DNA of 64,000 bases from Oceanimonas pelagia (GTDB taxonomy: Bacteria; Pseudomonadota; Gammaproteobacteria; Enterobacterales; Aeromonadaceae), in NCBI RefSeq assembly GCF_030849025.1, contig NZ_CP118224.1:1100001-1164000 (forward strand), given 5' to 3'. The first letter of the stretch is position 1. Each line of letters opens with the position of its first letter. This document shows positions 1-64,000 of this stretch, in pieces. Made by a program: the position numbers and the translations under genes. A model generated the notes under the pieces. The model ran no database searches, was not told where the DNA came from, and worked only from the letters and a program-made list of their open reading frames with translations.

Positions 1-1
1 C

Positions 2-925
2 GCCAAGCGCCTGGGTGTGGCATTCAAGGCCATGGCCGAGTTTGTGCGCCAGGAAGCCGAGCGCGGCCAGACCGTGGATATGTTCGGTGACGCAACGGAG
101 GTGACCTTGCAGGAAATTATTGACGCCGCCAACCGCAAACTGGAGCAGGAATACGGCGAGGGCGCGTTTGCCATTGAATCACTGGATCTGTTTGCGCAAT
201 CCCAGCCAGAGAGCGACCCCGAGCAGGCCCTGCAGAAAGCCCGCGAGCAGACCGACACCGATCCCACCGATAGGCAAAAGGAGAATGGTGATTACCAGAA
301 GGGCGAGCTGAGCGCCTTTAGCCTGGAACTGGTCATTGAAAACCCCAAGGGGCACGTTCGTTCCGGCAAGAGCGAAAACGGCGATGAGTGGTCCGTCAGC
401 ATGGCCCACGATTACGGCTACATCAAAGGCACCAAAGGGCTGGACGGCGACGAGGTGGACGCCTTTATCGGCCCCAATCTCGAAAGCGAAAAGGCGTTTG
501 TGATCGAGCAGGTTGACCCCTCCGGCAAGCTGGACGAGCACAAGGTCATGCTGGGCTTTGATGATGAAGAAAGCGCCAAGCAGGGCTACCTATCCAGCTA
601 CAAGGCTGGCTGGGATGGCCTGGGCTCCATCCGTGAAATGAGCCTGGAAGAGCTGAAAGCCTGGCTGCCGAATGCTGACCAGTCAACCAACGATGAATCA
701 TCAGTCAACCAAGAGGGTGAGCCCAGCCCGGCCGAGGCCGACACCGCTTTCCTGCAATCGGTTATCGACGGCGCCGTACCCGACATGCTGGCCCCCGAGC
801 TGGGCGACGAGATCGCCGCCGTGCTGGAGCGCCATGCCGACAATCCCGACATGGAAGCCCTGCTGGAGCAGGCCGTAATGGCCTACCAGACCGCCATGCT
901 GAACGCCACCGCCAATATTGAGTAA
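2..925 (+). CDS. Phage polyvalent protein with pyrophosphatase-like domain (5' end cut by window)
   Basis: The frame is open from the first base of the window, so the true start lies upstream; about 307 residues are visible. The middle of the visible part, roughly residues 105-225, looks like the inorganic-pyrophosphatase-like (InPase) domain of phage and plasmid polyvalent proteins. Its features are GHVRSGKSENGDEWSVSM near the start, the acidic DGDEVDAFIGP motif, HKVMLGFDDEESAKQGYL, and a YKAGWDGLGS turn. The C-terminal third is acidic and of low complexity and shows no domain I recognise. The gene lies 9 bp before the next polyvalent gene. Known polyvalent proteins are often delivered with the phage DNA; injection is inferred here. 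The domain call is by motif memory and was not searched. Confidence 0.6.
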   Translation, partial: AKRLGVAFKAMAEFVRQEAERGQTVDMFGDATEVTLQEIIDAANRKLEQEYGEGAFAIESLDLFAQSQPESDPEQALQKAREQTDTDPTDRQKENGDYQKGELSAFSLELVIENPKGHVRSGKSENGDEWSVSMAHDYGYIKGTKGLDGDEVDAFIGPNLESEKAFVIEQVDPSGKLDEHKVMLGFDDEESAKQGYLSSYKAGWDGLGSIREMSLEELKAWLPNADQSTNDESSVNQEGEPSPAEADTAFLQSVIDGAVPDMLAPELGDEIAAVLERHADNPDMEALLEQAVMAYQTAMLNATANIE

Positions 926-934
926 GGAACTATC

Positions 935-3256
935 GTGAGCATTATTTTTGACAACAGCAATGGGGAGGGGGCCAAGCAGGTGCTGGCCCGCCTGAAACTG
1001 GTCACGCAACTGGCGAGCACCCGCAAGGATTTGCTGGCTCTGCCTGCTGGCGTTGGTTCGCTGGCACCCAGGCTGGCTCTGGTGCGCGAGGCCAACCGGC
1101 TGCGCGCCGAGCTGGGGGAGCTGGACGGTCCCGCTTTGAGCGATGATCCCAACAGCCCCCACTACCGGTTCCGCGATACCGGCGAGGTGTCCGGCAGTCG
1201 CAAGGAGCTGGCTGCCAGCGCCATTAGGCTGGCCAAATCCAACGGTGACGCCGTGAAAGTCACGGATATCGACTGGCAGGCCATTGAAGAGAACCCGCGT
1301 GAAGCGGAAGAGCTAATCAGCAAGGGCAACCTGTTTGGTGAAACCGACTGGGAGCAATTGCAGCAAGGGGGCATGGATCCTGCTGCCGGCTTTCTGGTGG
1401 ATAAGGTGTTTGCCGCTATCGGCCCCAAGCCGGCCGGCGATGCAGCGCCACAATTGCGTCAGGACTATGCCTGGGGGTTACAGGCCATTCGCGCCCGCAT
1501 GCAAGCCTGCACCAGTGTGAGTGACGTGCGCGAGGCGCTGGAGGTGATCCGCGATGAAATGATCGGCACCAATCTTAACGAGCAGGAAGCGGAACGCTAT
1601 ACCGCCCTTATGCAGCAACGGCAGCAGGCTGCCGACCGTAACGTGGCGATCCGCCAGGCCATTGATGCAGCCCAGACCGAGATGTATCAGGCCGGCGCCG
1701 AGCTGCGGCAGGCTCAGTACAAGATAGAAAGCCGCGGACGCCGGGGCTGGAAGCCGGATCCTACCCTGGCTGAAGCGCTTGCCGATGCGCAGGCCGCCTA
1801 CAGCGAGGCCGAGGCCCGCTGGAGCAGTGCCCTGAAGGACACCAAAGATGAACGTGAGACGTTGCGCGCCACCATGCTCGACACCCACAATCAGGCCGCC
1901 CTGATTGTGGCTGAAGCCCGGGAACGGAACAGCCGGGAGAGCCAGGAGTGCAGATCATGGCGAAGCTTTGGCGAGCGCTTTGCCAAGCTGGTCAATTACC
2001 GCCGTCATGGTGGCTCAGACGCCTTCCGTGGACACGTTACCAATGCCGCCGCCGGCAAGGTCAATGACTGGTCCTGGGCCGACAAGAGCAAGGCGAGTCA
2101 GCCCAAAAGAGCCACCAAGCGAGAGGTTGGTTTTCAGCTTCAGGTGGCGGACTCTTTCGTCCGCCAGGGTGGCAGGGAGATAAGCGTCGGCTCCACCGCC
2201 GAACTCAAGGAGCGAATGGGCTTTCGTGAGGTGCAGTCGGGCAACTGGGTGCTGAACGATCCCAACAGCGCCCGTTTTCACGTTGAACAGACCGCTGCTG
2301 CCATGGTGGACATGGCCGACGTACTCGGTATTAACGAGCACCACCTTGGGTTGGGTGGTCGTCTGGCCATGGCGTTTGGCGCGCGGGGGCGAGGCGGCAA
2401 GAATGCGGCCAGGGCTCACTACGAGCCGGTGCAGCGGGTGATCAACCTCACAAAAATGGGCGGCGGTGGCGCCTTGGGGCACGAACTGCTGCACGCCCTG
2501 GACAACATCATTCCGTCACTGGTGAACGAAACCCCAGGTGGTAAAGGCGAGTTTGCGTCTGCCAATCCCGAACTGCTGCCAGAGGGGCCGCTGCGCGATG
2601 CCTTTGCCGCCTTCCGGCGAGCCCTGACCCAGGGCGACAAGCCGCTGCTTGAGATCATCAAGCTTAAGCCCGGCGACGGCAACCTGGCCCGGCACAACAT
2701 AGATGGCCGGCGCGGCAGCCGAGTGGCCGATGCCATCCGTGAGGCCGGCAACGCCACCGATGCCGTGAAGGCGGTGCGGGCCATTTACGGCGACCGTACC
2801 GACAAGCGCAGCCGCAAGACCATTGCCGACTGGGTGCGACTGGCGGCAGCTTATTACCACGACGGTGAAGAGCAGGTAGAGCTGGAAACAGGTCCTGAGG
2901 TATCCGACTTCATGCGTTCAGCTCAGCTATTGGACGCTGGCAGCACCGGCAAATACTGGTCGAGCGTGGAAGAGATGGCGGCCAGGGCATTTCAGTCCTA
3001 CCTCGAAGACAAAATGTCGGAGCGGGGCATGCGCAACGATTACCTCAGCGCCCTGGCAGACAACAAGCACTATTCCGGCGGAAGCTCACCGGTCAAGCCG
3101 TTCCCTGAGGGAGAAGAACGCCTGCGCATTAACGCCGCCATTGATGAGCTGTTCGACACCCTCAAGCGGGAGCGGGTATTTGAGAAGGCGGTAGCCAACA
3201 AGGCGCTGCTGGACTCGATTTTTGACTGCAACTCTGGGGCCGCGGCACTGCAATAA
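935..3256 (+). CDS. Large phage polyvalent protein with zincin-like HELLH motif
   Basis: This 773-residue protein uses a GTG start preceded by TAAGGA. The N-terminal 350 residues are rich in charged, helix-forming sequence. From about residue 440 the sequence resembles large polyvalent-protein-associated domains of phages (RFHVEQTAAAMVDMADVLG, then GLGGRLAMAFGARGRGG). This leads into GGGGALGHELLHALD, where His516, Glu517 and His520 form an HExxH zinc-protease signature. The C-terminal part has an aromatic stretch around WSSVEEMAARAFQSYL. Proteins of this type are proposed to be injected with phage DNA and to act on host factors or cell-wall material. The protease activity is inferred from the motif only. 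It sits between the pyrophosphatase-like gene and the portal. Confidence 0.6.
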   Translation: MSIIFDNSNGEGAKQVLARLKLVTQLASTRKDLLALPAGVGSLAPRLALVREANRLRAELGELDGPALSDDPNSPHYRFRDTGEVSGSRKELAASAIRLAKSNGDAVKVTDIDWQAIEENPREAEELISKGNLFGETDWEQLQQGGMDPAAGFLVDKVFAAIGPKPAGDAAPQLRQDYAWGLQAIRARMQACTSVSDVREALEVIRDEMIGTNLNEQEAERYTALMQQRQQAADRNVAIRQAIDAAQTEMYQAGAELRQAQYKIESRGRRGWKPDPTLAEALADAQAAYSEAEARWSSALKDTKDERETLRATMLDTHNQAALIVAEARERNSRESQECRSWRSFGERFAKLVNYRRHGGSDAFRGHVTNAAAGKVNDWSWADKSKASQPKRATKREVGFQLQVADSFVRQGGREISVGSTAELKERMGFREVQSGNWVLNDPNSARFHVEQTAAAMVDMADVLGINEHHLGLGGRLAMAFGARGRGGKNAARAHYEPVQRVINLTKMGGGGALGHELLHALDNIIPSLVNETPGGKGEFASANPELLPEGPLRDAFAAFRRALTQGDKPLLEIIKLKPGDGNLARHNIDGRRGSRVADAIREAGNATDAVKAVRAIYGDRTDKRSRKTIADWVRLAAAYYHDGEEQVELETGPEVSDFMRSAQLLDAGSTGKYWSSVEEMAARAFQSYLEDKMSERGMRNDYLSALADNKHYSGGSSPVKPFPEGEERLRINAAIDELFDTLKRERVFEKAVANKALLDSIFDCNSGAAALQ

Positions 3257-3355
3257 GGGGGATTTGGTGCTGAATGGATGTTTTTTTTCGTTCGGCACCA
3301 TCAAGCCAGGAAAAGAACCAGCCTGCTCAGCCATGGCACTGCGTAAAGTCATGCC

Positions 3356-4894
3356 ATGGCTACTAAAACCCACAAGCAGCGGCGCGGATTCTTCGGTCTG
3401 TTCAGCGGAAACACTCGCGATTACCAGGCAGAGGATGCGTCGGCGAGCGACATAACACCAGCGGATACCGTGCTCTACGGTGCCGGCATGACCACTGTTG
3501 CCAGCCTGATGGCATCCGGCAACCGGAAGGCCCGCACCCGGCAATCCATCTACGATCAGTGGTCAATGATGGAGGCGGATCCCATTTGTTCATCGGCCCT
3601 TGGCTTGCTGGTCACCGCCGCTCTGGGTGGTCACGAAACCAATGGCGACCTCATTTTCATCGAAAAAAGGCCCGGCTACAGCGACGATGAGCGCCTGCAG
3701 CGGATGGTGGAGGAGATCCGCGAGGACCTGCTCCCCATTTTCAACGGCGCCGCCTTTAACGTTGGCTATCTGGCGGCGGCCTTTGGTGACGCCTATGCCC
3801 GCATTTACAGCGATAAGGGGGTGGGGGTCACCGACCTTTATACCGGCGAGCTGATCCGGCCGCCCCTGGTGCAGCCGTTCGAGCGCGGCAGCCGCACCGT
3901 GGGCTTTGCCGTTTATACCGGTGAGAAGAACTTCCAGCGCCTGAGCAAGACCCAGATGGCCAGAGTGAAAATGCCGCGCACCCAGTGGGTGCCGCAGCAC
4001 GGCGTGTTTGAGAAGTCGATCAAGCTGGCCCTGGAGCAGGACGATATCGATGCCCTGCCGCTGATGCCGGCCATGGCTGGCGGCTCCTTGCTGTACCCGG
4101 CAGAGGAGCCCTACAACAACCTGTCCGCCAGCCTGCTGGGGCTGGTTGGGCAGCGCTGGATCGACTCCATTGACGAGCAGATGCTGACCGTCAACCTCAA
4201 CGAAATGAGCAGGGAACAGCAAAAGCGCTTTCTTGAGAGCATCAAGTCCATGCTCACCAAGTCCAAGGAAGTGGCGGAGCAGGCCGCCAAGGGCGGCAAG
4301 CCGATACTGGAGCGGATCCGGCATATCATTCCGGTGTTCGGTGAAAAGCAGCTGGCGTCCATGCAGGCGCCGAACGGCGGTCAGACTGGTCGCAGCGCCA
4401 ATATCAGCATCGAGGACATTATGCTGCATGCCCGGCTGACCGCCGGTGCCATTGGGGTGGATTTGTCCATGGTGGGTTTTGCCGATCAGCTGGCTGGCGG
4501 CCTAGGCGAGGGTGGCTTCTTCCGAACGTCAGCGCAGGTGGCTGAGCGGGCCAGGGTTATTCGGGTCGCCCTGGCCGACTTCTTCAATCAGGTGATCGAC
4601 GTTCATACCCTGCAGAAGTACGGCGTGGTCTTCCCGGCCAGCGAGCGCCCCTGGTCCATCAACTTCTACGGCTCCATTTCCGCGCTGGAGGCCGAAAAGC
4701 AGCGCACCCGCAGTGAAGGCATGAGCGTGGGCCTGCTGCTGGTGCAGGGCATGCAGCAGCTCAAGGAGCTGGGCGCCGACAAGAAGATGATGATCAACTT
4801 CCTGACCGACATTATGGCGCTGGATGAAGATCAGGCCGAACAGTATGCCGATAACCTGGCCAGGCAGCCGGATGACGATGACAGGGGGCTGTGA
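3356..4894 (+). CDS. Probable phage portal protein
   Basis: This is a 512-residue protein without signal or membrane segments. Its size, position ahead of tail genes, and features such as RQSIYDQWSMMEADPICSSA near the N-terminus fit portal proteins of myovirus-like prophages. Further support is a long helical middle around residues 285-330 and a Gln/Glu-rich C-terminal helix. The start ATG at 3356 follows a 100-bp gap after the zincin gene and has no strong ribosome site. The gene ends in a TGATG overlap with the next. No active-site motif exists for portals, so the call rests on length, context and overall character; another head-tail connector protein is the main alternative. Confidence 0.55.
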   Translation: MATKTHKQRRGFFGLFSGNTRDYQAEDASASDITPADTVLYGAGMTTVASLMASGNRKARTRQSIYDQWSMMEADPICSSALGLLVTAALGGHETNGDLIFIEKRPGYSDDERLQRMVEEIREDLLPIFNGAAFNVGYLAAAFGDAYARIYSDKGVGVTDLYTGELIRPPLVQPFERGSRTVGFAVYTGEKNFQRLSKTQMARVKMPRTQWVPQHGVFEKSIKLALEQDDIDALPLMPAMAGGSLLYPAEEPYNNLSASLLGLVGQRWIDSIDEQMLTVNLNEMSREQQKRFLESIKSMLTKSKEVAEQAAKGGKPILERIRHIIPVFGEKQLASMQAPNGGQTGRSANISIEDIMLHARLTAGAIGVDLSMVGFADQLAGGLGEGGFFRTSAQVAERARVIRVALADFFNQVIDVHTLQKYGVVFPASERPWSINFYGSISALEAEKQRTRSEGMSVGLLLVQGMQQLKELGADKKMMINFLTDIMALDEDQAEQYADNLARQPDDDDRGL

Positions 4895-5802
4895 TGGGGC
4901 TATACAACAACGTGGCCGACAGTCTCGGTCTGCTGGGCGCTGGCAGCCTGCTGGGCAATCTGCAGGGCGCCGTGGGCGGCGGCATCAACAACCTTGGCGG
5001 CAGAGCGGCACAACTTGCCGGGGGCGGCGCGCTGGCCCAGAACCTGGCTGGCCGGGCAACCTCCATCGCCGGATCCATGGCATCCAGCGCCATCAGTAGC
5101 GGGCTGACGCCGGAGTTGCGGCGGGCCATTAATGGCGGCGGCGCGGTTGCCAGCAACCTGCTGGCCGGTAATTTTCAGGACGCGGCCATTACCGCGCTGG
5201 ATGCGGGCCTGGCCGACAGGGTGCTGAGCAGCTTCGGCAGCCGGGCCGGAGCGCAGATGCGATTCTGGCGTAACGGAAACCCTCTGTACGGGGGGATATC
5301 GCCGGGCGAGGCGAGACAGATCCACTCCGAAGCTACCACCACCGGCAAGGCCAAGAAAAACCTGTTCCTGGTCAAGGTCAGCAGCCTGTTGCAGGGCGAC
5401 TTCTCCCGCCAGTTCAACCTTTTTTGCGTGGATATAGAGCACACGCCTTTTATCGTTTCCGGCGACAAGTTCAAGGTCGGCGCGGCGTTCGTGGACATGC
5501 CCAACGCCTCGGAGGTCGACGAGCTCCGCATTACCACCCTGGATGACAAGCGCGGCACCATGAAGCGGTGGTTTGAGGATCACGCCGCTGCCGTGGCGGC
5601 GCGTGACGGCACCGTGGGGGTGCCTGGCCAGTACGCGATTACTTTCACCATCGAACACGCCTTTGTGGGCGAGCTGGGCGGCTTCAAGGGCAAGGGGCTG
5701 TTTCGCCCCGTGAGTTACGACGTGTCGTTGTCCCGGCGCGATGACGCCCTCGAGGAAATCCAGATGACCTTTACCCAAATCGACACCTTCATGGAGCCCT
5801 GA
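4894..5802 (+). CDS. Phage structural protein with tail-tube-like C-terminal domain
   Basis: This is a 302-residue protein. I chose ATG 4894, which overlaps the portal stop as TGATG. The first 110 residues are Gly/Ala-rich low complexity. From about residue 145 a beta-rich domain begins at LFLVKVSSLLQGDFSRQFN. It continues with VSGDKFKVGAAFVDMP, KRGTMKRWFEDHA, and a closing DVSLSRRDDALEEIQMTF. This pattern resembles the tail-tube or baseplate tube-initiator fold of contractile-tailed phages. The location directly before the tape-measure gene supports a role in the tail tube or baseplate hub. The exact role is an inference. Confidence 0.5.
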   Translation: MGLYNNVADSLGLLGAGSLLGNLQGAVGGGINNLGGRAAQLAGGGALAQNLAGRATSIAGSMASSAISSGLTPELRRAINGGGAVASNLLAGNFQDAAITALDAGLADRVLSSFGSRAGAQMRFWRNGNPLYGGISPGEARQIHSEATTTGKAKKNLFLVKVSSLLQGDFSRQFNLFCVDIEHTPFIVSGDKFKVGAAFVDMPNASEVDELRITTLDDKRGTMKRWFEDHAAAVAARDGTVGVPGQYAITFTIEHAFVGELGGFKGKGLFRPVSYDVSLSRRDDALEEIQMTFTQIDTFMEP

Positions 5803-8800
5803 TGATGCTGAAACACGACGAACAGGGCTTTCTTGTCGGGCCCAGAGAGCAAACTGACGAGCTGCTGGACCAGCTCAAGTTGATCCGTGGCGAGCTGGAG
5901 GCCATCAGGGCTACCCTGGGTGATGCCAAGCCACAAGAGGCCGCCACCACTCCGGCGTCGTCGCCGGACGTTCAGCGCCCGCCGGTGGTAACGCCAGGTG
6001 GCAGGCATGGTGGTGAGCCTGGCTCAACCCTGGCCGCCACTGCCGCTCTTGCTCCTGTGGTCGTGCTTCGTCAAGGTGACAGCTATCAGCATGGTGGCGA
6101 CACCCATTTCCGCCAGGGCGACCGGTCGACGTCAAGTTCCATTGCCCTCACCGACCGTCAAACAATCAACCATTCCGCTCCTAGCGCCCGAGAGGCCGCC
6201 ACCACTCCGGCGTCGTCGCCGGACGTTCAGCGCCCGCCGGTGGTAACGCCGATAGGCAGGGTCGGTCCGAAAAGGGATGAAAACGGACGCTTTGTAAAGG
6301 CATCTTCTCCCCAGTCATTTGGCGCCGCTCGAAGTGATCGCGATGAAAAGGGGCGGTTTGTCGGCTCGGGTGATGATGACTCTGCCGCCAACGAGTTGGG
6401 GCTGCGAACGGCTATTGGCGACATGGGAGACCGGATCGCCGGGGCTGTGCACGAAATGGCCCTTAACGAGGAGGCCGACCCGTCGGTTAAGGCCTTCAAT
6501 GAGGTGGCTCAGCCGCTCAGCCGCGGCTTCAGCAAGATTTTTGGCGGAGAGGGCGACAAGGGGCAGGAGCGCTGGTTTCGCCGGATATGGCGTCAAATGC
6601 GCGAGTCCCGGGAGGCTGGGCGCCAGGAGAGCAAGCAGACCATTACCCTGCTGGAGGATATCGAGAAGCAGCAGGGCGGTAAGGATCGCAGCGGTGGCGG
6701 CTGGTTTGCGCTAGCCCTGGCTCCCGCCATGGTGCTTCTGCGCGCCATCCTGACTGCGTTGCTGCCCATGGCGCTGCTGAAGCGACTACCGGCCTGGCTG
6801 ACTGGAATCGGCGCCGGTAAGGGCGGCCCCGGGGCAGGAAAGTGGGCACCTGGTCGCGCTGGGGGTGGCGCGGCAGCGGGTGCGACAGGAGCGGCTTCTG
6901 CCGGTGCCGGCCGGCCTGGAGCCCCTGACGCTCGCGGCGCCGGTTCGAAACCGGGCATGCTGCGTCGCGCCGGGCGGTTTGCCCGCCGAGTGCCGGTATT
7001 GGGCAGCCTGATCGGGCTTGGCTACATGGCCAGCGATATCTACAGCTCCGAGTCCAGTAACGATTCACGGCAGCAGAAGGATGTGTCCACAGGCGCGGCC
7101 ATTGGTCGCGGTACTGGTGCGCTGGGTGGCGCCATGGCCGGCGGCGCTGCCGGCGCGGCATTGGGCTCTGTGGTGCCGGTGGTGGGCAACATAGTTGGCG
7201 GCATTGTGGGTGCTGCCGTCGGTGCCTGGCTGGGTGAGTCTGCCGGTGAGGTAATTGGCGCTCAGTTCGGCTCCTGGGTGGCAGATCTGCGCGACTCCAA
7301 CTTCGTGCAGGGCATGTCCGATGCCTGGCGCACCATGACGCTGTTCACCGGCCACCTGTGGGGGCAGGTGAGCGGTGCTGTGGGTGAGCTCTGGGGCGCC
7401 ATGTCGGAAACCGTGGGGGCAGCCTGGAGCAGCGTATCCTCCACAGTGTCCAGCGCCTGGCTGGCCACGTCAGACGCTGTATCCGCCACTTGGGATGGCA
7501 TTGCTGGAGCGATAACGAGCACTTGGGATAGCGCCGTTGGCGTGATGACGTCGGCCTGGGATAGTGTGACCAGCAAGCTGGAAGGGTGGTGGGATTCCAT
7601 TTCCGAGGCCGGCCAAAAGGTTAATGACTGGATTAAGGAAAAAACCGGCATTGACGTTAAGGAGACTGCCACTGCCGTCTATGACAGCACCGCCAGCGCC
7701 CTAAAGGAAGCGGGCGGGAATGCGTGGAGCTTCGTTAAAAAGTCAGCGTCCACGGTGGGCGAGGCCACCGGCGTATCCAAGGCGTACCGCGCCATCAAGC
7801 GCAGCGCCAATTACGCGAAAAACCGCAGCGCCCTTGAAAAGCAGATGGCAGCATCCGGCATTACCGACCCCGCCGAGCAGGCCATGTTCATGGCGCAGAT
7901 GGATCATGAGTCCGGCGGTATGACCAGCCTGGAAGAGAGCTTCAACTACCGCAACGCCGATCGCCTGATGGCGGTCAGCGCCACCGCCAGAAAGAAGGGT
8001 CCGAAAGCCGTGCAGGCAGCCATAGATCAGGGCCCGGAGGCGGTGGCTGAGCTGATGTATGGCGGGCGCATGGGTAACACCGAGCCCGGTGACGGCTACA
8101 AGTTTCGCGGACGCGGCTTCACCCAGCTCACTGGGCGAAACAACTACGAAGCGGCCAGCAAGGATCTGGGTATCGACCTGGTTAATAACCCGGACATGGC
8201 GGCAGACCCGGAGGTGGCGGCCAAGATTGCCACTTGGTACTGGCAGCAGCGCCCCGGCCTGTCAGACGCCGCCAAGCGTGGCGATGTGGAGGAGGTCACC
8301 CGCAAGATTAACGGTGGCACCAATGGTCTGGCCGATCGCAAGGCCAAAACCGAGCAGTACCTGGCCGAATATCGGGATAGACCGATAGCGCCCACATCCA
8401 AACCTGAGGCGGTGGCCTTGGCGCAAGTTGACGCGCCTGCCAGGGCAACAAACAGCATCACTCGCCGGGAAATCACAGATCCTGCCGAAAAGGCGGCGGC
8501 ACTTGCTGAGCTGGAGCGGGATCTGGCGTGGATGAATGAGTCCATGGGGCATGGCGGCGAGGTTACACCAGAAGGCCTGGCCGGCATGACCAGCCCCAAT
8601 GTTGCGCCGGCCGCCCGGGTGCCCGATAGCAACCTGAGCCAGATCCTGCTTCCGCCGGTATCGACCAGCGTGGATGCCGCTCGTCTGCCACCGATGGCTA
8701 TGGGCGTCATGGCGCCCGCAGCGCCGCCCGCCGTGGCGGCCGCGCCTAACCTTACAGTGCCATTGCGCGACAATGCCAAGCCCAAGGCTTCACGCCCGCC

Positions 8801-8873
8801 GCAGGACGTTTCCCGTGACCTGCCCGATCGCCAGATCGCCCACATCGTCACCGGCGCCTACGCCGCGATGTAA
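5802..8873 (+). CDS. Tail tape-measure-like protein with GH19 lysozyme domain
   Basis: This 1,023-residue protein overlaps the previous stop (TGATG). The N-terminal quarter is unstructured and contains a duplicated 20-residue segment encoded by a 60-bp direct repeat at 5936-5995 and 6191-6250. Residues 330-480 are Gly/Ala-rich and hydrophobic. Residues 510-610 carry spaced tryptophans (AWSSV, AWLAT, TWDGI, TWDSA, AWDSV) like tape-measure repeats. Residues 680-860 match a GH19 chitinase/lysozyme-type domain, with MDHESGG (Glu703 the likely acid), FRGRGFTQLTGR and INGGTNGL. The enzyme would cut peptidoglycan while the tail penetrates the envelope. The last 150 residues are Pro/Ala-rich. Confidence 0.7.
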   Translation: MMLKHDEQGFLVGPREQTDELLDQLKLIRGELEAIRATLGDAKPQEAATTPASSPDVQRPPVVTPGGRHGGEPGSTLAATAALAPVVVLRQGDSYQHGGDTHFRQGDRSTSSSIALTDRQTINHSAPSAREAATTPASSPDVQRPPVVTPIGRVGPKRDENGRFVKASSPQSFGAARSDRDEKGRFVGSGDDDSAANELGLRTAIGDMGDRIAGAVHEMALNEEADPSVKAFNEVAQPLSRGFSKIFGGEGDKGQERWFRRIWRQMRESREAGRQESKQTITLLEDIEKQQGGKDRSGGGWFALALAPAMVLLRAILTALLPMALLKRLPAWLTGIGAGKGGPGAGKWAPGRAGGGAAAGATGAASAGAGRPGAPDARGAGSKPGMLRRAGRFARRVPVLGSLIGLGYMASDIYSSESSNDSRQQKDVSTGAAIGRGTGALGGAMAGGAAGAALGSVVPVVGNIVGGIVGAAVGAWLGESAGEVIGAQFGSWVADLRDSNFVQGMSDAWRTMTLFTGHLWGQVSGAVGELWGAMSETVGAAWSSVSSTVSSAWLATSDAVSATWDGIAGAITSTWDSAVGVMTSAWDSVTSKLEGWWDSISEAGQKVNDWIKEKTGIDVKETATAVYDSTASALKEAGGNAWSFVKKSASTVGEATGVSKAYRAIKRSANYAKNRSALEKQMAASGITDPAEQAMFMAQMDHESGGMTSLEESFNYRNADRLMAVSATARKKGPKAVQAAIDQGPEAVAELMYGGRMGNTEPGDGYKFRGRGFTQLTGRNNYEAASKDLGIDLVNNPDMAADPEVAAKIATWYWQQRPGLSDAAKRGDVEEVTRKINGGTNGLADRKAKTEQYLAEYRDRPIAPTSKPEAVALAQVDAPARATNSITRREITDPAEKAAALAELERDLAWMNESMGHGGEVTPEGLAGMTSPNVAPAARVPDSNLSQILLPPVSTSVDAARLPPMAMGVMAPAAPPAVAAAPNLTVPLRDNAKPKASRPPQDVSRDLPDRQIAHIVTGAYAAM
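5936..6250 (+). repeat. 60-bp perfect direct repeat pair inside the tape-measure-like gene
   Basis: Positions 5936-5995 and 6191-6250 are identical over 60 bp. Both copies are in frame and encode the same 20 residues, containing TTPASSPDVQRPPVV. The two copies are separated by 195 bp, a multiple of three, so loss or gain of a unit would preserve the reading frame. The flanks differ immediately outside the repeat. Confidence 0.95.
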
Positions 8874-8880
8874 AGCGGAA

Positions 8881-8909
8881 AACGGCGGGGTTCTTCGCCC
8901 CGCCGTCCA
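8881..8909 (+). other. GC-rich hairpin between tape-measure-like and baseplate genes
   Basis: An inverted repeat ACGGCGGGG / CCCCGCCGT with a short loop lies in the 42-bp gap before the next start codon. It lacks a T-run, so it may moderate translation or transcript stability between the two genes rather than terminate transcription. Confidence 0.4.
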
Positions 8910-8915
8910 CCTACC

Positions 8916-9218
8916 ATGCAAATCATGAAAACACTTACCGGCGAAGAGCTTGAAGGCATGGTTGAGCACTGGCTGAGTACCCCGGTTAACGGGTACCTGG
9001 GCAGTGACTACGGCCAAGATGCCAAATCCATCCTGCAGCTGCCTCATACCGATGAGGCGGCCGACGAACTTATTCGCAAGCTGAGGCAGGACATCATCAT
9101 CACCACGTCCCTGCCGGCCGGCGCCGTCTCCCTGTATGGGGTGCCGAGCGGCGTTGATCGCTTCGATATTGTGCTGGAGGTCGCCGGGCGAACCTTTGAC
9201 CTATCAGGGGGCAACTGA
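8916..9218 (+). CDS. Small phage baseplate or tail protein, possibly wedge-like
   Basis: This 100-residue protein overlaps the following baseplate gene by TGATG. The sequence contains GYLGSDYGQD near the N-terminus, a helix around DEAADELIRKLRQDI, and a beta-rich end (DRFDIVLEVAGRTFDLS). Its position directly before a J-like baseplate gene is where gp25/W-type wedge proteins usually lie in contractile-tailed phages. The length is close to that family, but I do not see its diagnostic motifs clearly, so this remains a positional call. Confidence 0.45.
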   Translation: MQIMKTLTGEELEGMVEHWLSTPVNGYLGSDYGQDAKSILQLPHTDEAADELIRKLRQDIIITTSLPAGAVSLYGVPSGVDRFDIVLEVAGRTFDLSGGN

Positions 9219-10714
9219 TGTATACCCGCGATCAATTCATCCAGATGGCGATAGAGGCCAGCCAGGCGAAATATCCGGCCGTGGCTGCCCTGATCAAAGC
9301 CGGCGACCCCCGCATCCTGCAGCAGATAGAGGCCCAGGCCACCATGCTGGCGATGTACTCCCAGCAGCTGGAGGTGGCCCAGTCCGAGCCCTTTGAGAAG
9401 ACTCGGGACAGCACCGTTCTGGCCGATGCCGCCATGCGCGGCCTGGTGCCGAAATCACGGCCGGCCACGGTGCAGGTGATCGCCGAAAACAAGTCCGGAG
9501 CGCCATTCATCATTGCCGCCGGCCGCTACCTGATGGATCCCCAGGGGCGGTCGCTGCGGGTTGAAGCGCCGGTAGAGATACCCGCCGGCGGCAGTGGACT
9601 GTTCCGCGCCGTGCAGCTGTACGAGCGGGAGGTTGCCCACACGGTCAGCGGCTCGCGCCCATTTTACGCCATTCAGATCAGCATGGCCGACGATGACGCC
9701 TCCCTGTGCGGCTTGTCCGTGGCCGACGGATCTGGTGCGTACGAATATCGTGAGCGGTACGTCAATACCCGTGAAGGGGAGCGCATCTACCATGTGGAGG
9801 CGGACGAACGGCAGCGGGTTTATGTGCGCTTTGGTCAGGATGGCGTAGTGGGCACTCAGCCCACTGACGGCACCGAAATCACCATCAACGCCCTTTACTC
9901 ACTGGGTGACGTGGAGTTCTCTGCCGGCGCCCTGCTGGTGTTTGAGACCATGCAGGATCCCGCTGAGGCCATGGTGGAAATGCGCCTTGACGAGGTGCTG
10001 GTGAAAGGCCAGAACCCGCCATCTATGCGCACCCTGCGCGAACTGGCCAAGTACCCCAGCGTCTACAACCACAACGCCGTGTTTCTGGGCGAATTCGACT
10101 TTCTGATCCGGCGCAACTTTCCCGACCTGCAATTCCTTTCAGTGTGGAACGAGGGGGTGGAAGAGTCGGTGCGTGGCATGAGTCTGGACAACATCAACGC
10201 CCTTTTTGTTGCCTGCCTGTCCGGGCTGGGTGGCGAGCCGGTGCTGAGCGAGGCGAAAGGTGAAACGGTCGCTCCGGTGAAACTGACCGAGCTGACCGCC
10301 ACCCAGGAGCAAATCAAGGCTAAGGTCGGGCTGGCCGACGACAGCTACCGAGTCTATTTCTACACCCCCATTCGCTCAGAGATAGAAATCAGGATACAGG
10401 CCACAGTGGCCACGTCCTATGAAGAGCAGGTGGTGCAGGAGCAGATAACCAAGGTCATGCTGGATCATTTCGGGGAGGCTGCGCCCCAGTCCCGGCGCGG
10501 ACAGTCCACCCCTCTCTATCAGCAGGTTTACCAGATCCTGAGGCGTGAGGTGCCTGCGCTGAGCGTGGGCAGGGCTGATCTCAAGGTCTACATCGATGAG
10601 TCGATCGATACCGACTCCCGCCCTGAGTTGTGGCGCTATGTGTCACCGGATTCCCTGCTAGTGAGTGTCGTCGCTGGCAACGTGACCACGCCGTATTGGG
10701 GATCCGGGTTATGA
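9218..10714 (+). CDS. Phage baseplate protein, J-like (wedge)
   Basis: This is a 498-residue protein. The N-terminal helix is followed by a segment with TRDSTVLADAAMRGLVPKSRP and alternating beta strands. The C-terminal part has DDSYRVYFYTPIRSEIEI and QVYQILRREVPALSVGRADLKVYID. The combination resembles Mu gp47/P2 J-type baseplate proteins, which form the wedge arms linking hub to tail fibres. It overlaps the upstream gene (TGATG) and the downstream gene (ATGA), indicating translational coupling in a baseplate-assembly block. The family assignment is from pattern recognition. Confidence 0.55.
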   Translation: MYTRDQFIQMAIEASQAKYPAVAALIKAGDPRILQQIEAQATMLAMYSQQLEVAQSEPFEKTRDSTVLADAAMRGLVPKSRPATVQVIAENKSGAPFIIAAGRYLMDPQGRSLRVEAPVEIPAGGSGLFRAVQLYEREVAHTVSGSRPFYAIQISMADDDASLCGLSVADGSGAYEYRERYVNTREGERIYHVEADERQRVYVRFGQDGVVGTQPTDGTEITINALYSLGDVEFSAGALLVFETMQDPAEAMVEMRLDEVLVKGQNPPSMRTLRELAKYPSVYNHNAVFLGEFDFLIRRNFPDLQFLSVWNEGVEESVRGMSLDNINALFVACLSGLGGEPVLSEAKGETVAPVKLTELTATQEQIKAKVGLADDSYRVYFYTPIRSEIEIRIQATVATSYEEQVVQEQITKVMLDHFGEAAPQSRRGQSTPLYQQVYQILRREVPALSVGRADLKVYIDESIDTDSRPELWRYVSPDSLLVSVVAGNVTTPYWGSGL

Positions 10715-12687
10715 GCGACTTTGATTTCCTGAGCTCTCAGGCTCCCACGGCGGAGCCGTTGCAGCGGAGTCATGATGCCAGCCAGATAGAGGCCGAGCTG
10801 AAGGCGGTATTCCTGGAGCTTTTTTCTCGCCTGGGCCGCGACAGTTTTGACGCCAACGTGCTGGGTTCGGCCCACCTTGGTTCGTTCGACCTGGTGCGGC
10901 GCATGGTTAACCATGACGGCCTCATTTTACTGCCTGGTGAGCGCGAAGAGGCAGCCACCCGTTATCTGTACCGGGCGTGGAAGTCGGGCGACATTCAGAA
11001 GCGCGGGCTCCACTTCGTGCGCACTTACTTGCAGCTGTTGTTTCCCGGGCAGGCCGAGGTGCGGCAGATGTGGCATGCCAAGGATCAGCCGTATGGCTCC
11101 GCCTTCATCCTGAATGAGCCCCGTAACCCTTACTGGTATCACTTTCTGGGGAAGGGGGGGCTTAAGCTGGATGGCGGCTGGAAATTGGGCCGCCCACTGC
11201 TTCTGGATAGCATCGAGATCCCGCCGCACACACCGAGCGAAGAGGATCTGTTCCTCACCTCCCGCATAGAGATACTGCTGGGACTGGAGGCCATTGCCGA
11301 AGGCAAGAATCCGCTGGATATGCCGAGGAAGTCGGCCACCTCTGGCCTGCTCGAGGTGATCCGCGCCGTCATCCCTGCCCGCCTGGTGCCTATGTTCCGG
11401 TTCTGGCTTCGGTTTGTGTTGTCGGTATACGTGCGCACCAGCTACAGCATGTTGATGGAAAAGCATTCCCGCATGCGTTACCCCTGGTGTGGGCGGGTCA
11501 TCGGCGAGCAGGATGATGTACGGTGGAAGCTGGGTCGAGACGGGGAATCGGTAACACTGCCTCAGCCGTTTGGCACCTTCAAACTGGGCGAGCTGCGCGG
11601 TGGAGTCAGTCATTGGCGCCTGAAGTCATGCCGCATTGCGTCCACCACCGCCATGCAGAGCGCCACCGAGACACTGCTTTACCAACTGCCCCGGCTGGGG
11701 CAGATGGATCGGCGGCTGAATGGGGGCTGGGCGCTCGGGCGCCGACAGATCGACACCCTGTCCCATACAGAAATGACCAAGCGGGTGGAGATGGCGCAGT
11801 CCGCCAGCACCTCCGTTACCTTCCATGAGCATCACCACATCAACGTACCAGGGCCAGCGCACAAGCTGGGGGCGCCCTGGCGGCTGGGTACCGGCGTTCG
11901 GCTCAATGGCTCCGCCGCCCTGTCTGGCTCGGTGTCCGGCATTAAGCTGAATGGCTTTCGCTTGGGTCGCCGAGGTCCATCAACCGAGCGAGCCATGCTG
12001 GGGCAAGTGGCGGGCTCTACCGCCGCCGGGCCGGTGTTCCGGGTAGGTGAGCCGGGTCTGCAGTTGAGTGGTGGGTGGCGACTGGGCGCTGTGCGCTCCG
12101 AGGCCTCCGGTGCTGTCGGCATGGACAAACGGATCGAGCTGCAGCAATCCCTGCGCATGGAGCAGATCACCTACCACGAAAACATGGTCATGCAGTTCCC
12201 GTTCAAGGCGCAACGCCTTGGTCGGCAGTGGGGTCTGGGTGATGGGTGGCGGCTGGGTGCCGGCCTTCGCCTGGGCAAGGCGGTGACCGGCGCCAAGCTG
12301 GGATCCTTCCGCCTCTGCCGAGACCAGGGCATTGCCGTTGAGCTTTCGACCACTGCGCAGCTGTCCGCTGAGGCCAATACTCGCGCCATCATCAAGTTGC
12401 CGCGGCAGACCATTGTCAAGTTGCGGCGCTGGAACCGGCGCCTGGATGGTGCCTGGCCGCTGGGGGCGGTGACCCGATTCGGCCGCTTCGCACTGGACGG
12501 CACACGGCTTCAAAACCGGAAAATGCGAGAAAGTTACGCTCTGGGCGGCTTCAAACTGAGTCCTGATGAATTATCGGGGCAGGGCATCGCTGACACAGGT
12601 CTCGCCTTCCGCCGTCCGCTGGATGGTAGCTGGCAGCTTGGTCAGGTGTCCCAGCCCGAGTTCATGTTAACCATCACTCGCGTTTGA
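10711..12687 (+). CDS. Phage tail protein with P2 I-like N-terminus and LxGxWxLG repeats
   Basis: This is a 658-residue protein. I chose ATG 10711, which overlaps the previous stop. The N-terminal 200 residues (LGSAHLGSFDLVRRMVNHDG, RYLYRAWKSGDIQKRGLHFV) fit a baseplate-to-fibre adaptor of the tail protein I type. The rest contains irregularly spaced copies of LxGxWxLG: LDGGWKLG at 153, LNGGWALG at 336, LGAPWRLG at 386, LSGGWRLG at 452, LDGAWPLG at 578 and LDGSWQLG at 637. These look like beta-strand modules of an elongated or trimeric appendage. It lies between the J-like gene and the tail-fibre genes. The repeats are unusual for a gpI family member. Confidence 0.5.
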   Translation: MSDFDFLSSQAPTAEPLQRSHDASQIEAELKAVFLELFSRLGRDSFDANVLGSAHLGSFDLVRRMVNHDGLILLPGEREEAATRYLYRAWKSGDIQKRGLHFVRTYLQLLFPGQAEVRQMWHAKDQPYGSAFILNEPRNPYWYHFLGKGGLKLDGGWKLGRPLLLDSIEIPPHTPSEEDLFLTSRIEILLGLEAIAEGKNPLDMPRKSATSGLLEVIRAVIPARLVPMFRFWLRFVLSVYVRTSYSMLMEKHSRMRYPWCGRVIGEQDDVRWKLGRDGESVTLPQPFGTFKLGELRGGVSHWRLKSCRIASTTAMQSATETLLYQLPRLGQMDRRLNGGWALGRRQIDTLSHTEMTKRVEMAQSASTSVTFHEHHHINVPGPAHKLGAPWRLGTGVRLNGSAALSGSVSGIKLNGFRLGRRGPSTERAMLGQVAGSTAAGPVFRVGEPGLQLSGGWRLGAVRSEASGAVGMDKRIELQQSLRMEQITYHENMVMQFPFKAQRLGRQWGLGDGWRLGAGLRLGKAVTGAKLGSFRLCRDQGIAVELSTTAQLSAEANTRAIIKLPRQTIVKLRRWNRRLDGAWPLGAVTRFGRFALDGTRLQNRKMRESYALGGFKLSPDELSGQGIADTGLAFRRPLDGSWQLGQVSQPEFMLTITRV

Positions 12688-12697
12688 GGACACACCC

Positions 12698-13081
12698 ATG
12701 GCGGAAGCCGTAACACTGCTGTCGTACCGGCGCCGGCTTGCAGCCCAAGCTGCGGGCGGGGCGGCGGTACCCAAAATCGCATTCATGGCGTTCGGTGATG
12801 GTGGGCACAACCCCGCCACCAATCGCGCCATCGCTCCCGATGAGAACCAGACCTCGCTAAATCATGAGCTGCTGCGCAAACCCCTGGCGGCTGTTGCTCA
12901 GGAGGATTTGCTGTCGGTCACCGGCCGGGGTTTCCTGGAGAACGGCGAGCTGATTGGCAAGTCGATCTCGGAAGCTGCCCTGGTCGATGAGAAGGGCAAC
13001 ATCATGGGGATCAAGAACTTCGCTCCGAAGGTGAAGGAATCCGACGAGCGGTACGAAATTTCCATCAAGATGAGGTACTGA
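12698..13081 (+). CDS. Small tail-fibre-associated protein
   Basis: This 127-residue protein has a GAGGA ribosome site. The segment AVPKIAFMAFGDGGHN followed by Asn/Pro-rich sequence resembles the N-terminal tail-attachment domain of tail-collar fibre proteins, here encoded as a separate short gene. It would connect a fibre to the baseplate. It is followed two bases later by a larger fibre-like gene. Confidence 0.5.
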   Translation: MAEAVTLLSYRRRLAAQAAGGAAVPKIAFMAFGDGGHNPATNRAIAPDENQTSLNHELLRKPLAAVAQEDLLSVTGRGFLENGELIGKSISEAALVDEKGNIMGIKNFAPKVKESDERYEISIKMRY

Positions 13082-13082
13082 C

Positions 13083-14003
13083 ATGCCGATCCCGCATCCC
13101 AATATCACTCCCATCCCGAACAATGAGCCGGATGCCGTACCCGGCCTCTGGAACGTTCGGTACGAGGAGATCGACCAAAACTTCAAGAACATTGATGACC
13201 GCACCAGCGCCAACGAGCAGGAATTGTCCGGCGCACGCGGCGGTAAGGCAAGCATAGGCGCGCGCCTGACTGAAATGTCCGAGCAGCTCAATCAGATGTC
13301 GCCCGAGTTTCAGGATGTACTGGCGGCCATGGCAGCCATGGCACTGGATCAGGCCGGCGTTGCTAACCATTCGGTCAAAGCGCTCAGGCGTCACATTCAG
13401 CAGGAGGGCGAAATCACCCTGCGCAACCGGGGCGTAGTCGCCGGATGCACCTGCGTCAAGTCCACCACTGCCACCCGCAACCTTAACCTGGCTGGCGGGC
13501 AGGTGTTCATGAATGGTCGCATGTACCGGGCGCCGGACGCGACCAACGCCGCATCCGTGCCGCCTAACACCGGATCCGGCAACGTAACGGTGCGGGCCTA
13601 CCTGTACTTTCACTCCGGCAGCCAGACCATGCGCCTGGCGGTGACCAATATCGGGGAGGAGCTGCCGACCGGTGCTATCCACCTCTACAACATCACCATT
13701 CCGCCGAACTCCACCGATGCGACGGATCCCCAGCTGACCAATGTCACCCTGACCAGCGTTCGCCGGGTGGAAGCGTCCTATCCCCGCACCATCAACAACC
13801 CAGTGGCGCACGCGGTAGCCATTGAAGCCCTTTCCAAGGCCGACTATCGCCTGGACGTGGACGTGGTGTCGTTCAGCGGTGGTCATTGCAGTCCCGATCA
13901 AGTCCTGGTCAGCAGCCGCGCGACCAACGGTTTTACCCTTGAGCTCGCCAGCGAAGTGGACAACGTGGTCCTGCGCTGGCGGGTCAGCAAACTGAATAAC
14001 TGA
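13083..14003 (+). CDS. Probable phage tail-fibre protein
   Basis: This is a 306-residue protein. The first 110 residues are helical, with a coiled-coil-like stretch (RLTEMSEQLNQMSPEFQDVL). After about residue 115 the sequence becomes beta-rich with repeated short strands (TATRNLNLAGGQVFMNGRMY, GNVTVRAYLYFHSG). This layout, an N-terminal helical attachment followed by a beta shaft, is typical of tail fibres. The neighbours support it: a fibre-adaptor gene comes before and the DGR variable protein two genes later. No enzymatic domain was seen. Confidence 0.5.
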   Translation: MPIPHPNITPIPNNEPDAVPGLWNVRYEEIDQNFKNIDDRTSANEQELSGARGGKASIGARLTEMSEQLNQMSPEFQDVLAAMAAMALDQAGVANHSVKALRRHIQQEGEITLRNRGVVAGCTCVKSTTATRNLNLAGGQVFMNGRMYRAPDATNAASVPPNTGSGNVTVRAYLYFHSGSQTMRLAVTNIGEELPTGAIHLYNITIPPNSTDATDPQLTNVTLTSVRRVEASYPRTINNPVAHAVAIEALSKADYRLDVDVVSFSGGHCSPDQVLVSSRATNGFTLELASEVDNVVLRWRVSKLNN

Positions 14004-14013
14004 GGAGAGCAAG

Positions 14014-14349
14014 ATGCCCCAAATCAATCTTAAGCAATCCGGTTCGCCGGTCGCCGACTTTGCGGTTTCCGGCAACATGGTCACCGTGGCTGGGCTGTCC
14101 ATTGACTGCGCCGCCCGCCAGGAAGACACCGCTGTCACCATCGAGATCCGCGCTCATAAGGGCGAAGTGGTCGAGGGTGGCCAGGACGGCGCTTATCTGG
14201 CCCACATCCACATTCCGGCCCGTACCTATACCGAAGTGCCCGCCGAAGGCGGTGAAGAGGGATTGGATGGCGAGCAGCCCCAGTCCGAGCGTGTAGCGGA
14301 CCCTCTGGACCACAATGCAGTCGTTGTGACCCTGTGGCCTGTCGCCTAA
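14014..14349 (+). CDS. Small phage structural protein beside DGR target
   Basis: This is a 111-residue acidic protein with no membrane segments. It has a beta-rich start (INLKQSGSPVADFAVSGNMV) and a Glu/Gly-rich linker near residue 80. I do not recognise the family. It lies 10 bp after the fibre gene behind GAGGAG and 23 bp before the DGR variable protein, so it is probably a fibre or receptor-binding accessory made together with the variable protein. Confidence 0.5.
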   Translation: MPQINLKQSGSPVADFAVSGNMVTVAGLSIDCAARQEDTAVTIEIRAHKGEVVEGGQDGAYLAHIHIPARTYTEVPAEGGEEGLDGEQPQSERVADPLDHNAVVVTLWPVA

Positions 14350-14372
14350 CCATCTGACAACAAGGAGCAATC

Positions 14373-15425
14373 ATGCCTTCTATCTATAACCGCGACAGCC
14401 TCCGGGCCAACGTCGAAGCCGCCACCGGCGGCAAGATCACCGTGCTGTACACCGCCAAGGGGCAGCCCTCTTACATGCACGTTGTGTCCGCCTTTAATGC
14501 GGATGACGTCGAGCCCGGCCTGGCCGCTGGCCTGCACCCCATGTTCATGACCAACGGTCAGGCCAAAACCGAGCGCTTTATCGGTGCCTACCCGGGCGTG
14601 GTTCGAAATGGTGAGCTGATCTCCCTGCCCGGCGAAGACCCGGCCGCCAGCGCCAACTTCGATACCTTCCTGGCTCAGGCGCGGGCCAACGGACCCGGCT
14701 GGGGCCTGATGACCAACATGGACTGGTCCGGCCTGGGCCTGTGGTGCCGCAAGAACGGCTTTGTCCCGCGTGGCAACACCAACTACGGCAAGAGTTCGGA
14801 TGCCCCCTGGGAGACCGGTGTGCGTGGTGACGGCGGCCTGCCCGGCAACACCTCCGGCATCGCCCGCACCCAAGCCGGCTCAGGCCCCACCTCCTGGCGT
14901 CACGACAACACCCATGCCGGCATTGCCGATCTGGTTGGTAACGTGTGGGAGTGGTCACCCGGTCTGCGCCTGGTGGATGGCGAGATCCAGGTTATCGCCG
15001 ACAACAACGCGGCCAGCAGCACCATCGACCTGAGCGCAGCCAGCTCGGAGTGGCGCGCCATCGACGGCGCCACCGGCGCCCTGGTAACCCCCGGCTCCGC
15101 CAACACCGTCAAGATTGCCAGCTCCGGCACCGCTGCCTATACCCTGGTGGCCAGCTCCGGCGGCGCCTTCCAGTCCATGACCAACCCCGGCACCACGCCG
15201 GTGGCGGAAGCGGCGCTGAAGGTGCTGAAGCTGCACGGCATTTACCCGGTCGGCGCCGATCTGGGTGGTGACGGCATCTGGTTCACTCTTGACGGCGAGC
15301 GCGTCCCTTATCGCGGCGGCGTTTGGAACTACGGCGAGCGCGCTGGCGTCTTCGCGGTCAACCTCTACTACGCCCGCTCGAACGTGAACGCGAGCATCGG
15401 CGCGCGCCCCGCTTTCTCACTTTAA
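14373..15425 (+). CDS. DGR variable protein: C-type-lectin/FGE-fold receptor-binding tail protein
   Basis: This 350-residue protein has an AAGGAG site. It contains the formylglycine-generating-enzyme-like motif GNVWEW (residues 189-194), which marks the C-type lectin fold used by many DGR targets. The last 35 codons are the variable repeat. Compared with the template-encoded sequence, residues 317, 320, 332, 333, 340 and 341 differ: Asn to Val, Tyr, Tyr and Tyr, Thr to Ala, and Asn to Ser. These sites map to the extreme C-terminus, where the known DGR lectin fold displays its ligand-binding loop. It is the last gene of the tail-fibre block, so it is most likely the host-receptor-binding tip, comparable in role to Bordetella phage Mtd. 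Confidence 0.9.
   Translation: MPSIYNRDSLRANVEAATGGKITVLYTAKGQPSYMHVVSAFNADDVEPGLAAGLHPMFMTNGQAKTERFIGAYPGVVRNGELISLPGEDPAASANFDTFLAQARANGPGWGLMTNMDWSGLGLWCRKNGFVPRGNTNYGKSSDAPWETGVRGDGGLPGNTSGIARTQAGSGPTSWRHDNTHAGIADLVGNVWEWSPGLRLVDGEIQVIADNNAASSTIDLSAASSEWRAIDGATGALVTPGSANTVKIASSGTAAYTLVASSGGAFQSMTNPGTTPVAEAALKVLKLHGIYPVGADLGGDGIWFTLDGERVPYRGGVWNYGERAGVFAVNLYYARSNVNASIGARPAFSL
15299..15413 (+). repeat. DGR variable repeat (VR)
   Basis: The 115 bp align without gaps to the template repeat at 16017-16131. Seven differences are seen, at 15321, 15322, 15330, 15366, 15369, 15390 and 15394. Each corresponds to an A in the template: four A to T and three A to G. Identity stops abruptly on both sides. 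The last 16 bp (15398-15413) are GC-rich and identical, as expected for the site where mutagenic homing initiates. Confidence 0.95.
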
Positions 15426-15447
15426 TTCTGGCGCTTTTTTATTCGTT

Positions 15448-15476
15448 GGGGTGGGCGATAGCCCGCCCCTTCTTTT
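15448..15476 (+). terminator. Hairpin 34 bp after the VR: terminator and possible DGR cruciform
   Basis: The arms GGGGTGGGC (15448-15456) and GCCCGCCCC (15461-15469) flank a GATA tetraloop and are followed by a T-rich tract. As RNA this is a rho-independent terminator for the tail-fibre operon, with one G-U pair. In the Bordetella phage DGR a short GC hairpin just behind the VR promotes target recognition, and this hairpin sits in the same place. Confidence 0.65.
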
Positions 15477-15511
15477 TGGGATAACGAAACTGGTTAAGGT
15501 TTGATCGATCC

Positions 15512-15988
15512 GTGACAAGAAAAACAAGATCAGCAGCGACAGAGCCTCACTTTCAACGCAGTCAGAGCAAGGGCGAAAAGACCACGCAAATTCAGGCAGA
15601 TCACCACTTCCTGCCCCTGGGTCAAAAGTGCGAGGACATGATCCATCTGGCCCTTGATGCCATCGACAGAATGCCGAGGGCGCAGAAACCGGTTATCGGC
15701 AAGCAAATAGAAGATTCCATGTGGCAGCTGCTGGAGCTGGTTACCCGCGCCGGCCGGCGCTTTCACAAGAGCACCACCCTGGAAGATGCGGTGATTGCCC
15801 TCGACATGCTCCGCGCCAAGGTGCGCCGGGCGCACAAGCGCAACCTGATTTCCCACGGCATGTACCGGGAGTGGGCCCGGCAAAACGACAGCATAGGCCG
15901 CGACCTGGGCGCTTGGTACAAGCATGAGAGGGAGAAAAAAGGGACTCAAAGGAAAACCACACCAAGCACCCGGGCCGAGGCGGGATAA
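15512..15988 (+). CDS. avd: DGR accessory variability determinant (Avd-like four-helix protein)
   Basis: This 158-residue, strongly basic protein has a GTG start; the start is uncertain, with a weak AAGGT site upstream. Residues 35-145 form long amphipathic helices (EDMIHLALDAIDRMP, EDSMWQLLELVTRAGRRFH, ALDMLRAKVRRAHK, REWARQNDSIGRDLGAW). This is the pattern of the Avd four-helix bundle, which forms a pentameric barrel, binds the reverse transcriptase and template RNA, and is required for mutagenic retrohoming. The gene lies between the VR-containing gene and the TR, the same order as in Bordetella phage BPP-1. The ends are low-complexity and probably disordered. Confidence 0.75.
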   Translation: MTRKTRSAATEPHFQRSQSKGEKTTQIQADHHFLPLGQKCEDMIHLALDAIDRMPRAQKPVIGKQIEDSMWQLLELVTRAGRRFHKSTTLEDAVIALDMLRAKVRRAHKRNLISHGMYREWARQNDSIGRDLGAWYKHEREKKGTQRKTTPSTRAEAG

Positions 15989-16305
15989 ATTGACTTCAGG
16001 GTCATACGGCAATCAGGCGCGTCCCTTATCGCGGCGGCAATTGGAACAACGGCGAGCGCGCTGGCGTCTTCGCGGTCAACCTCAACAACGCCCGCTCGAA
16101 CGTGAACACGAACATCGGCGCGCGCCCCGCTCTTGAAATAAAAGGCCAGCATCGGCGGCTTACGGGCCGGCCCGACAGTGCCGAATCAAAAGGACGTGTG
16201 ATCCCCGGCAGAGGCCGAAATACTCAACAGGCGGGACATTCCAGTAGCAGCAGCGACCGTTTGCTCCCGCCGCCACCCCCATAACAACGATAAGAAGCAC
16301 GGGCC
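15989..16305 (+). ncRNA. DGR template RNA region (non-coding, contains TR)
   Basis: The 317-bp gap between avd and the reverse transcriptase has no convincing gene. It holds the template repeat at 16017-16131 and about 175 bp of spacer. In studied DGRs the TR plus the flanking spacer is transcribed and both parts are needed for cDNA priming. The RNA ends given here are simply the gene boundaries; a distinct promoter was not identified. Confidence 0.65.
16017..16131 (+). repeat. DGR template repeat (TR)
   Basis: This is the 115-bp partner of the VR at an offset of 718 bp. It contains 22 adenines, many of them in AAC or AAT triplets when read in the VR frame, the codon choice known from other DGRs because adenine mutagenesis at AAY reaches many residues. 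Seven of these adenines differ in the VR and no other base does. The TR is not inside a credible reading frame. Confidence 0.95.
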
Positions 16306-17472
16306 ATGGCCAGGACGTATAACAACCTTTATCCGCAAATTTACGACTTCAACAACCTGCTTTCCGCTTACCACAAGGCCCGCAAGGGCAAGCGCAGCCG
16401 CAACGAGGTGATGCGCTTCCACTACGACTATGAGGGCAACCTCATTGATATTCAGAATCACCTGATGTGGGGATCCTGGCGAACCGGTGAATACCGGCAC
16501 TTTACCCTGTACGAGCCGGTATATCGTGTTGGTGCGGCCCTGCCGTTCCGTGACAGGGTGTTACACCACGCCCTGGTGGACGTGATTAACCCCTGCTTTG
16601 AGCGCAGCTTCATCACCAACACCTATGCCTGCATCAAGGGGCGCGGCACTCACGTTGGTGCCGACAGAGCTCAGGCCATGCTGCGCAAGGTGAAGCGGGA
16701 GCATGGTGTGGTGTATGTGTTCAAGGGCGACATATCCGGCTACTTCTACAACATCAACCATGCCATTCTGCGGGCGATCATTCGACGCCGAATAAGCTGC
16801 CAGCGGACCCTGGCTTTGATTGATGAAATCATTGCCTCCAGCGCAGATCCGGACGATATTAACCCAACCGGCATTCCCCTGGGAAACCTGACGTCGCAGC
16901 TGTTCGCCAACATCTACCTGGCTGAGCTGGACAACTTCGTCAAGCATGTGCTGCGCGAGCCAAATTACATGAGGTATATGGATGACTTCTGCATCGTCCA
17001 TCACGACAAAGAGCACCTGCATCACGTTCGGCGCCAGGTAGAGGCGTTCCTGGCTGACACGCTGCAGCTCAAGACCAACCGCAAGACCCAGGTATTCCCG
17101 GTGGACACCCAGAGTGGTCGCGCGCTCGACTTTCTCGGCTACCGAATGTGGCCCACCCACAGAAAACTCAGAAAAAGCTCCATCAGCCGTATTTGCCGAA
17201 GCCTCAAGCGCCTGCAGAAAATGTATGCCCGGGGCGAAATCGACCTAGAGGACGTGCGCCCGGTGGTACACAGCTGGCTGGCTCACGCCAAGCATGCCGA
17301 CACCCATGGCCTGCAGCGGAAAATCCTGGCCACCTTCCCGATGATTCGGGGGCAATATGGACCCATACACGACACCGGCGAGGAGTTCTATTTCGATGAG
17401 CACGCTGCAAGCCATGAGCCACAGCCTGATTGCTCTGACCATACAGGCTGCTGGCTTGATAGTCCTTGGTGA
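16306..17472 (+). CDS. DGR reverse transcriptase
   Basis: This is a 388-residue retron/DGR-type reverse transcriptase. The catalytic aspartates are Asp142 in FKGDISGYFYNI (motif A) and Asp226-Asp227 in RYMDDF (motif C). Motif B reads GIPLGNLTSQ (189-198). The SQ ending, instead of the SP of group II introns, is typical of DGR enzymes. Fingers and palm start at about residue 60, and a basic thumb follows residue 255 (RKTQVFPVDT, FLGYRMWPTHRKLRKSS). The enzyme copies the TR RNA with errors at adenines, and the cDNA replaces the VR. It starts 174 bp after the TR. Its C-terminal tail overlaps the start of the next gene. Confidence 0.95.
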   Translation: MARTYNNLYPQIYDFNNLLSAYHKARKGKRSRNEVMRFHYDYEGNLIDIQNHLMWGSWRTGEYRHFTLYEPVYRVGAALPFRDRVLHHALVDVINPCFERSFITNTYACIKGRGTHVGADRAQAMLRKVKREHGVVYVFKGDISGYFYNINHAILRAIIRRRISCQRTLALIDEIIASSADPDDINPTGIPLGNLTSQLFANIYLAELDNFVKHVLREPNYMRYMDDFCIVHHDKEHLHHVRRQVEAFLADTLQLKTNRKTQVFPVDTQSGRALDFLGYRMWPTHRKLRKSSISRICRSLKRLQKMYARGEIDLEDVRPVVHSWLAHAKHADTHGLQRKILATFPMIRGQYGPIHDTGEEFYFDEHAASHEPQPDCSDHTGCWLDSPW

Positions 17473-17698
17473 CCCGCTCCCCGGGGCCCTGGCTGGTATC
17501 GCTTTCTTCCTTGGTCGGGAAATAACCCAGGCCGAGTACCGTCACATATCCAGCCTGCCGGTGCCGAAGCGGGAGCGCATGCCCATGTGGGGCGGACTGG
17601 ATCCCAGGTACTGGAACAAAAAGGCGTTCACCGATGTTTTGTATCCCGCTCTGGCGGTGTCGGCGGGGTGCGCAATCCACTATCTCGGGGCCACCTGA
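17396..17698 (+). CDS. Small phage membrane protein, possible holin
   Basis: I chose ATG 17396, preceded by GAGGAG; it overlaps the reverse transcriptase end. The product is about 100 residues. The N-terminal segment (LIALTIQAAGLIVLGDPLPGALAGIAFFLG) is hydrophobic. A basic, Pro-rich middle follows (PVPKRERMPMWGG), then a short second hydrophobic stretch at the C-terminus (VLYPALAVSAGCAIHYL). Size, topology and position at the end of the late genes fit a holin or lysis-associated membrane protein. The family is not firmly recognised. Confidence 0.45.
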   Translation: MSTLQAMSHSLIALTIQAAGLIVLGDPLPGALAGIAFFLGREITQAEYRHISSLPVPKRERMPMWGGLDPRYWNKKAFTDVLYPALAVSAGCAIHYLGAT

Positions 17699-17713
17699 TT
17701 TCTGGGAGGTTTT

Positions 17714-17737
17714 GACCGGCTTCGGCCGGTCTTTTTT
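17714..17737 (+). terminator. Rho-independent terminator after phage late operon
   Basis: The stem GACCGGC / GCCGGTC with a TTCG tetraloop is followed by six T residues. It ends the plus-strand DGR/holin transcript and faces the 3' end of the repressor gene. Confidence 0.9.
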
Positions 17738-18074
17738 ATGGCCTGCTGATGCCAGCCAGGTCAAAGATGAGGTTCATGACTGCGTTCCGCTCTCGCTGCG
17801 ACAGGGTGCTGGCAGCCGCCGCGATATCGCCGGCCGTTACCGGCTGATACTTGAGCATGGCCACCGAAACGTCCATGTCGGTCATGTTCAGGGCATGAAT
17901 GAAGCGCCGATACTGGCTCAGCGTCATGTCACTCTCTCCGTTTTCGATTCTTTGCACCGTTCTGGCCGAAATGCCCGTTTTTTGAGCTATCTCCGCCTGT
18001 GACAGGGAGAGTTCTTGTCGGCGCCGTTTGAGCACCAAGACGATAGGATCCGGCAAATGCTTCAACCTCAACAA
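17736..18074 (-). CDS. XRE-family transcriptional regulator, likely phage repressor
   Basis: This 112-residue protein has a helix-turn-helix at about residues 20-70 (LSLSQAEIAQKTGISARTVQRIENGE, a classic Cro/CI-type helix pair). The only in-frame starts near the domain are TTG codons (18074 or the next codon), so the start is uncertain. It lies convergent to the late operon and divergent from the small gene at 18221, as lysogeny switches often do. A short C-terminal segment rather than a peptidase domain follows, so it is not a LexA-like cleavable repressor. Confidence 0.75.
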   Translation of the reverse strand: MLRLKHLPDPIVLVLKRRRQELSLSQAEIAQKTGISARTVQRIENGESDMTLSQYRRFIHALNMTDMDVSVAMLKYQPVTAGDIAAAASTLSQRERNAVMNLIFDLAGISRP

Positions 18075-18086
18075 GACAACATTGAC

Positions 18087-18099
18087 GTGAAATTTTCAC
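18087..18099. promoter_or_regulatory. Candidate repressor operator upstream of the XRE gene
   Basis: GTGAAATTTTCAC is a perfect interrupted palindrome 12 bp upstream of the repressor start, followed at once by a half-site repeat TTTCAC. The location is right for autoregulation and for control of the divergent gene. This is an inference from symmetry and position only. Confidence 0.4.
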
Positions 18100-18220
18100 T
18101 TTCACGACACTTGTGGCGCATTTATCCCGATACCCTTTCCAACCGGTGGAAAGCACTTCTGATTTTTGATTATTATCGTTTTGCGATTCACGCAACGCTA
18201 ATTAAAACAATGAATTAGGG

Positions 18221-18436
18221 ATGAAAATTGTGCAAAGTTGTAACCTATCAGCGGCCGCCATTAAAACAACAAAAATTGATATTTCGGCTGTTTGCACCCA
18301 CCAGATCAACGTGATGGCCAGGCTGCTGTGCCATGGAATTTCGGACGGCATAGTAAATCACAGCGACATACAAACGGCGTTGACCGTCATCATGGAGAAG
18401 AGTGATGCTGCACTTGCTGCCATGAGCGAAGTTTAG
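18221..18436 (+). CDS. Small hypothetical phage protein
   Basis: This is a 71-residue protein divergent from the repressor and followed by a clear terminator. It is mostly helical, contains two cysteines in the first half (QSCN, SAVCTHQ), and has no recognisable domain. Given its position it could be a Cro-like or early regulatory protein or a small antirepressor, but the sequence itself does not say so. A weak TAGGG ribosome site precedes the ATG. Confidence 0.45.
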   Translation: MKIVQSCNLSAAAIKTTKIDISAVCTHQINVMARLLCHGISDGIVNHSDIQTALTVIMEKSDAALAAMSEV

Positions 18437-18440
18437 TCTG

Positions 18441-18465
18441 AGCCGGGCCCTGAGCCCGGCTTTTT
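18441..18465 (+). terminator. Rho-independent terminator after 18221-18436
   Basis: The stem GCCGGGC / GCCCGGC with a CCTGA loop and five T residues lies directly behind the small gene's stop codon. Confidence 0.9.
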
Positions 18466-18653
18466 AGTGGGCCATTAAAAATTCAAAGGGTGATCTTTTG
18501 GGCGGTAGTGGTATGCGTTTAGCCTTGGGGCAATTTTGGGGCAATTTTGGGGCAAAATTAGAGGTGGAATGAGGGGATATGCGGGGGTGATTAAAAATTG
18601 AATGGGGTTGAAATCAAGCTGTGGCGCCGCTCTGGCGCTGGTTTTCGAGGGTT
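18466..18653. other. Probable right end of prophage (att region) with TTGGGGCAA repeats
   Basis: This stretch has no gene. It holds three copies of TTGGGGCAA at 18525, 18536 and 18547, spaced exactly 11 bp apart, and a GC hairpin near 18623-18638. Base composition changes from AT-rich phage-like to GC-rich chromosomal sequence near 18655. Regularly phased direct repeats near a prophage end are often arm-type binding sites of a recombinase. The attachment core cannot be fixed without the left end. Confidence 0.45.
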
Positions 18654-19106
18654 TCAGTGAAATGAAGTCGCGTAGTTACAGTATTCGTTGTTGACCGCCA
18701 GAATGGCGGTGGTGTCGTCGAGGGCAAAGAAGCTCATGCCGTCGTTGTTGTCGCCGAACTGGCCGGCCTGGGCGTCGGCGCTGTTGCCGGACTCGTTGAA
18801 CTCGGGCACGGTGCCAAACAGGGCGTCGCCCCAGGACACCAGCCGCTCCACCCTGTAGCCTTTGGGCACGGTAATGGTATCGGCGGTGCTGGCGGGTACG
18901 GCCTCAAAGCCCAGCAGCGGGCTGCCCTGGGTGGCGGCGGCCACGGCCCGGGAAAGGGGAGAGGCGGCAAAAAAGGCGGCGGCACCGAGGGCGGCGGCGC
19001 CACCGAGAAAACGACGGCGGCTCAGGCTTTTTTCCACCAGTTGGGTAAACTCGGGAACCTGATTGCGGGGGTGGTTCTGCTCGTCCTGACGTTCAAAGCG
19101 ACTCAT
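18654..19106 (-). pseudogene. PhoX-type (DUF839) phosphatase, 5' fragment cut by prophage
   Basis: Only the first 150 residues remain. They contain a twin-arginine signal (SRRRFLGGAAALGAAAFF) and the conserved start of the PhoX fold (PKGYRVERLVSWGDALFG, GQFGDNNDGMSFFALD, AVNNEYCNY). Whole PhoX-family proteins are several hundred residues long and end far downstream of this point. The homologous sequence stops at CNY and the frame ends after four more codons, where the prophage begins. The remaining 3' part is expected on the other side of the prophage. PhoX enzymes are calcium/iron-dependent periplasmic phosphatases, so the lysogen probably lacks this activity. Confidence 0.75.
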
Positions 19107-19228
19107 GGTTGATTATCCTTTGCTCACGGCGTATTGGAATTTTGCAGGCCCATGCTGACGGCTCAGGATGACGGTTTGATAACGGCAGGATGACAGGAAA
19201 AAGACAGTCAGAGAGGAGGAACAGCACA

Positions 19229-19250
19229 AAGGCAGCCCGACGGCTGCCTT
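19229..19250 (-). terminator. Hairpin terminator after glycine-zipper gene
   Basis: The stem AAGGCAGCC / GGCTGCCTT with a four-base loop lies 16 bp past the stop of the minus-strand gene at 19266. The following T-tract is short. Confidence 0.6.
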
Positions 19251-19265
19251 GATGTGGCGGAACAC

Positions 19266-19715
19266 TCAGTCATCCCAGTCGTCATCGTCCCAGTCGTGAC
19301 GATGGCGGTGTTTGCGGTGTTTGCCATGATAGTGGTGATGCACTTCCCGGTGACCGTCACCGGAGCGGGCCCCCAGGGCCGAGCCGGCGGCACCGCCTAC
19401 GCCGGCGCCGATCAGCTGGCCGCTGTCACCGCCCACGTTTTTGCCCAGTGCCGCACCGCCCAGGGCACCCACGGCACCCCCCAGGGCGGCTTCGTTCTTG
19501 TTGCCCCGGTTGGCGGTGGCGGCGCCGCCGGCGGCGCCGCCCAGGGCGGCCCCCACCAGGGCGCCGGTGTCGCCGGCCATCTGCTTGCCGATCAGGGCAC
19601 CGGCGGCACCGCCGGCGCCGCCGCCGAGAATGGTGTTGAGGGTTTCACCGGCCATGGCCGACTGAATGCCGAACAGCATCGGCAACATCAGAATTGCAAG
19701 GGTCTTTTTAAGCAT
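19266..19715 (-). CDS. Glycine-zipper envelope protein with His/Asp-rich tail
   Basis: I chose ATG 19715 because it opens a standard Sec signal peptide (LKKTLAILMLPMLFGIQSAMA). The mature part contains repeated GxxxG-rich segments (GGGAGGAAGALIGKQ, GAALGGAAGGAAT, GGAVGALGGAALG, GAGVGGAAGSALGA), the glycine-zipper pattern of outer-membrane or periplasmic membrane-associated proteins. The last 30 residues are very rich in His and then Asp/Trp (HHHYHGKHRKHRHRH, DWDDDDWDD), suggesting metal binding. The protein has 149 residues. The function is not known. Confidence 0.7.
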   Translation of the reverse strand: MLKKTLAILMLPMLFGIQSAMAGETLNTILGGGAGGAAGALIGKQMAGDTGALVGAALGGAAGGAATANRGNKNEAALGGAVGALGGAALGKNVGGDSGQLIGAGVGGAAGSALGARSGDGHREVHHHYHGKHRKHRHRHDWDDDDWDD

Positions 19716-19906
19716 GGCTGTTTTACTCAGCAGTTGAACTTGCCGAAACCATAGCGCCTTTTGGTCCAATGGGAAGAGCCGGGCCGCCGGCACAACAGGG
19801 TGCCATTTGAATTGGTTTTTAACTCAAGTGATTGCTTTTAAATGTTTTTTTAGAGTTTTTCGCGTATGGTAACGACCAAAACCGACCGACAGCTCCTGAC
19901 CCATGG

Positions 19907-21013
19907 TCAGGGGTTGGCCACCCACACCAGGGCGCGCAGCGCATGCTGGCCATAGCGGGCCAGCCTGTCAAAGCGTTCCCGGGCAATGGGCAGGTACTGC
20001 TTGTCGACCGGGCTTTCTCCCGCCGCCTCGTCGATATCCGGATCGTGAATATAAACAAATTCCCGGTCCATGGCGCACACCAGCACCCAGTGGGGCGCCT
20101 TGCGCCCGTCCAGATGATAGGTGCTGATCAGCACCAGAGGCAGCCGGCCCGCACTCAGGCCCTGCTCCAGCTGGTCCAGGGTAAAGTGCTCAACGCGGGG
20201 CGTTATGCCCGCCTGGGCCAGGTTGGCAATAAACTGCCGGTGCACCCGCTCCAGCACCTGTTTCTTGTCGGGGCTGCGCACGCTGTTCATAAACAGCGGG
20301 CCGTCCTGGTTCAGCACCAGCTCCACCGCAAAGCCGCGCCGGTGGGCCGCCAGCGCCAGCCCGTGAGGGCCGCAGCCACCGTGGCCCTGGGTCATGAAAA
20401 TGGTGGTGGCCTCGCGCCACAGTTGCAGCTCCAGATCCGGCTCGGGAGCATGGTGCGGAGCCAGGCTGCTCAGGGCCATCATCAGCGAGGCCGGGCCACA
20501 GGTAAATTCCGTGGTCTGGCGGTAATAAGGCACGGCGCGGGCGCCGGCCAGGGGATGGTAGTGGTGAATGCGCTTCTGGTAGCGCAGGGCACTTGCGTGA
20601 TCTTCGTAATAGTCGTGGTAAATGCCGAACTGGCGGTAGCCCTGGCGCTGATACAGGTTTTGCGCGGCAATGTTGTCGGTGCGTACTTCCAGACGCATGA
20701 ACACGGCGCGCCGGGCCTGCGCGCTGGCCTCGGCAGCTTCAAGCAGGGTGCGGCCCAGCCCCAGGCCGCGGGCGTCGGGCGAGACCGCAATGGAATAGAT
20801 GCGGGCCAGCTGGGTGTTGCGGCGAAACAGCACCAGCACATAGCCAAGCAGGGCGCCATTCAGCTCGGCCACCAGCAGCACATCCTGGGGGTGTTCGATA
20901 AAGCGCAGAAAGCTGCGCCGGCTGACCCTGTCCTGGGCAAAGCAGCGGGCTTCAAGCTGGAGCAGGGCGGTGATATCGGTACGCAGGGCGGGGCGCACGA
21001 CAGGCGCGGACAT
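19907..21013 (-). CDS. GNAT acetyltransferase fused to C39-like peptidase domain
   Basis: This is a 368-residue protein. Residues 5-140 are a RimI-like GNAT domain, with acetyl-CoA loop SIAVSPDARGLGLGRTLL and AQNLYQRQGYRQFG near its end. Residues 160-330 form a papain-like C39-type domain with Cys172 in TTEFTCGPASL, His308 in APHWVLVCAMD and Asp in YIHDPDID. The start MSAPVV at 21013 matches the beginning of the GNAT fold; an upstream start at 21049 is possible. It is transcribed divergently from a RimK-like ATP-grasp ligase. This partnership is known from comparative genomics of predicted peptide-modification systems, suggesting acylation and trimming of a ligated product. Confidence 0.75.
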   Translation of the reverse strand: MSAPVVRPALRTDITALLQLEARCFAQDRVSRRSFLRFIEHPQDVLLVAELNGALLGYVLVLFRRNTQLARIYSIAVSPDARGLGLGRTLLEAAEASAQARRAVFMRLEVRTDNIAAQNLYQRQGYRQFGIYHDYYEDHASALRYQKRIHHYHPLAGARAVPYYRQTTEFTCGPASLMMALSSLAPHHAPEPDLELQLWREATTIFMTQGHGGCGPHGLALAAHRRGFAVELVLNQDGPLFMNSVRSPDKKQVLERVHRQFIANLAQAGITPRVEHFTLDQLEQGLSAGRLPLVLISTYHLDGRKAPHWVLVCAMDREFVYIHDPDIDEAAGESPVDKQYLPIARERFDRLARYGQHALRALVWVANP

Positions 21014-21153
21014 AGGGCACCCGAAATCAGGAAAAGAGTGCTTCAACATACGATAATTTTGGCGGCCCGGCGAGAAAATTTCAGTGCATCCGGCGGTGGC
21101 AGGGCATAGAGTAGGGGCCACAATCACGGCCAATCAAGCAAGGGAATCACTTC

Positions 21154-22659
21154 ATGACACAACTGGTTCTGGTGGTGGATGAGCTCAGCGCCTGGGCGCC
21201 CTATTTTCCCAGCGAAAACCTGGTGGACTTTCAGACCTACCTGGCCCAGCCGCCGGTAAAAAACGCACCCCGCACCCGGGTGATCAACCTGTGCCGCACC
21301 GAGAAGTACCTGTCCAACGGTTATTACTGTTCGCTGCTGGCGGAAGCCCGGGGCCAGAAGGTGATTCCGTCGGTCTCCACCCTCAACAACCTGCGCAACA
21401 AGGGGCTGTTTGCCTTTGGTTTTGAGGGGGTGTCCGAGGCCCTGGACGCGCATTTTGGCGGCGGTGAGGCGGGAGCCAAACTTAAACTGAAAAGCTGTTT
21501 CGGCCAGTGTGCCGTGCCCGGACTTGAAAGCCTGTGCCGGGAGCTGTTTGAGCGGCTGCCATGCCCCATTCTGGAGCTGACCTTCAGGCGCCGCAGCCGC
21601 TGGGAGCTGACCGGTCTGGCCACCCTGTCGCCGAAGGAGCTGGCGGGGCAGGAAGAGGATCAGTTTGCCGACGCCCTCGACAAGTATTCCCGCATCATCT
21701 GGCGCCAGCCCCGCTCCGCCAAACGCTATCGCTACGATCTGGCCATGCTGGTGAACCCCGACGAAGCCCTGCCGCCGTCCGACGCGGGGGCACTGAAGCG
21801 CTTTGTGCGCGCCGGTGAGCGGGCCGGGGTGAACGTGGAAATGATCACCCGCAAGGACTACCAGCGGCTGGCGGAATACGACGGCCTGTTTATTCGCGAA
21901 ACCACCGCCATCGACCATCACACCTTTCGTTTTGCCCAGAAGGCGGAGCACGAAGGCCTGGTGGTGATCGACTCGCCCAGCTCCATTCTGCGCTGCGCCA
22001 ACAAGATTTTTCTGGCCGAGAGCTTTGCCCGCAACGGCGTGCCGGCGCCGAAAACCCTGATGGTCAACCCAAAGCAGAAGGATGCCGCCGACTGGCTGGA
22101 AAGCGAGCTGGGCTATCCCCTGGTGCTGAAGATTCCGGACGGGGCCTTTTCCCGGGGCGTGTACCGGGTGGCCGACCGGGCGCAGCTGGCCGATACCCTG
22201 GGCAAGCTGCGCAATGCCTCGGCGCTGGTGCTGGCCCAGGAGTATTTTTTCACCGAGTTCGACTGGCGCATCGGCGTGCTCAACCACCAGCCCATTTTTG
22301 CCTGCAAATACTTCATGGTGAAGGGGCACTGGCAGATCTACCGCCACAACGACGGCAAGGAGGCGGACTCCGGCGGCTTTGTGACCCTGCCCACCCACGA
22401 GGCACCACCCATGGTGATTAACGCCGCGCTCAAGGCGGTGAAGCCCATCGGCGACGGCCTGTATGGCGTGGACATCAAGGAAGGCAAGGGCCGGGTGGCG
22501 GTGATCGAGGTCAACGACAACCCCAATATCGATCACGGCGTGGAAGACGTGTTTCTGAAAGACCGGCTCTACGACATGGTGATCGAGGACTTTGTGCGCC
22601 GGTTTGAACAGGAGCGGCAGGCCGTCGTCACCAAAAAGGCCCGGCGCGACGGCCGCTAG
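21154..22659 (+). CDS. RimK-like ATP-grasp ligase with RLAN N-terminal domain
   Basis: This is a 501-residue protein. Residues 1-180 resemble the RimK-like ATP-grasp N-terminal (RLAN) domain (LVLVVDELSAWAPYFPSEN, LCRTEKYLSNGYYCSLLAE). Residues 225-485 are the ATP-grasp fold. It shows VVIDSPSSILRCANKIFLAE, YPLVLKIPDGAFSRGVYRV for nucleotide binding, and the metal-binding GRVAVIEVNDNPNIDHG. Such enzymes form amide bonds between a carboxylate and an amine. The substrate is unknown. It lies 140 bp from the divergent GNAT-C39 gene, with which it probably works. Confidence 0.8.
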   Translation: MTQLVLVVDELSAWAPYFPSENLVDFQTYLAQPPVKNAPRTRVINLCRTEKYLSNGYYCSLLAEARGQKVIPSVSTLNNLRNKGLFAFGFEGVSEALDAHFGGGEAGAKLKLKSCFGQCAVPGLESLCRELFERLPCPILELTFRRRSRWELTGLATLSPKELAGQEEDQFADALDKYSRIIWRQPRSAKRYRYDLAMLVNPDEALPPSDAGALKRFVRAGERAGVNVEMITRKDYQRLAEYDGLFIRETTAIDHHTFRFAQKAEHEGLVVIDSPSSILRCANKIFLAESFARNGVPAPKTLMVNPKQKDAADWLESELGYPLVLKIPDGAFSRGVYRVADRAQLADTLGKLRNASALVLAQEYFFTEFDWRIGVLNHQPIFACKYFMVKGHWQIYRHNDGKEADSGGFVTLPTHEAPPMVINAALKAVKPIGDGLYGVDIKEGKGRVAVIEVNDNPNIDHGVEDVFLKDRLYDMVIEDFVRRFEQERQAVVTKKARRDGR

Positions 22660-22661
22660 GG

Positions 22662-23132
22662 TTACAGAAAGCCGGTTTCGCCCCGTTTGAGCGGATCCGG
22701 CTTGGGCTCGCCGTCGGTGCAAAAGCCGAGGGACGCCGAGTTCAGGCAATAGCGCAGGCCGGTGGGCGGCGGGCCGTCGGGAAACACGTGGCCCAGATGG
22801 CCGTCGCAGCGGGCGCAGCGAATTTCCACCCGGCGCATACCGTGGCTCATGTCTGCCAGCTCGCGAATGTGATCCGGGTGGTAGGGGGCGTAAAAGCTCG
22901 GCCAGCCGGAGCCCGACTCGAACTTGCAGGCGGAGGAAAACAGCGGCAGGGCGCACAGCCGGCAGAAATAGCAGCCTTGCTCGTGGTTGTCGAGCAGGCC
23001 GCCGCAAAAGGGCGGCTCCGTGCCCTGGTTCAGCAGAATGCGGCGCTCTTCCGGGGTCAGCTTGTCGGCCAGGGCCTGCCGCTGGGCGTCGCCGGGCGGC
23101 GAGAGATCGTAAGGGCTGGGAGTCTGGGCCAT
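22662..23132 (-). CDS. msrB: Peptide-methionine (R)-S-oxide reductase MsrB
   Basis: This 156-residue protein reduces the R isomer of methionine sulfoxide in proteins. It shows the two zinc-binding CxxC pairs (Cys57/Cys60 in CRLC, Cys106/Cys109 in CARC) and the catalytic Cys129 in LRYCLNSASL. The substrate-binding ESGSGWPSFY and GHLGHVFPDGP motifs are also present. There is no signal peptide, so it is cytosolic. It follows msrA by two bases and forms an operon with it for repair of oxidised proteins. Confidence 0.95.
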   Translation of the reverse strand: MAQTPSPYDLSPPGDAQRQALADKLTPEERRILLNQGTEPPFCGGLLDNHEQGCYFCRLCALPLFSSACKFESGSGWPSFYAPYHPDHIRELADMSHGMRRVEIRCARCDGHLGHVFPDGPPPTGLRYCLNSASLGFCTDGEPKPDPLKRGETGFL

Positions 23133-23134
23133 GG

Positions 23135-23749
23135 TCAGATGTCCTTCTTCAACCTGTGTTTGTAGTAATGGTGCACCTTGGCCACCTTGGGCTGGGCGAC
23201 GGCGGCAATGTAGGGCTGGTTGGGGTTGCGGGCGGCATAATCCTGGTGATAGTCCTCGGCGGGATAAAAGGCGTCGAGCGGCTCCAGGGTGGTTACGATG
23301 GGTTGCTTAAAGGCGCCGGCCTGCTCCAGCAGGGCAATATAGTCTTTCGCCAGCTCGCGCTCCTGTTCATTCTGCCAGAAGACCGCCGAGCGGTACTGGG
23401 TGCCGGTATCATGGCCCTGGCGGTTGAGTTGGGTGGGATCGTGGGCGATGCCGAAAAACACCTTCAGCAGGGTGCCCGGGCCGATGCGGTCGCTGTCGTA
23501 GACGACTTGAATGGCCTCGGCATGGCGGGTGGTGCCGGTGCACACCGCCTGGTAGTTGGCGTTATGGGCCTCGCCGCCGGCATAGCCGGAGATCACGTCC
23601 ATCACGCCGTCGAGCTGGCGGTATACCGCTTCGGTGCACCAGAAGCAGCCGCCGGCCAGCACCAGGGTGCGCCGGCCGCCGTGGCGAAAGGCGCTGTCGT
23701 CGATATCGGGAAAATCACTGGGCAACAGGCCCAGAACCTCGTCGCTCAT
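23135..23749 (-). CDS. msrA: Peptide-methionine (S)-S-oxide reductase MsrA
   Basis: This 204-residue protein has the MsrA signature GGCFWCTEA (catalytic Cys35), GVMDVISGYAGG, and HDPTQLNRQGHDTGTQYRS. It reduces the S isomer of methionine sulfoxide. It is cytosolic and is the first gene of an msrA-msrB pair, so both isomers are repaired by one transcript. The start ATG at 23749 lies behind GGAGGAG. Confidence 0.95.
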   Translation of the reverse strand: MSDEVLGLLPSDFPDIDDSAFRHGGRRTLVLAGGCFWCTEAVYRQLDGVMDVISGYAGGEAHNANYQAVCTGTTRHAEAIQVVYDSDRIGPGTLLKVFFGIAHDPTQLNRQGHDTGTQYRSAVFWQNEQERELAKDYIALLEQAGAFKQPIVTTLEPLDAFYPAEDYHQDYAARNPNQPYIAAVAQPKVAKVHHYYKHRLKKDI

Positions 23750-23872
23750 GGGGTCTCCTCCTCGTGGGTTCGGCTTACGTTACCATAGCCAAAGGTCGGG
23801 GCAAGGTTCTCTGTTGCCTTGCGGCGCATCCTGTTAATCTTGGCACCTTTGTTGATTTGAAACCGGAAAACG

Positions 23873-24652
23873 ATGGAACTGGATCTGCTGACCCTGGGAT
23901 TGCTGGCGCTGGCGGCGCTGCTGGCCGGCTTTATCGACGCCATTGCCGGCGGCGGCGGCCTGATTACGGTGCCGGCGCTGCTGGCCACCGGCATGCCGCC
24001 CACCATGGCCCTGGCCACCAACAAGCTGCAAAGCTGCTTCGGCTCCTTTTCGGCGTCGTTTTATTATCTGCGCCGGGGGCTGATCGACTGGCGCATCATG
24101 AAATGGGCGGTCGCCTGCACCTTTGTGGGCAGCATGCTGGGCACCCTGCTGGTGCAGCGCATCGACGCCTCGGTGCTGGAAAAGGTGCTGCCGTTTCTGC
24201 TGGCGGCCTTTGCCCTGTACTTCCTGTTCTCACCGCGGGTGGGTGATGAAGACCGCAGCCGGCGGCTGGGGGTGATCCCCTTTGCCCTGGTGGTGGGCAC
24301 CGGTGTGGGTTTTTACGACGGTTTCTTCGGCCCGGGCACCGGCTCTTTTTTTGCCCTGGGCTTTATCGCCCTGGCCGGCTACAGCATGGGCAAGGCCACC
24401 GCCCATACCAAGTTGCTGAACTTTACCTCCAATTTCGCCTCGCTGCTGTTTTTCATGCTCGGCGGCCAGGTGGTGTGGATTGCCGGCCTGGCCATGGCCG
24501 GCGGCCAGTTTCTGGGGGCGCGGCTCGGCTCCAGAATGGTGGTGACCCGGGGTACCCGCATGATTCGCCCCATGCTGGTGACGGTGTCGCTGGTGATGTC
24601 GGCGCGCCTGCTGTGGCAGCAGTACCCGCAGCTGTTCGACTGGATGGGCTGA
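23873..24652 (+). CDS. TauE/SafE-family sulfite exporter-like membrane protein
   Basis: This 259-residue protein has about eight hydrophobic segments. It carries the family motifs AGFIDAIAGGGGLITVPALL at the N-terminus (residues 19-38), ATNKLQSCFGSFSA, and VGFYDGFFGPGTGSFF in the second half. The family moves sulfur-containing organic or inorganic anions across the inner membrane; the substrate is not known here. One base separates it from btuC, so it may be co-transcribed with btuCD even though it is not a cobalamin transporter component. Confidence 0.85.
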   Translation: MELDLLTLGLLALAALLAGFIDAIAGGGGLITVPALLATGMPPTMALATNKLQSCFGSFSASFYYLRRGLIDWRIMKWAVACTFVGSMLGTLLVQRIDASVLEKVLPFLLAAFALYFLFSPRVGDEDRSRRLGVIPFALVVGTGVGFYDGFFGPGTGSFFALGFIALAGYSMGKATAHTKLLNFTSNFASLLFFMLGGQVVWIAGLAMAGGQFLGARLGSRMVVTRGTRMIRPMLVTVSLVMSARLLWQQYPQLFDWMG

Positions 24653-24653
24653 G

Positions 24654-25679
24654 ATGCGCGGGGGAGCGATGTCGCCGGGCCATTTGCTCGGTGTCCAGCA
24701 ACGGCGCTACCGCCACTGGCTGCTGGGCCTGGGGCTGCTGCTGATGGTGGCAGTGCTGCTCAGCCTGCAGTCGGGCGCCGTGGGCGTGGGGCTGGACGCC
24801 CTTTGGCGGCCGGTGTCGGCACTGGAGCAACAGGTGTTCTGGCAGTTGCGGTTGCCGCGCACCCTGCTGGCGGTGCTGGTGGGGGCCAGCCTGGCGCTGT
24901 GCGGTGCCGTGCTGCAGGTGTTGCTGCACAACCCGCTGGCGGAGCCCGGGCTGATTGGCATATCCAGCGGCGCCAGCCTGGCGGCGGTGCTGACCCTGTC
25001 GCTGGCGGGCTGGCTGGGCTGGATCCTGCCTCACTGGGGGGTGTCGCTGGCGGCCTTTGCCGGTGCCCTGGTGGTGACGGTGCTGCTGATGTTGCTGGCC
25101 CGGCGCCGGCTGGGACAGGGCGCGCTGCTGTTGTTTGGCGTGGCGGTGGGCATTTTTGCCAACGCCATGCTCACCTGGCTGCTGTATCTGGCCGACGATG
25201 CCTCGCTGCGCACCTTTCTGTTCTGGATGATGGGCAGCCTGGGCTATGGCCAGCGCCTGTCCTGGGGCTGGTGGCTGCCGGCGATACTGGCCTTGCTGTG
25301 GCTGGTACGCCAGGGCGGCCGGCTGGACCTGCTGGCGCTGGGGGAACAACAGGCCCGGTTGCTGGGCCTGAACGCCCACAGATTGCGGCCCCGGCTGGTG
25401 CTGGCGGTGTGCCTGCTCACCGCTTTCAGCGTGGCCATGGCCGGGGTGATCGGTTTTGTGGGCCTGGTGGTGCCGCACCTGTTGCGGCTGCTGGCCGGCG
25501 GGCGCCAGCGGTTTTTGCTGCCGGCCTCGGCCCTGGCGGGCGCCGCCCTGCTGGTGCTGGCGGATGTGGTGGCGCGGCAAACTCTGGTGACCGGTGAGTT
25601 GCCCATCGGCGCCGTTACCGCCACCCTGGGGGCGCCCGTGTTTGTGTGGTTGCTGGTGAAACGCCATGCTGACGCTTGA
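24654..25679 (+). CDS. btuC: Vitamin B12 ABC transporter permease BtuC
   Basis: This 341-residue inner-membrane permease is of the FecCD/BtuC family. It shows RLPRTLLAVLVGASLALCGAV, NPLAEPGLIGISSGAS, and GFVGLVVPHLLRL, the motif region contacting the ATPase. An alternative ATG at 24669 would give 336 residues. It overlaps the ATPase gene btuD by 14 bp. The periplasmic binding protein BtuF is not encoded nearby, so it must lie elsewhere. The match to BtuC rather than a siderophore permease rests on the small BtuD-like partner and overall length. Confidence 0.8.
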   Translation: MRGGAMSPGHLLGVQQRRYRHWLLGLGLLLMVAVLLSLQSGAVGVGLDALWRPVSALEQQVFWQLRLPRTLLAVLVGASLALCGAVLQVLLHNPLAEPGLIGISSGASLAAVLTLSLAGWLGWILPHWGVSLAAFAGALVVTVLLMLLARRRLGQGALLLFGVAVGIFANAMLTWLLYLADDASLRTFLFWMMGSLGYGQRLSWGWWLPAILALLWLVRQGGRLDLLALGEQQARLLGLNAHRLRPRLVLAVCLLTAFSVAMAGVIGFVGLVVPHLLRLLAGGRQRFLLPASALAGAALLVLADVVARQTLVTGELPIGAVTATLGAPVFVWLLVKRHADA

Positions 25680-26409
25680 TGAATTAACCGTTGAACACAG
25701 GGTAGGGCCGGTGAGTGGCCGGCTGGCCGCCGGCCGGCTGACCCTGCTGGTGGGGCCCAATGGCAGTGGCAAGTCGAGTCTGTTGCTGGCGGCGGCCGGG
25801 CTGCTGGCGGCGGAAGGTCATGTGCGGCTGAATGGTGACCTGCTGGATTCACTGGCTCTGAGCGAGCTTGCGCATCTCAGAGCCATGCTGGTGCAGCACT
25901 CGGTGCTGCCCGCCGGATTAAAAGGGTATGAGCTGCTGGCGCTGGGGGTGCACGGGGAGGTCAGCGAAGCCGCCTGCGAGGAAATGGCGCGGTTAAGTGA
26001 TTACCTCAAGCTGGACACCCTCTATGCCCGGCCGCTGTCGTCGCTCTCGGGCGGCGAACAGCAGCGGCTGCTGATCGCCAAAACCCTGTTGCAGGTGGCG
26101 CCCCGGCTGAACCCGAAGGCCCGCCTGCTGCTGCTGGACGAGCCTCTGGCCGGACTTGACTGGCAGCACCAGCTCGCCACCCTGCGGCTGCTGCGCCACT
26201 ATGCCGAACAGGGACTGACGGTGGTGGCGTCCATTCACGACATTAACCTGGCCGCTCAGTTCGGCGACGATATCTGGTGTCTGCACCGGGGTCGGCTGGT
26301 GGCCAGTGGCGGCCCGGAGGTGCTTACCCCCGAGCTGGTGGCCGAGGTGTTTGAGGTCAAGGTCAAACTGCTGGAGCAGGACGGCCAGCGGCTGCTGCTG
26401 CCGGAATAA
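25666..26409 (+). CDS. btuD: Vitamin B12 ABC transporter ATPase BtuD
   Basis: This 247-residue cytosolic ATPase has Walker A GPNGSGKS (30-37), signature LSGGEQ (127-132), Walker B LLLLDEP (154-160) and the switch His in SIHDIN. The short length and the sequence MLVQHSVLPAGLKGYELL fit BtuD. Its start codon is inside btuC, indicating coupled translation. It powers cobalamin import with BtuC. Confidence 0.85.
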   Translation: MLTLDELTVEHRVGPVSGRLAAGRLTLLVGPNGSGKSSLLLAAAGLLAAEGHVRLNGDLLDSLALSELAHLRAMLVQHSVLPAGLKGYELLALGVHGEVSEAACEEMARLSDYLKLDTLYARPLSSLSGGEQQRLLIAKTLLQVAPRLNPKARLLLLDEPLAGLDWQHQLATLRLLRHYAEQGLTVVASIHDINLAAQFGDDIWCLHRGRLVASGGPEVLTPELVAEVFEVKVKLLEQDGQRLLLPE

Positions 26410-26443
26410 ATGTGAGGGGTGGGGGTAAGGCGTGAGGATATTC

Positions 26444-27496
26444 TCAAACCGCCTCACTCCTCACAGCCCGGTACAGCAGTTCCAGCACCCGCTCGCTGTC
26501 TTTCCAGCCCAGGCAGGCGTCGGTGATGCTTTGTCCGAATAGCAGCGGTGTACCGGGCTCCACCTCCTGCCGGCCTGCTTCGATAAAACTTTCTATCATC
26601 ACCCCGGCAATATGGCGGCTGCCGCTTACAAGCTGGCGGGCGATGTCGTCTGCCACCTCGAGCTGGCGCTGATGCTGCTTTTGGCTGTTGCCATGGCTCA
26701 GATCCACCACCAGCCGGGGCGGCAGGCCAAGGGCGCTGAGCTGCGCTGCGGCATCGGCAATGCTGTGCTCGTCGTAATTGGGCGCTTTTCCGCCCCGTAA
26801 AATCACATGGCCATAGGGGTTGCCGTCGGTCTGGTAGATGCTCATTTTGCCGTGTTTGTCCGGCGAGCAGAAAATGTGACCGTGGGCGGCGGCCCGTACC
26901 GCGTCGAGGGCAATCTGAATATTGCCGTCGGTACCGTTCTTGAAGCCCACCGGGCACGACAGCGCCGAGGCCATTTCCCGGTGCACCTGGGACTCGGTGG
27001 TGCGCGCGCCAATGGCGCCCCAGCTGATCAGGTCGGCTATATACTGACCGGTCACCATATCCAGAAACTCGGTGGCGGTGGGTAGCCCCAGGGCGTTGAT
27101 GTCACTCAGCAGTTTGCGCGCCAGCGCCAGGCCGGTGTTGACGTCAAAGCTGCCGTCCAGATGCGGATCGTTAATCAGTCCCTTCCAGCCCACTATGGTG
27201 CGGGGCTTTTCAAAATAGGTGCGCATCACAATGCACAGCCGGTCGGCATAGCGGCGCTTAAGCTCCGCCAGTCGCTCGGCGTAGGCCCGGGCGGCGGCCG
27301 GGTCGTGAATGGAGCAGGGGCCGATGATCACCAGCAGCTTGTGACTCTGGCCGGTGAGAATGGCTTCAATTTCGGCGCGGGCTTGAGTGACGGTATCGGT
27401 CATGGTGCGGTCGAGCGGATAGCGCTCGGCCAGCTGATGGGGGGTGATCAGGGTCGCCAGCGGGCGGCTTCTCAGTTCGTCGGTGGATGAGGGCAT
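26444..27496 (-). CDS. 3-deoxy-7-phosphoheptulonate synthase (class I AroG/F/H type)
   Basis: This 350-residue enzyme condenses phosphoenolpyruvate and erythrose 4-phosphate in the first step of the shikimate pathway. Typical motifs are VIIGPCSIHDP, MRTYFEKPRTIVGWKG, ATEFLDMVTGQYIADL, GAIGARTTESQ and DLSHGNSQKQ. I chose ATG 27496, behind AGG, which gives a start (MPSSTDELRSRP) like that of the enteric enzymes. The sequence alone does not say whether Phe, Tyr or Trp inhibits it, so no isozyme symbol is given. Confidence 0.95.
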   Translation of the reverse strand: MPSSTDELRSRPLATLITPHQLAERYPLDRTMTDTVTQARAEIEAILTGQSHKLLVIIGPCSIHDPAAARAYAERLAELKRRYADRLCIVMRTYFEKPRTIVGWKGLINDPHLDGSFDVNTGLALARKLLSDINALGLPTATEFLDMVTGQYIADLISWGAIGARTTESQVHREMASALSCPVGFKNGTDGNIQIALDAVRAAAHGHIFCSPDKHGKMSIYQTDGNPYGHVILRGGKAPNYDEHSIADAAAQLSALGLPPRLVVDLSHGNSQKQHQRQLEVADDIARQLVSGSRHIAGVMIESFIEAGRQEVEPGTPLLFGQSITDACLGWKDSERVLELLYRAVRSEAV

Positions 27497-27551
27497 GGTA
27501 GGGCCTGCTTGAAAGAATGGCGTGCGGTAGCACAATGCCCTTAACATAACC

Positions 27552-27582
27552 AAAAGCCGTGGCAGGGAAAACCACGGCTTTT
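27552..27582 (-). terminator. Terminator behind the VOC gene
   Basis: The stem AAAAGCCGTGG / CCACGGCTTTT with a nine-base loop has A- and T-tracts on both sides. It ends the minus-strand VOC transcript before the DAHP synthase gene. Confidence 0.85.
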
Positions 27583-27607
27583 GAATTTTATGACTTAATT
27601 ACCGTAC

Positions 27608-28009
27608 TCAACTGAAGCGCTGGCCGGAGATGGCCGGGTGATAGATGGGCTGGATCACGTTGCCGGCGGGATCGGTGATGTGAAAGCTGCGGGCACCGTC
27701 GCGGTGATCGTGGGGCTGGTCCAGCAGGGTCACGCCCTTGGCCTTGAAGTACTGGTACCACTGCTCCAGCTCTTCCTTGGTGTCCACGATAAAGCCGAAG
27801 TGATCCATGCTCTGCACGCCGCTGGCGGGCACATCGGCGCGGCCCAGCGACAGGTTGTCGTTGCCGCAGGTGAGGTACACCAGGTTGTCGCTGGCGCGGT
27901 TGAGGATCTCCATGCCCATGATCTCGGTGTAGAACTGGACGCACTCCTCCAGGTTGGGCATGGTAAAGGCGATGTGGCGCATGCCGTTAAAACGACCGGG
28001 TCTGTCCAT
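27608..28009 (-). CDS. VOC-superfamily (glyoxalase/bleomycin-resistance-like) protein
   Basis: This 133-residue protein has the paired beta-alpha-beta-beta-beta modules of the vicinal-oxygen-chelate fold: MRHIAFTMPNLEECVQFYTE with metal-ligand His12, DHFGFIVDTKEELEQWYQYF, and FHITDPAGNVIQPIYHP near the end. Such proteins are dioxygenases, lyases or thiol transferases; the substrate is not evident. It is divergent from an antibiotic-biosynthesis-monooxygenase-like gene, and the 73-bp gap probably holds both promoters. Confidence 0.8.
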   Translation of the reverse strand: MDRPGRFNGMRHIAFTMPNLEECVQFYTEIMGMEILNRASDNLVYLTCGNDNLSLGRADVPASGVQSMDHFGFIVDTKEELEQWYQYFKAKGVTLLDQPHDHRDGARSFHITDPAGNVIQPIYHPAISGQRFS

Positions 28010-28082
28010 TCTGGGCTCCTTGGAAGTTACCTGAATATTTGTGTACTATTTGTTGAATTTACATAAACAATTGGAGTTTACA

Positions 28083-28385
28083 ATGTATTCAATTATTGTC
28101 AAAACCAAGCTCAAGCCCGGCACCACCCAGGCCTTTCTCGACGCCATGCTGCCCAATGCCGAAGCCTCGGTGCGCGACGAGCCCGGTTGCCACACCTTTG
28201 ACGTGCTGCAGGACAGGGCCGATCCCGAGCTGTTCTGGCTTTACGAAATCTACCAGGACGAAGCCGCCCTGGCCGCCCACAAGGAAACTCCGCACTACCA
28301 GGCCAGCCGCGCCGTGGTCAACGAGCTGATCGCCGAGCAGTCGGTGATCCGTGCCGACGTGCTGGCGGTGAACCCGGCCCGTTAA
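28083..28385 (+). CDS. ABM-domain quinol monooxygenase-like protein
   Basis: This 100-residue single-domain protein is of the antibiotic biosynthesis monooxygenase (YgiN-like) fold. It has MYSIIVKTKLKPGTTQAFLD, EPGCHTFDVLQDRADPELFWLYEIYQDEAAL, and HYQASRAVVNEL. I chose ATG 28083 behind TTGGAG. Members form dimers and oxidise quinols or aromatic substrates without cofactors. It is divergent from the VOC gene and 4 bp before a prolyl-tRNA editing protein. Confidence 0.8.
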   Translation: MYSIIVKTKLKPGTTQAFLDAMLPNAEASVRDEPGCHTFDVLQDRADPELFWLYEIYQDEAALAAHKETPHYQASRAVVNELIAEQSVIRADVLAVNPAR

Positions 28386-28389
28386 TGTG

Positions 28390-28878
28390 ATGGACATCAT
28401 GGCCCGGCTGGCGGACTGGCACATCAGGCCGCCGCTGATTGAGCATCCGCCGCTGCACACCTGTGACGATGCCGACCGCCTGCTGGTGAACCGGCCCGGC
28501 ACCCGGCTGAAAAATCTGTTTCTGCGGGACAACTACGGTCGCCGGCACGCGCTGCTGCTCACCCGCCACGACAAGCAGGTGGATCTCAAGGTGCTGTCGC
28601 GCCAGCAGGGCTGGTCGCGGCTGGGCTTTGCCTCGGCCGAGCGGCTTGCGCGTTACCTGGGGGTGGCCCCGGGCCATGTCTCCGTGCTGGCACTGGTCAA
28701 CGATACGCAGTTGCAGGTGGAACTGTGGCTGGATGAAGACCTGCAAGATGGCGACGATTTTCACTGCCACCCGCTGCGCAATACCGCCACCGTGCTGCTG
28801 AGCCGCGCCGATTTGCTGCGCTTTACCGAGCAGACCGGCCACCTTCCCCACTGGCTGCCGGTGCCTTCTCTGGCCTGA
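28390..28878 (+). CDS. YbaK/ProX-type aminoacyl-tRNA editing deacylase
   Basis: This protein of about 162 residues has the trans-editing domain of the prolyl-tRNA synthetase insertion family: LVNRPGTRLKNLFLRDNYGRRHALLLTRHDKQVDLK, followed by GFASAERLARYLGVAPGHVSVLAL. Free-standing forms (ProX/PrdX type) remove misattached amino acids such as alanine from tRNA-Pro. I prefer ATG 28390 to the GTG three bases upstream. It is cytosolic and probably co-transcribed with the ABM gene. Confidence 0.8.
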   Translation: MDIMARLADWHIRPPLIEHPPLHTCDDADRLLVNRPGTRLKNLFLRDNYGRRHALLLTRHDKQVDLKVLSRQQGWSRLGFASAERLARYLGVAPGHVSVLALVNDTQLQVELWLDEDLQDGDDFHCHPLRNTATVLLSRADLLRFTEQTGHLPHWLPVPSLA

Positions 28879-29031
28879 TATTCGGCGGGAGCGTCCGTTT
28901 CCCGCCTGCTTTCCGTTCATGATGGCCATTTACCGAGCCAGCAGCCCATTTGACTCTGGTGTACACTGGCCGCACCGGCGTGGCCGGCGCCTATGCTTTT
29001 TTATATGACAGCGTGCTCAAGGAGTAAGCCC

Positions 29032-30720
29032 ATGTTACGGCCTTTGCGGTGGTTGCCCTGCTGGTTGCTGATGGTACTGCCGGCCATGGCGGATGACTAC
29101 CGAATCGGCTTTCTGGCCTACCGGGGTGAAGCCCAGGGGCGGGCGGAATGGCAGCCGGTGCTCGATGGCCTGAACCGGGCGCTGCCGGCACATCATTTCG
29201 AAGGGGTGTTTCTGACTCAGCAGCAGCTGGATCGGCAACTGAATGAGGGCCGGCTCGATTTTGTGGTGACCAACCCGGCCCATTACGTGCTGAGCCGCCA
29301 CCAGGGGCTGAACTGGCTGGCGTCCTGGCTGGATCCGCGCTTTGGCTCGGCCCGGGAAAGCGTGGCGGCCACCCTGCTGGTGCGCGCCGACAGCGGCATC
29401 AGCGGTACCCGGCTGCTGGCCGGGTTGCGGGTGGGGGCGGTGCACGAGCAGGCCTTTGGCGGTTATCTGCTGGTGGCCGAGCAGTTGCGCCGGCGCGGCG
29501 TGGCGCCGAACAGCCTGGATATTCAGTTTCGCGGCTACCCGGTGGACGCCCTGGTGTATCTGTTGCGCGATGGCGCCCTGGATGCGGCCATGGTGCCTGC
29601 CTGCACCCTGGAGCAAATGGCGCAGGAAGGGCTGGTGAATGCGGCCGAGTTCAGGGCGCTGATGATCCAGGCGGACGCGCCCTGTGTGCGTTCCACGCCG
29701 CTGTATCCGGGCTGGAGCTTTGCCGCCGTCGACAGCCGGAACGAAACCCTGCTGCGGGACATCACCCAGGCCCTGCTGGCCATGAAGCAACAGGGCCGGC
29801 CGCTGTGGGGCGCCCCCATCCGGCTGGACGAGGTGGAGCAGTTGCTGCGGGACTGGCAGCCCGACGCCGGCGAGGCGCCGACCTGGCAGACCCTGCGCCG
29901 GGTGCTGCTGGGTTACTGGCAGTGGCTGGCGGGGCTGATGCTGGTGCTCTTGGTGATCGCCCTGCACCATGTGCGGGTCACCCGTCTGCTGCTCAGGCGC
30001 ACCGACGAACGGGACCGGCTGCACCATCTTATTCAGAGCCGGGAGCAGGAGCTGGCCCGGGCGCGTCAGGCCACCCTGCTGGGGGAAATGGCCACGGGCC
30101 TGGCCCATGAGCTGAACCAGCCGTTGTCGGCCATTCAGGCCTATGCTCAGGCCGGCGAGCTGATGACCGGTGAGCAAAACAGCCGTGAGGTGTTTAATCA
30201 TATTGTCAGTGAAACCGAGCGCGGTGCCGACATTATTCGCCGTTTTCGTCAGTGGGCCAGCCAGCCCCTGCCGGGGCCGGATGCCTTTTCGCCCCGGGAG
30301 CTGTGCCGGGAGCTGGCCGAGCGGCTGGCGCCCAGAGCCAGGGCCGCCGGGGTGCGGCTGGACGTGACCACGGACGAGGGCGTGCTGCTGAGTGTACGGC
30401 CGGCGGTGGAGCAGATATTGTCCAATCTGCTGGGCAACGGTCTGGATGCCTTTGAGCGGCGAAACCAGGGGGGACGGCTGCGGCTTGCCGCCGCGCGGCG
30501 GGCCGACGGCTGGCGATTGACGGTGGAAGACACCGCCGGCGGCGTGTCGCCGGCGGTGATCGAGGCGCTTGGACATACCCTGCCCGCCAGCCGCATTCAC
30601 GGCATGGGCATTGGCCTGATGGTCAGTTACCGGCTGGCCCGCCGGCTGGGTGGTAGTCTGACCCTGGTCAATGTGGGCGAGGGCACCCGGGCCGAACTGT
30701 TTTTGCCAAAGGAGCAATAA
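29032..30720 (+). CDS. TtrS-like sensor histidine kinase with PhnD-type periplasmic domain
   Basis: This is a 562-residue protein. I chose ATG 29032 behind AAGGAG because it opens a signal peptide (WLPCWLLMVLPAMA). Residues 22-285 are a phosphonate-binding-like (PhnD) domain (YRIGFLAYRGEAQGRAEWQP, LDFVVTNPAHYVLSR). One membrane segment lies at about 299-316. The kinase core has His359 in GLAHELNQPLSAIQAYAQ, with N-box NLLGNGLDAF and G-box GMGIGLMVSY. The architecture is that of TtrS, which senses tetrathionate, but the actual ligand is unknown because no ttrABC genes are nearby. It overlaps the response-regulator gene by one base (TAATG). Confidence 0.8.
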   Translation: MLRPLRWLPCWLLMVLPAMADDYRIGFLAYRGEAQGRAEWQPVLDGLNRALPAHHFEGVFLTQQQLDRQLNEGRLDFVVTNPAHYVLSRHQGLNWLASWLDPRFGSARESVAATLLVRADSGISGTRLLAGLRVGAVHEQAFGGYLLVAEQLRRRGVAPNSLDIQFRGYPVDALVYLLRDGALDAAMVPACTLEQMAQEGLVNAAEFRALMIQADAPCVRSTPLYPGWSFAAVDSRNETLLRDITQALLAMKQQGRPLWGAPIRLDEVEQLLRDWQPDAGEAPTWQTLRRVLLGYWQWLAGLMLVLLVIALHHVRVTRLLLRRTDERDRLHHLIQSREQELARARQATLLGEMATGLAHELNQPLSAIQAYAQAGELMTGEQNSREVFNHIVSETERGADIIRRFRQWASQPLPGPDAFSPRELCRELAERLAPRARAAGVRLDVTTDEGVLLSVRPAVEQILSNLLGNGLDAFERRNQGGRLRLAAARRADGWRLTVEDTAGGVSPAVIEALGHTLPASRIHGMGIGLMVSYRLARRLGGSLTLVNVGEGTRAELFLPKEQ

Positions 30721-31304
30721 TGCACATTTACCTGCTGGACGATGATCCCAAGGTGCTGGCCGCCAACGGCTTCCTGTTAAAGGCGATGGGTTTTGAGAGC
30801 CAGGGCTGGTCGGAGCCGGAGCGCTTTCTGGCGGAGTTTGACGACCAGGCCGAGGCGGTATTGCTGCTGGACCTGGCCATGCCGGAGCTGGACGGGCTGG
30901 AGGTGCTGACGGAGCTGGGCCGCCGCCGGTGTCCGGTGGCGGTGATCCTGCTCACCGGCCATGGCGACGTGCCTCAGGCGGTGCAGGCGATGAAGCTGGG
31001 GGCGGTGGACTTTCTGGAAAAACCGGTGGATGCCCGTCGCCTGGCCGAGGTGCTGGCGCGGGCACAACAGCAGGCCCGGGTGCTGGGCGAGCAGGCCGGG
31101 GCTCGGCTCCGGGTAACCCGGCTCTCGGCCCGGGAGCATGAAGTGGTGAGCCTGGTGGCGCAGGGGCTGACCAACAAGGCCATTGCCGAGCAGCTGTGCG
31201 TGGCGGTGCGCACCGTGGAAGTACACAGGGCGTCGGCCATGGCCAAGCTGGAGGCGGCCAATATGGCCGAGCTGCTGCACTGCTGGCAGCTGTCTCAGGG
31301 GTAA
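30720..31304 (+). CDS. TtrR/FixJ-like response regulator
   Basis: This 194-residue protein has a receiver domain (acidic DDD at 7-9, phospho-acceptor Asp51 in LLLDLAMPELDG, Lys101 in FLEKPVD) and a LuxR-type helix-turn-helix (LSAREHEVVSLVAQGLTNKAIAEQL, RTVEVHRASAMAKL). It is coupled to the sensor by a TAATG overlap. The partner genes of this system are not in the window. An IS3 element sits 10 bp behind the stop. Confidence 0.9.
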   Translation: MHIYLLDDDPKVLAANGFLLKAMGFESQGWSEPERFLAEFDDQAEAVLLLDLAMPELDGLEVLTELGRRRCPVAVILLTGHGDVPQAVQAMKLGAVDFLEKPVDARRLAEVLARAQQQARVLGEQAGARLRVTRLSAREHEVVSLVAQGLTNKAIAEQLCVAVRTVEVHRASAMAKLEAANMAELLHCWQLSQG

Positions 31305-31361
31305 AACGTGGGTTGGACTGGCCCGAGAAAAGTAGACACCTTCATTAGATGAGAAGGTGTT

Positions 31362-31679
31362 ATGAAATACAAACCCCACCGTCGCTTTAGCGATGCATTC
31401 AAACGTGAGGCCGTCGAGGCCTCGCTCTCCACCACAGAGACACAAGCTCAGCTTGCTGGCAGACTTGGGATCCATCCTAACCAATTGAGTCGCTGGCGTA
31501 GAGAGTGGAGCATGACCAAGAAATCATCCGACAAAGCCGTTGAAAACACCGGACCAGAAAAAAGCCTGCAGGAGCTGGAGCGCGAGGTAGCTCGGCTGAA
31601 GAAGCAGCTTGAGCGGAAAGAGCTGGAGAACGAAATCCTAAAAAAGGCGCAAGAGTACTTCGCCAAGCACGGCAAGTAA
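31362..31679 (+). CDS. IS3-family transposase OrfA
   Basis: This 105-residue protein has an N-terminal helix-turn-helix (RFSDAFKREAVEASLS, LAGRLGIHPNQLSRWRREW) that binds the IS ends, and a C-terminal leucine-zipper-like coiled coil (LQELEREVARLKKQLERKE). Near its end an A6G tract (31640-31646) allows a -1 shift into the OrfB frame. Confidence 0.95.
   Translation: MKYKPHRRFSDAFKREAVEASLSTTETQAQLAGRLGIHPNQLSRWRREWSMTKKSSDKAVENTGPEKSLQELEREVARLKKQLERKELENEILKKAQEYFAKHGK
31640..31646 (+). promoter_or_regulatory. Programmed -1 frameshift site AAAAAAG
   Basis: The slippery heptamer lies 34 bp before the OrfA stop. Slipping back one base enters the OrfB frame, which is open from this point through to 32539 and encodes RFAFIEAHRSQRW, the usual sequence ahead of OrfB in IS3 transposases. 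Confidence 0.8.
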
Positions 31680-31729
31680 GGTTTGCCTTTATCGAGGCCC
31701 ACCGAAGTCAACGCTGGCGGGTCTCGATA

Positions 31730-32539
31730 ATGTGTGAAGTACTCGACGTGTCACGAGCGGGATATTATCGCTGGCGAACACGTCAACACTCTCCGGGGGC
31801 GCGTGCCATCGAGCGACGGACGCTGAACACCTTCCTGCTCGAGCGAGCCAGGCAACTGAAGAATGTGCCGGGTTATCGCAAGCTGTGGCTGGAAGCACGG
31901 GATGCCGGGTTCTGCTGCGGCAAGAACCAGGTTCAGCGCTTGCTGAGAGACGCTGGTTATCGTTCATGCACGGCTCCTAAAGCAGGATATCAAAAGCCAA
32001 CATCGTCCTTGCCTGTGTTACCGAATCTGTTGAATCGCCAGTTCTCGGTGGGTTCAGCGAACCGAGTTTGGGTATCAGATATCACCCAAATCCGGTGCAG
32101 TGAAGGCTGGCTCTACATCGCAGCAGTCCTAGACCTGGGCACACGCCGCGTGGTGGGCCGAGCCATGGGTGCCATCAATAGCGCCCAACTGGTGCTGGAG
32201 GCCCTTGAGCAGGCATGGCAACATCAGCGGCCAGATGGGAAACAGCTGTTGTTCCACTCGGACCAAGGGAGTCAGTATCGCAACGGAGAGGTGATGAGAT
32301 GGCTGAATACACGGGGAATCACCATCAGCATGTCACGCCGAGGTAACTGCTGGGATAACGCCTGTTCGGAAAGCTTCTTCGCGCTACTCAAGAAGGAGTG
32401 GACTCGCCCTCTGGGCGTGCTCGGAAGAGACGAAATGGCAGATGAAGTCCGGTATTATACAGACGAGTATTACCCGAAAGTGCGGCGCCACATGGCGCTG
32501 GGAGGGATGACTCCCGATGCCTACGCAGCTGCCGCTTAA
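31730..32539 (+). CDS. IS3-family transposase OrfB (DDE catalytic part)
   Basis: This is 269 residues from the first ATG; the protein is normally made as an OrfAB fusion through the frameshift at 31640. The catalytic triad is visible: Asp in VWVSDITQIR, Asp in LLFHSDQGSQY, Glu in ACSESFFALLKKE. The N-terminal HTH_21-type segment is MCEVLDVSRAGYYRW. It catalyses excision as a circle and reintegration of the element. The frame appears intact. Confidence 0.95.
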   Translation: MCEVLDVSRAGYYRWRTRQHSPGARAIERRTLNTFLLERARQLKNVPGYRKLWLEARDAGFCCGKNQVQRLLRDAGYRSCTAPKAGYQKPTSSLPVLPNLLNRQFSVGSANRVWVSDITQIRCSEGWLYIAAVLDLGTRRVVGRAMGAINSAQLVLEALEQAWQHQRPDGKQLLFHSDQGSQYRNGEVMRWLNTRGITISMSRRGNCWDNACSESFFALLKKEWTRPLGVLGRDEMADEVRYYTDEYYPKVRRHMALGGMTPDAYAAAA

Positions 32540-32572
32540 CTTAAGTGTCTACTTTATCGGGGGCACTCCATG

Positions 32573-32607
32573 CGTCTCACGTCTCACGTCTCACGTCTCA
32601 CGTCTCA
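32573..32607. repeat. Tandem heptamer repeat, five copies of CGTCTCA
   Basis: Five perfect head-to-tail copies lie between the IS right end and ruvX. The last copy includes the ruvX stop codon (32605-32607). The unit length of seven matches two other tandem repeats in this window. Confidence 0.95.
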
Positions 32608-33021
32608 CGGGTGGGCTTCCATCCAGGATTCCAGGATCAGCTGGGCCGAGACCGCATCCACCGCGTCCTTGCCCAGGGCCTTGTAGCCGCCGGCTTCAAA
32701 CAGCCGGGCGCGGGCGTCGGTGGTGGTCAGGCGCTCGTCCTGCAGCTCCACCGGCAGGCCAAAACGGCCGTGCAGGCGGTTGGCGAACTTGCGGGCGCGG
32801 CGGCTGATGTCCTGCTCGGTGCCGTCCATGTTGAGGGGCAGGCCCACCACCAGCAGCGCCGGCTGCCACTCCCTGAGCAGCTTTTCGATCTGCTCCCAGT
32901 TGGGTACGCCGTCGTTGGCCTTTAATGCCAGCAACGGCCGGGCGCTGGCGGTCAGCTCCTGGCCCACCGCCACGCCGATGCTTTTCAGGCCGTAGTCAAA
33001 GCCCAGCAGGGTGCGGCTCAT
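32605..33021 (-). CDS. ruvX: Holliday-junction resolvase-like RuvX/YqgF
   Basis: This 138-residue RNase-H-fold protein starts with [17 protein letters not shown] (catalytic Asp). It has [17 protein letters not shown] with the conserved Gly-Pro segment, [12 protein letters not shown] with the second acidic residue, and [16 protein letters not shown] with the third. It acts in processing of 16S rRNA precursors and possibly recombination intermediates. It overlaps yqgE by ATGA. A heptamer repeat begins inside its stop codon. Confidence 0.95.
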
Positions 33022-33572
33022 GCGTGGCCCACCTGGGACGACAGCTGGCGGGAGTCGATGCCGAGCCGGCCAATGGCCTGATGCCAGCGCTGACCAATGG
33101 GGGTGTCGAAGATCAGGCTGTTGTCGGCGGGCACCGTCAGCCAGCTGTTTTCCACCAGCTCCTGCTCCAGCTGGCCCGGGGTCCAGCCGGCATAGCCCAG
33201 GGTCACCAGAAATTTTTCCGGCGCCTGACGGGTACCCAGGCTTTCCAGCACGTCCCGGGAGGTGGTGATCATCAGGTTGTCGGAAAGCAGCCGGCTGGAG
33301 CCAAAGCCTTCCACCGGCGTGTGCAGCACAAAGCCCCGGTCGGCGGACACCGGACCGCCCTGCAGTACCGGCTGATCCAGCTCGGGCACGTCGTCGGGCT
33401 CCAGCTCCAGCTGGTGCAGCAGCTCGTGCAATTGCATCTCGACCGGAATGTTGATCACCAGCCCCATGGCGCCTTCCTCGTTGTGCTCGCAGATGTAGGT
33501 CACGGAGCCGGCAAAGAAGGGATCCTTGAGGCTGGGCATGGCGATGAGAAAGTGATGTTCCAGTGAATCCAT
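33018..33572 (-). CDS. yqgE: YqgE/AlgH family protein
   Basis: This 184-residue cytosolic protein of the UPF0301 family has a typical start ([34 protein letters not shown]) and the conserved ending ILESL-like region. The biochemical function is not established. It lies in the conserved order gshB-yqgE-ruvX and overlaps ruvX. Confidence 0.95.
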
Positions 33573-33594
33573 GGTGTCTCGTTATGAGTATCAG

Positions 33595-33611
33595 GCCCCG
33601 GCGTGACCGGG
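33595..33611 (-). other. Hairpin between gshB and yqgE
   Basis: CCCCGG / CCGGGG with a five-base loop lies in the 57-bp gap. There is no T-run, so it is likely a weak attenuator or stability element. Confidence 0.4.
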
Positions 33612-33629
33612 GTACTGTGAGTGTTACTG

Positions 33630-34577
33630 TCAGGATAGCCGTTTTTCAATGGCGTCCATCAGCATGCCGGTAATGTTGACCGGAAAGGCGGCCTCGATCT
33701 CGCGCACGCAGGTGGGGCTGGTGACGTTCACCTCGGTGAGCTTGTCGCCGATAATGTCGAGACCCACAAAGATCAGTCCCTTGCGCTTCAGCACCGGGCC
33801 CAGGGCCTCGGCAATGCGGCGGTCACTGTCGCTTAACGGGCGGGCCTCGCCCCGGCCGCCGGCGGCCAGGTTGCCCCGGGTTTCGCCGCCCTGGGGAATG
33901 CGCGCCAGGCAGTAGGGTACCGGCTCGCCGTCCACCACCAGCACCCGCTTGTCGCCGTCCTTGATGGCGGGCAGATAGGTCTGCACCATGCAGTAACGGC
34001 TGCCGTGCTCGGTGAGGGTTTCGATGATCACCCCCAGGTTGGGATCGTCTTCCTTCACCCGGAATATGGAGGCACCACCCATGCCGTCCAGGGGCTTCAT
34101 GATGATATCCTTGTGCTCGGCGTGAAAGGCGCGAATGTCGGCGGCCTTGCGGGTGACCAGGGTGCTGGGGGTATGCTCGGCAAACCAGGCGGTGTAGAGC
34201 TTTTCGTTGGCGTCGCGCAGGCTCTGGGGCTTGTTGACGATAAGCACGCCTTCGCCCTCGGCACGCTCCAGCAGGTAGGTGGCGTAGATGAATTCGGTGT
34301 CAAAGGGCGGATCCTTGCGCATCAGGATCACGTCCAGGCTGTGCAGGGGGTTGAGCTCGGGCTCGGCCAGGGTATACCACTGGCTGGCGTCTTCCCTGAC
34401 CGACAGCCGGGTCATGCTGCCATAGGCTTCGCCGTCGCGCAGGCTGAGATCGCTCATTTCCATGTACCAGAGCTCATAGCCCCGGCGCTGGGCCTCCAGC
34501 AGCATGGCGAAGCTGGTGTCTTTCTTGATGTTGATGGACTGAATGGGGTCCATCACGATTCCCAGTTTGATGGTCAT
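33630..34577 (-). CDS. gshB: Glutathione synthetase
   Basis: This 315-residue ATP-grasp enzyme joins gamma-glutamylcysteine and glycine. I chose ATG 34577, preceded by TTGGAG and overlapping the rsmE stop by ATGA. Typical features are [22 protein letters not shown] at the start, [38 protein letters not shown] and [16 protein letters not shown] for magnesium and ligand binding. The length equals that of enteric GshB. Confidence 0.97.
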
Positions 34578-35305
34578 GCGAGATCTCCAAATCGGCATTG
34601 CAGGGCGGTAATGGCGGTGAGCGCCGCGGTTTCGGTGCGCAGCACCCGCGGTCCGAGCAGTATATCAATAAAGCCCTGGTCGCGGGCGGCGACGATTTCC
34701 TCGTCCGACAGGCCCCCTTCGGGGCCGATCAGCAGGCGCACGCCGGCCTCGGGGGCGGGTAGGGTGTTGACGCTGTATTCGGCCCGGGGGTGCAGGTTGA
34801 GTTTGAGCTCGTCGGTGTGTTCTGCCAGCCAGAGGCTCAGCTCCATGGCCGGACGGATTTCGGGAATGCGGTTACGACCGCATTGCTCGCAGGCGGCAAT
34901 GGCAATTTTCTGCCACTGTTGCAGCTTCTTCTCCAGCCGCTCGCCACTGAGCTTGACGCCACAGCGGCTGGAAAACAGCGGAGTGATCACGTTCACCCCG
35001 AGCTCCACCGACTTCTGAATGGTGAACTCCATCTTCTCGCCCCGGCTGACCACCTGGCCCAGGTGAAAGTGCAGCGGCGACTCCACCTCACCGGCGCTGA
35101 ATGCGCCCACGCGCACCCGCACGGTTTTTTTGCCGGCCTCCACTATCTCGGCGGCATACTGGCCACCCTCACCGTTAAACAGCACCAGGGCCTGGCCGGC
35201 CTGCATGCGCAGCACCCGGCCCACGTGGTTGGCGCCGTCTTCCGACAGGGTCAGCTCCCGGCCGCTGGCAAGCTCGCTCGGCTCATGGATTCGGGGTATA
35301 CGCAT
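34574..35305 (-). CDS. rsmE: 16S rRNA (uracil1498-N3)-methyltransferase RsmE
   Basis: This 243-residue SPOUT-class methyltransferase modifies U1498 of 16S rRNA. The N-terminal PUA-like domain starts [15 protein letters not shown]. The C-terminal knot has [14 protein letters not shown] and [21 protein letters not shown] chose ATG 35305, which overlaps endA by 23 bp. It is in the order endA-rsmE-gshB found in enteric bacteria. Confidence 0.95.
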
Positions 35306-35987
35306 AGTTTTTGCACTGCTCCTGAACAAAGGGGTTGTGGTTGCCCTGAATGCGCTCGATGCGCCTGTCGCGCTCGCATTCCCAAGGGCTCGCCGGGTAT
35401 TGCCGGTTCCAGGCTTCAAACAGTTTCTGCTGCTGACGGGCAATCTTCAGCTTGTATTGCTGTTGCATATACAGGTAGGTGCGGGCAATGGCCCCCCGGG
35501 TTTGCTCGGGGGGTTGCACCTTGCGCCCCTTGAAGTCCACCAGCATCTGGCAGCGGCCATATTGTACCGGCTTGCCGTTCCATTCGGAAAAACGGTAGTT
35601 GGAGCGATCGCCGTTGACCTCGCCCACCGCCGGCACCAGGTTGTGCAGATCGCCTTCCATTTGCCGGAACAGCTCATCCTTGCGGGTGCAGTTTTTGCGC
35701 CCGCCCTGCTGCCAGCACTGGCGCTGGTGGCCGAACTCCCAGGCGGGTACCACGTGTTCCCACTCGATGCGGCTGGCCCGCTGTTGCTGTTTGCGAATCC
35801 GGTAGCCGCAACCGGCCAGATCGGGCACCAGTTTTTTACCCTGTTTTTCTATGTTGCAGCCACAGTAAAAGCTTACCGGATGATCGGTGTAAATGCCCGG
35901 TGCCACCTTTTTGGCCTGGCGAAACGACATGGCTTCGCCATAAGCCAGTGTGGAGCACAGGCTCAGGATCAGAAGAAAATAGCGCAC
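35283..35987 (-). CDS. endA: Deoxyribonuclease I (endonuclease I, periplasmic)
   Basis: This 234-residue protein has a signal peptide ([17 protein letters not shown]), so it acts in the periplasm. It shows the His-metal nuclease motif of the EndA/NucM family: [14 protein letters not shown] with the catalytic His, then [22 protein letters not shown]. It also has paired cysteines (FYCGC, LAGCGYR) as in Vibrio and E. coli enzymes. The gene runs into rsmE with overlap. Confidence 0.95.
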
Positions 35988-36057
35988 GACTCGTTGTTAT
36001 GTTGGTTTTTGTGCGCGCAAGCTTACCACCGGCGGCGGGGCGGGGAAAAGGGGGGGG

Positions 36058-36079
36058 ATACCGGGACGGTGCCCGGTAT
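36058..36079 (-). terminator. Hairpin between peroxiredoxin and endA
   Basis: ATACCGGG / CCCGGTAT with a six-base loop lies 12 bp after the peroxiredoxin stop on the minus strand. The following tract is C-rich and then contains T, so termination may be incomplete. Confidence 0.5.
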
Positions 36080-36090
36080 GACGTTTACGT

Positions 36091-36561
36091 TTAAATCAGC
36101 TTCAGCATGGCCTCGGCAGAAGAGACGTCCAGCTTGCCGGGCTGTTCCACACACACCTGAGTGACCATGCCGTTGTCCACCACCAGGGCGAAGCGCCGGG
36201 CGCGCAGGCCGCCAAAGGCGCCGGTGTCCTTGGCCAGCCCCAGGGCCTGAGTAAAGCTGCCATCGCCGTCGGCGAGCATGGTAATGGCGCCGGCATTCTG
36301 GCTTTGCTGCCAGGCGCGCATCACGAAGGCGTCGTTCACCGACAGGCAGAACAGCGCCACGCCCTGACGCTGGAATTCGTCTGCCAGGGTCACAAACCCC
36401 GGCAGATGGGCCTGGGAGCAGGTGGGGGTAAAGGCGCCGGGCACGGCGAAGATCACCGCCTTCTTGCTGGCGAACAGGCTTTGCGTGTCGGCGCTGGTCT
36501 TGCCGCTGTCGGTGATAAAGGTGAAGTCGTGCCGGGGCAGGGCGGTGCCGGGCTGAATCAT
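36091..36561 (-). CDS. Peroxiredoxin of the Prx5 (AhpE/hybrid-like) type
   Basis: This is a 156-residue cytosolic thiol peroxidase. The peroxidatic Cys48 sits in PGAFTPTCSQAHLPGF, the Prx5 signature. I chose ATG 36561, which overlaps the sprT stop (ATGA) and follows GAGGA. It removes hydrogen peroxide or organic peroxides, with reduction by glutaredoxin or thioredoxin in relatives. The gene lies between sprT and endA, where enteric genomes usually have no peroxiredoxin. Confidence 0.9.
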   Translation of the reverse strand: MIQPGTALPRHDFTFITDSGKTSADTQSLFASKKAVIFAVPGAFTPTCSQAHLPGFVTLADEFQRQGVALFCLSVNDAFVMRAWQQSQNAGAITMLADGDGSFTQALGLAKDTGAFGGLRARRFALVVDNGMVTQVCVEQPGKLDVSSAEAMLKLI

Positions 36562-37070
36562 GTTGTTTTCCTCTTGTGTGGGGCTTTGACCCGGATTAAT
36601 GGCTGGCCGCAGTGCAGACACTGGTAGCGCAGCTGGCCACGCAGTACCTTGTTGTGCCGGCGCAGGCTCAGTTTATGAATGCGGCAGCCGCAATCATAGC
36701 TGAAAACCGGGGCGACTTTCTCGGTGTTGAGCCGGTGCCGGGTGCGGGGCTCAAGGCCGAATACTTCTGCCATGATGGCCTGCCATTCCCGGCCATGGGG
36801 TTTTACCTTGCCGTAAAGGGCAAAGACCACCAGATGGGCCACCTCGTGAGGTACGATTTCGCTCAGAAAGTCGTGGGCGTTGTCGGTCAGCAACACCGGG
36901 TTAAAGCGTAGCTCCCACTGTTCCAGCCAGGCAGAGCCGGCAATGCGGCCGCGCTGGTTAAAACACACCAGGGGTGGGTCGAACCGCCGGCCGGTATGGC
37001 GTTCGGCCAGGGCCAGGCACTCGCTGACCCGGTTCTGTACTTGCTGAAAAAGGGAATCGTCAGGTTTCAT
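36558..37070 (-). CDS. sprT: SprT-like metalloprotease family protein
   Basis: This 170-residue protein has the zinc-protease motif HEVAH (75-79) in EIVPHEVAHLVVF. A C-terminal zinc ribbon (SYDCGCRIHKLSLRRH, YQCLHCGQPL) resembles the SprT/Spartan family that acts on DNA-linked proteins. I chose ATG 37070; upstream codons derive from a dispersed intergenic repeat. It is coupled to the peroxiredoxin gene by ATGA. Confidence 0.9.
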   Translation of the reverse strand: MKPDDSLFQQVQNRVSECLALAERHTGRRFDPPLVCFNQRGRIAGSAWLEQWELRFNPVLLTDNAHDFLSEIVPHEVAHLVVFALYGKVKPHGREWQAIMAEVFGLEPRTRHRLNTEKVAPVFSYDCGCRIHKLSLRRHNKVLRGQLRYQCLHCGQPLIRVKAPHKRKTT

Positions 37071-37126
37071 GTTTGTAGAGCGGTGAGCTTGTCTTTGGGC
37101 CTCAGGTCCTTGCCGTTTGCGATACG

Positions 37127-37173
37127 GTGCGCTTTCGTCAGGCAAAGCGCACTGCTTCTCCGGCACGCCGTGA
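37127..37173. repeat. Dispersed intergenic repeat, copy 1 (47 bp)
   Basis: It matches 63808-63854 at 44 of 47 positions, in the same orientation. Core sequence: AAAGCGCACTGCTTCTCCGG. It lies between sprT and the metK terminator. No gene or RNA family was recognised. Confidence 0.9.
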
Positions 37174-37304
37174 CGAAGTAAAAATGCCTGACCGAACATT
37201 GAGTATGTCCGCAGCAGGTATTTTTAGTGAGTGGCTTTCACCGAAGCGTGTCGTGAAGTGCAACCGCACTGCTGATTCGCATGATGGACGGGTAATCAGC
37301 ATAC

Positions 37305-37331
37305 AAAAAGGGGAAGCGTTTGCTTCCCCTT
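37305..37331 (-). terminator. metK terminator
   Basis: The stem AAGGGGAAGC / GCTTCCCCTT with a four-base loop, followed on the minus strand by five T residues, lies five bases past the metK stop. Confidence 0.9.
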
Positions 37332-37336
37332 GATGC

Positions 37337-38494
37337 TTACTTCAGGCCGGCGGCGTCGCGCAGCAGGGCGGCCTTGTCGGTGGCCTCCCAGGGGAACTCG
37401 TCCCGGCCGAAGTGGCCGTAGGCGGCGGTGGCCTGGTAGATGGGACGGTTCAGGTCCAGCATCTGAATGAGACCGTAGGGGCGCAGGTCGAAGTGTTCGC
37501 GCACCAGGGCGTCGATGAGCTCCTCGGATACCTTGCCGGTGCCGAAGGTTTCCACGCTGATGGAGGTGGGCTCGGCCACGCCGATGGCGTAGGACACCTG
37601 AATTTCGCAGCGATCGGCCAGGCCGGCGGCCACGATGTTTTTGGCCACATAGCGGGCGGCGTAGGCGGCGGAGCGGTCCACCTTGGACGGATCCTTGCCG
37701 GAGAAGGCACCGCCACCGTGACGGGCCATGCCGCCGTAGGTGTCCACGATGATCTTGCGGCCGGTGAGACCACAGTCACCCATGGGGCCACCGATGATGA
37801 ACTGGCCGGTGGGGTTGATGTGGTACTTGGTGTTCTTGCTCAGCCATTCGGCGGGCAGCACCGGCTTGATGATCAGCTCCATTACCGCTTCGCGCAGGGT
37901 GGCCTGATCGATGTCCGGGCTGTGCTGGGTAGACAGCACCACGGTATCGATGCCAACGGGCTTGCCGTCGTCATAAACAAAGGTCACCTGAGACTTGGCA
38001 TCCGGACGCAGCCAGGGCAGCTCCTTGGCCTTGCGCACGTGGGCCTGGCGCTTTACCAGACGGTGGGAGTAGGTGACCGGCGCGGGCATCAGCACATCGG
38101 TTTCGTTGGAGGCGTAACCAAACATCAGGCCCTGGTCGCCGGCGCCCTGAGCGTAGGGATCTTCGTCTTCCCGGTCCACGCCCATGGCGATGTCGGGCGA
38201 CTGCTTGCCGATGGCGTTGAGCACGGCGCAGCTGTCACCGTCAAAGCCCATGTCGGAGCTGGTGTAGCCGATTTCGCGCACGGTGCGGCGGGCCAGCTCT
38301 TCGATGTCGACCCAGGCGCTGGTGGAAATTTCGCCACCCACGATGACCATGCCGGTCTTGACGTAGGTTTCGCAGGCCACGCGGGCCTTGGGGTCCTGCT
38401 TGATGATGGCGTCGAGGACCGCATCGGAGATCTGGTCGGCAATCTTGTCGGGATGACCTTCGGACACGGACTCGGAGGTAAACAGTCTGGCCAT
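37337..38494 (-). CDS. metK: S-adenosylmethionine synthase
   Basis: This 385-residue enzyme makes S-adenosylmethionine from methionine and ATP. Signatures are [31 protein letters not shown] (methionine and ATP binding) and [19 protein letters not shown]. The start ATG at 38494 is preceded by AGGAAGTGAAG. The leader contains a possible pair of MetJ-box-like octamers (38563-38578). It is divergent from tktA. Confidence 0.98.
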
Positions 38495-38562
38495 GTTACT
38501 TCACTTCCTGAAAATGTAATGAATTCGGTGCTGTCAGGGACCGCCGAATGGCGGTATTAACA

Positions 38563-38578
38563 TCTGGACGGCTATTCT
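38563..38578 (-). promoter_or_regulatory. Possible MetJ-box-like pair upstream of metK
   Basis: On the minus strand AGCCGTCC is followed directly by AGATGTTA, each resembling the MetJ consensus AGACGTCT in five or more of eight positions. Position in the metK leader is suitable. Tandem boxes are how MetJ binds, but these are degenerate, so support is weak. Confidence 0.3.
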
Positions 38579-38732
38579 AGAGAGGCGAGGGCGGGATTGC
38601 CAGCAAAATGTGTGACCGGTCCGGTGCCCGGCCATGGCCCTCGGGGAGAATAATTTGCGCCTCCCGGCCGTCTTTGGGACAATAACCGCCGTTTTGTTCA
38701 CCTTTCTTTAAAGAATTTCTCAGGAGATGTCG

Positions 38733-40730
38733 ATGCCTTCTCGTCAAGTGCTGGCCAATGCCGTGCGCGCGCTCAGTATGGATGCGGTACAGAAAGCCAA
38801 TTCCGGTCACCCCGGAGCCCCCATGGGCATGGCGGATATCGCCGAGGTGTTGTGGCGTGATTACTTGAAGCACAACCCGGCCAACCCGAACTGGGCCGAC
38901 CGCGACCGCTTTATTCTGTCCAACGGCCACGGCTCCATGCTGCTGTACTCCCTGCTGCACCTGACCGGTTACGAGCTGTCCATCGACGATCTCAAGCAGT
39001 TCCGCCAGCTGCACTCCAAGACCCCGGGTCACCCCGAGTACGGCTACGCGCCGGGCGTGGAAACCACCACCGGCCCGCTGGGCCAGGGCATTACCAATGC
39101 CGTAGGCATGGCCATTGCCGAGAAGGCGCTGGCGGCCCAGTTCAATCGTCCCGGCCACGAGGTGGTGGATCACTACACCTATACCTTCCTGGGTGACGGC
39201 TGCCTGATGGAAGGCATCTCCCACGAGGCCTGCTCCCTGGCCGGCACGCTGGGCCTGGGTAAGCTGATCGCCTTCTGGGATGACAACGGCATCTCCATCG
39301 ACGGCGAGGTGGACGGCTGGTTCAGTGACGACACCCCCAAGCGCTTTGAAGCCTACGGCTGGCATGTTATTCCTGCGGTAGACGGTCACGACAGCGCCGC
39401 CGTGGCCGCCGCCATTGAGGCCGCCCGTGCCGAGACCGGCCGCCCCACCCTGATCTGCTGCAAAACCGTGATCGGTTTTGGCTCCCCCAACAAGGGCGGC
39501 AGCCACGACTGCCACGGCGCCCCCCTGGGCGCGGCCGAAATCGCCGCCACCCGTGAGCAGCTGGGCTGGAATCACGCTCCCTTTGAGATTCCCGCCGAGG
39601 TTTACGGTGAGTGGGACGCCAGGGCCAGGGGTGCCGAGCTGGAAGCCGGCTGGAACGCCAAATTTGACGCCTATGCCGCCGAATATCCGGCACTGGCTGC
39701 CGAGCTCAAGCGCCGCCTGAACGGCGAGCTTCCCGCCGACTGGGCTCAGCAGAGCGCCGATTTTATCAAGGGCCTGCAGGCCGCCCCGGCCAAGATTGCC
39801 ACCCGCAAGGCGTCTCAGAACGCCCTCGACGCTTTTGGTGCCGTTCTGCCCGAGCTGCTGGGTGGCAGTGCCGATCTGGCTCCTTCCAACCTGACCATGC
39901 ACAAGGGTTCCAAGGCCATCAGCGCCGAGGATGCCGCCGGCAATTACCTGCACTATGGTGTGCGCGAGTTCGGCATGAGTGCCATCATGAACGGCATCGC
40001 TCTGCACGGCGGCTTCGTGCCCTACGGCGGCACCTTCCTGATGTTCGTGGAATACGCCCGCAACGCGGTGCGCATGGCCGCCCTGATGAAGCAGCGCTCC
40101 ATCTTTGTTTACACCCACGACTCCATTGGTCTGGGTGAAGACGGCCCCACCCACCAGCCGGTGGAGCAGATCGCCTCCCTGCGTCTGACCCCCAACATGA
40201 GCACCTGGCGCCCCTGTGACCAGGTGGAGTCCGCCGTGGCCTGGAAACACGCCATCGAGCGCAAGGATGGCCCCACCTCGTTGATCTTCTCCCGTCAGAA
40301 CCTGCCCCAGATGGAGCGCACCGAGGCCCAGCTGGCCGACGTGGCCCGCGGGGGCTATGTGCTGCGCGACTGTGCCGGCACCCCTGAACTGATCCTCATT
40401 GCCACCGGCTCCGAAGTGGAGCTGGCCGTGGCCGCCGCCGAGCAACTGAGCGAAAAGGGCCGCGCCGTGCGTGTGGTGTCCATGCCGTCCACCGACGTGT
40501 TCGACGCTCAGTCTGCCGAATACCGTGAAAGCGTGCTGCCCGCCGCCGTGACCAAACGCCTGGCGGTGGAAGCCGGCATTCGCGACTACTGGTTCAAGTA
40601 TGTGGGCTTTGGTGGCGACATCATCGGCATGACCAGCTTTGGCGAGTCGGCTCCCGCCGGCGAGCTGTTCAAGCTGTTCGGCTTTACCGTTGACAACGTG
40701 GTGGAAAAGGCCGAAGCCCTGCTGGGCTGA
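38733..40730 (+). CDS. tktA: Transketolase
   Basis: This 665-residue thiamine-diphosphate enzyme of the pentose phosphate pathway starts at ATG 38733, six bases after AGGAG; an upstream ATG at 38727 is too close to that site. It shows [30 protein letters not shown], the cofactor motif starting GDG (154-156) and ending near [25 protein letters not shown], and [19 protein letters not shown]. It is divergent from metK. Confidence 0.97.
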
Positions 40731-40756
40731 GCCATTTACACCCATAAATGAAAACA

Positions 40757-40782
40757 AACCGGCTTTCGAGCCGGTTTTTTTA
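40757..40782 (+). terminator. tktA terminator
   Basis: The stem AACCGGCT / AGCCGGTT with a TTCG loop is followed by a run of T residues, 27 bp after the stop. Confidence 0.95.
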
Positions 40783-41033
40783 TGTCTGCGATCTGGTCAG
40801 GCAGTGAGGCCGTGCCGTCATCAGGGCCAGCGAATGATCCCGATCACAATTTTTTAACCTGCTGAAATTCGCTCTCAAAGTAAAAGTCTATTTTAATCAG
40901 TGCCTTGTGTTGAATATTGAGCTGGGAGTCAGGCTTTTTTATCGCCAGTGGCATTGCTCGGTCTGTTAATGGAATGTATATATAATTATGAATTCATAAT
41001 GACGCAGGCGGCGTCGTAACCAAGGAGAAGGTA
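40783..41033. promoter_or_regulatory. Regulatory region upstream of TRAP operon 1 with palindromic operator
   Basis: Between the tktA terminator and the TRAP start no gene is seen. The AT-rich stretch ends in a perfect 16-bp palindrome ATTATGAATTCATAAT at 40985-41000. This contains the 10-mer AATTATGAAT found again upstream of the GntR gene and of the hydantoinase. It is a candidate binding site for the GntR regulator at 44839. Confidence 0.6.
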
Positions 41034-42044
41034 ATGGGAAACAATCTACACGCTTTTGGCGGATTTTTTAAAAAGAGTTTGTTAACAATGTCGCTGGGCG
41101 CCACCCTGGCCACCGCCTCGGTGCAGGCCGAGACCCTGCGGGTGGCCGGCAACTTTGCCGTGGATCATTCCAGTACCCTGGCGATGGAAGTGTTCAAGCA
41201 GGAAGTGGAAGCGGCCACCGACGGTGACATTGAAGTGAACCTGTTTCCGGCCATGCAGCTGGGCGGTGCCTCCGAGAACGTGGATCAGGTGCGCTCCGGC
41301 GTGCTCAGCATGACCTGGATTGGCGTGTCCTTCCTGTCCCGCACCGTGCCCGAGCTGGAAGCGGTGAGCCTGCCCTTCGTGTTCAAGGACCGGGAAACCG
41401 CCTTTAAGGTGATCGACGGCCGGGTAGGGGAGCTGCTTAACGAGAAGCTGGCAGAAAAGGGCTTTGTGGCTCTGGGCTTTATGGAGCTGGGCCCGCGCCA
41501 TGTCACCAACAGTGTGCGTCCCATCGAGTCCATCGACGACTTTGACGGCCTCAAGATCCGTCTGCAGCCCAACGAAACCCATCTGAAAACCTTCCGTGCC
41601 CTGGGGGCCAGCCCCACCTCCATGGGCATCAACGAGGTATATTCCGCCCTGCAGCAGAAGGTGATCGACGGCCAGGAAAACCCCTTCAGCATCATTCGCA
41701 AGAACAACTACCAGGAAGTGCAGCAGTACGTCACCGACACCGGCCACTTCTTTGATTTCATCGTGGTGGTGGCCAACAAGAAGCGCTTTGACAAGCTCTC
41801 CGACGCCGAGCAGCAGGCGGTGCGGGAGTCCATGGCCAAGGCGGTGCAGTGGCAGCGTGAAAAGGCCGCCGAGGAAGATCTCGAGTCCCGCGACCAGCTG
41901 GTGGCCGCCGGCATGAAATTCAACAGCGTCAGCCCCGAGCTGCATCAGCAGATGCAGGAAAAAACCGCCGGCATTATCGACGAGCTGAAAGAGCGCCTGG
42001 GTGACGAGCTGGTGAACGCCGTTCTGGAGGACGCCAAGTCATGA
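41034..42044 (+). CDS. TRAP transporter substrate-binding protein (DctP), system 1
   Basis: This 336-residue protein is exported by a signal peptide ending at about residue 32 (ATASVQA). The family core is visible: LRVAGNFAVDHSSTLAMEVFKQEVEAATDGDIEV, GVSFLSRTVPELEAVSLPFVF, GLKIRLQPNETHLKTFRALGASPTSMGINEVYSALQQKVIDGQENP with the conserved Arg that usually binds a carboxylate. It captures an organic acid in the periplasm. It precedes dctQ and dctM homologues with ATGA overlaps. Confidence 0.95.
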   Translation: MGNNLHAFGGFFKKSLLTMSLGATLATASVQAETLRVAGNFAVDHSSTLAMEVFKQEVEAATDGDIEVNLFPAMQLGGASENVDQVRSGVLSMTWIGVSFLSRTVPELEAVSLPFVFKDRETAFKVIDGRVGELLNEKLAEKGFVALGFMELGPRHVTNSVRPIESIDDFDGLKIRLQPNETHLKTFRALGASPTSMGINEVYSALQQKVIDGQENPFSIIRKNNYQEVQQYVTDTGHFFDFIVVVANKKRFDKLSDAEQQAVRESMAKAVQWQREKAAEEDLESRDQLVAAGMKFNSVSPELHQQMQEKTAGIIDELKERLGDELVNAVLEDAKS

Positions 42045-42598
42045 AAACCGGTCATTCCGAACAGCCGCACATGCTGAACGGAGCCGGGCCCCTGCCAGCG
42101 CCGGGGGCCTTTGGCCGCCGGCTGCTGCTGAGGGTGGACAGCGCCTCCCGCTACACCATTTGCGCCTGCATGGCGGTGATGGTGCTGCTGGTCTCGGCTC
42201 AGGTGTTCTGCCGTTATCTGTTGTCCGAGTCCATTGACTGGGCCGATGAAATGTCGCGTCTGGCCTTTGTCTGGGCAGTGTTCCTGGCGATACCCCATGG
42301 CCTCAAGCATGGCATTCATGTGGGTATCGATCTGATGACCAACCGCCTGAGCTTTCGCATGCAGGAGAGGTTGGCCCGGCTGATGATGCTGGCCAGCGGG
42401 CTGCTGATGGTGGTGGTGTGCTACCAGTCGGTGCTGGTGGCCATCGACGGCTGGGGCGAGCTGATGCCGACCATTCCGGTCAGCGCCTCGGTGTTCTATA
42501 TCCCGGTGATGCTGAGCTGCGGCCACGGCCTGCTGCACTTGTTGTTTATGGCCTGGCAGGGCACGCGCGTCTGGATTGAAGAGGAGGAAGCCGCATGA
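42041..42598 (+). CDS. TRAP transporter small permease (DctQ), system 1
   Basis: This is a 185-residue membrane protein with four predicted helices. The N-terminal 25 residues are extended. The typical core is FCRYLLSESIDWADEMSRLAFVWAVFLAIPHGLKHGIHVGID. It connects the binding protein to the large DctM subunit and is overlapped by both neighbours. Confidence 0.95.
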   Translation: MKTGHSEQPHMLNGAGPLPAPGAFGRRLLLRVDSASRYTICACMAVMVLLVSAQVFCRYLLSESIDWADEMSRLAFVWAVFLAIPHGLKHGIHVGIDLMTNRLSFRMQERLARLMMLASGLLMVVVCYQSVLVAIDGWGELMPTIPVSASVFYIPVMLSCGHGLLHLLFMAWQGTRVWIEEEEAA

Positions 42599-43875
42599 CC
42601 ACACTGGCGATTGTTCTGTTCCTGGTGCTGGCGCTGCTGGGCATGCCCCTGGCCTTTTCACTGGGGCTGGCAGCCCTCGGTGGCCTGGCCTGGAGCGGCA
42701 TTGAGCTGTCGGTGCTGCCCCAGCGCATGATGCACGCGGTCAACTCCTTTCCGCTGATGGCGATTCCGCTGTTCATGCTGGCGGGTGAGCTGATGGTGGG
42801 CGGTCAGGTGATGCAGCGTACCATCGACTTTGCCAACGCCTTTGTGGGCCGGGTAAAGGGTGGTCTGGCCCATGTGACCCTGCTCTCCGGCCTGGGGCTG
42901 GCGTCGGTGACCGGTGCCGCCGTGGCGGGCGCCAGTGCCCTGGGTACCACCATGATGCCGGCGATGAAAAAGCACTACGACGCGGGCTTCGGCTCGGCGG
43001 TGGTGGCCTCGGCGTCAAACCTGGGCCCCATCATTCCGCCCAGCGCGGCCATGATTGTATACGCCCTGATGGCCGGCTCCTCGGTCTCCGTGGGGGGCCT
43101 GTTCATGGCCGGTGTGGTGCCCGGTGTGCTGCTGGTGGTGGGCATGATGGTACTGTCGAGCTGGATTGCGCACCGCAAGGGTTATCCGCCTACCGGTGAA
43201 CCCTTCAGCCTGAAAAACCTGCTGGTGCAGACCAGACGGGCCGGGGCCATCATGCTGATGCCGGTGATCGTGATTGGCGGCATTGTCGGCGGCGTGTTTA
43301 CCGCCACCGAAGGGGCCGCCATTGCCGTGGTCTATGCCTTTGTCATCGGCAAGTGGGTGACCCGCAAGCTGGAGTGGACCGACCTGCCGGGCTGTATGTT
43401 CCGCGCCGCGCTGACCTCGGCCGTGGTAGGGGCGCTGATTGCCTTTGCAACACCGCTGACCTTCCTGTTCACCATTGACCTGATCCCGATGCGGTTGTCC
43501 CAGTTCATTCAGATGCTGACCGACAATCCCGACGTATTCCTGGCGCTGGTGATGGTAATGCTGCTGGTGGTGGGCATGTTCCTGGAGTCGAATGCGGCCT
43601 ACATCATGCTGGTGCCCCTGTTCGCCCCCATTGCCCTGGCCTACGGCATAGACCCGCTGTATTTCGGCTTTCTGTTCGTGTTCAACCTGGTGATCGGCAT
43701 GATGACGCCGCCGGTGGGGGTGTTGCTGTTCGTGATGTGCGGCATCGCCAAGATCCCCATGTCGCAACTGTTGCGCTACGTCTGGCCCTTTATTGCCCTG
43801 CAATACCTGGTGCTGATTCTGTGCTGGATTTTCCCCGAGATAGTGACGGCCCTGCCGCACGCCCTGGGTTACTGA
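42595..43875 (+). CDS. TRAP transporter large permease (DctM), system 1
   Basis: This is a 426-residue polytopic inner-membrane protein. Motifs typical of DctM include FPLMAIPLFMLAGELMVGG, SGLGLASVTGAAVAGASALGTTMMP, NLGPIIPPSAAMIVYALMAG, and FVFNLVIGMMTPPVGVLLFV. It is the sodium-driven transport subunit. It is followed by 42 bp and an Asp/Glu-racemase-fold enzyme, probably in the same operon. Confidence 0.95.
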   Translation: MTTLAIVLFLVLALLGMPLAFSLGLAALGGLAWSGIELSVLPQRMMHAVNSFPLMAIPLFMLAGELMVGGQVMQRTIDFANAFVGRVKGGLAHVTLLSGLGLASVTGAAVAGASALGTTMMPAMKKHYDAGFGSAVVASASNLGPIIPPSAAMIVYALMAGSSVSVGGLFMAGVVPGVLLVVGMMVLSSWIAHRKGYPPTGEPFSLKNLLVQTRRAGAIMLMPVIVIGGIVGGVFTATEGAAIAVVYAFVIGKWVTRKLEWTDLPGCMFRAALTSAVVGALIAFATPLTFLFTIDLIPMRLSQFIQMLTDNPDVFLALVMVMLLVVGMFLESNAAYIMLVPLFAPIALAYGIDPLYFGFLFVFNLVIGMMTPPVGVLLFVMCGIAKIPMSQLLRYVWPFIALQYLVLILCWIFPEIVTALPHALGY

Positions 43876-43917
43876 TTGATTAACTGATTACACATAATGA
43901 CAAGCAAGGAGCTAACC

Positions 43918-44649
43918 ATGACTGAACGTACTCTGCTGGGTGTACTGACCCCTTCTTCCAACACCACTCTGGAGCCGGTAACCGCCGACATTCTGCACGG
44001 CGTGGAACATGTCAGCGCCCACTTTGGCCGCCTCAAGGTGACCGAGATTTCCCTGACCGACCAGGCCCTGAGTCAGTTCGACAACGAGCCCTTCCTGCAG
44101 GCCTCCCGGCTGCTGGCCGATGCCAGGGTGCAGTCCATTACCTGGAGCGGAACCTCTTCCGGCTGGCGCGGTTTTCAGGATGACGAAATCCTGTGCCAGG
44201 CCATTACCGAAGAGACCGGCATTCCGGCCACCACTTCCGTGCTGGCACTGAACGAGCTGTTTGCGTTGACCGGCGTCAGGCGCTTTGGCCTGGTGACCCC
44301 CTACCTGCGCGACGTGCAGAAGAAGGTGATCGCCACCTACGCCGGTGCCGGTTTTGAGTGTGTCGCCGAGCGTCACCTCAACGACAAGGGCAACTTTTCC
44401 TTCTCCGAGGTGAGTGAAGAGACCATTGAGCAAATGGTGCGTGAGGTGGCCGCCGAGGGCCAGTGTGACGCCATCACCATCTTCTGCACCAACCTGCGGG
44501 GTGCCCGGGTGGCCGCACGGCTGGAAAAAGAGCTGAACATTCCCATCTACGACACCGTGTCTACCGGGGTATGGAAGGGCATGCTGCTGGCCGACGCGGA
44601 TCCGGGCCAGATTCAAGGGTGGGGCTCTTTATTTTTGGTTAAACCGTAA
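43918..44649 (+). CDS. Asp/Glu racemase-superfamily enzyme, AMDase/maleate isomerase-like
   Basis: This 243-residue protein (ATG 43918 behind AAGGAGC) starts GVLTPSSNTTLEP, the ligand-binding loop of maleate cis-trans isomerases and arylmalonate decarboxylases. At the first catalytic position, where racemases and isomerases carry Cys, it has Gly78 in WSGTSSGWRG. The second position keeps Cys190 in IFCTNLRG. The same Gly/Cys arrangement (Gly74/Cys188) is known for Bordetella arylmalonate decarboxylase. It may therefore be a decarboxylase or a one-cysteine isomerase acting on the dicarboxylate imported by TRAP system 1. The reaction is an inference. Confidence 0.7.
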   Translation: MTERTLLGVLTPSSNTTLEPVTADILHGVEHVSAHFGRLKVTEISLTDQALSQFDNEPFLQASRLLADARVQSITWSGTSSGWRGFQDDEILCQAITEETGIPATTSVLALNELFALTGVRRFGLVTPYLRDVQKKVIATYAGAGFECVAERHLNDKGNFSFSEVSEETIEQMVREVAAEGQCDAITIFCTNLRGARVAARLEKELNIPIYDTVSTGVWKGMLLADADPGQIQGWGSLFLVKP

Positions 44650-44838
44650 TTATATATTATATAATTCATAAATAAGAGCAGCCTGGCCGGGGAGTAATGA
44701 CAGCCCCGGTCAGGCTGGTGTGGTGATTTGTTATTCATAATTCGATCGGGATCACCCTTGCCTTTCCCGGTCATACCGTTTTGACCGGCAACGGATTAGA
44801 GTACGCGATCGATCACATTCATATAACAGGAGCACGAT
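44650..44838. promoter_or_regulatory. GntR promoter region with operator-like motifs
   Basis: The 10-mer AATTATGAAT occurs on the minus strand at 44733-44742, and a one-mismatch copy (ATTTATGAAT) at 44664-44673. The GC hairpin near 44681-44716 (CCTGGCCGGGG / CCCCGGTCAGG) probably ends the upstream TRAP operon. The region thus combines a terminator-like hairpin and a likely autoregulatory operator. Confidence 0.5.
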
Positions 44839-45534
44839 ATGGCAAGCAGTATGAATTCCCTGGGGCAGGGTTCTCTGCGGCGACGCTCGCTGCACGAGGA
44901 AGTGGCCGACTGCGTGCGCACCATGATCATCGAGGGCGAGCTGAAGGAAGGGGAGCGCATCAACGAGCCGGCACTGTGCCAGCAGCTGGATATTTCCCGC
45001 ACCCCGTTGCGCGAAGCCCTCAAGGTATTGAACTCCGAAGGCATTGTCACCATAGAGCCGAACCGGGGCGCCCGGGTGGCGGTGATCACGCCGGAAGAGA
45101 TTCGTGAACATTTCGAGATTATCTGCTCCCTGGAGCGTCGCGCCGCCGAGCTCACCGCCGCGCGTGCCACGGCCGCCGAGCTGGAGCAGCTGACCCGGCT
45201 GCAACACCAGCTGGAAGACTATCACCAGGCTCAGGACAAGCAGCATTACTTTGAAGTCAATCAGCACATTCACCGGCTGATCATCGAACTGGCCGGCAAC
45301 GACACCCTGACCCAGCTGCATCACCAGCTGATGAACAAGGTCAGCCGGGGCCGCTACCTGGCCATTGGCTTTCATCACCGCTGGGATGAGTCCGTCACCG
45401 AGCACCGGCAACTGCTGGAGGCCCTCAAGGCCGGTGACGGCGACCGGGCGGGTCGTATTCTGGCCGAGCATGTGATGCACACCGGCGATCTGCTGGTGCG
45501 CGAGCTGGAGCAAAAACAGCAAAAAGCGGGCTGA
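44839..45534 (+). CDS. GntR-family regulator with FCD domain
   Basis: This 231-residue protein starts at ATG 44839 behind AGGAG. The N-terminal winged helix-turn-helix reads GERINEPALCQQLDISRTPLREALKVLNSEGIVTIEPNRGA. The C-terminal FCD ligand domain keeps metal-binding histidines (NQHIHRLIIELAGN, SVTEHRQLLEAL, AEHVMHTG). Members repress catabolic genes and are released by an organic acid. Its position between the two halves of the island and the shared AATTATGAAT motif suggest that it controls the whole island. Confidence 0.9.
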   Translation: MASSMNSLGQGSLRRRSLHEEVADCVRTMIIEGELKEGERINEPALCQQLDISRTPLREALKVLNSEGIVTIEPNRGARVAVITPEEIREHFEIICSLERRAAELTAARATAAELEQLTRLQHQLEDYHQAQDKQHYFEVNQHIHRLIIELAGNDTLTQLHHQLMNKVSRGRYLAIGFHHRWDESVTEHRQLLEALKAGDGDRAGRILAEHVMHTGDLLVRELEQKQQKAG

Positions 45535-45893
45535 GTTGCCCACCGGGGCGGCTTCATGCCCCACTCCCTTTCTTTCTGACGCCGCCTATCGCGTTTTCCT
45601 GCCTGTTTTCCGTTTTCCGTTTTCCGTTTTTCGCCAGCCGGAGTGCCGGCTGCTGCCCTGCTGCCTGAACGGTCTTCCGCGGTGGGCGGCCTGAGCCTGC
45701 CTGACGACGGTTCATGGAAGGGTGTGCCAGTTTTTTATGCAAGCCTCGATTGTTAATCATTTGTTTCTCATCATGAGATCTTGTTCACATTTTCGTTACC
45801 TTCGGTTTGAAAGTGGCCACAAGCAATGATTAATTACGTATACATAATTATGAATGCAATCTAGTGGATTAGCGCAACATCAAGGAGTGACCC
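45535..45893. other. Intergenic region before hydantoinase: heptamer repeat and operator motif
   Basis: This 359-bp gap has no gene. At 45605-45625 it has three tandem copies of GTTTTCC. At 45846-45855 it carries AATTATGAAT, extended to ATTATGAATGCAAT, 39 bp before the hydantoinase start. The latter is a candidate GntR operator. The remainder is GC-rich without clear structure. Confidence 0.6.
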
Positions 45894-47315
45894 ATGTCCG
45901 AGTTTGATCTGGTGATTCGAAACGGCCGCATTGCCACCGCCGCCGACGTAACCGACTGCGATATCGGCATCAAGGACGGCCGTATTGTGGCCCTGGGCCT
46001 GAACCTGGGCCCGGGCCGGGAAGAAATCGATGCCAGTGGCAAGCTGGTGCTGCCGGGCGGCGTGGATGCTCACTGTCATCTGGATCAGCCCATGCCCGAT
46101 GGTTTGCGTATGGCCGACGACTTCTATACCGGCACCCGCTCCGCCGCCTGCGGCGGCACCACCACCGTCATGCCCTTTGCCGCCCAGGAAAAGGGCCAGT
46201 CCCTGAAGGCGGCGGTGGAGGATTACCATCGGCGCGCTGAAGGCAAGGCGGTGGTGGACTACGCCTTTCACCTGATCGTCAGCGACCCCACCGAAAAAGT
46301 GCTCAAGGAAGAGCTGCCGGAGCTGATCCGTCAGGGCTGCACCTCCTTCAAGATTTACATGACCTACGACGACCTCAAGCTCAACGACGGCCAGATCCTC
46401 GATGTGCTGGCCCTGGCCCGGGACGAAGGTGCCATGGCCATGATCCACGCCGAAAACGCCGACTGCATCGGCTGGCTGACCAAGCGCCTGCTCGACGCCG
46501 GCCACACCGCCCCCAAATACCATGCCGCTTCACGCCCCATGCTGGTGGAGCGGGAAGCCACCCATCGGGCCATTGCCCTGTCCGAGCTGGTGGACGTGCC
46601 CATTCTTATCGTGCATGTGTCCGGTGAAGAAGCGGTGGAGCAAATTCGCTGGGCCCGCAGCAAGGGCATCAGCATCTATGCCGAAACCTGCCCCCAGTAC
46701 CTGTTCCTCACCGCCGAAGATCTGGGCCTGGACGGCTACGAAGGCGCCAAGTGCGTGTGCAGCCCGCCCCCCCGGGACAAGGCCAATCAGCAGGTGATCT
46801 GGGACGGTCTGGAAGACGGCCTGTTTACCATCTTCTCTTCCGACCATGCCCCCTTCCGTTACGAAGATCCCCAGGGCAAGAAGCCGAACGGTGAGGAAGT
46901 GGACTTTCCCTATATTCCCAACGGCATTCCCGGTCTGGAAACCCGCCTGCCGCTGTTGTTCTCGGAAGGGGTCAACAAGGGCCGCATTACCCTCAACCGC
47001 TTTGTGGAGCTGACCGCCACCAACCCGGCCAAGCTTTACGGCCTGTATCCGCAAAAGGGCAGCATCGCCGTGGGCGCCGATGCCGACATCGCCATCTGGG
47101 ACCCCAGGCGTGAGGTGGTCATTCAGAACGAATTGCTGCACCACGACGTGGATTACACCCCCTACGAGGGCCAGGTGGTCACCGGCTGGCCGGTGCTGAC
47201 CCTGAGCCGGGGCAAAGTGGTATGGCGCGATGGCGAGGTGCTGGGCCAGGCCGGCGACGGCCGCTTTCTGCCCTGCGGCAAGCCGGACATGGCCAAACCC
47301 AGGGTGCGCCGCTGA
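45894..47315 (+). CDS. hydA: D-hydantoinase / dihydropyrimidinase
   Basis: This is a 473-residue amidohydrolase. Binuclear metal ligands are all present: His60 and His62 in DAHCHLD, carbamylated Lys153 in SFKIYMTYDD, His185 in MIHAENAD, His241 in VHVSGEEA, and Asp317 in SSDHAPFRY. These proteins open hydantoin or dihydropyrimidine rings to N-carbamoyl acids. The ribosome site is AAGGAG. It opens the second operon of the island, followed by an aminotransferase and TRAP system 2, so it may process the imported compound. The true ring substrate cannot be read from sequence. Confidence 0.9.
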   Translation: MSEFDLVIRNGRIATAADVTDCDIGIKDGRIVALGLNLGPGREEIDASGKLVLPGGVDAHCHLDQPMPDGLRMADDFYTGTRSAACGGTTTVMPFAAQEKGQSLKAAVEDYHRRAEGKAVVDYAFHLIVSDPTEKVLKEELPELIRQGCTSFKIYMTYDDLKLNDGQILDVLALARDEGAMAMIHAENADCIGWLTKRLLDAGHTAPKYHAASRPMLVEREATHRAIALSELVDVPILIVHVSGEEAVEQIRWARSKGISIYAETCPQYLFLTAEDLGLDGYEGAKCVCSPPPRDKANQQVIWDGLEDGLFTIFSSDHAPFRYEDPQGKKPNGEEVDFPYIPNGIPGLETRLPLLFSEGVNKGRITLNRFVELTATNPAKLYGLYPQKGSIAVGADADIAIWDPRREVVIQNELLHHDVDYTPYEGQVVTGWPVLTLSRGKVVWRDGEVLGQAGDGRFLPCGKPDMAKPRVRR

Positions 47316-47392
47316 GCGTCAGGGAACGATTTCGGGCAGGGCGAGCCAGGACAGGTCGTCCGCCCATTAACCGAGCAGTTCAAGGAGTGAAT

Positions 47393-48559
47393 ATGTCATA
47401 CCAAAGCGGGCGTCATTTTCTGCAGATCCCGGGTCCGTCACCGGTGCCGGAGCGGCTGGTGCGCGCCATGTCAAAAGCGGTGATCGATCACCGCGGGCCG
47501 GAATTCGGCGAGCTGGGCCGGAACGTGCTGGCCGGCATCAAGCGCATTTTCCAGACCGAAAGCCCGGTGGTGATCTATCCCGCCTCCGGCACCGGCGCCT
47601 GGGAAGCGGCCCTGGTCAATACCCTGAGCCCGGGGGACAAGGTGCTGATGTGTGAAACCGGCCAGTTCGCCACCCTCTGGCACGAGCTGGCCACCCGCCT
47701 GGAGCTGGAGGTGGAGTTTCTGCCCGGTGACTGGCGTCACGGTGCCAGCCCGGAAGCCATTGCCGAACGTCTCAGCCGGGACAGTGACCATCAAATCCAG
47801 GCGGTGTGCGTGGTGCACAACGAAACCTCCACCGGTGTCACCAGCCGCATTGCCGACATTCGCCGCGCCATTGACGGCACCGGTCATCCGGCGCTGTTTA
47901 TGGTGGACACCATCTCCGGGCTGGCTTCTGCCGAATACAAGCACGATGAATGGGGCGTGGACGTCACCGTATCCGGCTCCCAGAAGGGGCTGATGCTGCC
48001 GCCGGGCATCAGTTTCAACGCCCTCAGCGACAAGGCCCTGGCCCGCCACCAGCAGGCCCGGCTGCCGAAGTCCTACTGGGACTGGAGTTCCATGCTGGCG
48101 AGCAATGCCACCGGCTACTTTCCCTACACCCCCGCCACCAACCTGCTCTATGGCCTGAAGGAAGCCATCGCCATGCTGGAGGAGGAAGGGCTGGACAACG
48201 TCTTTGCGCGCCACCAGCGCCATGCCGAAGCCACCCGTCGGGCGGTGCAGGCCTGGGGGCTGGAGGTGCTCTGTCTCAACCCCGAGGAATACAGCCCGGT
48301 GCTGACTACTGTGCTGCTGCCGGAAGGGCAGGATGCCGACGCCCTGCGTAAGGTGATTCTGGCGCGCTTCGACATGTCCCTGGGCGCCGGCCTTGGCAAG
48401 CTCAAGGGACGGGTGTTCCGCATCGGCCACCTGGGCGACATCAATGATCTCACCCTGCTCGGTACCCTGGCCGGCGTGGAAATGGGGCTGACCTGTGCGG
48501 GTGTGCCCCACAGCCCGGGCGGGGTACATGCCGCCATGCGGTTCCTGGCCGATCACTAA
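47393..48559 (+). CDS. Class V aminotransferase, serine/alanine-glyoxylate type
   Basis: This 388-residue PLP enzyme starts at ATG 47393 behind AAGGAG. It shows FLQIPGPSPVPERLVRAMS and YPASGTGAWEAALVNTLSPGD. VVHNETSTGVTSRIADI and LFMVDTISGLASAEY follow, with Lys198 in VSGSQKGLMLPPG as the cofactor lysine. Relatives act on serine-glyoxylate, alanine-glyoxylate or ureidoglycine-glyoxylate. Beside a hydantoinase, ureidoglycine-type or glyoxylate-linked chemistry is plausible but not shown. Confidence 0.85.
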   Translation: MSYQSGRHFLQIPGPSPVPERLVRAMSKAVIDHRGPEFGELGRNVLAGIKRIFQTESPVVIYPASGTGAWEAALVNTLSPGDKVLMCETGQFATLWHELATRLELEVEFLPGDWRHGASPEAIAERLSRDSDHQIQAVCVVHNETSTGVTSRIADIRRAIDGTGHPALFMVDTISGLASAEYKHDEWGVDVTVSGSQKGLMLPPGISFNALSDKALARHQQARLPKSYWDWSSMLASNATGYFPYTPATNLLYGLKEAIAMLEEEGLDNVFARHQRHAEATRRAVQAWGLEVLCLNPEEYSPVLTTVLLPEGQDADALRKVILARFDMSLGAGLGKLKGRVFRIGHLGDINDLTLLGTLAGVEMGLTCAGVPHSPGGVHAAMRFLADH

Positions 48560-48569
48560 GCGATTGCGG

Positions 48570-48590
48570 CGGCCCGCAGTGGGCGGGCCG
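48570..48590 (+). other. GC hairpin before TRAP system 2
   Basis: CGGCCCGC / GCGGGCCG with a five-base loop lies 10 bp after the aminotransferase stop and has no T-run. It may stabilise the upstream mRNA or attenuate expression of the transporter. Confidence 0.4.
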
Positions 48591-48634
48591 CTTACCCATG
48601 CCATCGGGCATATTCAAGGAAGGAGATTCTCATC

Positions 48635-49669
48635 ATGAGAAAACTGATCACCGCCACTTTGCTTGGCAGTATCCTGGCATCCACACCGGCTCTGGCCGAG
48701 ACCATCAACCTCAAGGTGATCGGTCAGCCGCTGGCCACCGGCCTGATCCAGAAAAACAAGGAGCAGCCGTTTTTTGAAAATCTGGCCGAAAAGACCGGCT
48801 TGCCGCTCAAGGTCAACTACAAGCCGCTGGACACCACCGGCATCAAGGACGTGGAGCAGCTGCGGGTGCTGAAGTCCGGCCTGTTTGACCTCATTTCCCT
48901 GCGGATGTCCCAGGTGTCCCGGGACGAGCCCACCATTCTCGGTCTGGATCTGGTGGGCCTGAACCCCAACTTCGAACAGGGCCGCAAGGTGGTTGACGCC
49001 TACAAGGACACGGTGGATCAGCGCCTGCAGGAGCGGTTCAACACCAAGCTGCTGGCGGTCTGGCCCTTTGGCCCGCAGGTGCTGTTCTGTAACCACCCCA
49101 TCAACGGCCTGGAAGACGTCAAGGGCCTGAAGGTGCGGGTGTATGACCAGAACCTGGCCCAGTTTGTGGAGTCCGTGGGCGGGGTGCCGGTGCCGGTGGC
49201 CTTTGGTGACGTACACCAGAGTCTGGCGCTGGGCATGATTGAGTGCGCCATTACCGGCCCGAGCTCGGCCAACTCCGCCGGCTGGCCGGAAGTGACCACC
49301 CACATGCTGCCCCTGGGCTTCCAGCTGGCGCTGAATGGTTACGGCATCAACCTCAAGACCTGGAACAAGCTCGATGCCGAGCAGCAGCAGACCCTGCAGA
49401 AAGCCTTTGACGAGCTGAGCGAGGAAATCTGGAGCTACTCCGAAGAGCTGTTCCTGGATGCCAGCCGCTGTAACGTGGGTGAACAGCCCTGTGACACCGG
49501 CAAGCCCTTCAACCTGGTGGAAGTGCCGGTGAACGAGGCCGACCTGGCTACCGTGGCCAATACCGTGACTCAGGTGTCCTATCCGACCTGGGCCGAGCAG
49601 TGCGACAAGTCCAACGCCGACTGCTCCGCCAACTGGAAACGGGACCTGAAGGACATAGTGGGCCTGTAA
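48635..49669 (+). CDS. TRAP transporter substrate-binding protein (DctP), system 2
   Basis: This 344-residue protein has a signal peptide (LITATLLGSILASTPALA). It shows the family features DVEQLRVLKSGLFDLISLRMSQ and GLKVRVYDQNLAQFVESVGGVPVPVAFGDVHQSLALGMIECAITG, including the conserved ligand-binding Arg. It is distinct in sequence from the system 1 protein, so the two TRAPs probably take different ligands. The C-terminal end carries four extra Cys (CNVGEQPC, QCDKSNADC), which could form two disulfides in the periplasm. Confidence 0.93.
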   Translation: MRKLITATLLGSILASTPALAETINLKVIGQPLATGLIQKNKEQPFFENLAEKTGLPLKVNYKPLDTTGIKDVEQLRVLKSGLFDLISLRMSQVSRDEPTILGLDLVGLNPNFEQGRKVVDAYKDTVDQRLQERFNTKLLAVWPFGPQVLFCNHPINGLEDVKGLKVRVYDQNLAQFVESVGGVPVPVAFGDVHQSLALGMIECAITGPSSANSAGWPEVTTHMLPLGFQLALNGYGINLKTWNKLDAEQQQTLQKAFDELSEEIWSYSEELFLDASRCNVGEQPCDTGKPFNLVEVPVNEADLATVANTVTQVSYPTWAEQCDKSNADCSANWKRDLKDIVGL

Positions 49670-49679
49670 CCCCTTAACA

Positions 49680-49699
49680 ACGCCGGCCTGTGCCGGCGT
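49680..49699 (+). other. Attenuator hairpin between dctP2 and dctQ2
   Basis: ACGCCGGC / GCCGGCGT with a four-base loop, followed by CTTTGTCT, lies 10 bp after dctP2. It probably causes partial termination so that the periplasmic binding protein is made in excess of the permeases. Confidence 0.6.
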
Positions 49700-49810
49700 C
49701 TTTGTCTGAATGACACTCAAGTGGACCGGCTGGCGATATGGGCCTCGCCGGTCCCGCGTCCGGCAACAGGGTGATGGCTGCCCTGGCGCCGGTGACAAGG
49801 AGACGTTGAC

Positions 49811-50422
49811 ATGAAGCGAATAGAGCGGCTGACCAGCCTGGTATTTGGCGGCATGTTTCTGCTGTTGTCGCTGATGATTGCGGTAGAGACCCTGCTGCGC
49901 AAGTTTTTCAAGATATCGTTGCAGGGGGTGGATGAACTGAGCGGTTATGCGCTGGCGGTGGGGGCCACCCTGTCCTTTACCATCGCCCTGTTTGGCCGCG
50001 CCCACATGCGCATCGACATTTTTCACGAGCGCCTGCCCAGAGGGTTGCAGAGCGTGCTGAACTGGCTGTCTGCCCTGTTCATGTGTGGCCTGGGTCTGTT
50101 TATGGTGTGGGTGTGCCTGAATGTGGTGCTGGAAACCCTGGACTACGGCAGCACCTCCCAGACGCCCTGGGCCACGCCGCTTATCTATCCCCAGAGTGTG
50201 TGGATGGCGGGTCTGGTGGTGTTTGCCCTGGTGGCCCTGGGCTATGGCCTGCGCGCCACCTGGCTGCTGGCCAGTGGCCGGGTGAACATGCTGAACAGTG
50301 AATTCAACCCCAAGGGGGTGAGTGAAGAGCTGAAGGAAGAGCTGGCCGACTTTGCCCAGCGCCAGCAGCAACAGGAACAAAACACCGCGGCACCGAAACT
50401 GGCCGGGGAGGGTGCACAATGA
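49811..50422 (+). CDS. TRAP transporter small permease (DctQ), system 2
   Basis: This 203-residue, four-helix membrane protein has the core LLRKFFKISLQGVDELSGYALAVGATLSFTIALFGRAHMRIDI. The C-terminal tail is hydrophilic and Glu/Gln-rich. It overlaps the DctM gene by four bases. Confidence 0.93.
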   Translation: MKRIERLTSLVFGGMFLLLSLMIAVETLLRKFFKISLQGVDELSGYALAVGATLSFTIALFGRAHMRIDIFHERLPRGLQSVLNWLSALFMCGLGLFMVWVCLNVVLETLDYGSTSQTPWATPLIYPQSVWMAGLVVFALVALGYGLRATWLLASGRVNMLNSEFNPKGVSEELKEELADFAQRQQQQEQNTAAPKLAGEGAQ

Positions 50423-51708
50423 CAGTAACTACCGTTTTTATCGGCTTTTTCGCCATGCTCGGCATGCTGTTGCTGGGCGTTCCCATCGCCGTGGCCATGG
50501 CCCTGATCGGGGTGATTGGCGGCATCATGGTGTTTGACTGGACCTTTATGGACTCTATCGGCGCCGTGGTATGGAGCGTGCACAACGAGGCGCTGCTGAC
50601 CGCCATTCCGCTGTTCATTCTGCTGGGTGAGCTGCTGCTGCGCAGCGGCATCGCCGACAAGATGTTCCTGTCCATGTCGGCCTGGCTGGGCAGGTTGCCC
50701 GGCGGTCTGCTGCACACCAATATCGGCTCCTGTGCGCTGTTTGCCGCCACTTCCGGCTCTTCGGTGGCCACCGCTGCCACCATCGGCACGGTGGCGCTGC
50801 CGTCGCTGCAGGAGCGCAAGTACTGCATGCGCCAGTCCCTGGGCAGCCTGGCTGCCGGCGGTACTCTGGGCATTCTTATTCCGCCCAGCGTCAACATGCT
50901 GATCTACGGCTCGCTGACCAATAACTCCATCGGCAAGCTGTTTATGGCGGGGCTTATTCCCGGCGTGATGCTGAGCCTGCTGTTTATGGTGTATATCGCC
51001 TTCGCCAACCGCGGCCAGGGCAGTGTGCGGGAAGAGAAGCTGCCGCTGTCCGAAAAGCTGCGTCTGTCCCGTCACCTGATCCCGCCGGCGGTGGTATTCG
51101 GTATCGTGATGGGCAGCATCTACAGCGGTCTGGCCACCGCCACCGAGTCTGCCGCCCTGGGGGTTATGACCGCGCTCTGGTTCGCCTGGCGCTCCGGCCG
51201 GCTGTCGGTTAACTTCCTGCAGGAATGTTTCGTTCAGACCGCGCGCATTACCGGCATGATCCTGCTGATCATCACCGCCGCCTTTGTGCTTAACCTGACC
51301 ATCAGCCTCACCGGGGTGGTGGATGAACTGACCGCCTGGGTGACCTCCTTCGGTCTCAGTGCCACCGGCCTGCTGCTTATTCTCATCCTGTTCTACCTGG
51401 CACTGGGCATGTTTATGGACGTGCTGTCGATGCAGGTGCTGACCATTCCCATCACCTATCCCATCGTCACCGCCCTGGGTGTGGATCCCATCTGGTACGG
51501 CGTGTTCGTGGTGCTGATGTGCGAGCTGGCGCTGATCACGCCGCCGGTGGGCATGAACCTGTTCGTGGTGCAGAGCGTGCGCAAGGACGGCGGCAATATC
51601 AGTGATGTGATGTGGGGTGTGGTGCCGTTCATCCTGATCATGATGCTGTTCACCTTCAGTCTGATGACCTTCCCGGAGATCGCCCTGTGGCTGCCCAACA
51701 TGATGTAA
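50419..51708 (+). CDS. TRAP transporter large permease (DctM), system 2
   Basis: This is a 429-residue polytopic membrane protein with TAIPLFILLGELLLRSGIADKM, FAATSGSSVATAATIGTVALP, GGTLGILIPPSVNMLIYG, and CELALITPPVGMNLFVVQS. The Na+-coupled subunit of TRAP system 2, it is followed by and overlaps an amidase gene. Confidence 0.95.
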   Translation: MTVTTVFIGFFAMLGMLLLGVPIAVAMALIGVIGGIMVFDWTFMDSIGAVVWSVHNEALLTAIPLFILLGELLLRSGIADKMFLSMSAWLGRLPGGLLHTNIGSCALFAATSGSSVATAATIGTVALPSLQERKYCMRQSLGSLAAGGTLGILIPPSVNMLIYGSLTNNSIGKLFMAGLIPGVMLSLLFMVYIAFANRGQGSVREEKLPLSEKLRLSRHLIPPAVVFGIVMGSIYSGLATATESAALGVMTALWFAWRSGRLSVNFLQECFVQTARITGMILLIITAAFVLNLTISLTGVVDELTAWVTSFGLSATGLLLILILFYLALGMFMDVLSMQVLTIPITYPIVTALGVDPIWYGVFVVLMCELALITPPVGMNLFVVQSVRKDGGNISDVMWGVVPFILIMMLFTFSLMTFPEIALWLPNMM

Positions 51709-53096
51709 CCCAAAGCTGGCGCCTCGGCGCCCTTGAGCTGGCGGCGGCCTACGCCGCCGGCACCCTGACCCCGCTGACGGTGGTCGAGGCGCTGGGCGAG
51801 CGTATCGCCCGGCTTAATCCCGAACTCAATGCCATTATCACTCTGAACCCGGCGGCCCGTGACGAGGCCGCTGCCGCCACCGCACGCTGGGCCGAGGGCC
51901 GGCCCCTGAGCCCCCTCGATGGTGTGCCGCTGACGGTCAAGGATCACCTCAACACGCTGGGGCTGGCGACCACCTGGGGTAACCGGGCCCTGGCCGGCAA
52001 TATCGCCACCGAGGAAGAGCTGGCGGTCTCCCGCTGCCGGGCCGCCGGGCTGGTGATCCTGGGCAAGACCAATGTGCCCGAGTTCACCCTGGAAGGCTAT
52101 ACCGACAACCGGCTGTTCGGCGTGACCCGCAACCCCTGGAACCCGGCACTGACGCCGGGGGGCTCCAGCGGCGGCGCGGTGGCAAGCCTGGCCGCGGGGC
52201 TGGCGCCGCTGGCGCTGGGCACCGACGGCGGCGGCTCCATTCGCCGGCCGGCGTCCCACACCGGCCTGGTGGGGCTCAAGCCTTCCATCGGCGCCGTGGC
52301 CCGGGCCGGCAGCCTGCCCCAGGTGATGCTCGACTTTGAAGTGGTGGGGCCGCTGGCCCGCAGCGCCGCCGATGCCGAGGCCCTGTACCGCATTATCAGC
52401 GGTCCCGATGTGCGGGATCCGGCGTCCTGGCGCGCTCGTCCCGAGATGCCTGCCCGCCCGTTGCGTATTCACTATGTGCCCCGTTTGGGCGAACAGCCGC
52501 TCGATGCGGAGATTGCCGCGAGCGTGGAGCAGGCGCTGGCGGTGTTTGCGCGCTTGGGGCACCGGGTGACTCAGGGGGAATTGCCGTTTTCTCTCGAGCC
52601 GGTGGACAGATTCTGGCCCATGATGGGGGCGGCGGCGGTGGCGGCCATTTTCCGGGCCTTTCCCGGGACCGAGTCCGAGGCCGCCGGGCGCTTTCGCGAT
52701 ATGGCCGGGCAGGGCCGGCAGCTGTCGGCCACCGACTATCTGTGCGGCCTGGACGGCATTGGCCGTTTTCGCCGTACCGTGGCCGAGGCCTTTCTTGATA
52801 TCGACATCATCATCACGCCCTCGGCGGCGGCCCTGCCCTGGCCGGCGGAGCAGCCCTATCCCGGCGAGATCGATGGCCGGCCGGTGGGTCCGCGGGGTCA
52901 TGCCATTTATACCGGCTGGGTGAATGCCTGCGGCCATCCGGCCATCAATTTGCCGGCGGCGCCGTCGGCGGACGGCCTGCCCATCGGTTTTCAGTTGGTG
53001 GCGGCCATGGGCCAGGACGCGCTGCTGCTGCGGCTGGCGGCGGAATATGAACAGCAACAAGCGGGCTGGCAGTGGCCGGCCCTGGCAGAAGGGTGA
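51687..53096 (+). CDS. Amidase-signature family hydrolase
   Basis: This protein has about 469 residues. The catalytic Ser-Ser-Lys set is visible: Lys85 in PLTVKDHLNTLG, cis-Ser161 in PGGSSGGAVAS, and Ser184 in GTDGGGSIRRPA. The start is debatable: the family-like sequence begins at TQSWRLG, but the codon before it is GTA. I selected GTG 51687, eight bases after GGAG and inside the end of dctM2. Substrates could be an N-carbamoyl or simple amide product of the hydantoinase step; this is inference. Confidence 0.85.
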   Translation: MAAQHDVTQSWRLGALELAAAYAAGTLTPLTVVEALGERIARLNPELNAIITLNPAARDEAAAATARWAEGRPLSPLDGVPLTVKDHLNTLGLATTWGNRALAGNIATEEELAVSRCRAAGLVILGKTNVPEFTLEGYTDNRLFGVTRNPWNPALTPGGSSGGAVASLAAGLAPLALGTDGGGSIRRPASHTGLVGLKPSIGAVARAGSLPQVMLDFEVVGPLARSAADAEALYRIISGPDVRDPASWRARPEMPARPLRIHYVPRLGEQPLDAEIAASVEQALAVFARLGHRVTQGELPFSLEPVDRFWPMMGAAAVAAIFRAFPGTESEAAGRFRDMAGQGRQLSATDYLCGLDGIGRFRRTVAEAFLDIDIIITPSAAALPWPAEQPYPGEIDGRPVGPRGHAIYTGWVNACGHPAINLPAAPSADGLPIGFQLVAAMGQDALLLRLAAEYEQQQAGWQWPALAEG

Positions 53097-53103
53097 CAAC
53101 AGG

Positions 53104-53883
53104 ATGAACACCATGGAACAACAAATCCAACCACAACAAATACAGCAAGCGGTGGCCCGGGTTCTGGCCGCCTATGAGAGCGGGCAGCAGTTTGACGCCG
53201 GTGAAGGGCCGCAAACGGTGGAGCAGGCCTATGCCATTCAGGATGGCGTGGCCCGTCACCTGTGGCCGGCACACCGTACCCATTGCTGGAAGGTGGGTGC
53301 GCCCGACCGGGACACCGAGCCCTACAGCGCGCCCATTCCGCCGCAGAAGGTATACGACAGCGGCGTGCGGCTCAGGGGGGATGACTTTCACATGATTGGC
53401 ATAGAAGCGGAGCTGGCCTTTCGGGTAACCAGAGCCCTGCCGGTGCGGGCCGAGGCCTACAGCGAGCAGGAAGTGCGGGCGGCGCTGGGGGAGCTGTGCG
53501 TGACCCTGGAGCTGGTGGATACCCGGCTCCAGCAATGGCAGCAAACCAGCGCCCTGTGGCGGCTGGCCGACAACCAGATCAGCGGCGGCCTGGTGGTGGG
53601 CAGTGGCATTAACGACTGGCAGGGCCGGGATCTGACTCTGCAGCCGGTGCAGCTGACGTTGAACGGTGAGGTGCTGGCGGATAAAAGCGGCGGCCATCCG
53701 CTGGCCGACCCGACCGTGCTGCTGACCTGGTCGGTGAATCATCTGGTGGCGCGCAGCCACGGGCTGGCCGTGGGGGATCTGATCACCACCGGCAGCTGGA
53801 CCGGCATGAAGTTTATCGAGCCCGGCGCCGATATTCGGGTGGTGTTCCCCGGCATCGGCGAGGTGGCGCTGACTATTGCATAA
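53104..53883 (+). CDS. 2-oxopent-4-enoate hydratase-like (FAA-hydrolase superfamily) protein
   Basis: This is a 259-residue protein. It shows AYAIQDGVARHLWPAHRTHCWKVGAP, MIGIEAELAFRV with the metal-binding acidic residues, ELVDTRLQQW, ADNQISGGLVVGSG, and HLVARSHGLAVGDLITTGSWTG. The family (MhpD/hydratase-decarboxylase type) adds water to 2-oxo-4-enoates in meta-cleavage-like catabolism. It comes at the end of the amidase operon, suggesting that a 2-oxo acid is formed in the pathway. The start ATG is inferred from AACAGG just upstream. Confidence 0.8.
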   Translation: MNTMEQQIQPQQIQQAVARVLAAYESGQQFDAGEGPQTVEQAYAIQDGVARHLWPAHRTHCWKVGAPDRDTEPYSAPIPPQKVYDSGVRLRGDDFHMIGIEAELAFRVTRALPVRAEAYSEQEVRAALGELCVTLELVDTRLQQWQQTSALWRLADNQISGGLVVGSGINDWQGRDLTLQPVQLTLNGEVLADKSGGHPLADPTVLLTWSVNHLVARSHGLAVGDLITTGSWTGMKFIEPGADIRVVFPGIGEVALTIA

Positions 53884-53904
53884 GCTGAATTAACCGGCGC
53901 CGGA

Positions 53905-54858
53905 GTGCCCGGTAAGGAGGACATCATCGCCTGGTTGCTTCCCGGCGGCCTGTGTGCCGCCATTGTTCTGGCCCTGCTGTTGCCGGGGCCCGGCGTCTGG
54001 CTGGCCCAGTGGCAGCCGCTGCCCTGGCTGGTGGCGGTGATCTTTCTGGTCAACGGCCTGCAGACCCAGGTGCGCGAGCTCAGGCCCGAGGCGGGCTTTG
54101 GCCGGGTGTTCGGCCTGGCGCTGGTGATCAGCCTGTTGCTGTCGCCGCTGCTGGGGGCGCTGCTGTATTACCACAGCGGGCTGGCACCGGGGCTGGCGCT
54201 GGGCCTGCTGGTGGTGTCTGTGGTGCCGCCGACCCTGTCGTCCTGCGTGGTGCTGACCCGGCTCAGCGGCGGCAACGCCCAGTGGTCGCTGTTTATGACC
54301 CTGGGGCTGAACCTGCTCGGCATCGTCACCATTCCGCTGATGCTCAGTCTGCTGATCGGCCGCAGCGGTGAACTGTCGCCCTGGTCCTTGCTGCACAAGC
54401 TGTCGCTGATGGTGCTGTTGCCTTTTGTGCTGGGCCTTTTGCTGCGGTTGGTGCTGGGCGGACGGGTGGTACACCGCTGGATGACGGTGGTGCCCACCCT
54501 GAGCGTGGTCACCACCGCCTGGATCACCCTGTCTACCAGCCGCCCGGCGCTGTTGCAGCTTGGCGGAGGTGATTTGCTGGCGCTGGCGCTCTGGTCACTG
54601 TTGCTGCACGGTGCTCTGCTGCTGGTATGCCGGCTGGCGGGACGCGGGCTGGCGCGGCCGGCGCGACTGGCGCTGTTGTTTACCGCCGCCCAGAAAACCA
54701 CGCCGGTGGCGGTGAGCGTGCTGGTGGCGATGAACGCCGCCGGCGGGCTGGCGGTGGTGGCCTGCCTGGTGTTTCACTTTATGCACATGCTGGCCGACTC
54801 CCTGCTGGCGTCGCGTATTGGCGCGCGAACCGCGGCCCTGACGCGGGCCGGGGCTTAG
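53905..54858 (+). CDS. SBF-like (bile acid:Na+ symporter superfamily) transporter, YfeH-like
   Basis: This is a 317-residue membrane protein with about nine or ten helices. It contains FLVNGLQTQVRELRPEAGFG, VVSVVPPTLSSCVVLTRLSGGNAQWSLF (the conserved crossover region), and FTAAQKTTPVAVSVLVAMN. The family moves organic anions with sodium. The start is unclear: the strong AAGGAGG at 53914-53920 is followed by in-frame ATC codons, not ATG, so either the GTG at 53905 or a rare ATC start is used. It closes the catabolic island. Confidence 0.8.
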   Translation: MPGKEDIIAWLLPGGLCAAIVLALLLPGPGVWLAQWQPLPWLVAVIFLVNGLQTQVRELRPEAGFGRVFGLALVISLLLSPLLGALLYYHSGLAPGLALGLLVVSVVPPTLSSCVVLTRLSGGNAQWSLFMTLGLNLLGIVTIPLMLSLLIGRSGELSPWSLLHKLSLMVLLPFVLGLLLRLVLGGRVVHRWMTVVPTLSVVTTAWITLSTSRPALLQLGGGDLLALALWSLLLHGALLLVCRLAGRGLARPARLALLFTAAQKTTPVAVSVLVAMNAAGGLAVVACLVFHFMHMLADSLLASRIGARTAALTRAGA

Positions 54859-56186
54859 CGTTCGGCGCTGAAGGTACAGCAAAACCGGGTCAGGCCCCGA
54901 TCCTGGGTTACCTCGATGGGGGCCCGGTGACCGTCGAGAATGGCCTTGACCAGGGCCAGCCCCAGCCCGTGGCCCGGGCTGTGCCGGCTGCGATCGCCCC
55001 GGTACAGGCGCTCAAAAATATGGGGCAGATCGGTCTCGCTGATGCCGACGCCGGTGTCTTCCACCATCACTTCAATGTTTTGCCGGTTGCGTCTGGCCGT
55101 CAGCCGCACCCGGCCGCCGGGTTCAGTGTACTTGATGGCGTTGTCGAGCAGATTGGCAAAGGCCTGGCGCAGGGCCTGGGGATCTCCTTGCGTGATCAGC
55201 CCGGTTGCCAGCCGGGTGGTCAGGTCAATGCCCTTGTCCTCGGCGGCCAGCTCGTACAGTTCGGCCACCTCTTTCAGCAACCGGCCCAGATCGCAGGGCT
55301 CGAGCCGGGCCGGATCCAGCCCCTGCTCGGCGGCGGTGATCGCCAGCAGGTAATCGAGCTGGGTTTGCATGCGCTGATTCTCCTCGGCGCAGTCGAGCAG
55401 GCTGTCGTGCCAGCGTTGCGGATCCGTGCTTGCCAGCGCCTGCTCCAGGCTGAGGCGCTGGCGGGTCAGTGGCGTGCGCAGATCGTGGGCGGCGCTGTCG
55501 AGGGCGTGGCGCAGCCCGCTCACCAGCCGGTGAATGCGCGCCATTTGCTGGTTGAACAGCAGAGTCAGCTGGCCCAGCTCGGTGCGGTGCGAGGCGGTGG
55601 GTGGCACCGGGCAGTCAAGGCCGTCCCGCTGCAGGCTGCCAATGCGGTGAATAAGGGTGCGAATGGGGCGCAGGGTGCGCCGGGTGAGCCAGGCCACCAG
55701 CCCCAGGCTTATCAGCAGCATGGGCAGCAACAGTTGCAGCATGGTCTGGCGGTAGCGGGCCAGATCCTGCTGGCGGGGGCCGGCGGACAGGGCCACCTGC
55801 AGCCGGTAGCCGTCCAGGGTGCGGCCCTGGTGCCAGCTGCCATCACTCAGCTGGCCGTCGGCCCGGGGAGGCAGGGCGGGGCCGGCGCTGAACAGCAACT
55901 GCCCGGTCGGATTGGTAAAGCGCACCCGGTAGTGGCTCAGCAGCAGAAATTCCCGGTCCCGCTCCAGCACGTGCAGCAGCTTGTCGGGGCCGGCGTCGTT
56001 GCTGATGCGCTGGTAGTTGTCGAGCAGGGTGGCCACCAGTTGTCTGTCCTTGCCGAGCAGGCGTGAGCCCAGCAGGTGCTCCCCGGCCAGCAGCAGGCCG
56101 CCGGTGACCAGGGTCATCAGTACCAGATACCAGAGGGTGAGGGTCAGGCCGGTGGTAAAGCGGGGTTTAATCGGTGCGCAGGACAT
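54855..56186 (-). CDS. Sensor histidine kinase of an OmpR-type system
   Basis: This is a 443-residue protein. There is one N-terminal membrane segment at 13-35 and a second at 150-167, with a periplasmic domain of about 115 residues between. A HAMP-like linker follows. The kinase core has His234 in SAAHDLRTPLTRQRL, with NLLDNAIKYTEPGG and DTGVGISE plus GHGLGLALVKAI. I chose ATG 56186, which overlaps the response-regulator gene by 20 bp. The stimulus is unknown; the organisation resembles QseC/PmrB-like kinases. Confidence 0.9.
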   Translation of the reverse strand: MSCAPIKPRFTTGLTLTLWYLVLMTLVTGGLLLAGEHLLGSRLLGKDRQLVATLLDNYQRISNDAGPDKLLHVLERDREFLLLSHYRVRFTNPTGQLLFSAGPALPPRADGQLSDGSWHQGRTLDGYRLQVALSAGPRQQDLARYRQTMLQLLLPMLLISLGLVAWLTRRTLRPIRTLIHRIGSLQRDGLDCPVPPTASHRTELGQLTLLFNQQMARIHRLVSGLRHALDSAAHDLRTPLTRQRLSLEQALASTDPQRWHDSLLDCAEENQRMQTQLDYLLAITAAEQGLDPARLEPCDLGRLLKEVAELYELAAEDKGIDLTTRLATGLITQGDPQALRQAFANLLDNAIKYTEPGGRVRLTARRNRQNIEVMVEDTGVGISETDLPHIFERLYRGDRSRHSPGHGLGLALVKAILDGHRAPIEVTQDRGLTRFCCTFSAER

Positions 56187-56841
56187 AGCCAATGCCTCTC
56201 AGGGTATGCAGCAATTTTGGGGTCTGGCCCTTGTCTATCTTGTTGCGCAGCCGGCATACCAGCACGTCCACCACATTGGTCTGGGGATCAAACTGGTAAT
56301 CCCACACCTGCTCCAGGATCTGGGTGCGGGACACCACCCGGCCCTGCTGGCGCAACAGCAGCTCCAGCAGCACCAGCTCTCTGGGCTGCAGGGCCAGCCT
56401 GTGCTCGCCCCGCCAGGCCAGTTTGCGGGATGAATCCAGGCGCAAATCCGCCAGTTGCAGCACATCCTGCGCCAGCGCCGGCTGGTGCCGGCGCAGCAGC
56501 GCCTCGATACGGGCCAGCAGCTCGCTGAAGGCAAAGGGCTTGGTCAGATAGTCGTCGCCGCCCAGGCGCAGCCCCTGCACCCGGTCGTCCACCGAGCGAC
56601 GGGCGCTCAGCAGCAGAATGGGAAAACCGGCGCCCTGGCCGCGCCAGTCCTGTACCAGCTCAAGTCCGTCCCGGCCCGGTAGCATGATATCGACAATGGC
56701 CAGGGCGGGGGGCTGCTCCAGCGCCAGGGGGGCGGCGTCTTCGGCCCGGCTGCAGTGCTGCACCCGGTAGCCCTGCTCGGTCAGGCCGCGGGCAAGAAAG
56801 GTGGCAATCTTGTCATCATCTTCAACCAGCAACAGCTCCAT
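56167..56841 (-). CDS. OmpR/PhoB-family response regulator
   Basis: This 224-residue protein has receiver residues Asp8-Asp9-Asp10 (EDDD), phospho-acceptor Asp51 in AIVDIMLPGRDGL, and Lys101 in YLTKPF. It has a winged-helix effector (LVLLELLLRQQGRVVSRTQILEQVW, NVVDVLVCRLRNKID). I chose ATG 56841, preceded by GGAG at suitable distance. It is co-transcribed with the kinase. It is divergent from a secreted heme-binding-like protein that could be among its targets. Confidence 0.9.
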   Translation of the reverse strand: MELLLVEDDDKIATFLARGLTEQGYRVQHCSRAEDAAPLALEQPPALAIVDIMLPGRDGLELVQDWRGQGAGFPILLLSARRSVDDRVQGLRLGGDDYLTKPFAFSELLARIEALLRRHQPALAQDVLQLADLRLDSSRKLAWRGEHRLALQPRELVLLELLLRQQGRVVSRTQILEQVWDYQFDPQTNVVDVLVCRLRNKIDKGQTPKLLHTLRGIGYVLRTD

Positions 56842-56987
56842 GGCCGGGGTCTCCGTAGTGGGCATGGCGCACATTGTACCGCCATCGAGACGGGTGGCCA
56901 TGAACCTTTCCATTCTGTAATGCGGCGGCAAGGCAGCCGCAAGGCTGGCCGGCTATAGTGACAGGGTCATTTACAAGGAGAAGCGTT

Positions 56988-57458
56988 ATGAAAAAAGTTC
57001 TCGCCGTGCTGGTGCTGGCCAGCCTGGGTGTACAGGCCCAGACCGTGAACACCCAAGTGCTGACCACCGACACCGCGCTGAAGCTGGTGAGCGAAGGCAT
57101 CAGCCAGTGCGCCAAAGACGGCTATAACGTGACCGTGGCGGTAGTGGATCGCAGCGGCACCCTCAAGGCCCTGGGCCGTCATGAGAACGCCGGCCCGCAT
57201 ACCGTTGAAAGCGCCCGCAAGAAGGCCTTCACCTCCGCCTCCATGGGGGTGGTGACCGCCGAGCTGGCCAACAATATCGCCGACAAGCCGGCGCTGTTTG
57301 GCCTGCGCGAAATGCACCCGGATATGCTGATCCTGGGCGGCGGCCTGCCCATTCGTGTGAATGACCAGCTGGTGGGTGGCATTGGCATCGGCGGCGCGCC
57401 CGGTGGTCACCTGGATCAGGCCTGCGCCGACGCGGCCCTGAAAGCGGTACTGCAGTAA
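56988..57458 (+). CDS. Secreted GlcG/HbpS-family protein
   Basis: This 156-residue protein has a signal peptide (MKKVLAVLVLASLGVQA). The GlcG/HbpS fold is recognised by YNVTVAVVDRSGTLKALGRHENAGPHTVESARKKAFTSAS and LGGGLPIRVNDQLVGGIGIGGAPGGHLDQACADAAL. Relatives bind heme or small acids, and HbpS interacts with a sensor kinase. It lies divergent from the response-regulator operon, which makes a sensing partnership an interesting possibility. The ribosome site is AGGAGAAG. Confidence 0.8.
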   Translation: MKKVLAVLVLASLGVQAQTVNTQVLTTDTALKLVSEGISQCAKDGYNVTVAVVDRSGTLKALGRHENAGPHTVESARKKAFTSASMGVVTAELANNIADKPALFGLREMHPDMLILGGGLPIRVNDQLVGGIGIGGAPGGHLDQACADAALKAVLQ

Positions 57459-57473
57459 GTCTGGCCGAGCGGC

Positions 57474-60431
57474 CTAGCGGGTGCCGCTCAACCACTCCAG
57501 CAGCGCCTGCTCCGGCATGGGGCGGGCCATGAGAAAGCCCTGAAAGGCCGGACAGCCCAGCCGCTGCAGCTGGTCGCGCTGGGCTTCGGTTTCCACCCCT
57601 TCCGCCACCACCGTCATGTTCAGCTCACGGGCCAGCGCCAGAATGCAGGCGATAATGGCCCTGTCTCGCGGCGCCGTGTCCACATGGCGAATAAAGGCCC
57701 GGTCGAGCTTGAGCTCGTCCACCGGCAGCTCCTTCAGGTAGGCAAAGGAGGAATAGCCGGTGCCGAAGTCGTCGATGGACAGCCCCAGCCCCAGCTCCTT
57801 CAGCCGGGCCATGCGGGTGCGGCTTTCGGTGAGGTTTTCCAGGATCACGCTTTCGGTCACCTCCAGGGTCAGCCGGTGCCGGCAGGCGGGAAACTGCAGC
57901 AGCAGGGTTTCCAGCCGGGTGGTGAAGTCGGGGCTGTGAAAGTGGCGGGCACTGATGTTGACCGACAGCCGTTCTGGCCCGCTGCCATGACGGTGCCAGT
58001 GTTGCAGCCGCTCGCAGGCCCGGGCCAGCACCCAGTTGCCGATGTCGCAGATCAGCGAGGTTTCCTCGGCTACCGGAATGAAATGGCCGGGGGGAATGGG
58101 CGGCTGGCCCGGTGGCTGCCAGCGCAACAGCGCTTCCACACCGGTGACACCATGGCCGTTCAGGCTGACCTGAGGCTGAAAGTGCAGCGCCAGCTCCTCG
58201 TTTTTCAGGGCCTGCTGCAGGGCATTGGACAGCCGCAGCCGCTCCTGTACCTCTTCCGCCATTTCCGGGCTGAAAAACACATGGCTGCCCGGGGCGATGC
58301 GCTTGGCCATGTGGGTGGCGGTATCGGCCTGGCGCAAATATTCTTCCAGCTCGACCCCGGTGGCGGGAAACAGGCTGATGCCGGCGCTGATGCTCAGGTG
58401 CAGGCGCAGCCCGTCCAGCTCAAAGGGCAGCGAGAACAGCTCGTTGAGGGCCTTGGCCAGTTGCTCGGTGCGGGTTTTGGTAGCGGAATAGCCGTGGCCC
58501 AGGCGCGGGCACAGCAGCACGAATTCGTCGCTGGCAATGCGTGCCAGGCTGAAGTCGTCGTGCTGGTCACAGAACTGCTGCAGCCGCCCGGCCACCTGCA
58601 CCAGCAGCCGGTCTCCCAGGCCGTAGCCGAGGGAGTCGTTGATGTTCTTGAAGCCATCCAGATCCAGCAGCAACAGGGCGCCCCGGCTGGACTCGAGCTC
58701 GGCCAGCGCCACCGTGTGATGAATGTGCTCCACCATGAAACGGCGGTTGTGCAGGCCGGTAAGCTCGTCGAAATAGGCCATTTTCTCGATGCGCTCGCGG
58801 CTGGCCTTCTGCTCGGAAATGTCCTCGGCGTGGCACACATAATGGCGCAGTCCCAGGCCGTCCTGCATGCGGCTGATACGCAGGTTCACCGGCAGAGAGC
58901 GGCCATCGGCCCGGGCCAGCCGCTGCTCGCCCTGCCACCATCCTCTGTGGTGCAGCGCCCGCAGGATCACGCCGACCTCCGCCGTATCCGTGTCCTTGTC
59001 CCGTAGTGACAGCAGGCTGGTGCCCACCAGGCTGTCCGGCTCCAGGCCGCACATGTGGGCAAAGGCCTGGTTGGCCCGCTGAATGCGCATGCGTTCGTTG
59101 GCGATGAAAATGCCTTCCCGGGTTTCAAAGGCGGCGGCGGCCACCATCAGCTGTTCCTGATCGCGCCGGTGCCTGAGCTCGGCGGCCACTCTGGGCTCCA
59201 GTTGGGACAGCAGCGCCGTGATGCCTTCGCTGTCGGTCAGGGGCCGGTCGAACAGCAGCACCAGTACCCCCAGGGGCTGACCGTCGCTGTCCTTGAGGGA
59301 GAGGCCGGCGTAGGCCTGCATGCCCTGCTCGCTCAGCATGGTGTCGCCGGGAAAGCGTTCGGCAATACCGCAGGGGTGAATGCATACCCGCTCCCGGCTG
59401 TGGCGGCTGAAGGCGCAGGGCGTGCCGGCCAGATCGTAGGTAAAGGGCGGGCACAATTCCCCCTTCAGGTGGCAGGCGATGGCCTGCACCCGTTCCGCTC
59501 GCGGGTGCTGCAGTCCGGCCAGCACCATGCTGGCGCCGGTGAGGCTGGCCAGCTGCAGCATCAGCCGGTTGAAAAAGTCCTGCCCGGTGTGGCGGCACAG
59601 CAGCGGCATCAGCCGGGCCATGATGTCGTCGGCATAGCGGGAAGGCGGGGGCAAAGCCGGGGCTTGCTCCAGGACCTGGGCGATGCGCGTGGCCAGGGAA
59701 GCCACAAACTGCAGGTCGGTGGCGGACATGGGCCCGTGGGCCTGGGCATATTCCAGGCTGAGCAGGCCGCCGGGGCCGCCGGCAAAGGGCAGGGGCATAT
59801 CCAGCCGGTGGCGAATGCCGTCGGTGGCCAGGTAATCAAAGGCGCTCAGCAGGGGTTGCTCGGCACAGTTGCCAAAACTGAGTCCGCCGCGCTGGTGCAG
59901 GGTGCGCAGATAGCGGCGGTCGGCCCGTACCGGGCGCAGGGCAAAGGGCAGGCCCTGGCTGTAGAGCGGGCGCAGCAGTTCCTCGGCCTCGTAATGGCGC
60001 CACAATATAATGCGGTCCGGTTGCAGTTGCTCACCGAGAATATCCAGCAGCGCGGGCAGAGAGGCCTGGCTGTCGTCCGGTTGCTGGCGCCACTGACGCT
60101 GCAGTTGCCACTCCAGCAGCCCTTGTTCGTCACGGGTTTCCTGCCGGCGGATGTCGGCGCTCACCAGCCAGTGGCCATGCTCCACCGGGGCCAGATGACA
60201 CCGCCAGCGCCGGCCGCCCACGGTCAGTCCCAGCCGCGTGGCTTGGCCGGCCTGGCAGGCCTGTTCAAGGCGTTGACGATCGCCCTGCTCCAGGCCGGCA
60301 AGCAGTGAAGAGCCGGGCTCGAACAAGCCAATATCGGCGGGCAGGGGAGTCAGCGGGTGCAGGTGAAATTGCGGATCCAGCCTGAAAAAGCACAGGGTAT
60401 GCTGGGCCTGGGATAGCGCAGGCAACGACAT
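57474..60431 (-). CDS. GAF-PAS-GGDEF-EAL cyclic-di-GMP signalling protein
   Basis: This protein has about 985 residues; I chose ATG 60431 (AAGGA upstream). It has no membrane segment. GAF-like regions span roughly 140-460, and a PAS domain follows at about 465-590 (ANERMRIQRANQAFAHMCGLEPD). The GGDEF domain starts MAYFDELTGLHNRRFM. Its active-site motif is degenerate, ASDEF at 633-637, so cyclase activity is doubtful. The EAL domain is intact: GVEALLRW with Glu766, ENLTESRTRMARLKELG, DDFGTGYSSFAYLKELPVDELK and VAEGVET. It is expected to degrade cyclic di-GMP, tuned by the sensory domains. Confidence 0.9.
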   Translation of the reverse strand: MSLPALSQAQHTLCFFRLDPQFHLHPLTPLPADIGLFEPGSSLLAGLEQGDRQRLEQACQAGQATRLGLTVGGRRWRCHLAPVEHGHWLVSADIRRQETRDEQGLLEWQLQRQWRQQPDDSQASLPALLDILGEQLQPDRIILWRHYEAEELLRPLYSQGLPFALRPVRADRRYLRTLHQRGGLSFGNCAEQPLLSAFDYLATDGIRHRLDMPLPFAGGPGGLLSLEYAQAHGPMSATDLQFVASLATRIAQVLEQAPALPPPSRYADDIMARLMPLLCRHTGQDFFNRLMLQLASLTGASMVLAGLQHPRAERVQAIACHLKGELCPPFTYDLAGTPCAFSRHSRERVCIHPCGIAERFPGDTMLSEQGMQAYAGLSLKDSDGQPLGVLVLLFDRPLTDSEGITALLSQLEPRVAAELRHRRDQEQLMVAAAAFETREGIFIANERMRIQRANQAFAHMCGLEPDSLVGTSLLSLRDKDTDTAEVGVILRALHHRGWWQGEQRLARADGRSLPVNLRISRMQDGLGLRHYVCHAEDISEQKASRERIEKMAYFDELTGLHNRRFMVEHIHHTVALAELESSRGALLLLDLDGFKNINDSLGYGLGDRLLVQVAGRLQQFCDQHDDFSLARIASDEFVLLCPRLGHGYSATKTRTEQLAKALNELFSLPFELDGLRLHLSISAGISLFPATGVELEEYLRQADTATHMAKRIAPGSHVFFSPEMAEEVQERLRLSNALQQALKNEELALHFQPQVSLNGHGVTGVEALLRWQPPGQPPIPPGHFIPVAEETSLICDIGNWVLARACERLQHWHRHGSGPERLSVNISARHFHSPDFTTRLETLLLQFPACRHRLTLEVTESVILENLTESRTRMARLKELGLGLSIDDFGTGYSSFAYLKELPVDELKLDRAFIRHVDTAPRDRAIIACILALARELNMTVVAEGVETEAQRDQLQRLGCPAFQGFLMARPMPEQALLEWLSGTR

Positions 60432-60598
60432 GATGGGGGCGTCCTTGTTCTTGCAAGCCGTGAAACTGTCTTGTGGTGACCATGATGAGGGCCATTGTAA
60501 CGCATTGCGAAAAGCCGCGTCAGGGGTTATTTTATTAGTGGTTTCTAAATTAATGCCTGCTTGTAAAACGAGTTTCATCCTGAAAACGGGGGCCTGTG

Positions 60599-61018
60599 AT
60601 GACCATTGTCAATTTTACTCCCTGGACCGCTCTGGCCGGTGGCCTGTTGATCGGCGCTGCTGCGCTGCTGTTGTTGCTGGTGGGCGGACGTATTGCCGGC
60701 ATCAGCGGCATTGTTGCCGGCATTGGCAGCCAGCGCAACAAGGGTTGGCGGCTCGCCTTTGTGGCGGGGCTGGTGGCGGTGCCGCTGGTGCTGTTTGGCC
60801 TGAATGTGGCGGAGGCGGCTTCGTTGCAGCACTATTCCCCCTGGCGGCTGGCCCTGGCCGGCCTGCTGGTGGGCGTGGGCACCCGGCTGGGCAACGGCTG
60901 CACCAGCGGTCACGGCATTTGTGGCCTGGGCCGGCTGTCGCCCCGCTCGGTGGTGGCCACCCTGCTGTTTATGGCGGCGGGCATGGCCACCGTGACCCTG
61001 AGCGGGCTGGGAGGCTGA
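60599..61018 (+). CDS. YeeE/YedE-family half transporter (first subunit)
   Basis: This is a 139-residue protein with four hydrophobic segments and the conserved GVGTRLGNGCTSGHGICGLGRLSPRS motif, in which the cysteines contact sulfur compounds. The family includes thiosulfate-specific YeeE. Full-length YeeE is about twice as long; the matching second half is the next gene. It starts at ATG 60599 and ends two bases before the next start. Confidence 0.85.
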   Translation: MTIVNFTPWTALAGGLLIGAAALLLLLVGGRIAGISGIVAGIGSQRNKGWRLAFVAGLVAVPLVLFGLNVAEAASLQHYSPWRLALAGLLVGVGTRLGNGCTSGHGICGLGRLSPRSVVATLLFMAAGMATVTLSGLGG

Positions 61019-61020
61019 TC

Positions 61021-61443
61021 ATGCTGATACCGATTGCACTGTTTTCAGGCGCCCTGTTCGGGTTGGGGCTGCTGGTGTCGGGCATGATGAACCCGGCCAA
61101 GGTACTGGGCTTTCTCGACTTGTTCGGCCGGTGGGACCCAAGCCTGGCGCTGGTGATGGGGGGAGCGCTGGCGGTGTTTGCCCCCGGCTACTGGTGGTGG
61201 CGCCGGCAGGGCCACACTCGCTGTGTGCTGGGTGACAAGCTGCCGGATGTGCCTGCCGCCCGTTTTGATCGCAAACTGTTGCTGGGCGCGCTGCTGTTTG
61301 GCATCGGCTGGGGCCTGGCGGGCATCTGCCCCGGGCCGGCACTGGGCCTGCTGGGCAGCCTGCAGTGGCAGGCCGGGCTGTTTGTGGCCGCCATGATCGC
61401 CGGTTTCTGGCTGGCCAACAAAGCCGGAAGCTTGAAGCGATAA
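61021..61443 (+). CDS. YeeE/YedE-family half transporter (second subunit, DUF6691-like)
   Basis: This is a 140-residue membrane protein with FSGALFGLGLLVSGMMNPAKVLGFLDLFGRWDPSLALVMGGA and GIGWGLAGICPGPALGLLGS, including the conserved Cys of the second half. With the preceding protein it probably forms one thiosulfate- or sulfide-derived-sulfur carrier. Split pairs of this kind are common in proteobacteria, often near persulfide-handling genes, which are not seen here. Confidence 0.85.
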   Translation: MLIPIALFSGALFGLGLLVSGMMNPAKVLGFLDLFGRWDPSLALVMGGALAVFAPGYWWWRRQGHTRCVLGDKLPDVPAARFDRKLLLGALLFGIGWGLAGICPGPALGLLGSLQWQAGLFVAAMIAGFWLANKAGSLKR

Positions 61444-61495
61444 GCTGGAAGCCTCCACATGGCCACTTGCAGTTATAGTGTGCAATCAAAATCAA

Positions 61496-61532
61496 TAAAA
61501 AGGCTGTGCTCCCTGGCATCGGGGCCACAGCC
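61496..61532 (-). terminator. bcp terminator
   Basis: On the minus strand GGCTGTG / CACAGCC with an internal paired loop is followed by TTTTTATT. It lies beyond the heptamer repeat that follows the bcp stop. Confidence 0.8.
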
Positions 61533-61541
61533 ATATCATTC

Positions 61542-61583
61542 GCTTCGAGCTTCGAGCTTCGAGCTTCGAGCTTCGAGCTTCGA
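61542..61583. repeat. Tandem heptamer repeat, six copies of GCTTCGA
   Basis: Six perfect copies followed by a partial unit (GCTT) end three bases from the bcp stop codon. The repeat lies between that stop and the bcp terminator, so it would be within the 3' untranslated RNA. Confidence 0.95.
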
Positions 61584-61586
61584 GCT

Positions 61587-62054
61587 TTAAAGCTGTTTGA
61601 GGTAGTCCAGCACCACTTCGTGGTGATCCTTGGTCTTGAACTTGTTGAACACCTTGGTCACGGTGCCGGTTTCGTCAACCAGAAAGCTGATGCGGTGAAT
61701 GCCGTCGTATTCCTTGCCCATGAATTTCTTCGGGCCCCAGACGCCAAAGGCGTCGGCCACGGCGTGATCTTCATCGGAGAGCAGGGTGAAGTTGAGCCCG
61801 TCCTTTTCTTCAAACTTTTTCAGCCGGGCCACCGGATCCGGGCTGATGCCCAGCACCACCACGTTGAGGGCATCGAGCTCGGCGCGGCTGTCGCGCAGGC
61901 CGCAGGCCTGTACCTTGCAGCCCGGGGTCATGGCCTTGGGGTAGAAATACACCAGTACCTTTTTGCCGCTGAAATCGCTCAGGCTGACGCGCTGGCCGTT
62001 CTGATCGCAAAGGGTAAAGGCCGGAGCCCGGCTGCCTTCCTGCAGATAGGTCAT
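61587..62054 (-). CDS. bcp: Thioredoxin-dependent peroxiredoxin Bcp
   Basis: This 155-residue cytosolic peroxiredoxin of the Bcp/PrxQ group has peroxidatic Cys46 in YPKAMTPGCKVQACGL and a nearby Cys51 as likely resolving residue. I chose ATG 62054, which overlaps the gcvR stop (ATGA), as in enteric genomes. It ends in a heptamer-repeat-bearing 3' region and a terminator. Confidence 0.95.
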   Translation of the reverse strand: MTYLQEGSRAPAFTLCDQNGQRVSLSDFSGKKVLVYFYPKAMTPGCKVQACGLRDSRAELDALNVVVLGISPDPVARLKKFEEKDGLNFTLLSDEDHAVADAFGVWGPKKFMGKEYDGIHRISFLVDETGTVTKVFNKFKTKDHHEVVLDYLKQL

Positions 62055-62599
62055 TTGCTGTTTCCTGTGGTTGGTTTGCGTTTTAAACGAAAGCTGTGTT
62101 GCTCGCACTCCAGCTCGGCGCACAGTTGCTCAAAGGTGTGCTGGGCCTGGTCGTCGCTGAGCTGCTCGGGCAGGTTGAGCTGAAAGTGGGCCTGAAACTT
62201 GCCGCTGTGCTCGCCGCTCAGGGTCTGGTTCTGCATGGCCTGAATGTCCCAGCCGGCGTCGCTGAAAAACTGGGTGCAGCGGTTGACGATGCCCGGCCGG
62301 TCGGCGAGCACTATTTCGGCATCGGCGCTCAGCACATAGCTGGGCTGGTTCAGCACCTGGGTACGCTTCATCATGGTGATCAGCTGCTGGCTCTGGCCAA
62401 ACAGCGGCAGGGTGGTTTCCAGCCGGGTGATCTGGTTCCAGCTGCCCGACAGCAGCAGAATAAAGGTAAACTCGTTGCCGAAAATGCCCAGCCGGCTGTC
62501 GACGATATTACAGCCGCAATCGGAAACATGGCGGGCGACTTCGTTCACGATGCCGGCTCTGTTTTCGCCTATGGCGGTCACCACGAGATGATGGGTCAT
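62051..62599 (-). CDS. gcvR: Glycine cleavage system transcriptional repressor GcvR
   Basis: This 182-residue protein consists of two ACT domains (HHLVVTAIGENRAGIVNEVARHVSDCGCNIVDSRLGIFG and ADAEIVLADRPGIVNRCTQFFSDAGWDIQAM). It acts with GcvA to repress the glycine cleavage operon when glycine is low. I chose ATG 62599, giving the MTHHLVV start. It is followed by bcp with ATGA overlap. Confidence 0.92.
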   Translation of the reverse strand: MTHHLVVTAIGENRAGIVNEVARHVSDCGCNIVDSRLGIFGNEFTFILLLSGSWNQITRLETTLPLFGQSQQLITMMKRTQVLNQPSYVLSADAEIVLADRPGIVNRCTQFFSDAGWDIQAMQNQTLSGEHSGKFQAHFQLNLPEQLSDDQAQHTFEQLCAELECEQHSFRLKRKPTTGNSK

Positions 62600-62783
62600 C
62601 GGCAGTCCGAATAATGCTGTGGGAGTGAGCGGGCATGTTAGCATAAAAGCCGGTTGGCTCCAGTGCCTGTCTTGTATTAGGGTAGGGGCCACCACTAGCA
62701 TCGCCGCCTTTATTCTTGTTGCACTTCAGATTGCTCAAAGCGAGAGCAGGCAAGGGGCGCGTTACCGAAGCGAATTTTAGGGC

Positions 62784-63779
62784 ATGAACCAAAGCGTGAA
62801 AGCAAAAACAATGATGAGCCTGCTGGCCATGGCGGTACTGGCCGGCTGCAGCAACCCGGAAACCCGCAGTCAGGCCAACCGTGGTTTTGACTATGAGCAG
62901 GAAACCCTGCGCACCGCGCCGCTGCTGATCCCGGAAGGACTGCAGGCGCCGCGTTTCAATACCGAATACGTGATCCCCAAGGGCGCCGCCCAGGGCGCCA
63001 CCGGCAAGGCACTGGACATTCGTCCGCCCACCCAGGTGCTGCCACTGGTGCGCGGCTCCGAGGCCATGGCCGAGGGCAGCGGCCTGTGGTTTTATCAGCA
63101 GCGCCTGGACCAGCCCCTGGAGCAGGAGCTGACCAAGGCGCTGACGGCGTTTTTTGAGCAGAGCGATGCCGACTACCGCGCCGTGGCCAACGGCTTTGAA
63201 AGCAACGGCAAGGCCATTGGTGCACCCGGGCAGCAGTTTCGCTGGCAGCTGATGCCCGACGCGGTGCGCCGGGCGGTGGCGGTGCAGGTGCAGGCCACCG
63301 AGGGCGCCGATGCCCTGGCCCAGGACCGGCGGCGGGCCGAGGCCTCCATGCTCAACGCCTTTTCATTGTCTTACCAGCGTGAGCTGAGCCGCCAGCAGGA
63401 GTTGCTGGATAAAAGCCCCATTGAACTGACCCTGGACCCCGGACAGGGCCTGTTGCTGGCCGGGCAGGGCTACGACCGTACCTGGAAGCGGCTGATCACC
63501 CTGCTGCCCAAACTCGGCTTTGACATCAGCAACCGTCAGCAGGCGCTGGGTTACGTGGACGTGGAGTTCGACGGCCTGAGCAAGGGCGACTGGCAGGATC
63601 TCAAACTGCCGGCGCTGAATATTCCCGAACAGGAATACCGCATTCAGCTCGGTGACTTGGGCAACCGCACCAGCCTGAGCCTGAGCAACAAGGACAGAGA
63701 GCCGGTACCCGCCGGAGTACTGAGCGCGCTTATCAAGACGCTGGCGCCGGCCTTTGAGCGTACCGATCTGGCTCGCTGA
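62784..63779 (+). CDS. bamC: Outer membrane protein assembly factor BamC (lipoprotein)
   Basis: This 331-residue lipoprotein has a lipobox LAGCSN with Cys22. BamC features include the long N-terminal segment RTAPLLIPEGLQAPRFNTEYVIPKG and the two helix-grip domains: RGSEAMAEGSGLWFYQQRLDQPL, then DRTWKRLITLLPKLGFDISNRQQALGYVDVEF. It belongs to the BAM complex that inserts outer-membrane proteins. The usual partner gene dapA is not upstream; instead there is a 184-bp gap to gcvR. Confidence 0.93.
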   Translation: MNQSVKAKTMMSLLAMAVLAGCSNPETRSQANRGFDYEQETLRTAPLLIPEGLQAPRFNTEYVIPKGAAQGATGKALDIRPPTQVLPLVRGSEAMAEGSGLWFYQQRLDQPLEQELTKALTAFFEQSDADYRAVANGFESNGKAIGAPGQQFRWQLMPDAVRRAVAVQVQATEGADALAQDRRRAEASMLNAFSLSYQRELSRQQELLDKSPIELTLDPGQGLLLAGQGYDRTWKRLITLLPKLGFDISNRQQALGYVDVEFDGLSKGDWQDLKLPALNIPEQEYRIQLGDLGNRTSLSLSNKDREPVPAGVLSALIKTLAPAFERTDLAR

Positions 63780-64000
63780 GCTTTTTTGGGGAAAGGTAAT
63801 TGGTACCGTGCACTTTCGTCGGACAAAGCGCACTGCTTCTCCGGCACGCCGTGAATACCTCCCTGTAGGCTCCGTCGCGCCATCCCTGGCGCGAAGGGCA
63901 CGGCGAAGCAGACACCCTTTGCCCTCCTTGGGACACTCGGAGCTGACTGACCGCTCACAGACAGCATCGATGTTGCCCGAAGCAGCAGTGGGGATTGCCG
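63780..64000. other. Intergenic tail with dispersed repeat, copy 2
   Basis: No gene is seen after bamC. The stretch holds the second copy of the dispersed repeat at 63808-63854 and a hairpin GCGCC / GGCGC near 63879-63896. Neither a clear terminator with T-run nor a tRNA is evident up to the window end. Confidence 0.6.
63808..63854. repeat. Dispersed intergenic repeat, copy 2 (47 bp)
   Basis: It matches 37127-37173 at 44 of 47 positions in the same orientation, over an uninterrupted stretch. Sequence after the match diverges completely. It is located behind bamC. Confidence 0.9.

Follow-up and report, generated by a model that had tools for sequence, protein, structure and literature searches.

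The genome of Oceanimonas pelagia contains a reverse transcriptase (RT) gene beside two near-identical repeats at the end of a set of phage tail genes, which raises the question of whether this locus is a complete diversity-generating retroelement (DGR), what it would diversify, and in what kind of phage. The window analyzed is a 64,000-nucleotide stretch of contig NZ_CP118224.1 (assembly GCF_030849025.1, positions 1,100,001 to 1,164,000), and coordinates refer to it unless given as genome positions. From open reading frames, the TR/VR pair and profile matches, a complete DGR was located at 14373-17472, consisting of a target gene with a VR, avd, a TR and an RT in that order. The four parts, with their order and coordinates, thus agree with what a first-pass annotation had proposed. 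Very probably, the cassette is a phage DGR of the BPP-1/VHML type, complete and to all appearances intact, within an integrated prophage of ~66.5 kb. Phage DGRs are an already known kind of system; the type of virus carrying this one is the less usual part. The features of the cassette are as follows.

14014-14349, + strand: small gene directly 5' of the target gene (phrog_8734, E 1.7e-17), kept beside the target in the nearest relatives
14373-15425, + strand: target (variable) gene, 350 aa, CLec/FGE-type DGR variable protein (phrog_2889, E 3.6e-126)
15299-15413, + strand: VR, at the 3' end of the target gene
15398-15413, + strand: G+C-rich 3' end of VR, 15 of 16 positions G or C, seen by eye
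15448-15469, + strand: hairpin/cruciform element, 9-bp stem (one G-T pair) with a GATA loop, 34 bp past VR
15512-15988, + strand: avd accessory gene, 158 aa, with a GTG start taken from a mechanical ORF listing
16017-16131, + strand: TR, a 115-nt near-copy of VR
16306-17472, + strand: DGR reverse transcriptase, 388 aa (phrog_1423, E 1.3e-135)
17357-17698, + strand: small gene overlapping the end of the RT gene (phrog_1443, function unknown, E 1.5e-22)

Reverse transcriptase and Avd

The RT carries IPLGNLTSQ, which we take to be a DGR-type motif, and YMDD, presumably the catalytic motif. Its best match in the PDB was the RT of 8ub7 (E 5.3e-62), which we assume to be the BPP-1 enzyme. A tree was used to see whether the RT would group with retrons or group II introns; it fell outside five group II and three retron-like rows, each group united at 100/99; these outgroups were chosen by family model, and their long branches blur outgroup placement. 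BPP-1, VHML, ACA1, BalMu-1 and YPCBV-1 were placed on one side of a branch, weakly (52/81). The avd product matched PF22296 bAvd above its cut-off (E 1.8e-19), phrog_3206 "Avd protein of DGR" (E 1.4e-31), and NCBIfam DivGenRetAVD at 78.4 bits, 1.6 bits short of the cut-off of 80. The Avd accessory protein is common in DGRs, but not universal. Together with the adenine-restricted TR/VR differences, the tree, the 8ub7 match and the Avd profile bear out the identity of the system as a DGR. A second DGR in the genome was rejected, since the only other RT match, at 1254260 (26%), scores above the cut-off as a group II RT. No known RNA family reached its gathering score between 13000 and 19500.

The TR/VR pair and the homing site

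VR and TR differ at 7 of 115 positions, each of them an adenine in TR, which has 22 adenines in all (hypergeometric P = 3.9e-6). Among the direct repeats listed for 13000-18500, this pair is the longest, and 12 nt separate the end of VR from that of the target ORF. When the VR stretch was searched against the 3.59-Mb genome at E <= 0.001, it matched itself and TR and nothing else; a second target gene in the genome was accordingly rejected.

The hairpin past VR fits, in stem, loop and distance, the BPP-1-derived rule for target hairpins of phage DGRs (stem of 7-10 bp, GRNA loop, spacing of 4-34 bp; PMC3240598). Two of 200 shuffles of the stretch folded equally well, and no stem of at least 6 bp was found within 130 bp after the TR of the window. 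Across the 33 loci described below, the best stem after VR had a four-base GRNA loop in 30, positioned at +32 to +37 in 29 of these. Stems of at least 6 bp followed TR too in 29 of 33, but the best of them never had a GRNA loop. At the BPP-1 locus (L058), the published hairpin was not the one ranked best by the stem scan. According to PMC3240598, the IMH of BPP-1 includes a (GC)14 part and a 21-bp element at the end of VR. By analogy, the G+C-rich end of the window VR would correspond in position to the (GC)14 part, with a putative function.

VR diversity in related loci

A TR/VR finder was run on 41 sequences and returned no pair in six (L008, L032, L048, L050, L057 and L060). The pairs returned for L003 and L014 were without A bias and were dropped as false, and the true pairs were therefore missed by the finder. 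Thirty-three loci were kept, one of which (L029, on the same contig as L052) was excluded from pooling. In the pooled 32 loci, VR differs at 375 of 781 TR adenines and at 9 of 2868 other TR positions, a contrast that is partly built in because the finder admits few non-A mismatches in its seed.

From the 33 loci, 18 pairs were hand-picked and compared without gaps; six of these have more than 450 differences in 750 bp upstream, where an insertion shift is likely, and three are without upstream sequence. L044 and L046 are identical over TR, 750 bp of upstream sequence and 300 bp of downstream sequence, and differ at 13 positions in VR, all 13 at TR adenines. L037 and L038 differ once upstream and nowhere downstream, with 12 of 13 VR differences at TR adenines. 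L049 and L052, whose targets are 71-72% identical to that of the window, have 13 differences in 750 bp upstream, none in 300 bp downstream and 4 in TR, and 15 of their 18 VR differences are at shared TR adenines. Two relatives identical on both sides of VR, L044 and L046, thus differ there solely opposite TR adenines, and the DGR family of the window therefore diversifies in nature. VR diversity in related strains, the absence of which the first-pass annotation had named as an argument against an active DGR, is hence present in homologous loci. Near-identical sister loci were sought in viral contigs with an exact 30-mer from the repeat, and none matched. A match in another genus at E 1e-20 was considered as a sister locus and rejected as a group II RT.

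Target protein and prophage context

The closest solved structure to the target is the DGR variable protein TaqVP of Thermus aquaticus (5vf4), matched by profile over the full length (E 3.1e-118). A structure model of the target also matched 5vf4 (Foldseek E 4.5e-28, TMq 0.78), with a mean pLDDT of 64 and values below 50 at residues 315-341, which make up most of the variable part. TaqVP is a homologue of the target, but from a different host. No Pfam family was matched by the target at E 0.001, FGE-sulfatase being a sub-threshold match (E 0.091); at E up to 1, all 16 aligned homologues (target included) matched FGE-sulfatase, the best at 1.3e-6. Assignment of the target to the CLec/FGE type, as first made from the letters of the DNA, is hence upheld.

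The same holds for the location of the target, which closes the tail module of a prophage. The prophage spans ~66.5 kb between 23-bp repeats and lies inside phoX, splitting this host gene; an integrase match is found at genome 1052290-1052868. The flanking features are listed below.

3356-4894, + strand: portal protein (phrog_1497, E 1.9e-163)
9218-10714, + strand: baseplate protein (phrog_1369, E 7.3e-100), matching the baseplate wedge protein of Xanthomonas phage Rb1
12698-13081, + strand: gene like the N-terminal part of a tail-collar fibre (phrog_1780, E 1.5e-11; Pfam Phage_tail_fib at 22.1 bits, cut-off 23)
18671-18693, no strand: right 23-bp repeat (attR candidate), with the other copy at genome 1052125-1052147

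The target comes after the baseplate gene, the collar-fibre-like gene and small genes, an order retained in L051, L052 and L056.

Proposed mechanism and alternative explanations

In the proposed mechanism, the TR region would be transcribed, and the RT, acting together with Avd, would turn the transcript into cDNA carrying random bases at the positions of TR adenines. This cDNA would replace VR within the target gene, at its 3' end, TR remaining unchanged, and the homing site would be recognized via the G+C-rich end of VR and the GATA hairpin downstream. The predicted product is a CLec/FGE-type protein with varying loop residues, placed at the phage tail tip as a receptor-binding protein. We infer from sequence that transcription and mutagenic homing would take place in the O. 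pelagia strain; gene position and homology point to a target that is carried on the virion and binds a receptor.

It is unlikely, though the most serious of the alternatives, that the DGR is an inactive relic in a resident prophage that keeps an old VR. Only 7 of the 22 TR adenines are changed in the window VR, whereas 30 of the other 32 loci with a pair show more changes (the exceptions being L007 with seven and L045 with five), and the last homing event may therefore be old or partial. DGR loss does happen, as indicated by the frameshifted RT in a prophage copy of ACA (PMC10612066). However, all reading frames of the cassette are open, the RT motifs, TR, hairpin and G+C-rich VR end are present, and so are the integrase gene and both 23-bp repeats, all of which favor an intact system over a relic.

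That the DGR works but diversifies a lysogen-expressed protein benefiting the host, rather than a tail receptor-binding protein, we consider improbable. Cell-surface targets are common among cellular DGRs (PMC8144416), and the kinship to TaqVP is compatible with either role; yet the conserved gene order from the baseplate onwards argues for a tail protein, as do homologues that close the tail modules of ACA1 (where it is annotated as antireceptor), Bise, VHML and KPN N98. Hardly any credence is left for an RT of retron, group II intron or defence type beside a chance repeat. The RT does match group II, DRT and retron models, it reaches 120.8 bits with TIGR04416 against a cut-off of 300 (all listed NCBIfam matches being below their cut-offs), and its best match in PADLOC, which is without cut-offs, is a general RT model (E 3e-42). 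Such types are nevertheless ruled out by the tree, the SQ motif and the best structure match, and Avd and the A-only TR/VR pair also speak for a DGR.

Comparison with known systems

In BPP-1, the order is mtd with VR, bbp7 (which we take to be avd), TR and brt, and the RT is 38% identical to that of the window. BPP-1 differs in its phage backbone and in Mtd, which was not matched by the target sequence (no Bordetella record among 54 matches). In Pseudoalteromonas ACA1/ACA2 and Vibrio VHML and VP585, targets are 34-39% and RTs 41-50% identical. ACA1 has the order target, avd, RT and small gene (PMC10612066). The ACA phages are P2-like, and according to PMC10612066 their TR is translated as an extension of the RT, whereas the open RT frame of the window (392 aa) ends short of TR. 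VHML has a TR/VR pair with eight changes, all at A, and a GRNA hairpin; the VHML stretch yielded no Avd match. Chromohalobacter YPCBV-1 shares a SUMF1-like gene, Avd and an RT 41.5% identical to that of the window, and is Mu-like (PMC9769972); its TR/VR pair has 15 A changes and no others. That homologous cassettes occur in the P2-like ACA1 and the Mu-like YPCBV-1 suggests that target, avd, TR and RT may travel as a unit between unrelated tail modules.

The backbone of the O. pelagia prophage resembles Rb1, with portal, baseplate and sheath proteins 64, 52 and 60% identical, respectively. Likeness to P1 is distant (portal 26% to Prt, BplA 23.5%), and the sheath matched Rb1 and ABMM1 alone and no P1 record, so that all three proteins are much closer to Rb1 than to P1. 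ABMM1, D6 and P1 are the related phages named with Rb1. The window RT has no match across the whole 91,478 bp of Rb1. P1 varies its fibres by the Cin invertase. No serine recombinase for fibre inversion was found in the prophage, the sole PF00239 match of the genome being outside it at 897586.

The published phages with this DGR cassette are of types other than Rb1/P1-related. The first-pass statement that no DGR of this phage type was described in the host group was therefore too broad, given ACA1/ACA2, YPCBV-1, BPP-1 and VHML. No DGR in an Rb1/P1-related or P1-like phage was found in the literature searched. With the O. pelagia cassette, all parts of a DGR are documented in a prophage whose ends are clear, and the cassette is linked to this backbone. 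We regard it as an evenly balanced proposition that an Rb1/P1-related lineage uses a DGR for receptor-binding variation instead of P1-style fibre inversion by a recombinase, having gained it after the split from Rb1 (or Rb1 having lost it). If true, this would be the first DGR described in that phage lineage, whose members are the window prophage, a prophage from a different genus within the host family (G070) and a viral contig (L051). Rb1, being without the RT, provides a natural counterpart for studying the benefit of a DGR to its phage.

The small gene at 17357-17698 had no tblastn match among 20 loci. By position, a small gene also follows the RT in VHML, ACA1 and BalMu-1, and may be related to that of the window.

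The DGR cassette and its TR/VR pair

The first-pass annotation placed a complete DGR in a prophage tail module at window positions 14373-17472, and a target gene, avd, TR and RT were indeed found at this position.

Components of the cassette (window coordinates)
14373-15425, +, target gene, 350 aa
15512-15988, +, avd, 158 aa
16017-16131, +, TR, from the repeat finder and a position-by-position comparison with the VR
16306-17472, +, RT, 388 aa

The TR and VR formed the longest family obtained with the repeat finder (115 nt, 94%). The two copies differ at seven of 115 positions, all seven opposite adenines of the TR, which holds 22 (P = 3.9e-6). According to the translations, these differences change six amino acids (N to V, three times N to Y, T to A, and N to S) without creating a stop codon. 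Within the genome, a single contig of 3,592,406 bp, the VR stretch matched itself and the TR only (E <= 0.001). At the 3′ end of the VR (15398-15413), 15 of 16 nucleotides are G or C, and GGGGTGGGC-GATA-GCCCGCCCC is located at 15448-15469, 34 bp past the VR; no stem of at least 6 bp was found in the 130 bp downstream of the TR. PMC3240598 describes a stem of 7-10 bp with a GRNA loop, 4-34 bp from the VR, with VHML among the examples. The anatomy of the cassette is that of a textbook phage DGR. A small gene in another frame (17357-17698), matching phrog_1443 of unknown function, overlaps the end of the RT gene. Small genes also follow the RT in VHML, ACA1 and BalMu-1 (called holin in the latter), and tblastn found no kinship between these and the window gene.

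RT, Avd and target proteins

The RT matched phrog_1423 (E 1.3e-135), and its top match among solved structures was 8ub7 (E 5.3e-62), a record titled 'Reverse transcriptase' which we take to be the RT of BPP-1; group II RTs trailed it at 1e-17 and weaker. The first-pass annotation regarded grouping with retrons or group II introns as speaking against an active DGR. In a tree of 35 RTs, comprising the window RT, 26 related RTs (five from the published phages BPP-1, VHML, ACA1, BalMu-1 and YPCBV-1), five group II RTs that exceed the cut-off of TIGR04416 and three retron-like RTs, the window RT fell in neither of the two latter sets. 'Retron-like' is a loose label, since none of these rows comes up to the cut-off of NF038233 (reached in 0 of 23 genomes) and the motif search found neither RT motif in one of them (L070). 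The group II rows make up one side of a branch (100/99), as do the retron-like rows (100/99), in a tree for which the program warned of long branches among outgroups. The smallest well-supported sets containing the window RT (up to 100/100) include the related loci L051, L052 and L056, and the five published DGR rows lie on one side of a weakly supported branch (52/81).

Avd matched Pfam bAvd over its cut-off and phrog_3206 ('Avd protein of DGR'), fell 1.6 bits below the cut-off of NCBIfam DivGenRetAVD, and gave no match among solved structures at E 0.1. The target matched phrog_2889 over nearly its full length. A profile built from 16 target homologues matched 5vf4 over its whole length (E 3.1e-118), and the sole Foldseek matches under E 0.001 for an AlphaFold2 model of the target were three chains of 5vf4, a record whose title names it a variable protein from a DGR of Thermus aquaticus (TaqVP). 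As the quality of this model is modest (mean pLDDT 64.1, and below 50 at residues 315-341), the assignment of the fold rests chiefly on the sequence profile. Pfam FGE-sulfatase was matched by 16 of 16 profile members at E no higher than 1; the target in the window reached only 0.091. The cassette is real and, judged by its sequence, intact; it is almost certainly a DGR, and the full DGR mechanism very probably applies to it.

Distribution and VR diversity among relatives

The RT matched 152 of 50,697 phage records, 22 viral-contig loci and six genome loci, and the target search added two viral contigs (L051 and L053). At E <= 1e-40, the RT was present in two of 75 genomes of the host family, this genome and G070 from another genus, where it occurs twice (75% and 37%). 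A looser RT search matched two of 23 genomes of the host genus; the second match (G015) was identified as a group II RT from its own model.

Among 41 sequences scanned, a TR/VR pair was found in 33 and none in six, and false pairs in two were dropped. The best stem past the VR had a four-base GRNA loop in 30 of the 33 loci, 29 of these at +32 to +37. The exceptions were L007, Bise and BPP-1, the published hairpin of the latter not ranking best in the stem scan used here. Some stem was present past the TR in 29 of 33 loci, the best ones all without a GRNA loop. Pooled over 32 loci (a contig fetched twice being entered once), the VR differed at 375 of 781 TR adenines versus 9 of 2868 other TR positions, a contrast biased upward because the finder requires few non-adenine mismatches.

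Comparison between loci leans less on this rule, as VR is compared with VR; 18 pairs, chosen by hand, were compared without gaps. L044 and L046 are identical in the 750 bp before the VR, the 300 bp after it and the TR, and differ at 13 VR positions, all at TR adenines. L037 and L038 show one difference before the VR, none after, and 12 of 13 VR differences at TR adenines; for L049 and L052 there are 13 before, none after, four in the TR, and 15 of 18 VR differences at adenines. The Idiomarina-type pairs show more differences in all parts compared; six of the pairs have a shift or divergence upstream of the VR (more than 450 of 750 positions, ungapped). This result, which concerns relatives of the cassette and not the window's strain, shows that their VRs are diversified in nature.

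G070 has two DGR-type RT loci, L056 and L057 (G070:C11:518000-530000); the second, L057, has homologues of target, avd and RT, with the RT motifs IPIGNLLSQ and YVDD. No TR/VR pair was found there, and one may have been missed, since the finder scanned the + strand as fetched and L057 lies on the minus strand. Klebsiella phage KPN N98 carries a 41% homologue of the target downstream of its tail genes. The 11 kb scanned around it yielded no TR/VR pair, and the annotation of that stretch lists no RT; the target gene may thus also occur without a DGR nearby. In Vibrio phage VHML, the RT match is split over two reading frames (7717-8634 and 8346-8729), so the deposited RT gene looks interrupted.

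Phage background

The nearest matches of the portal (64%), baseplate (52%) and sheath (60%) proteins are in Xanthomonas phage Rb1, followed by ABMM1 for the same three proteins; D6 and P1 were matched by portal and baseplate only. The whole Rb1 record contains no match to this RT. The same portal type (85%) occurs together with a DGR (RT 81%) in the viral contig L051, and G070 has portal (72%) and RT (75%) on one contig, about 11 kb apart; in both, the order of baseplate and fibre genes is as in the window. P1 inverts its fibre genes by Cin. No serine recombinase was found in the prophage, the genome's only match lying outside it. That the DGR took the place of a P1-type fibre switch is conjecture.

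This kind of DGR and cassette type are already known: P2-like ACA phages have homologous genes in the same order (PMC10612066), Mu-like YPCBV-1 carries DGR genes (PMC9769972), and in a survey of over 30,000 DGRs three clades are mainly from phages and seem to vary attachment proteins (PMC8144416). No DGR in an Rb1/P1-related phage was found in the open-licence PMC literature searched, although large surveys may well include one without remarking on it. The interest of the cassette lies in its phage background.

The prophage

Copies of a 23-bp direct repeat, 66.5 kb apart
genome 1052125-1052147, left copy
window 18671-18693, right copy

An integrase gene (Phage_integrase match, genome 1052290-1052868) adjoins the left repeat. 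The prophage separates the two parts of a PhoX-type alkaline phosphatase gene, which lie about 66 kb apart (window 18639-19106, −; genome 1050755-1052155, −). As pieces of this one gene lie outside both repeats (profile 70-515 left, 2-90 right), the element is integrated inside phoX. No further PhoX match was found in the genome (E <= 0.001), and the lysogen may therefore lack a PhoX-type alkaline phosphatase. The prophage encodes RecT, an HTH/S24 repressor-type gene and an antirepressor, as well as terminase-like genes, portal, sheath, baseplate and endolysin. Past the terminase-like genes sits a phosphoadenosine phosphosulfate reductase-type gene (L012:18120-19034, a stretch of this prophage, corresponding to genome 1078120-1079034; phrog_33262, E 4.5e-96). 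A 1023-aa protein (window 5802-8873) matches tape measure families and, over residues 609-913, the endolysin family phrog_181, and is a candidate tail-associated lysin.
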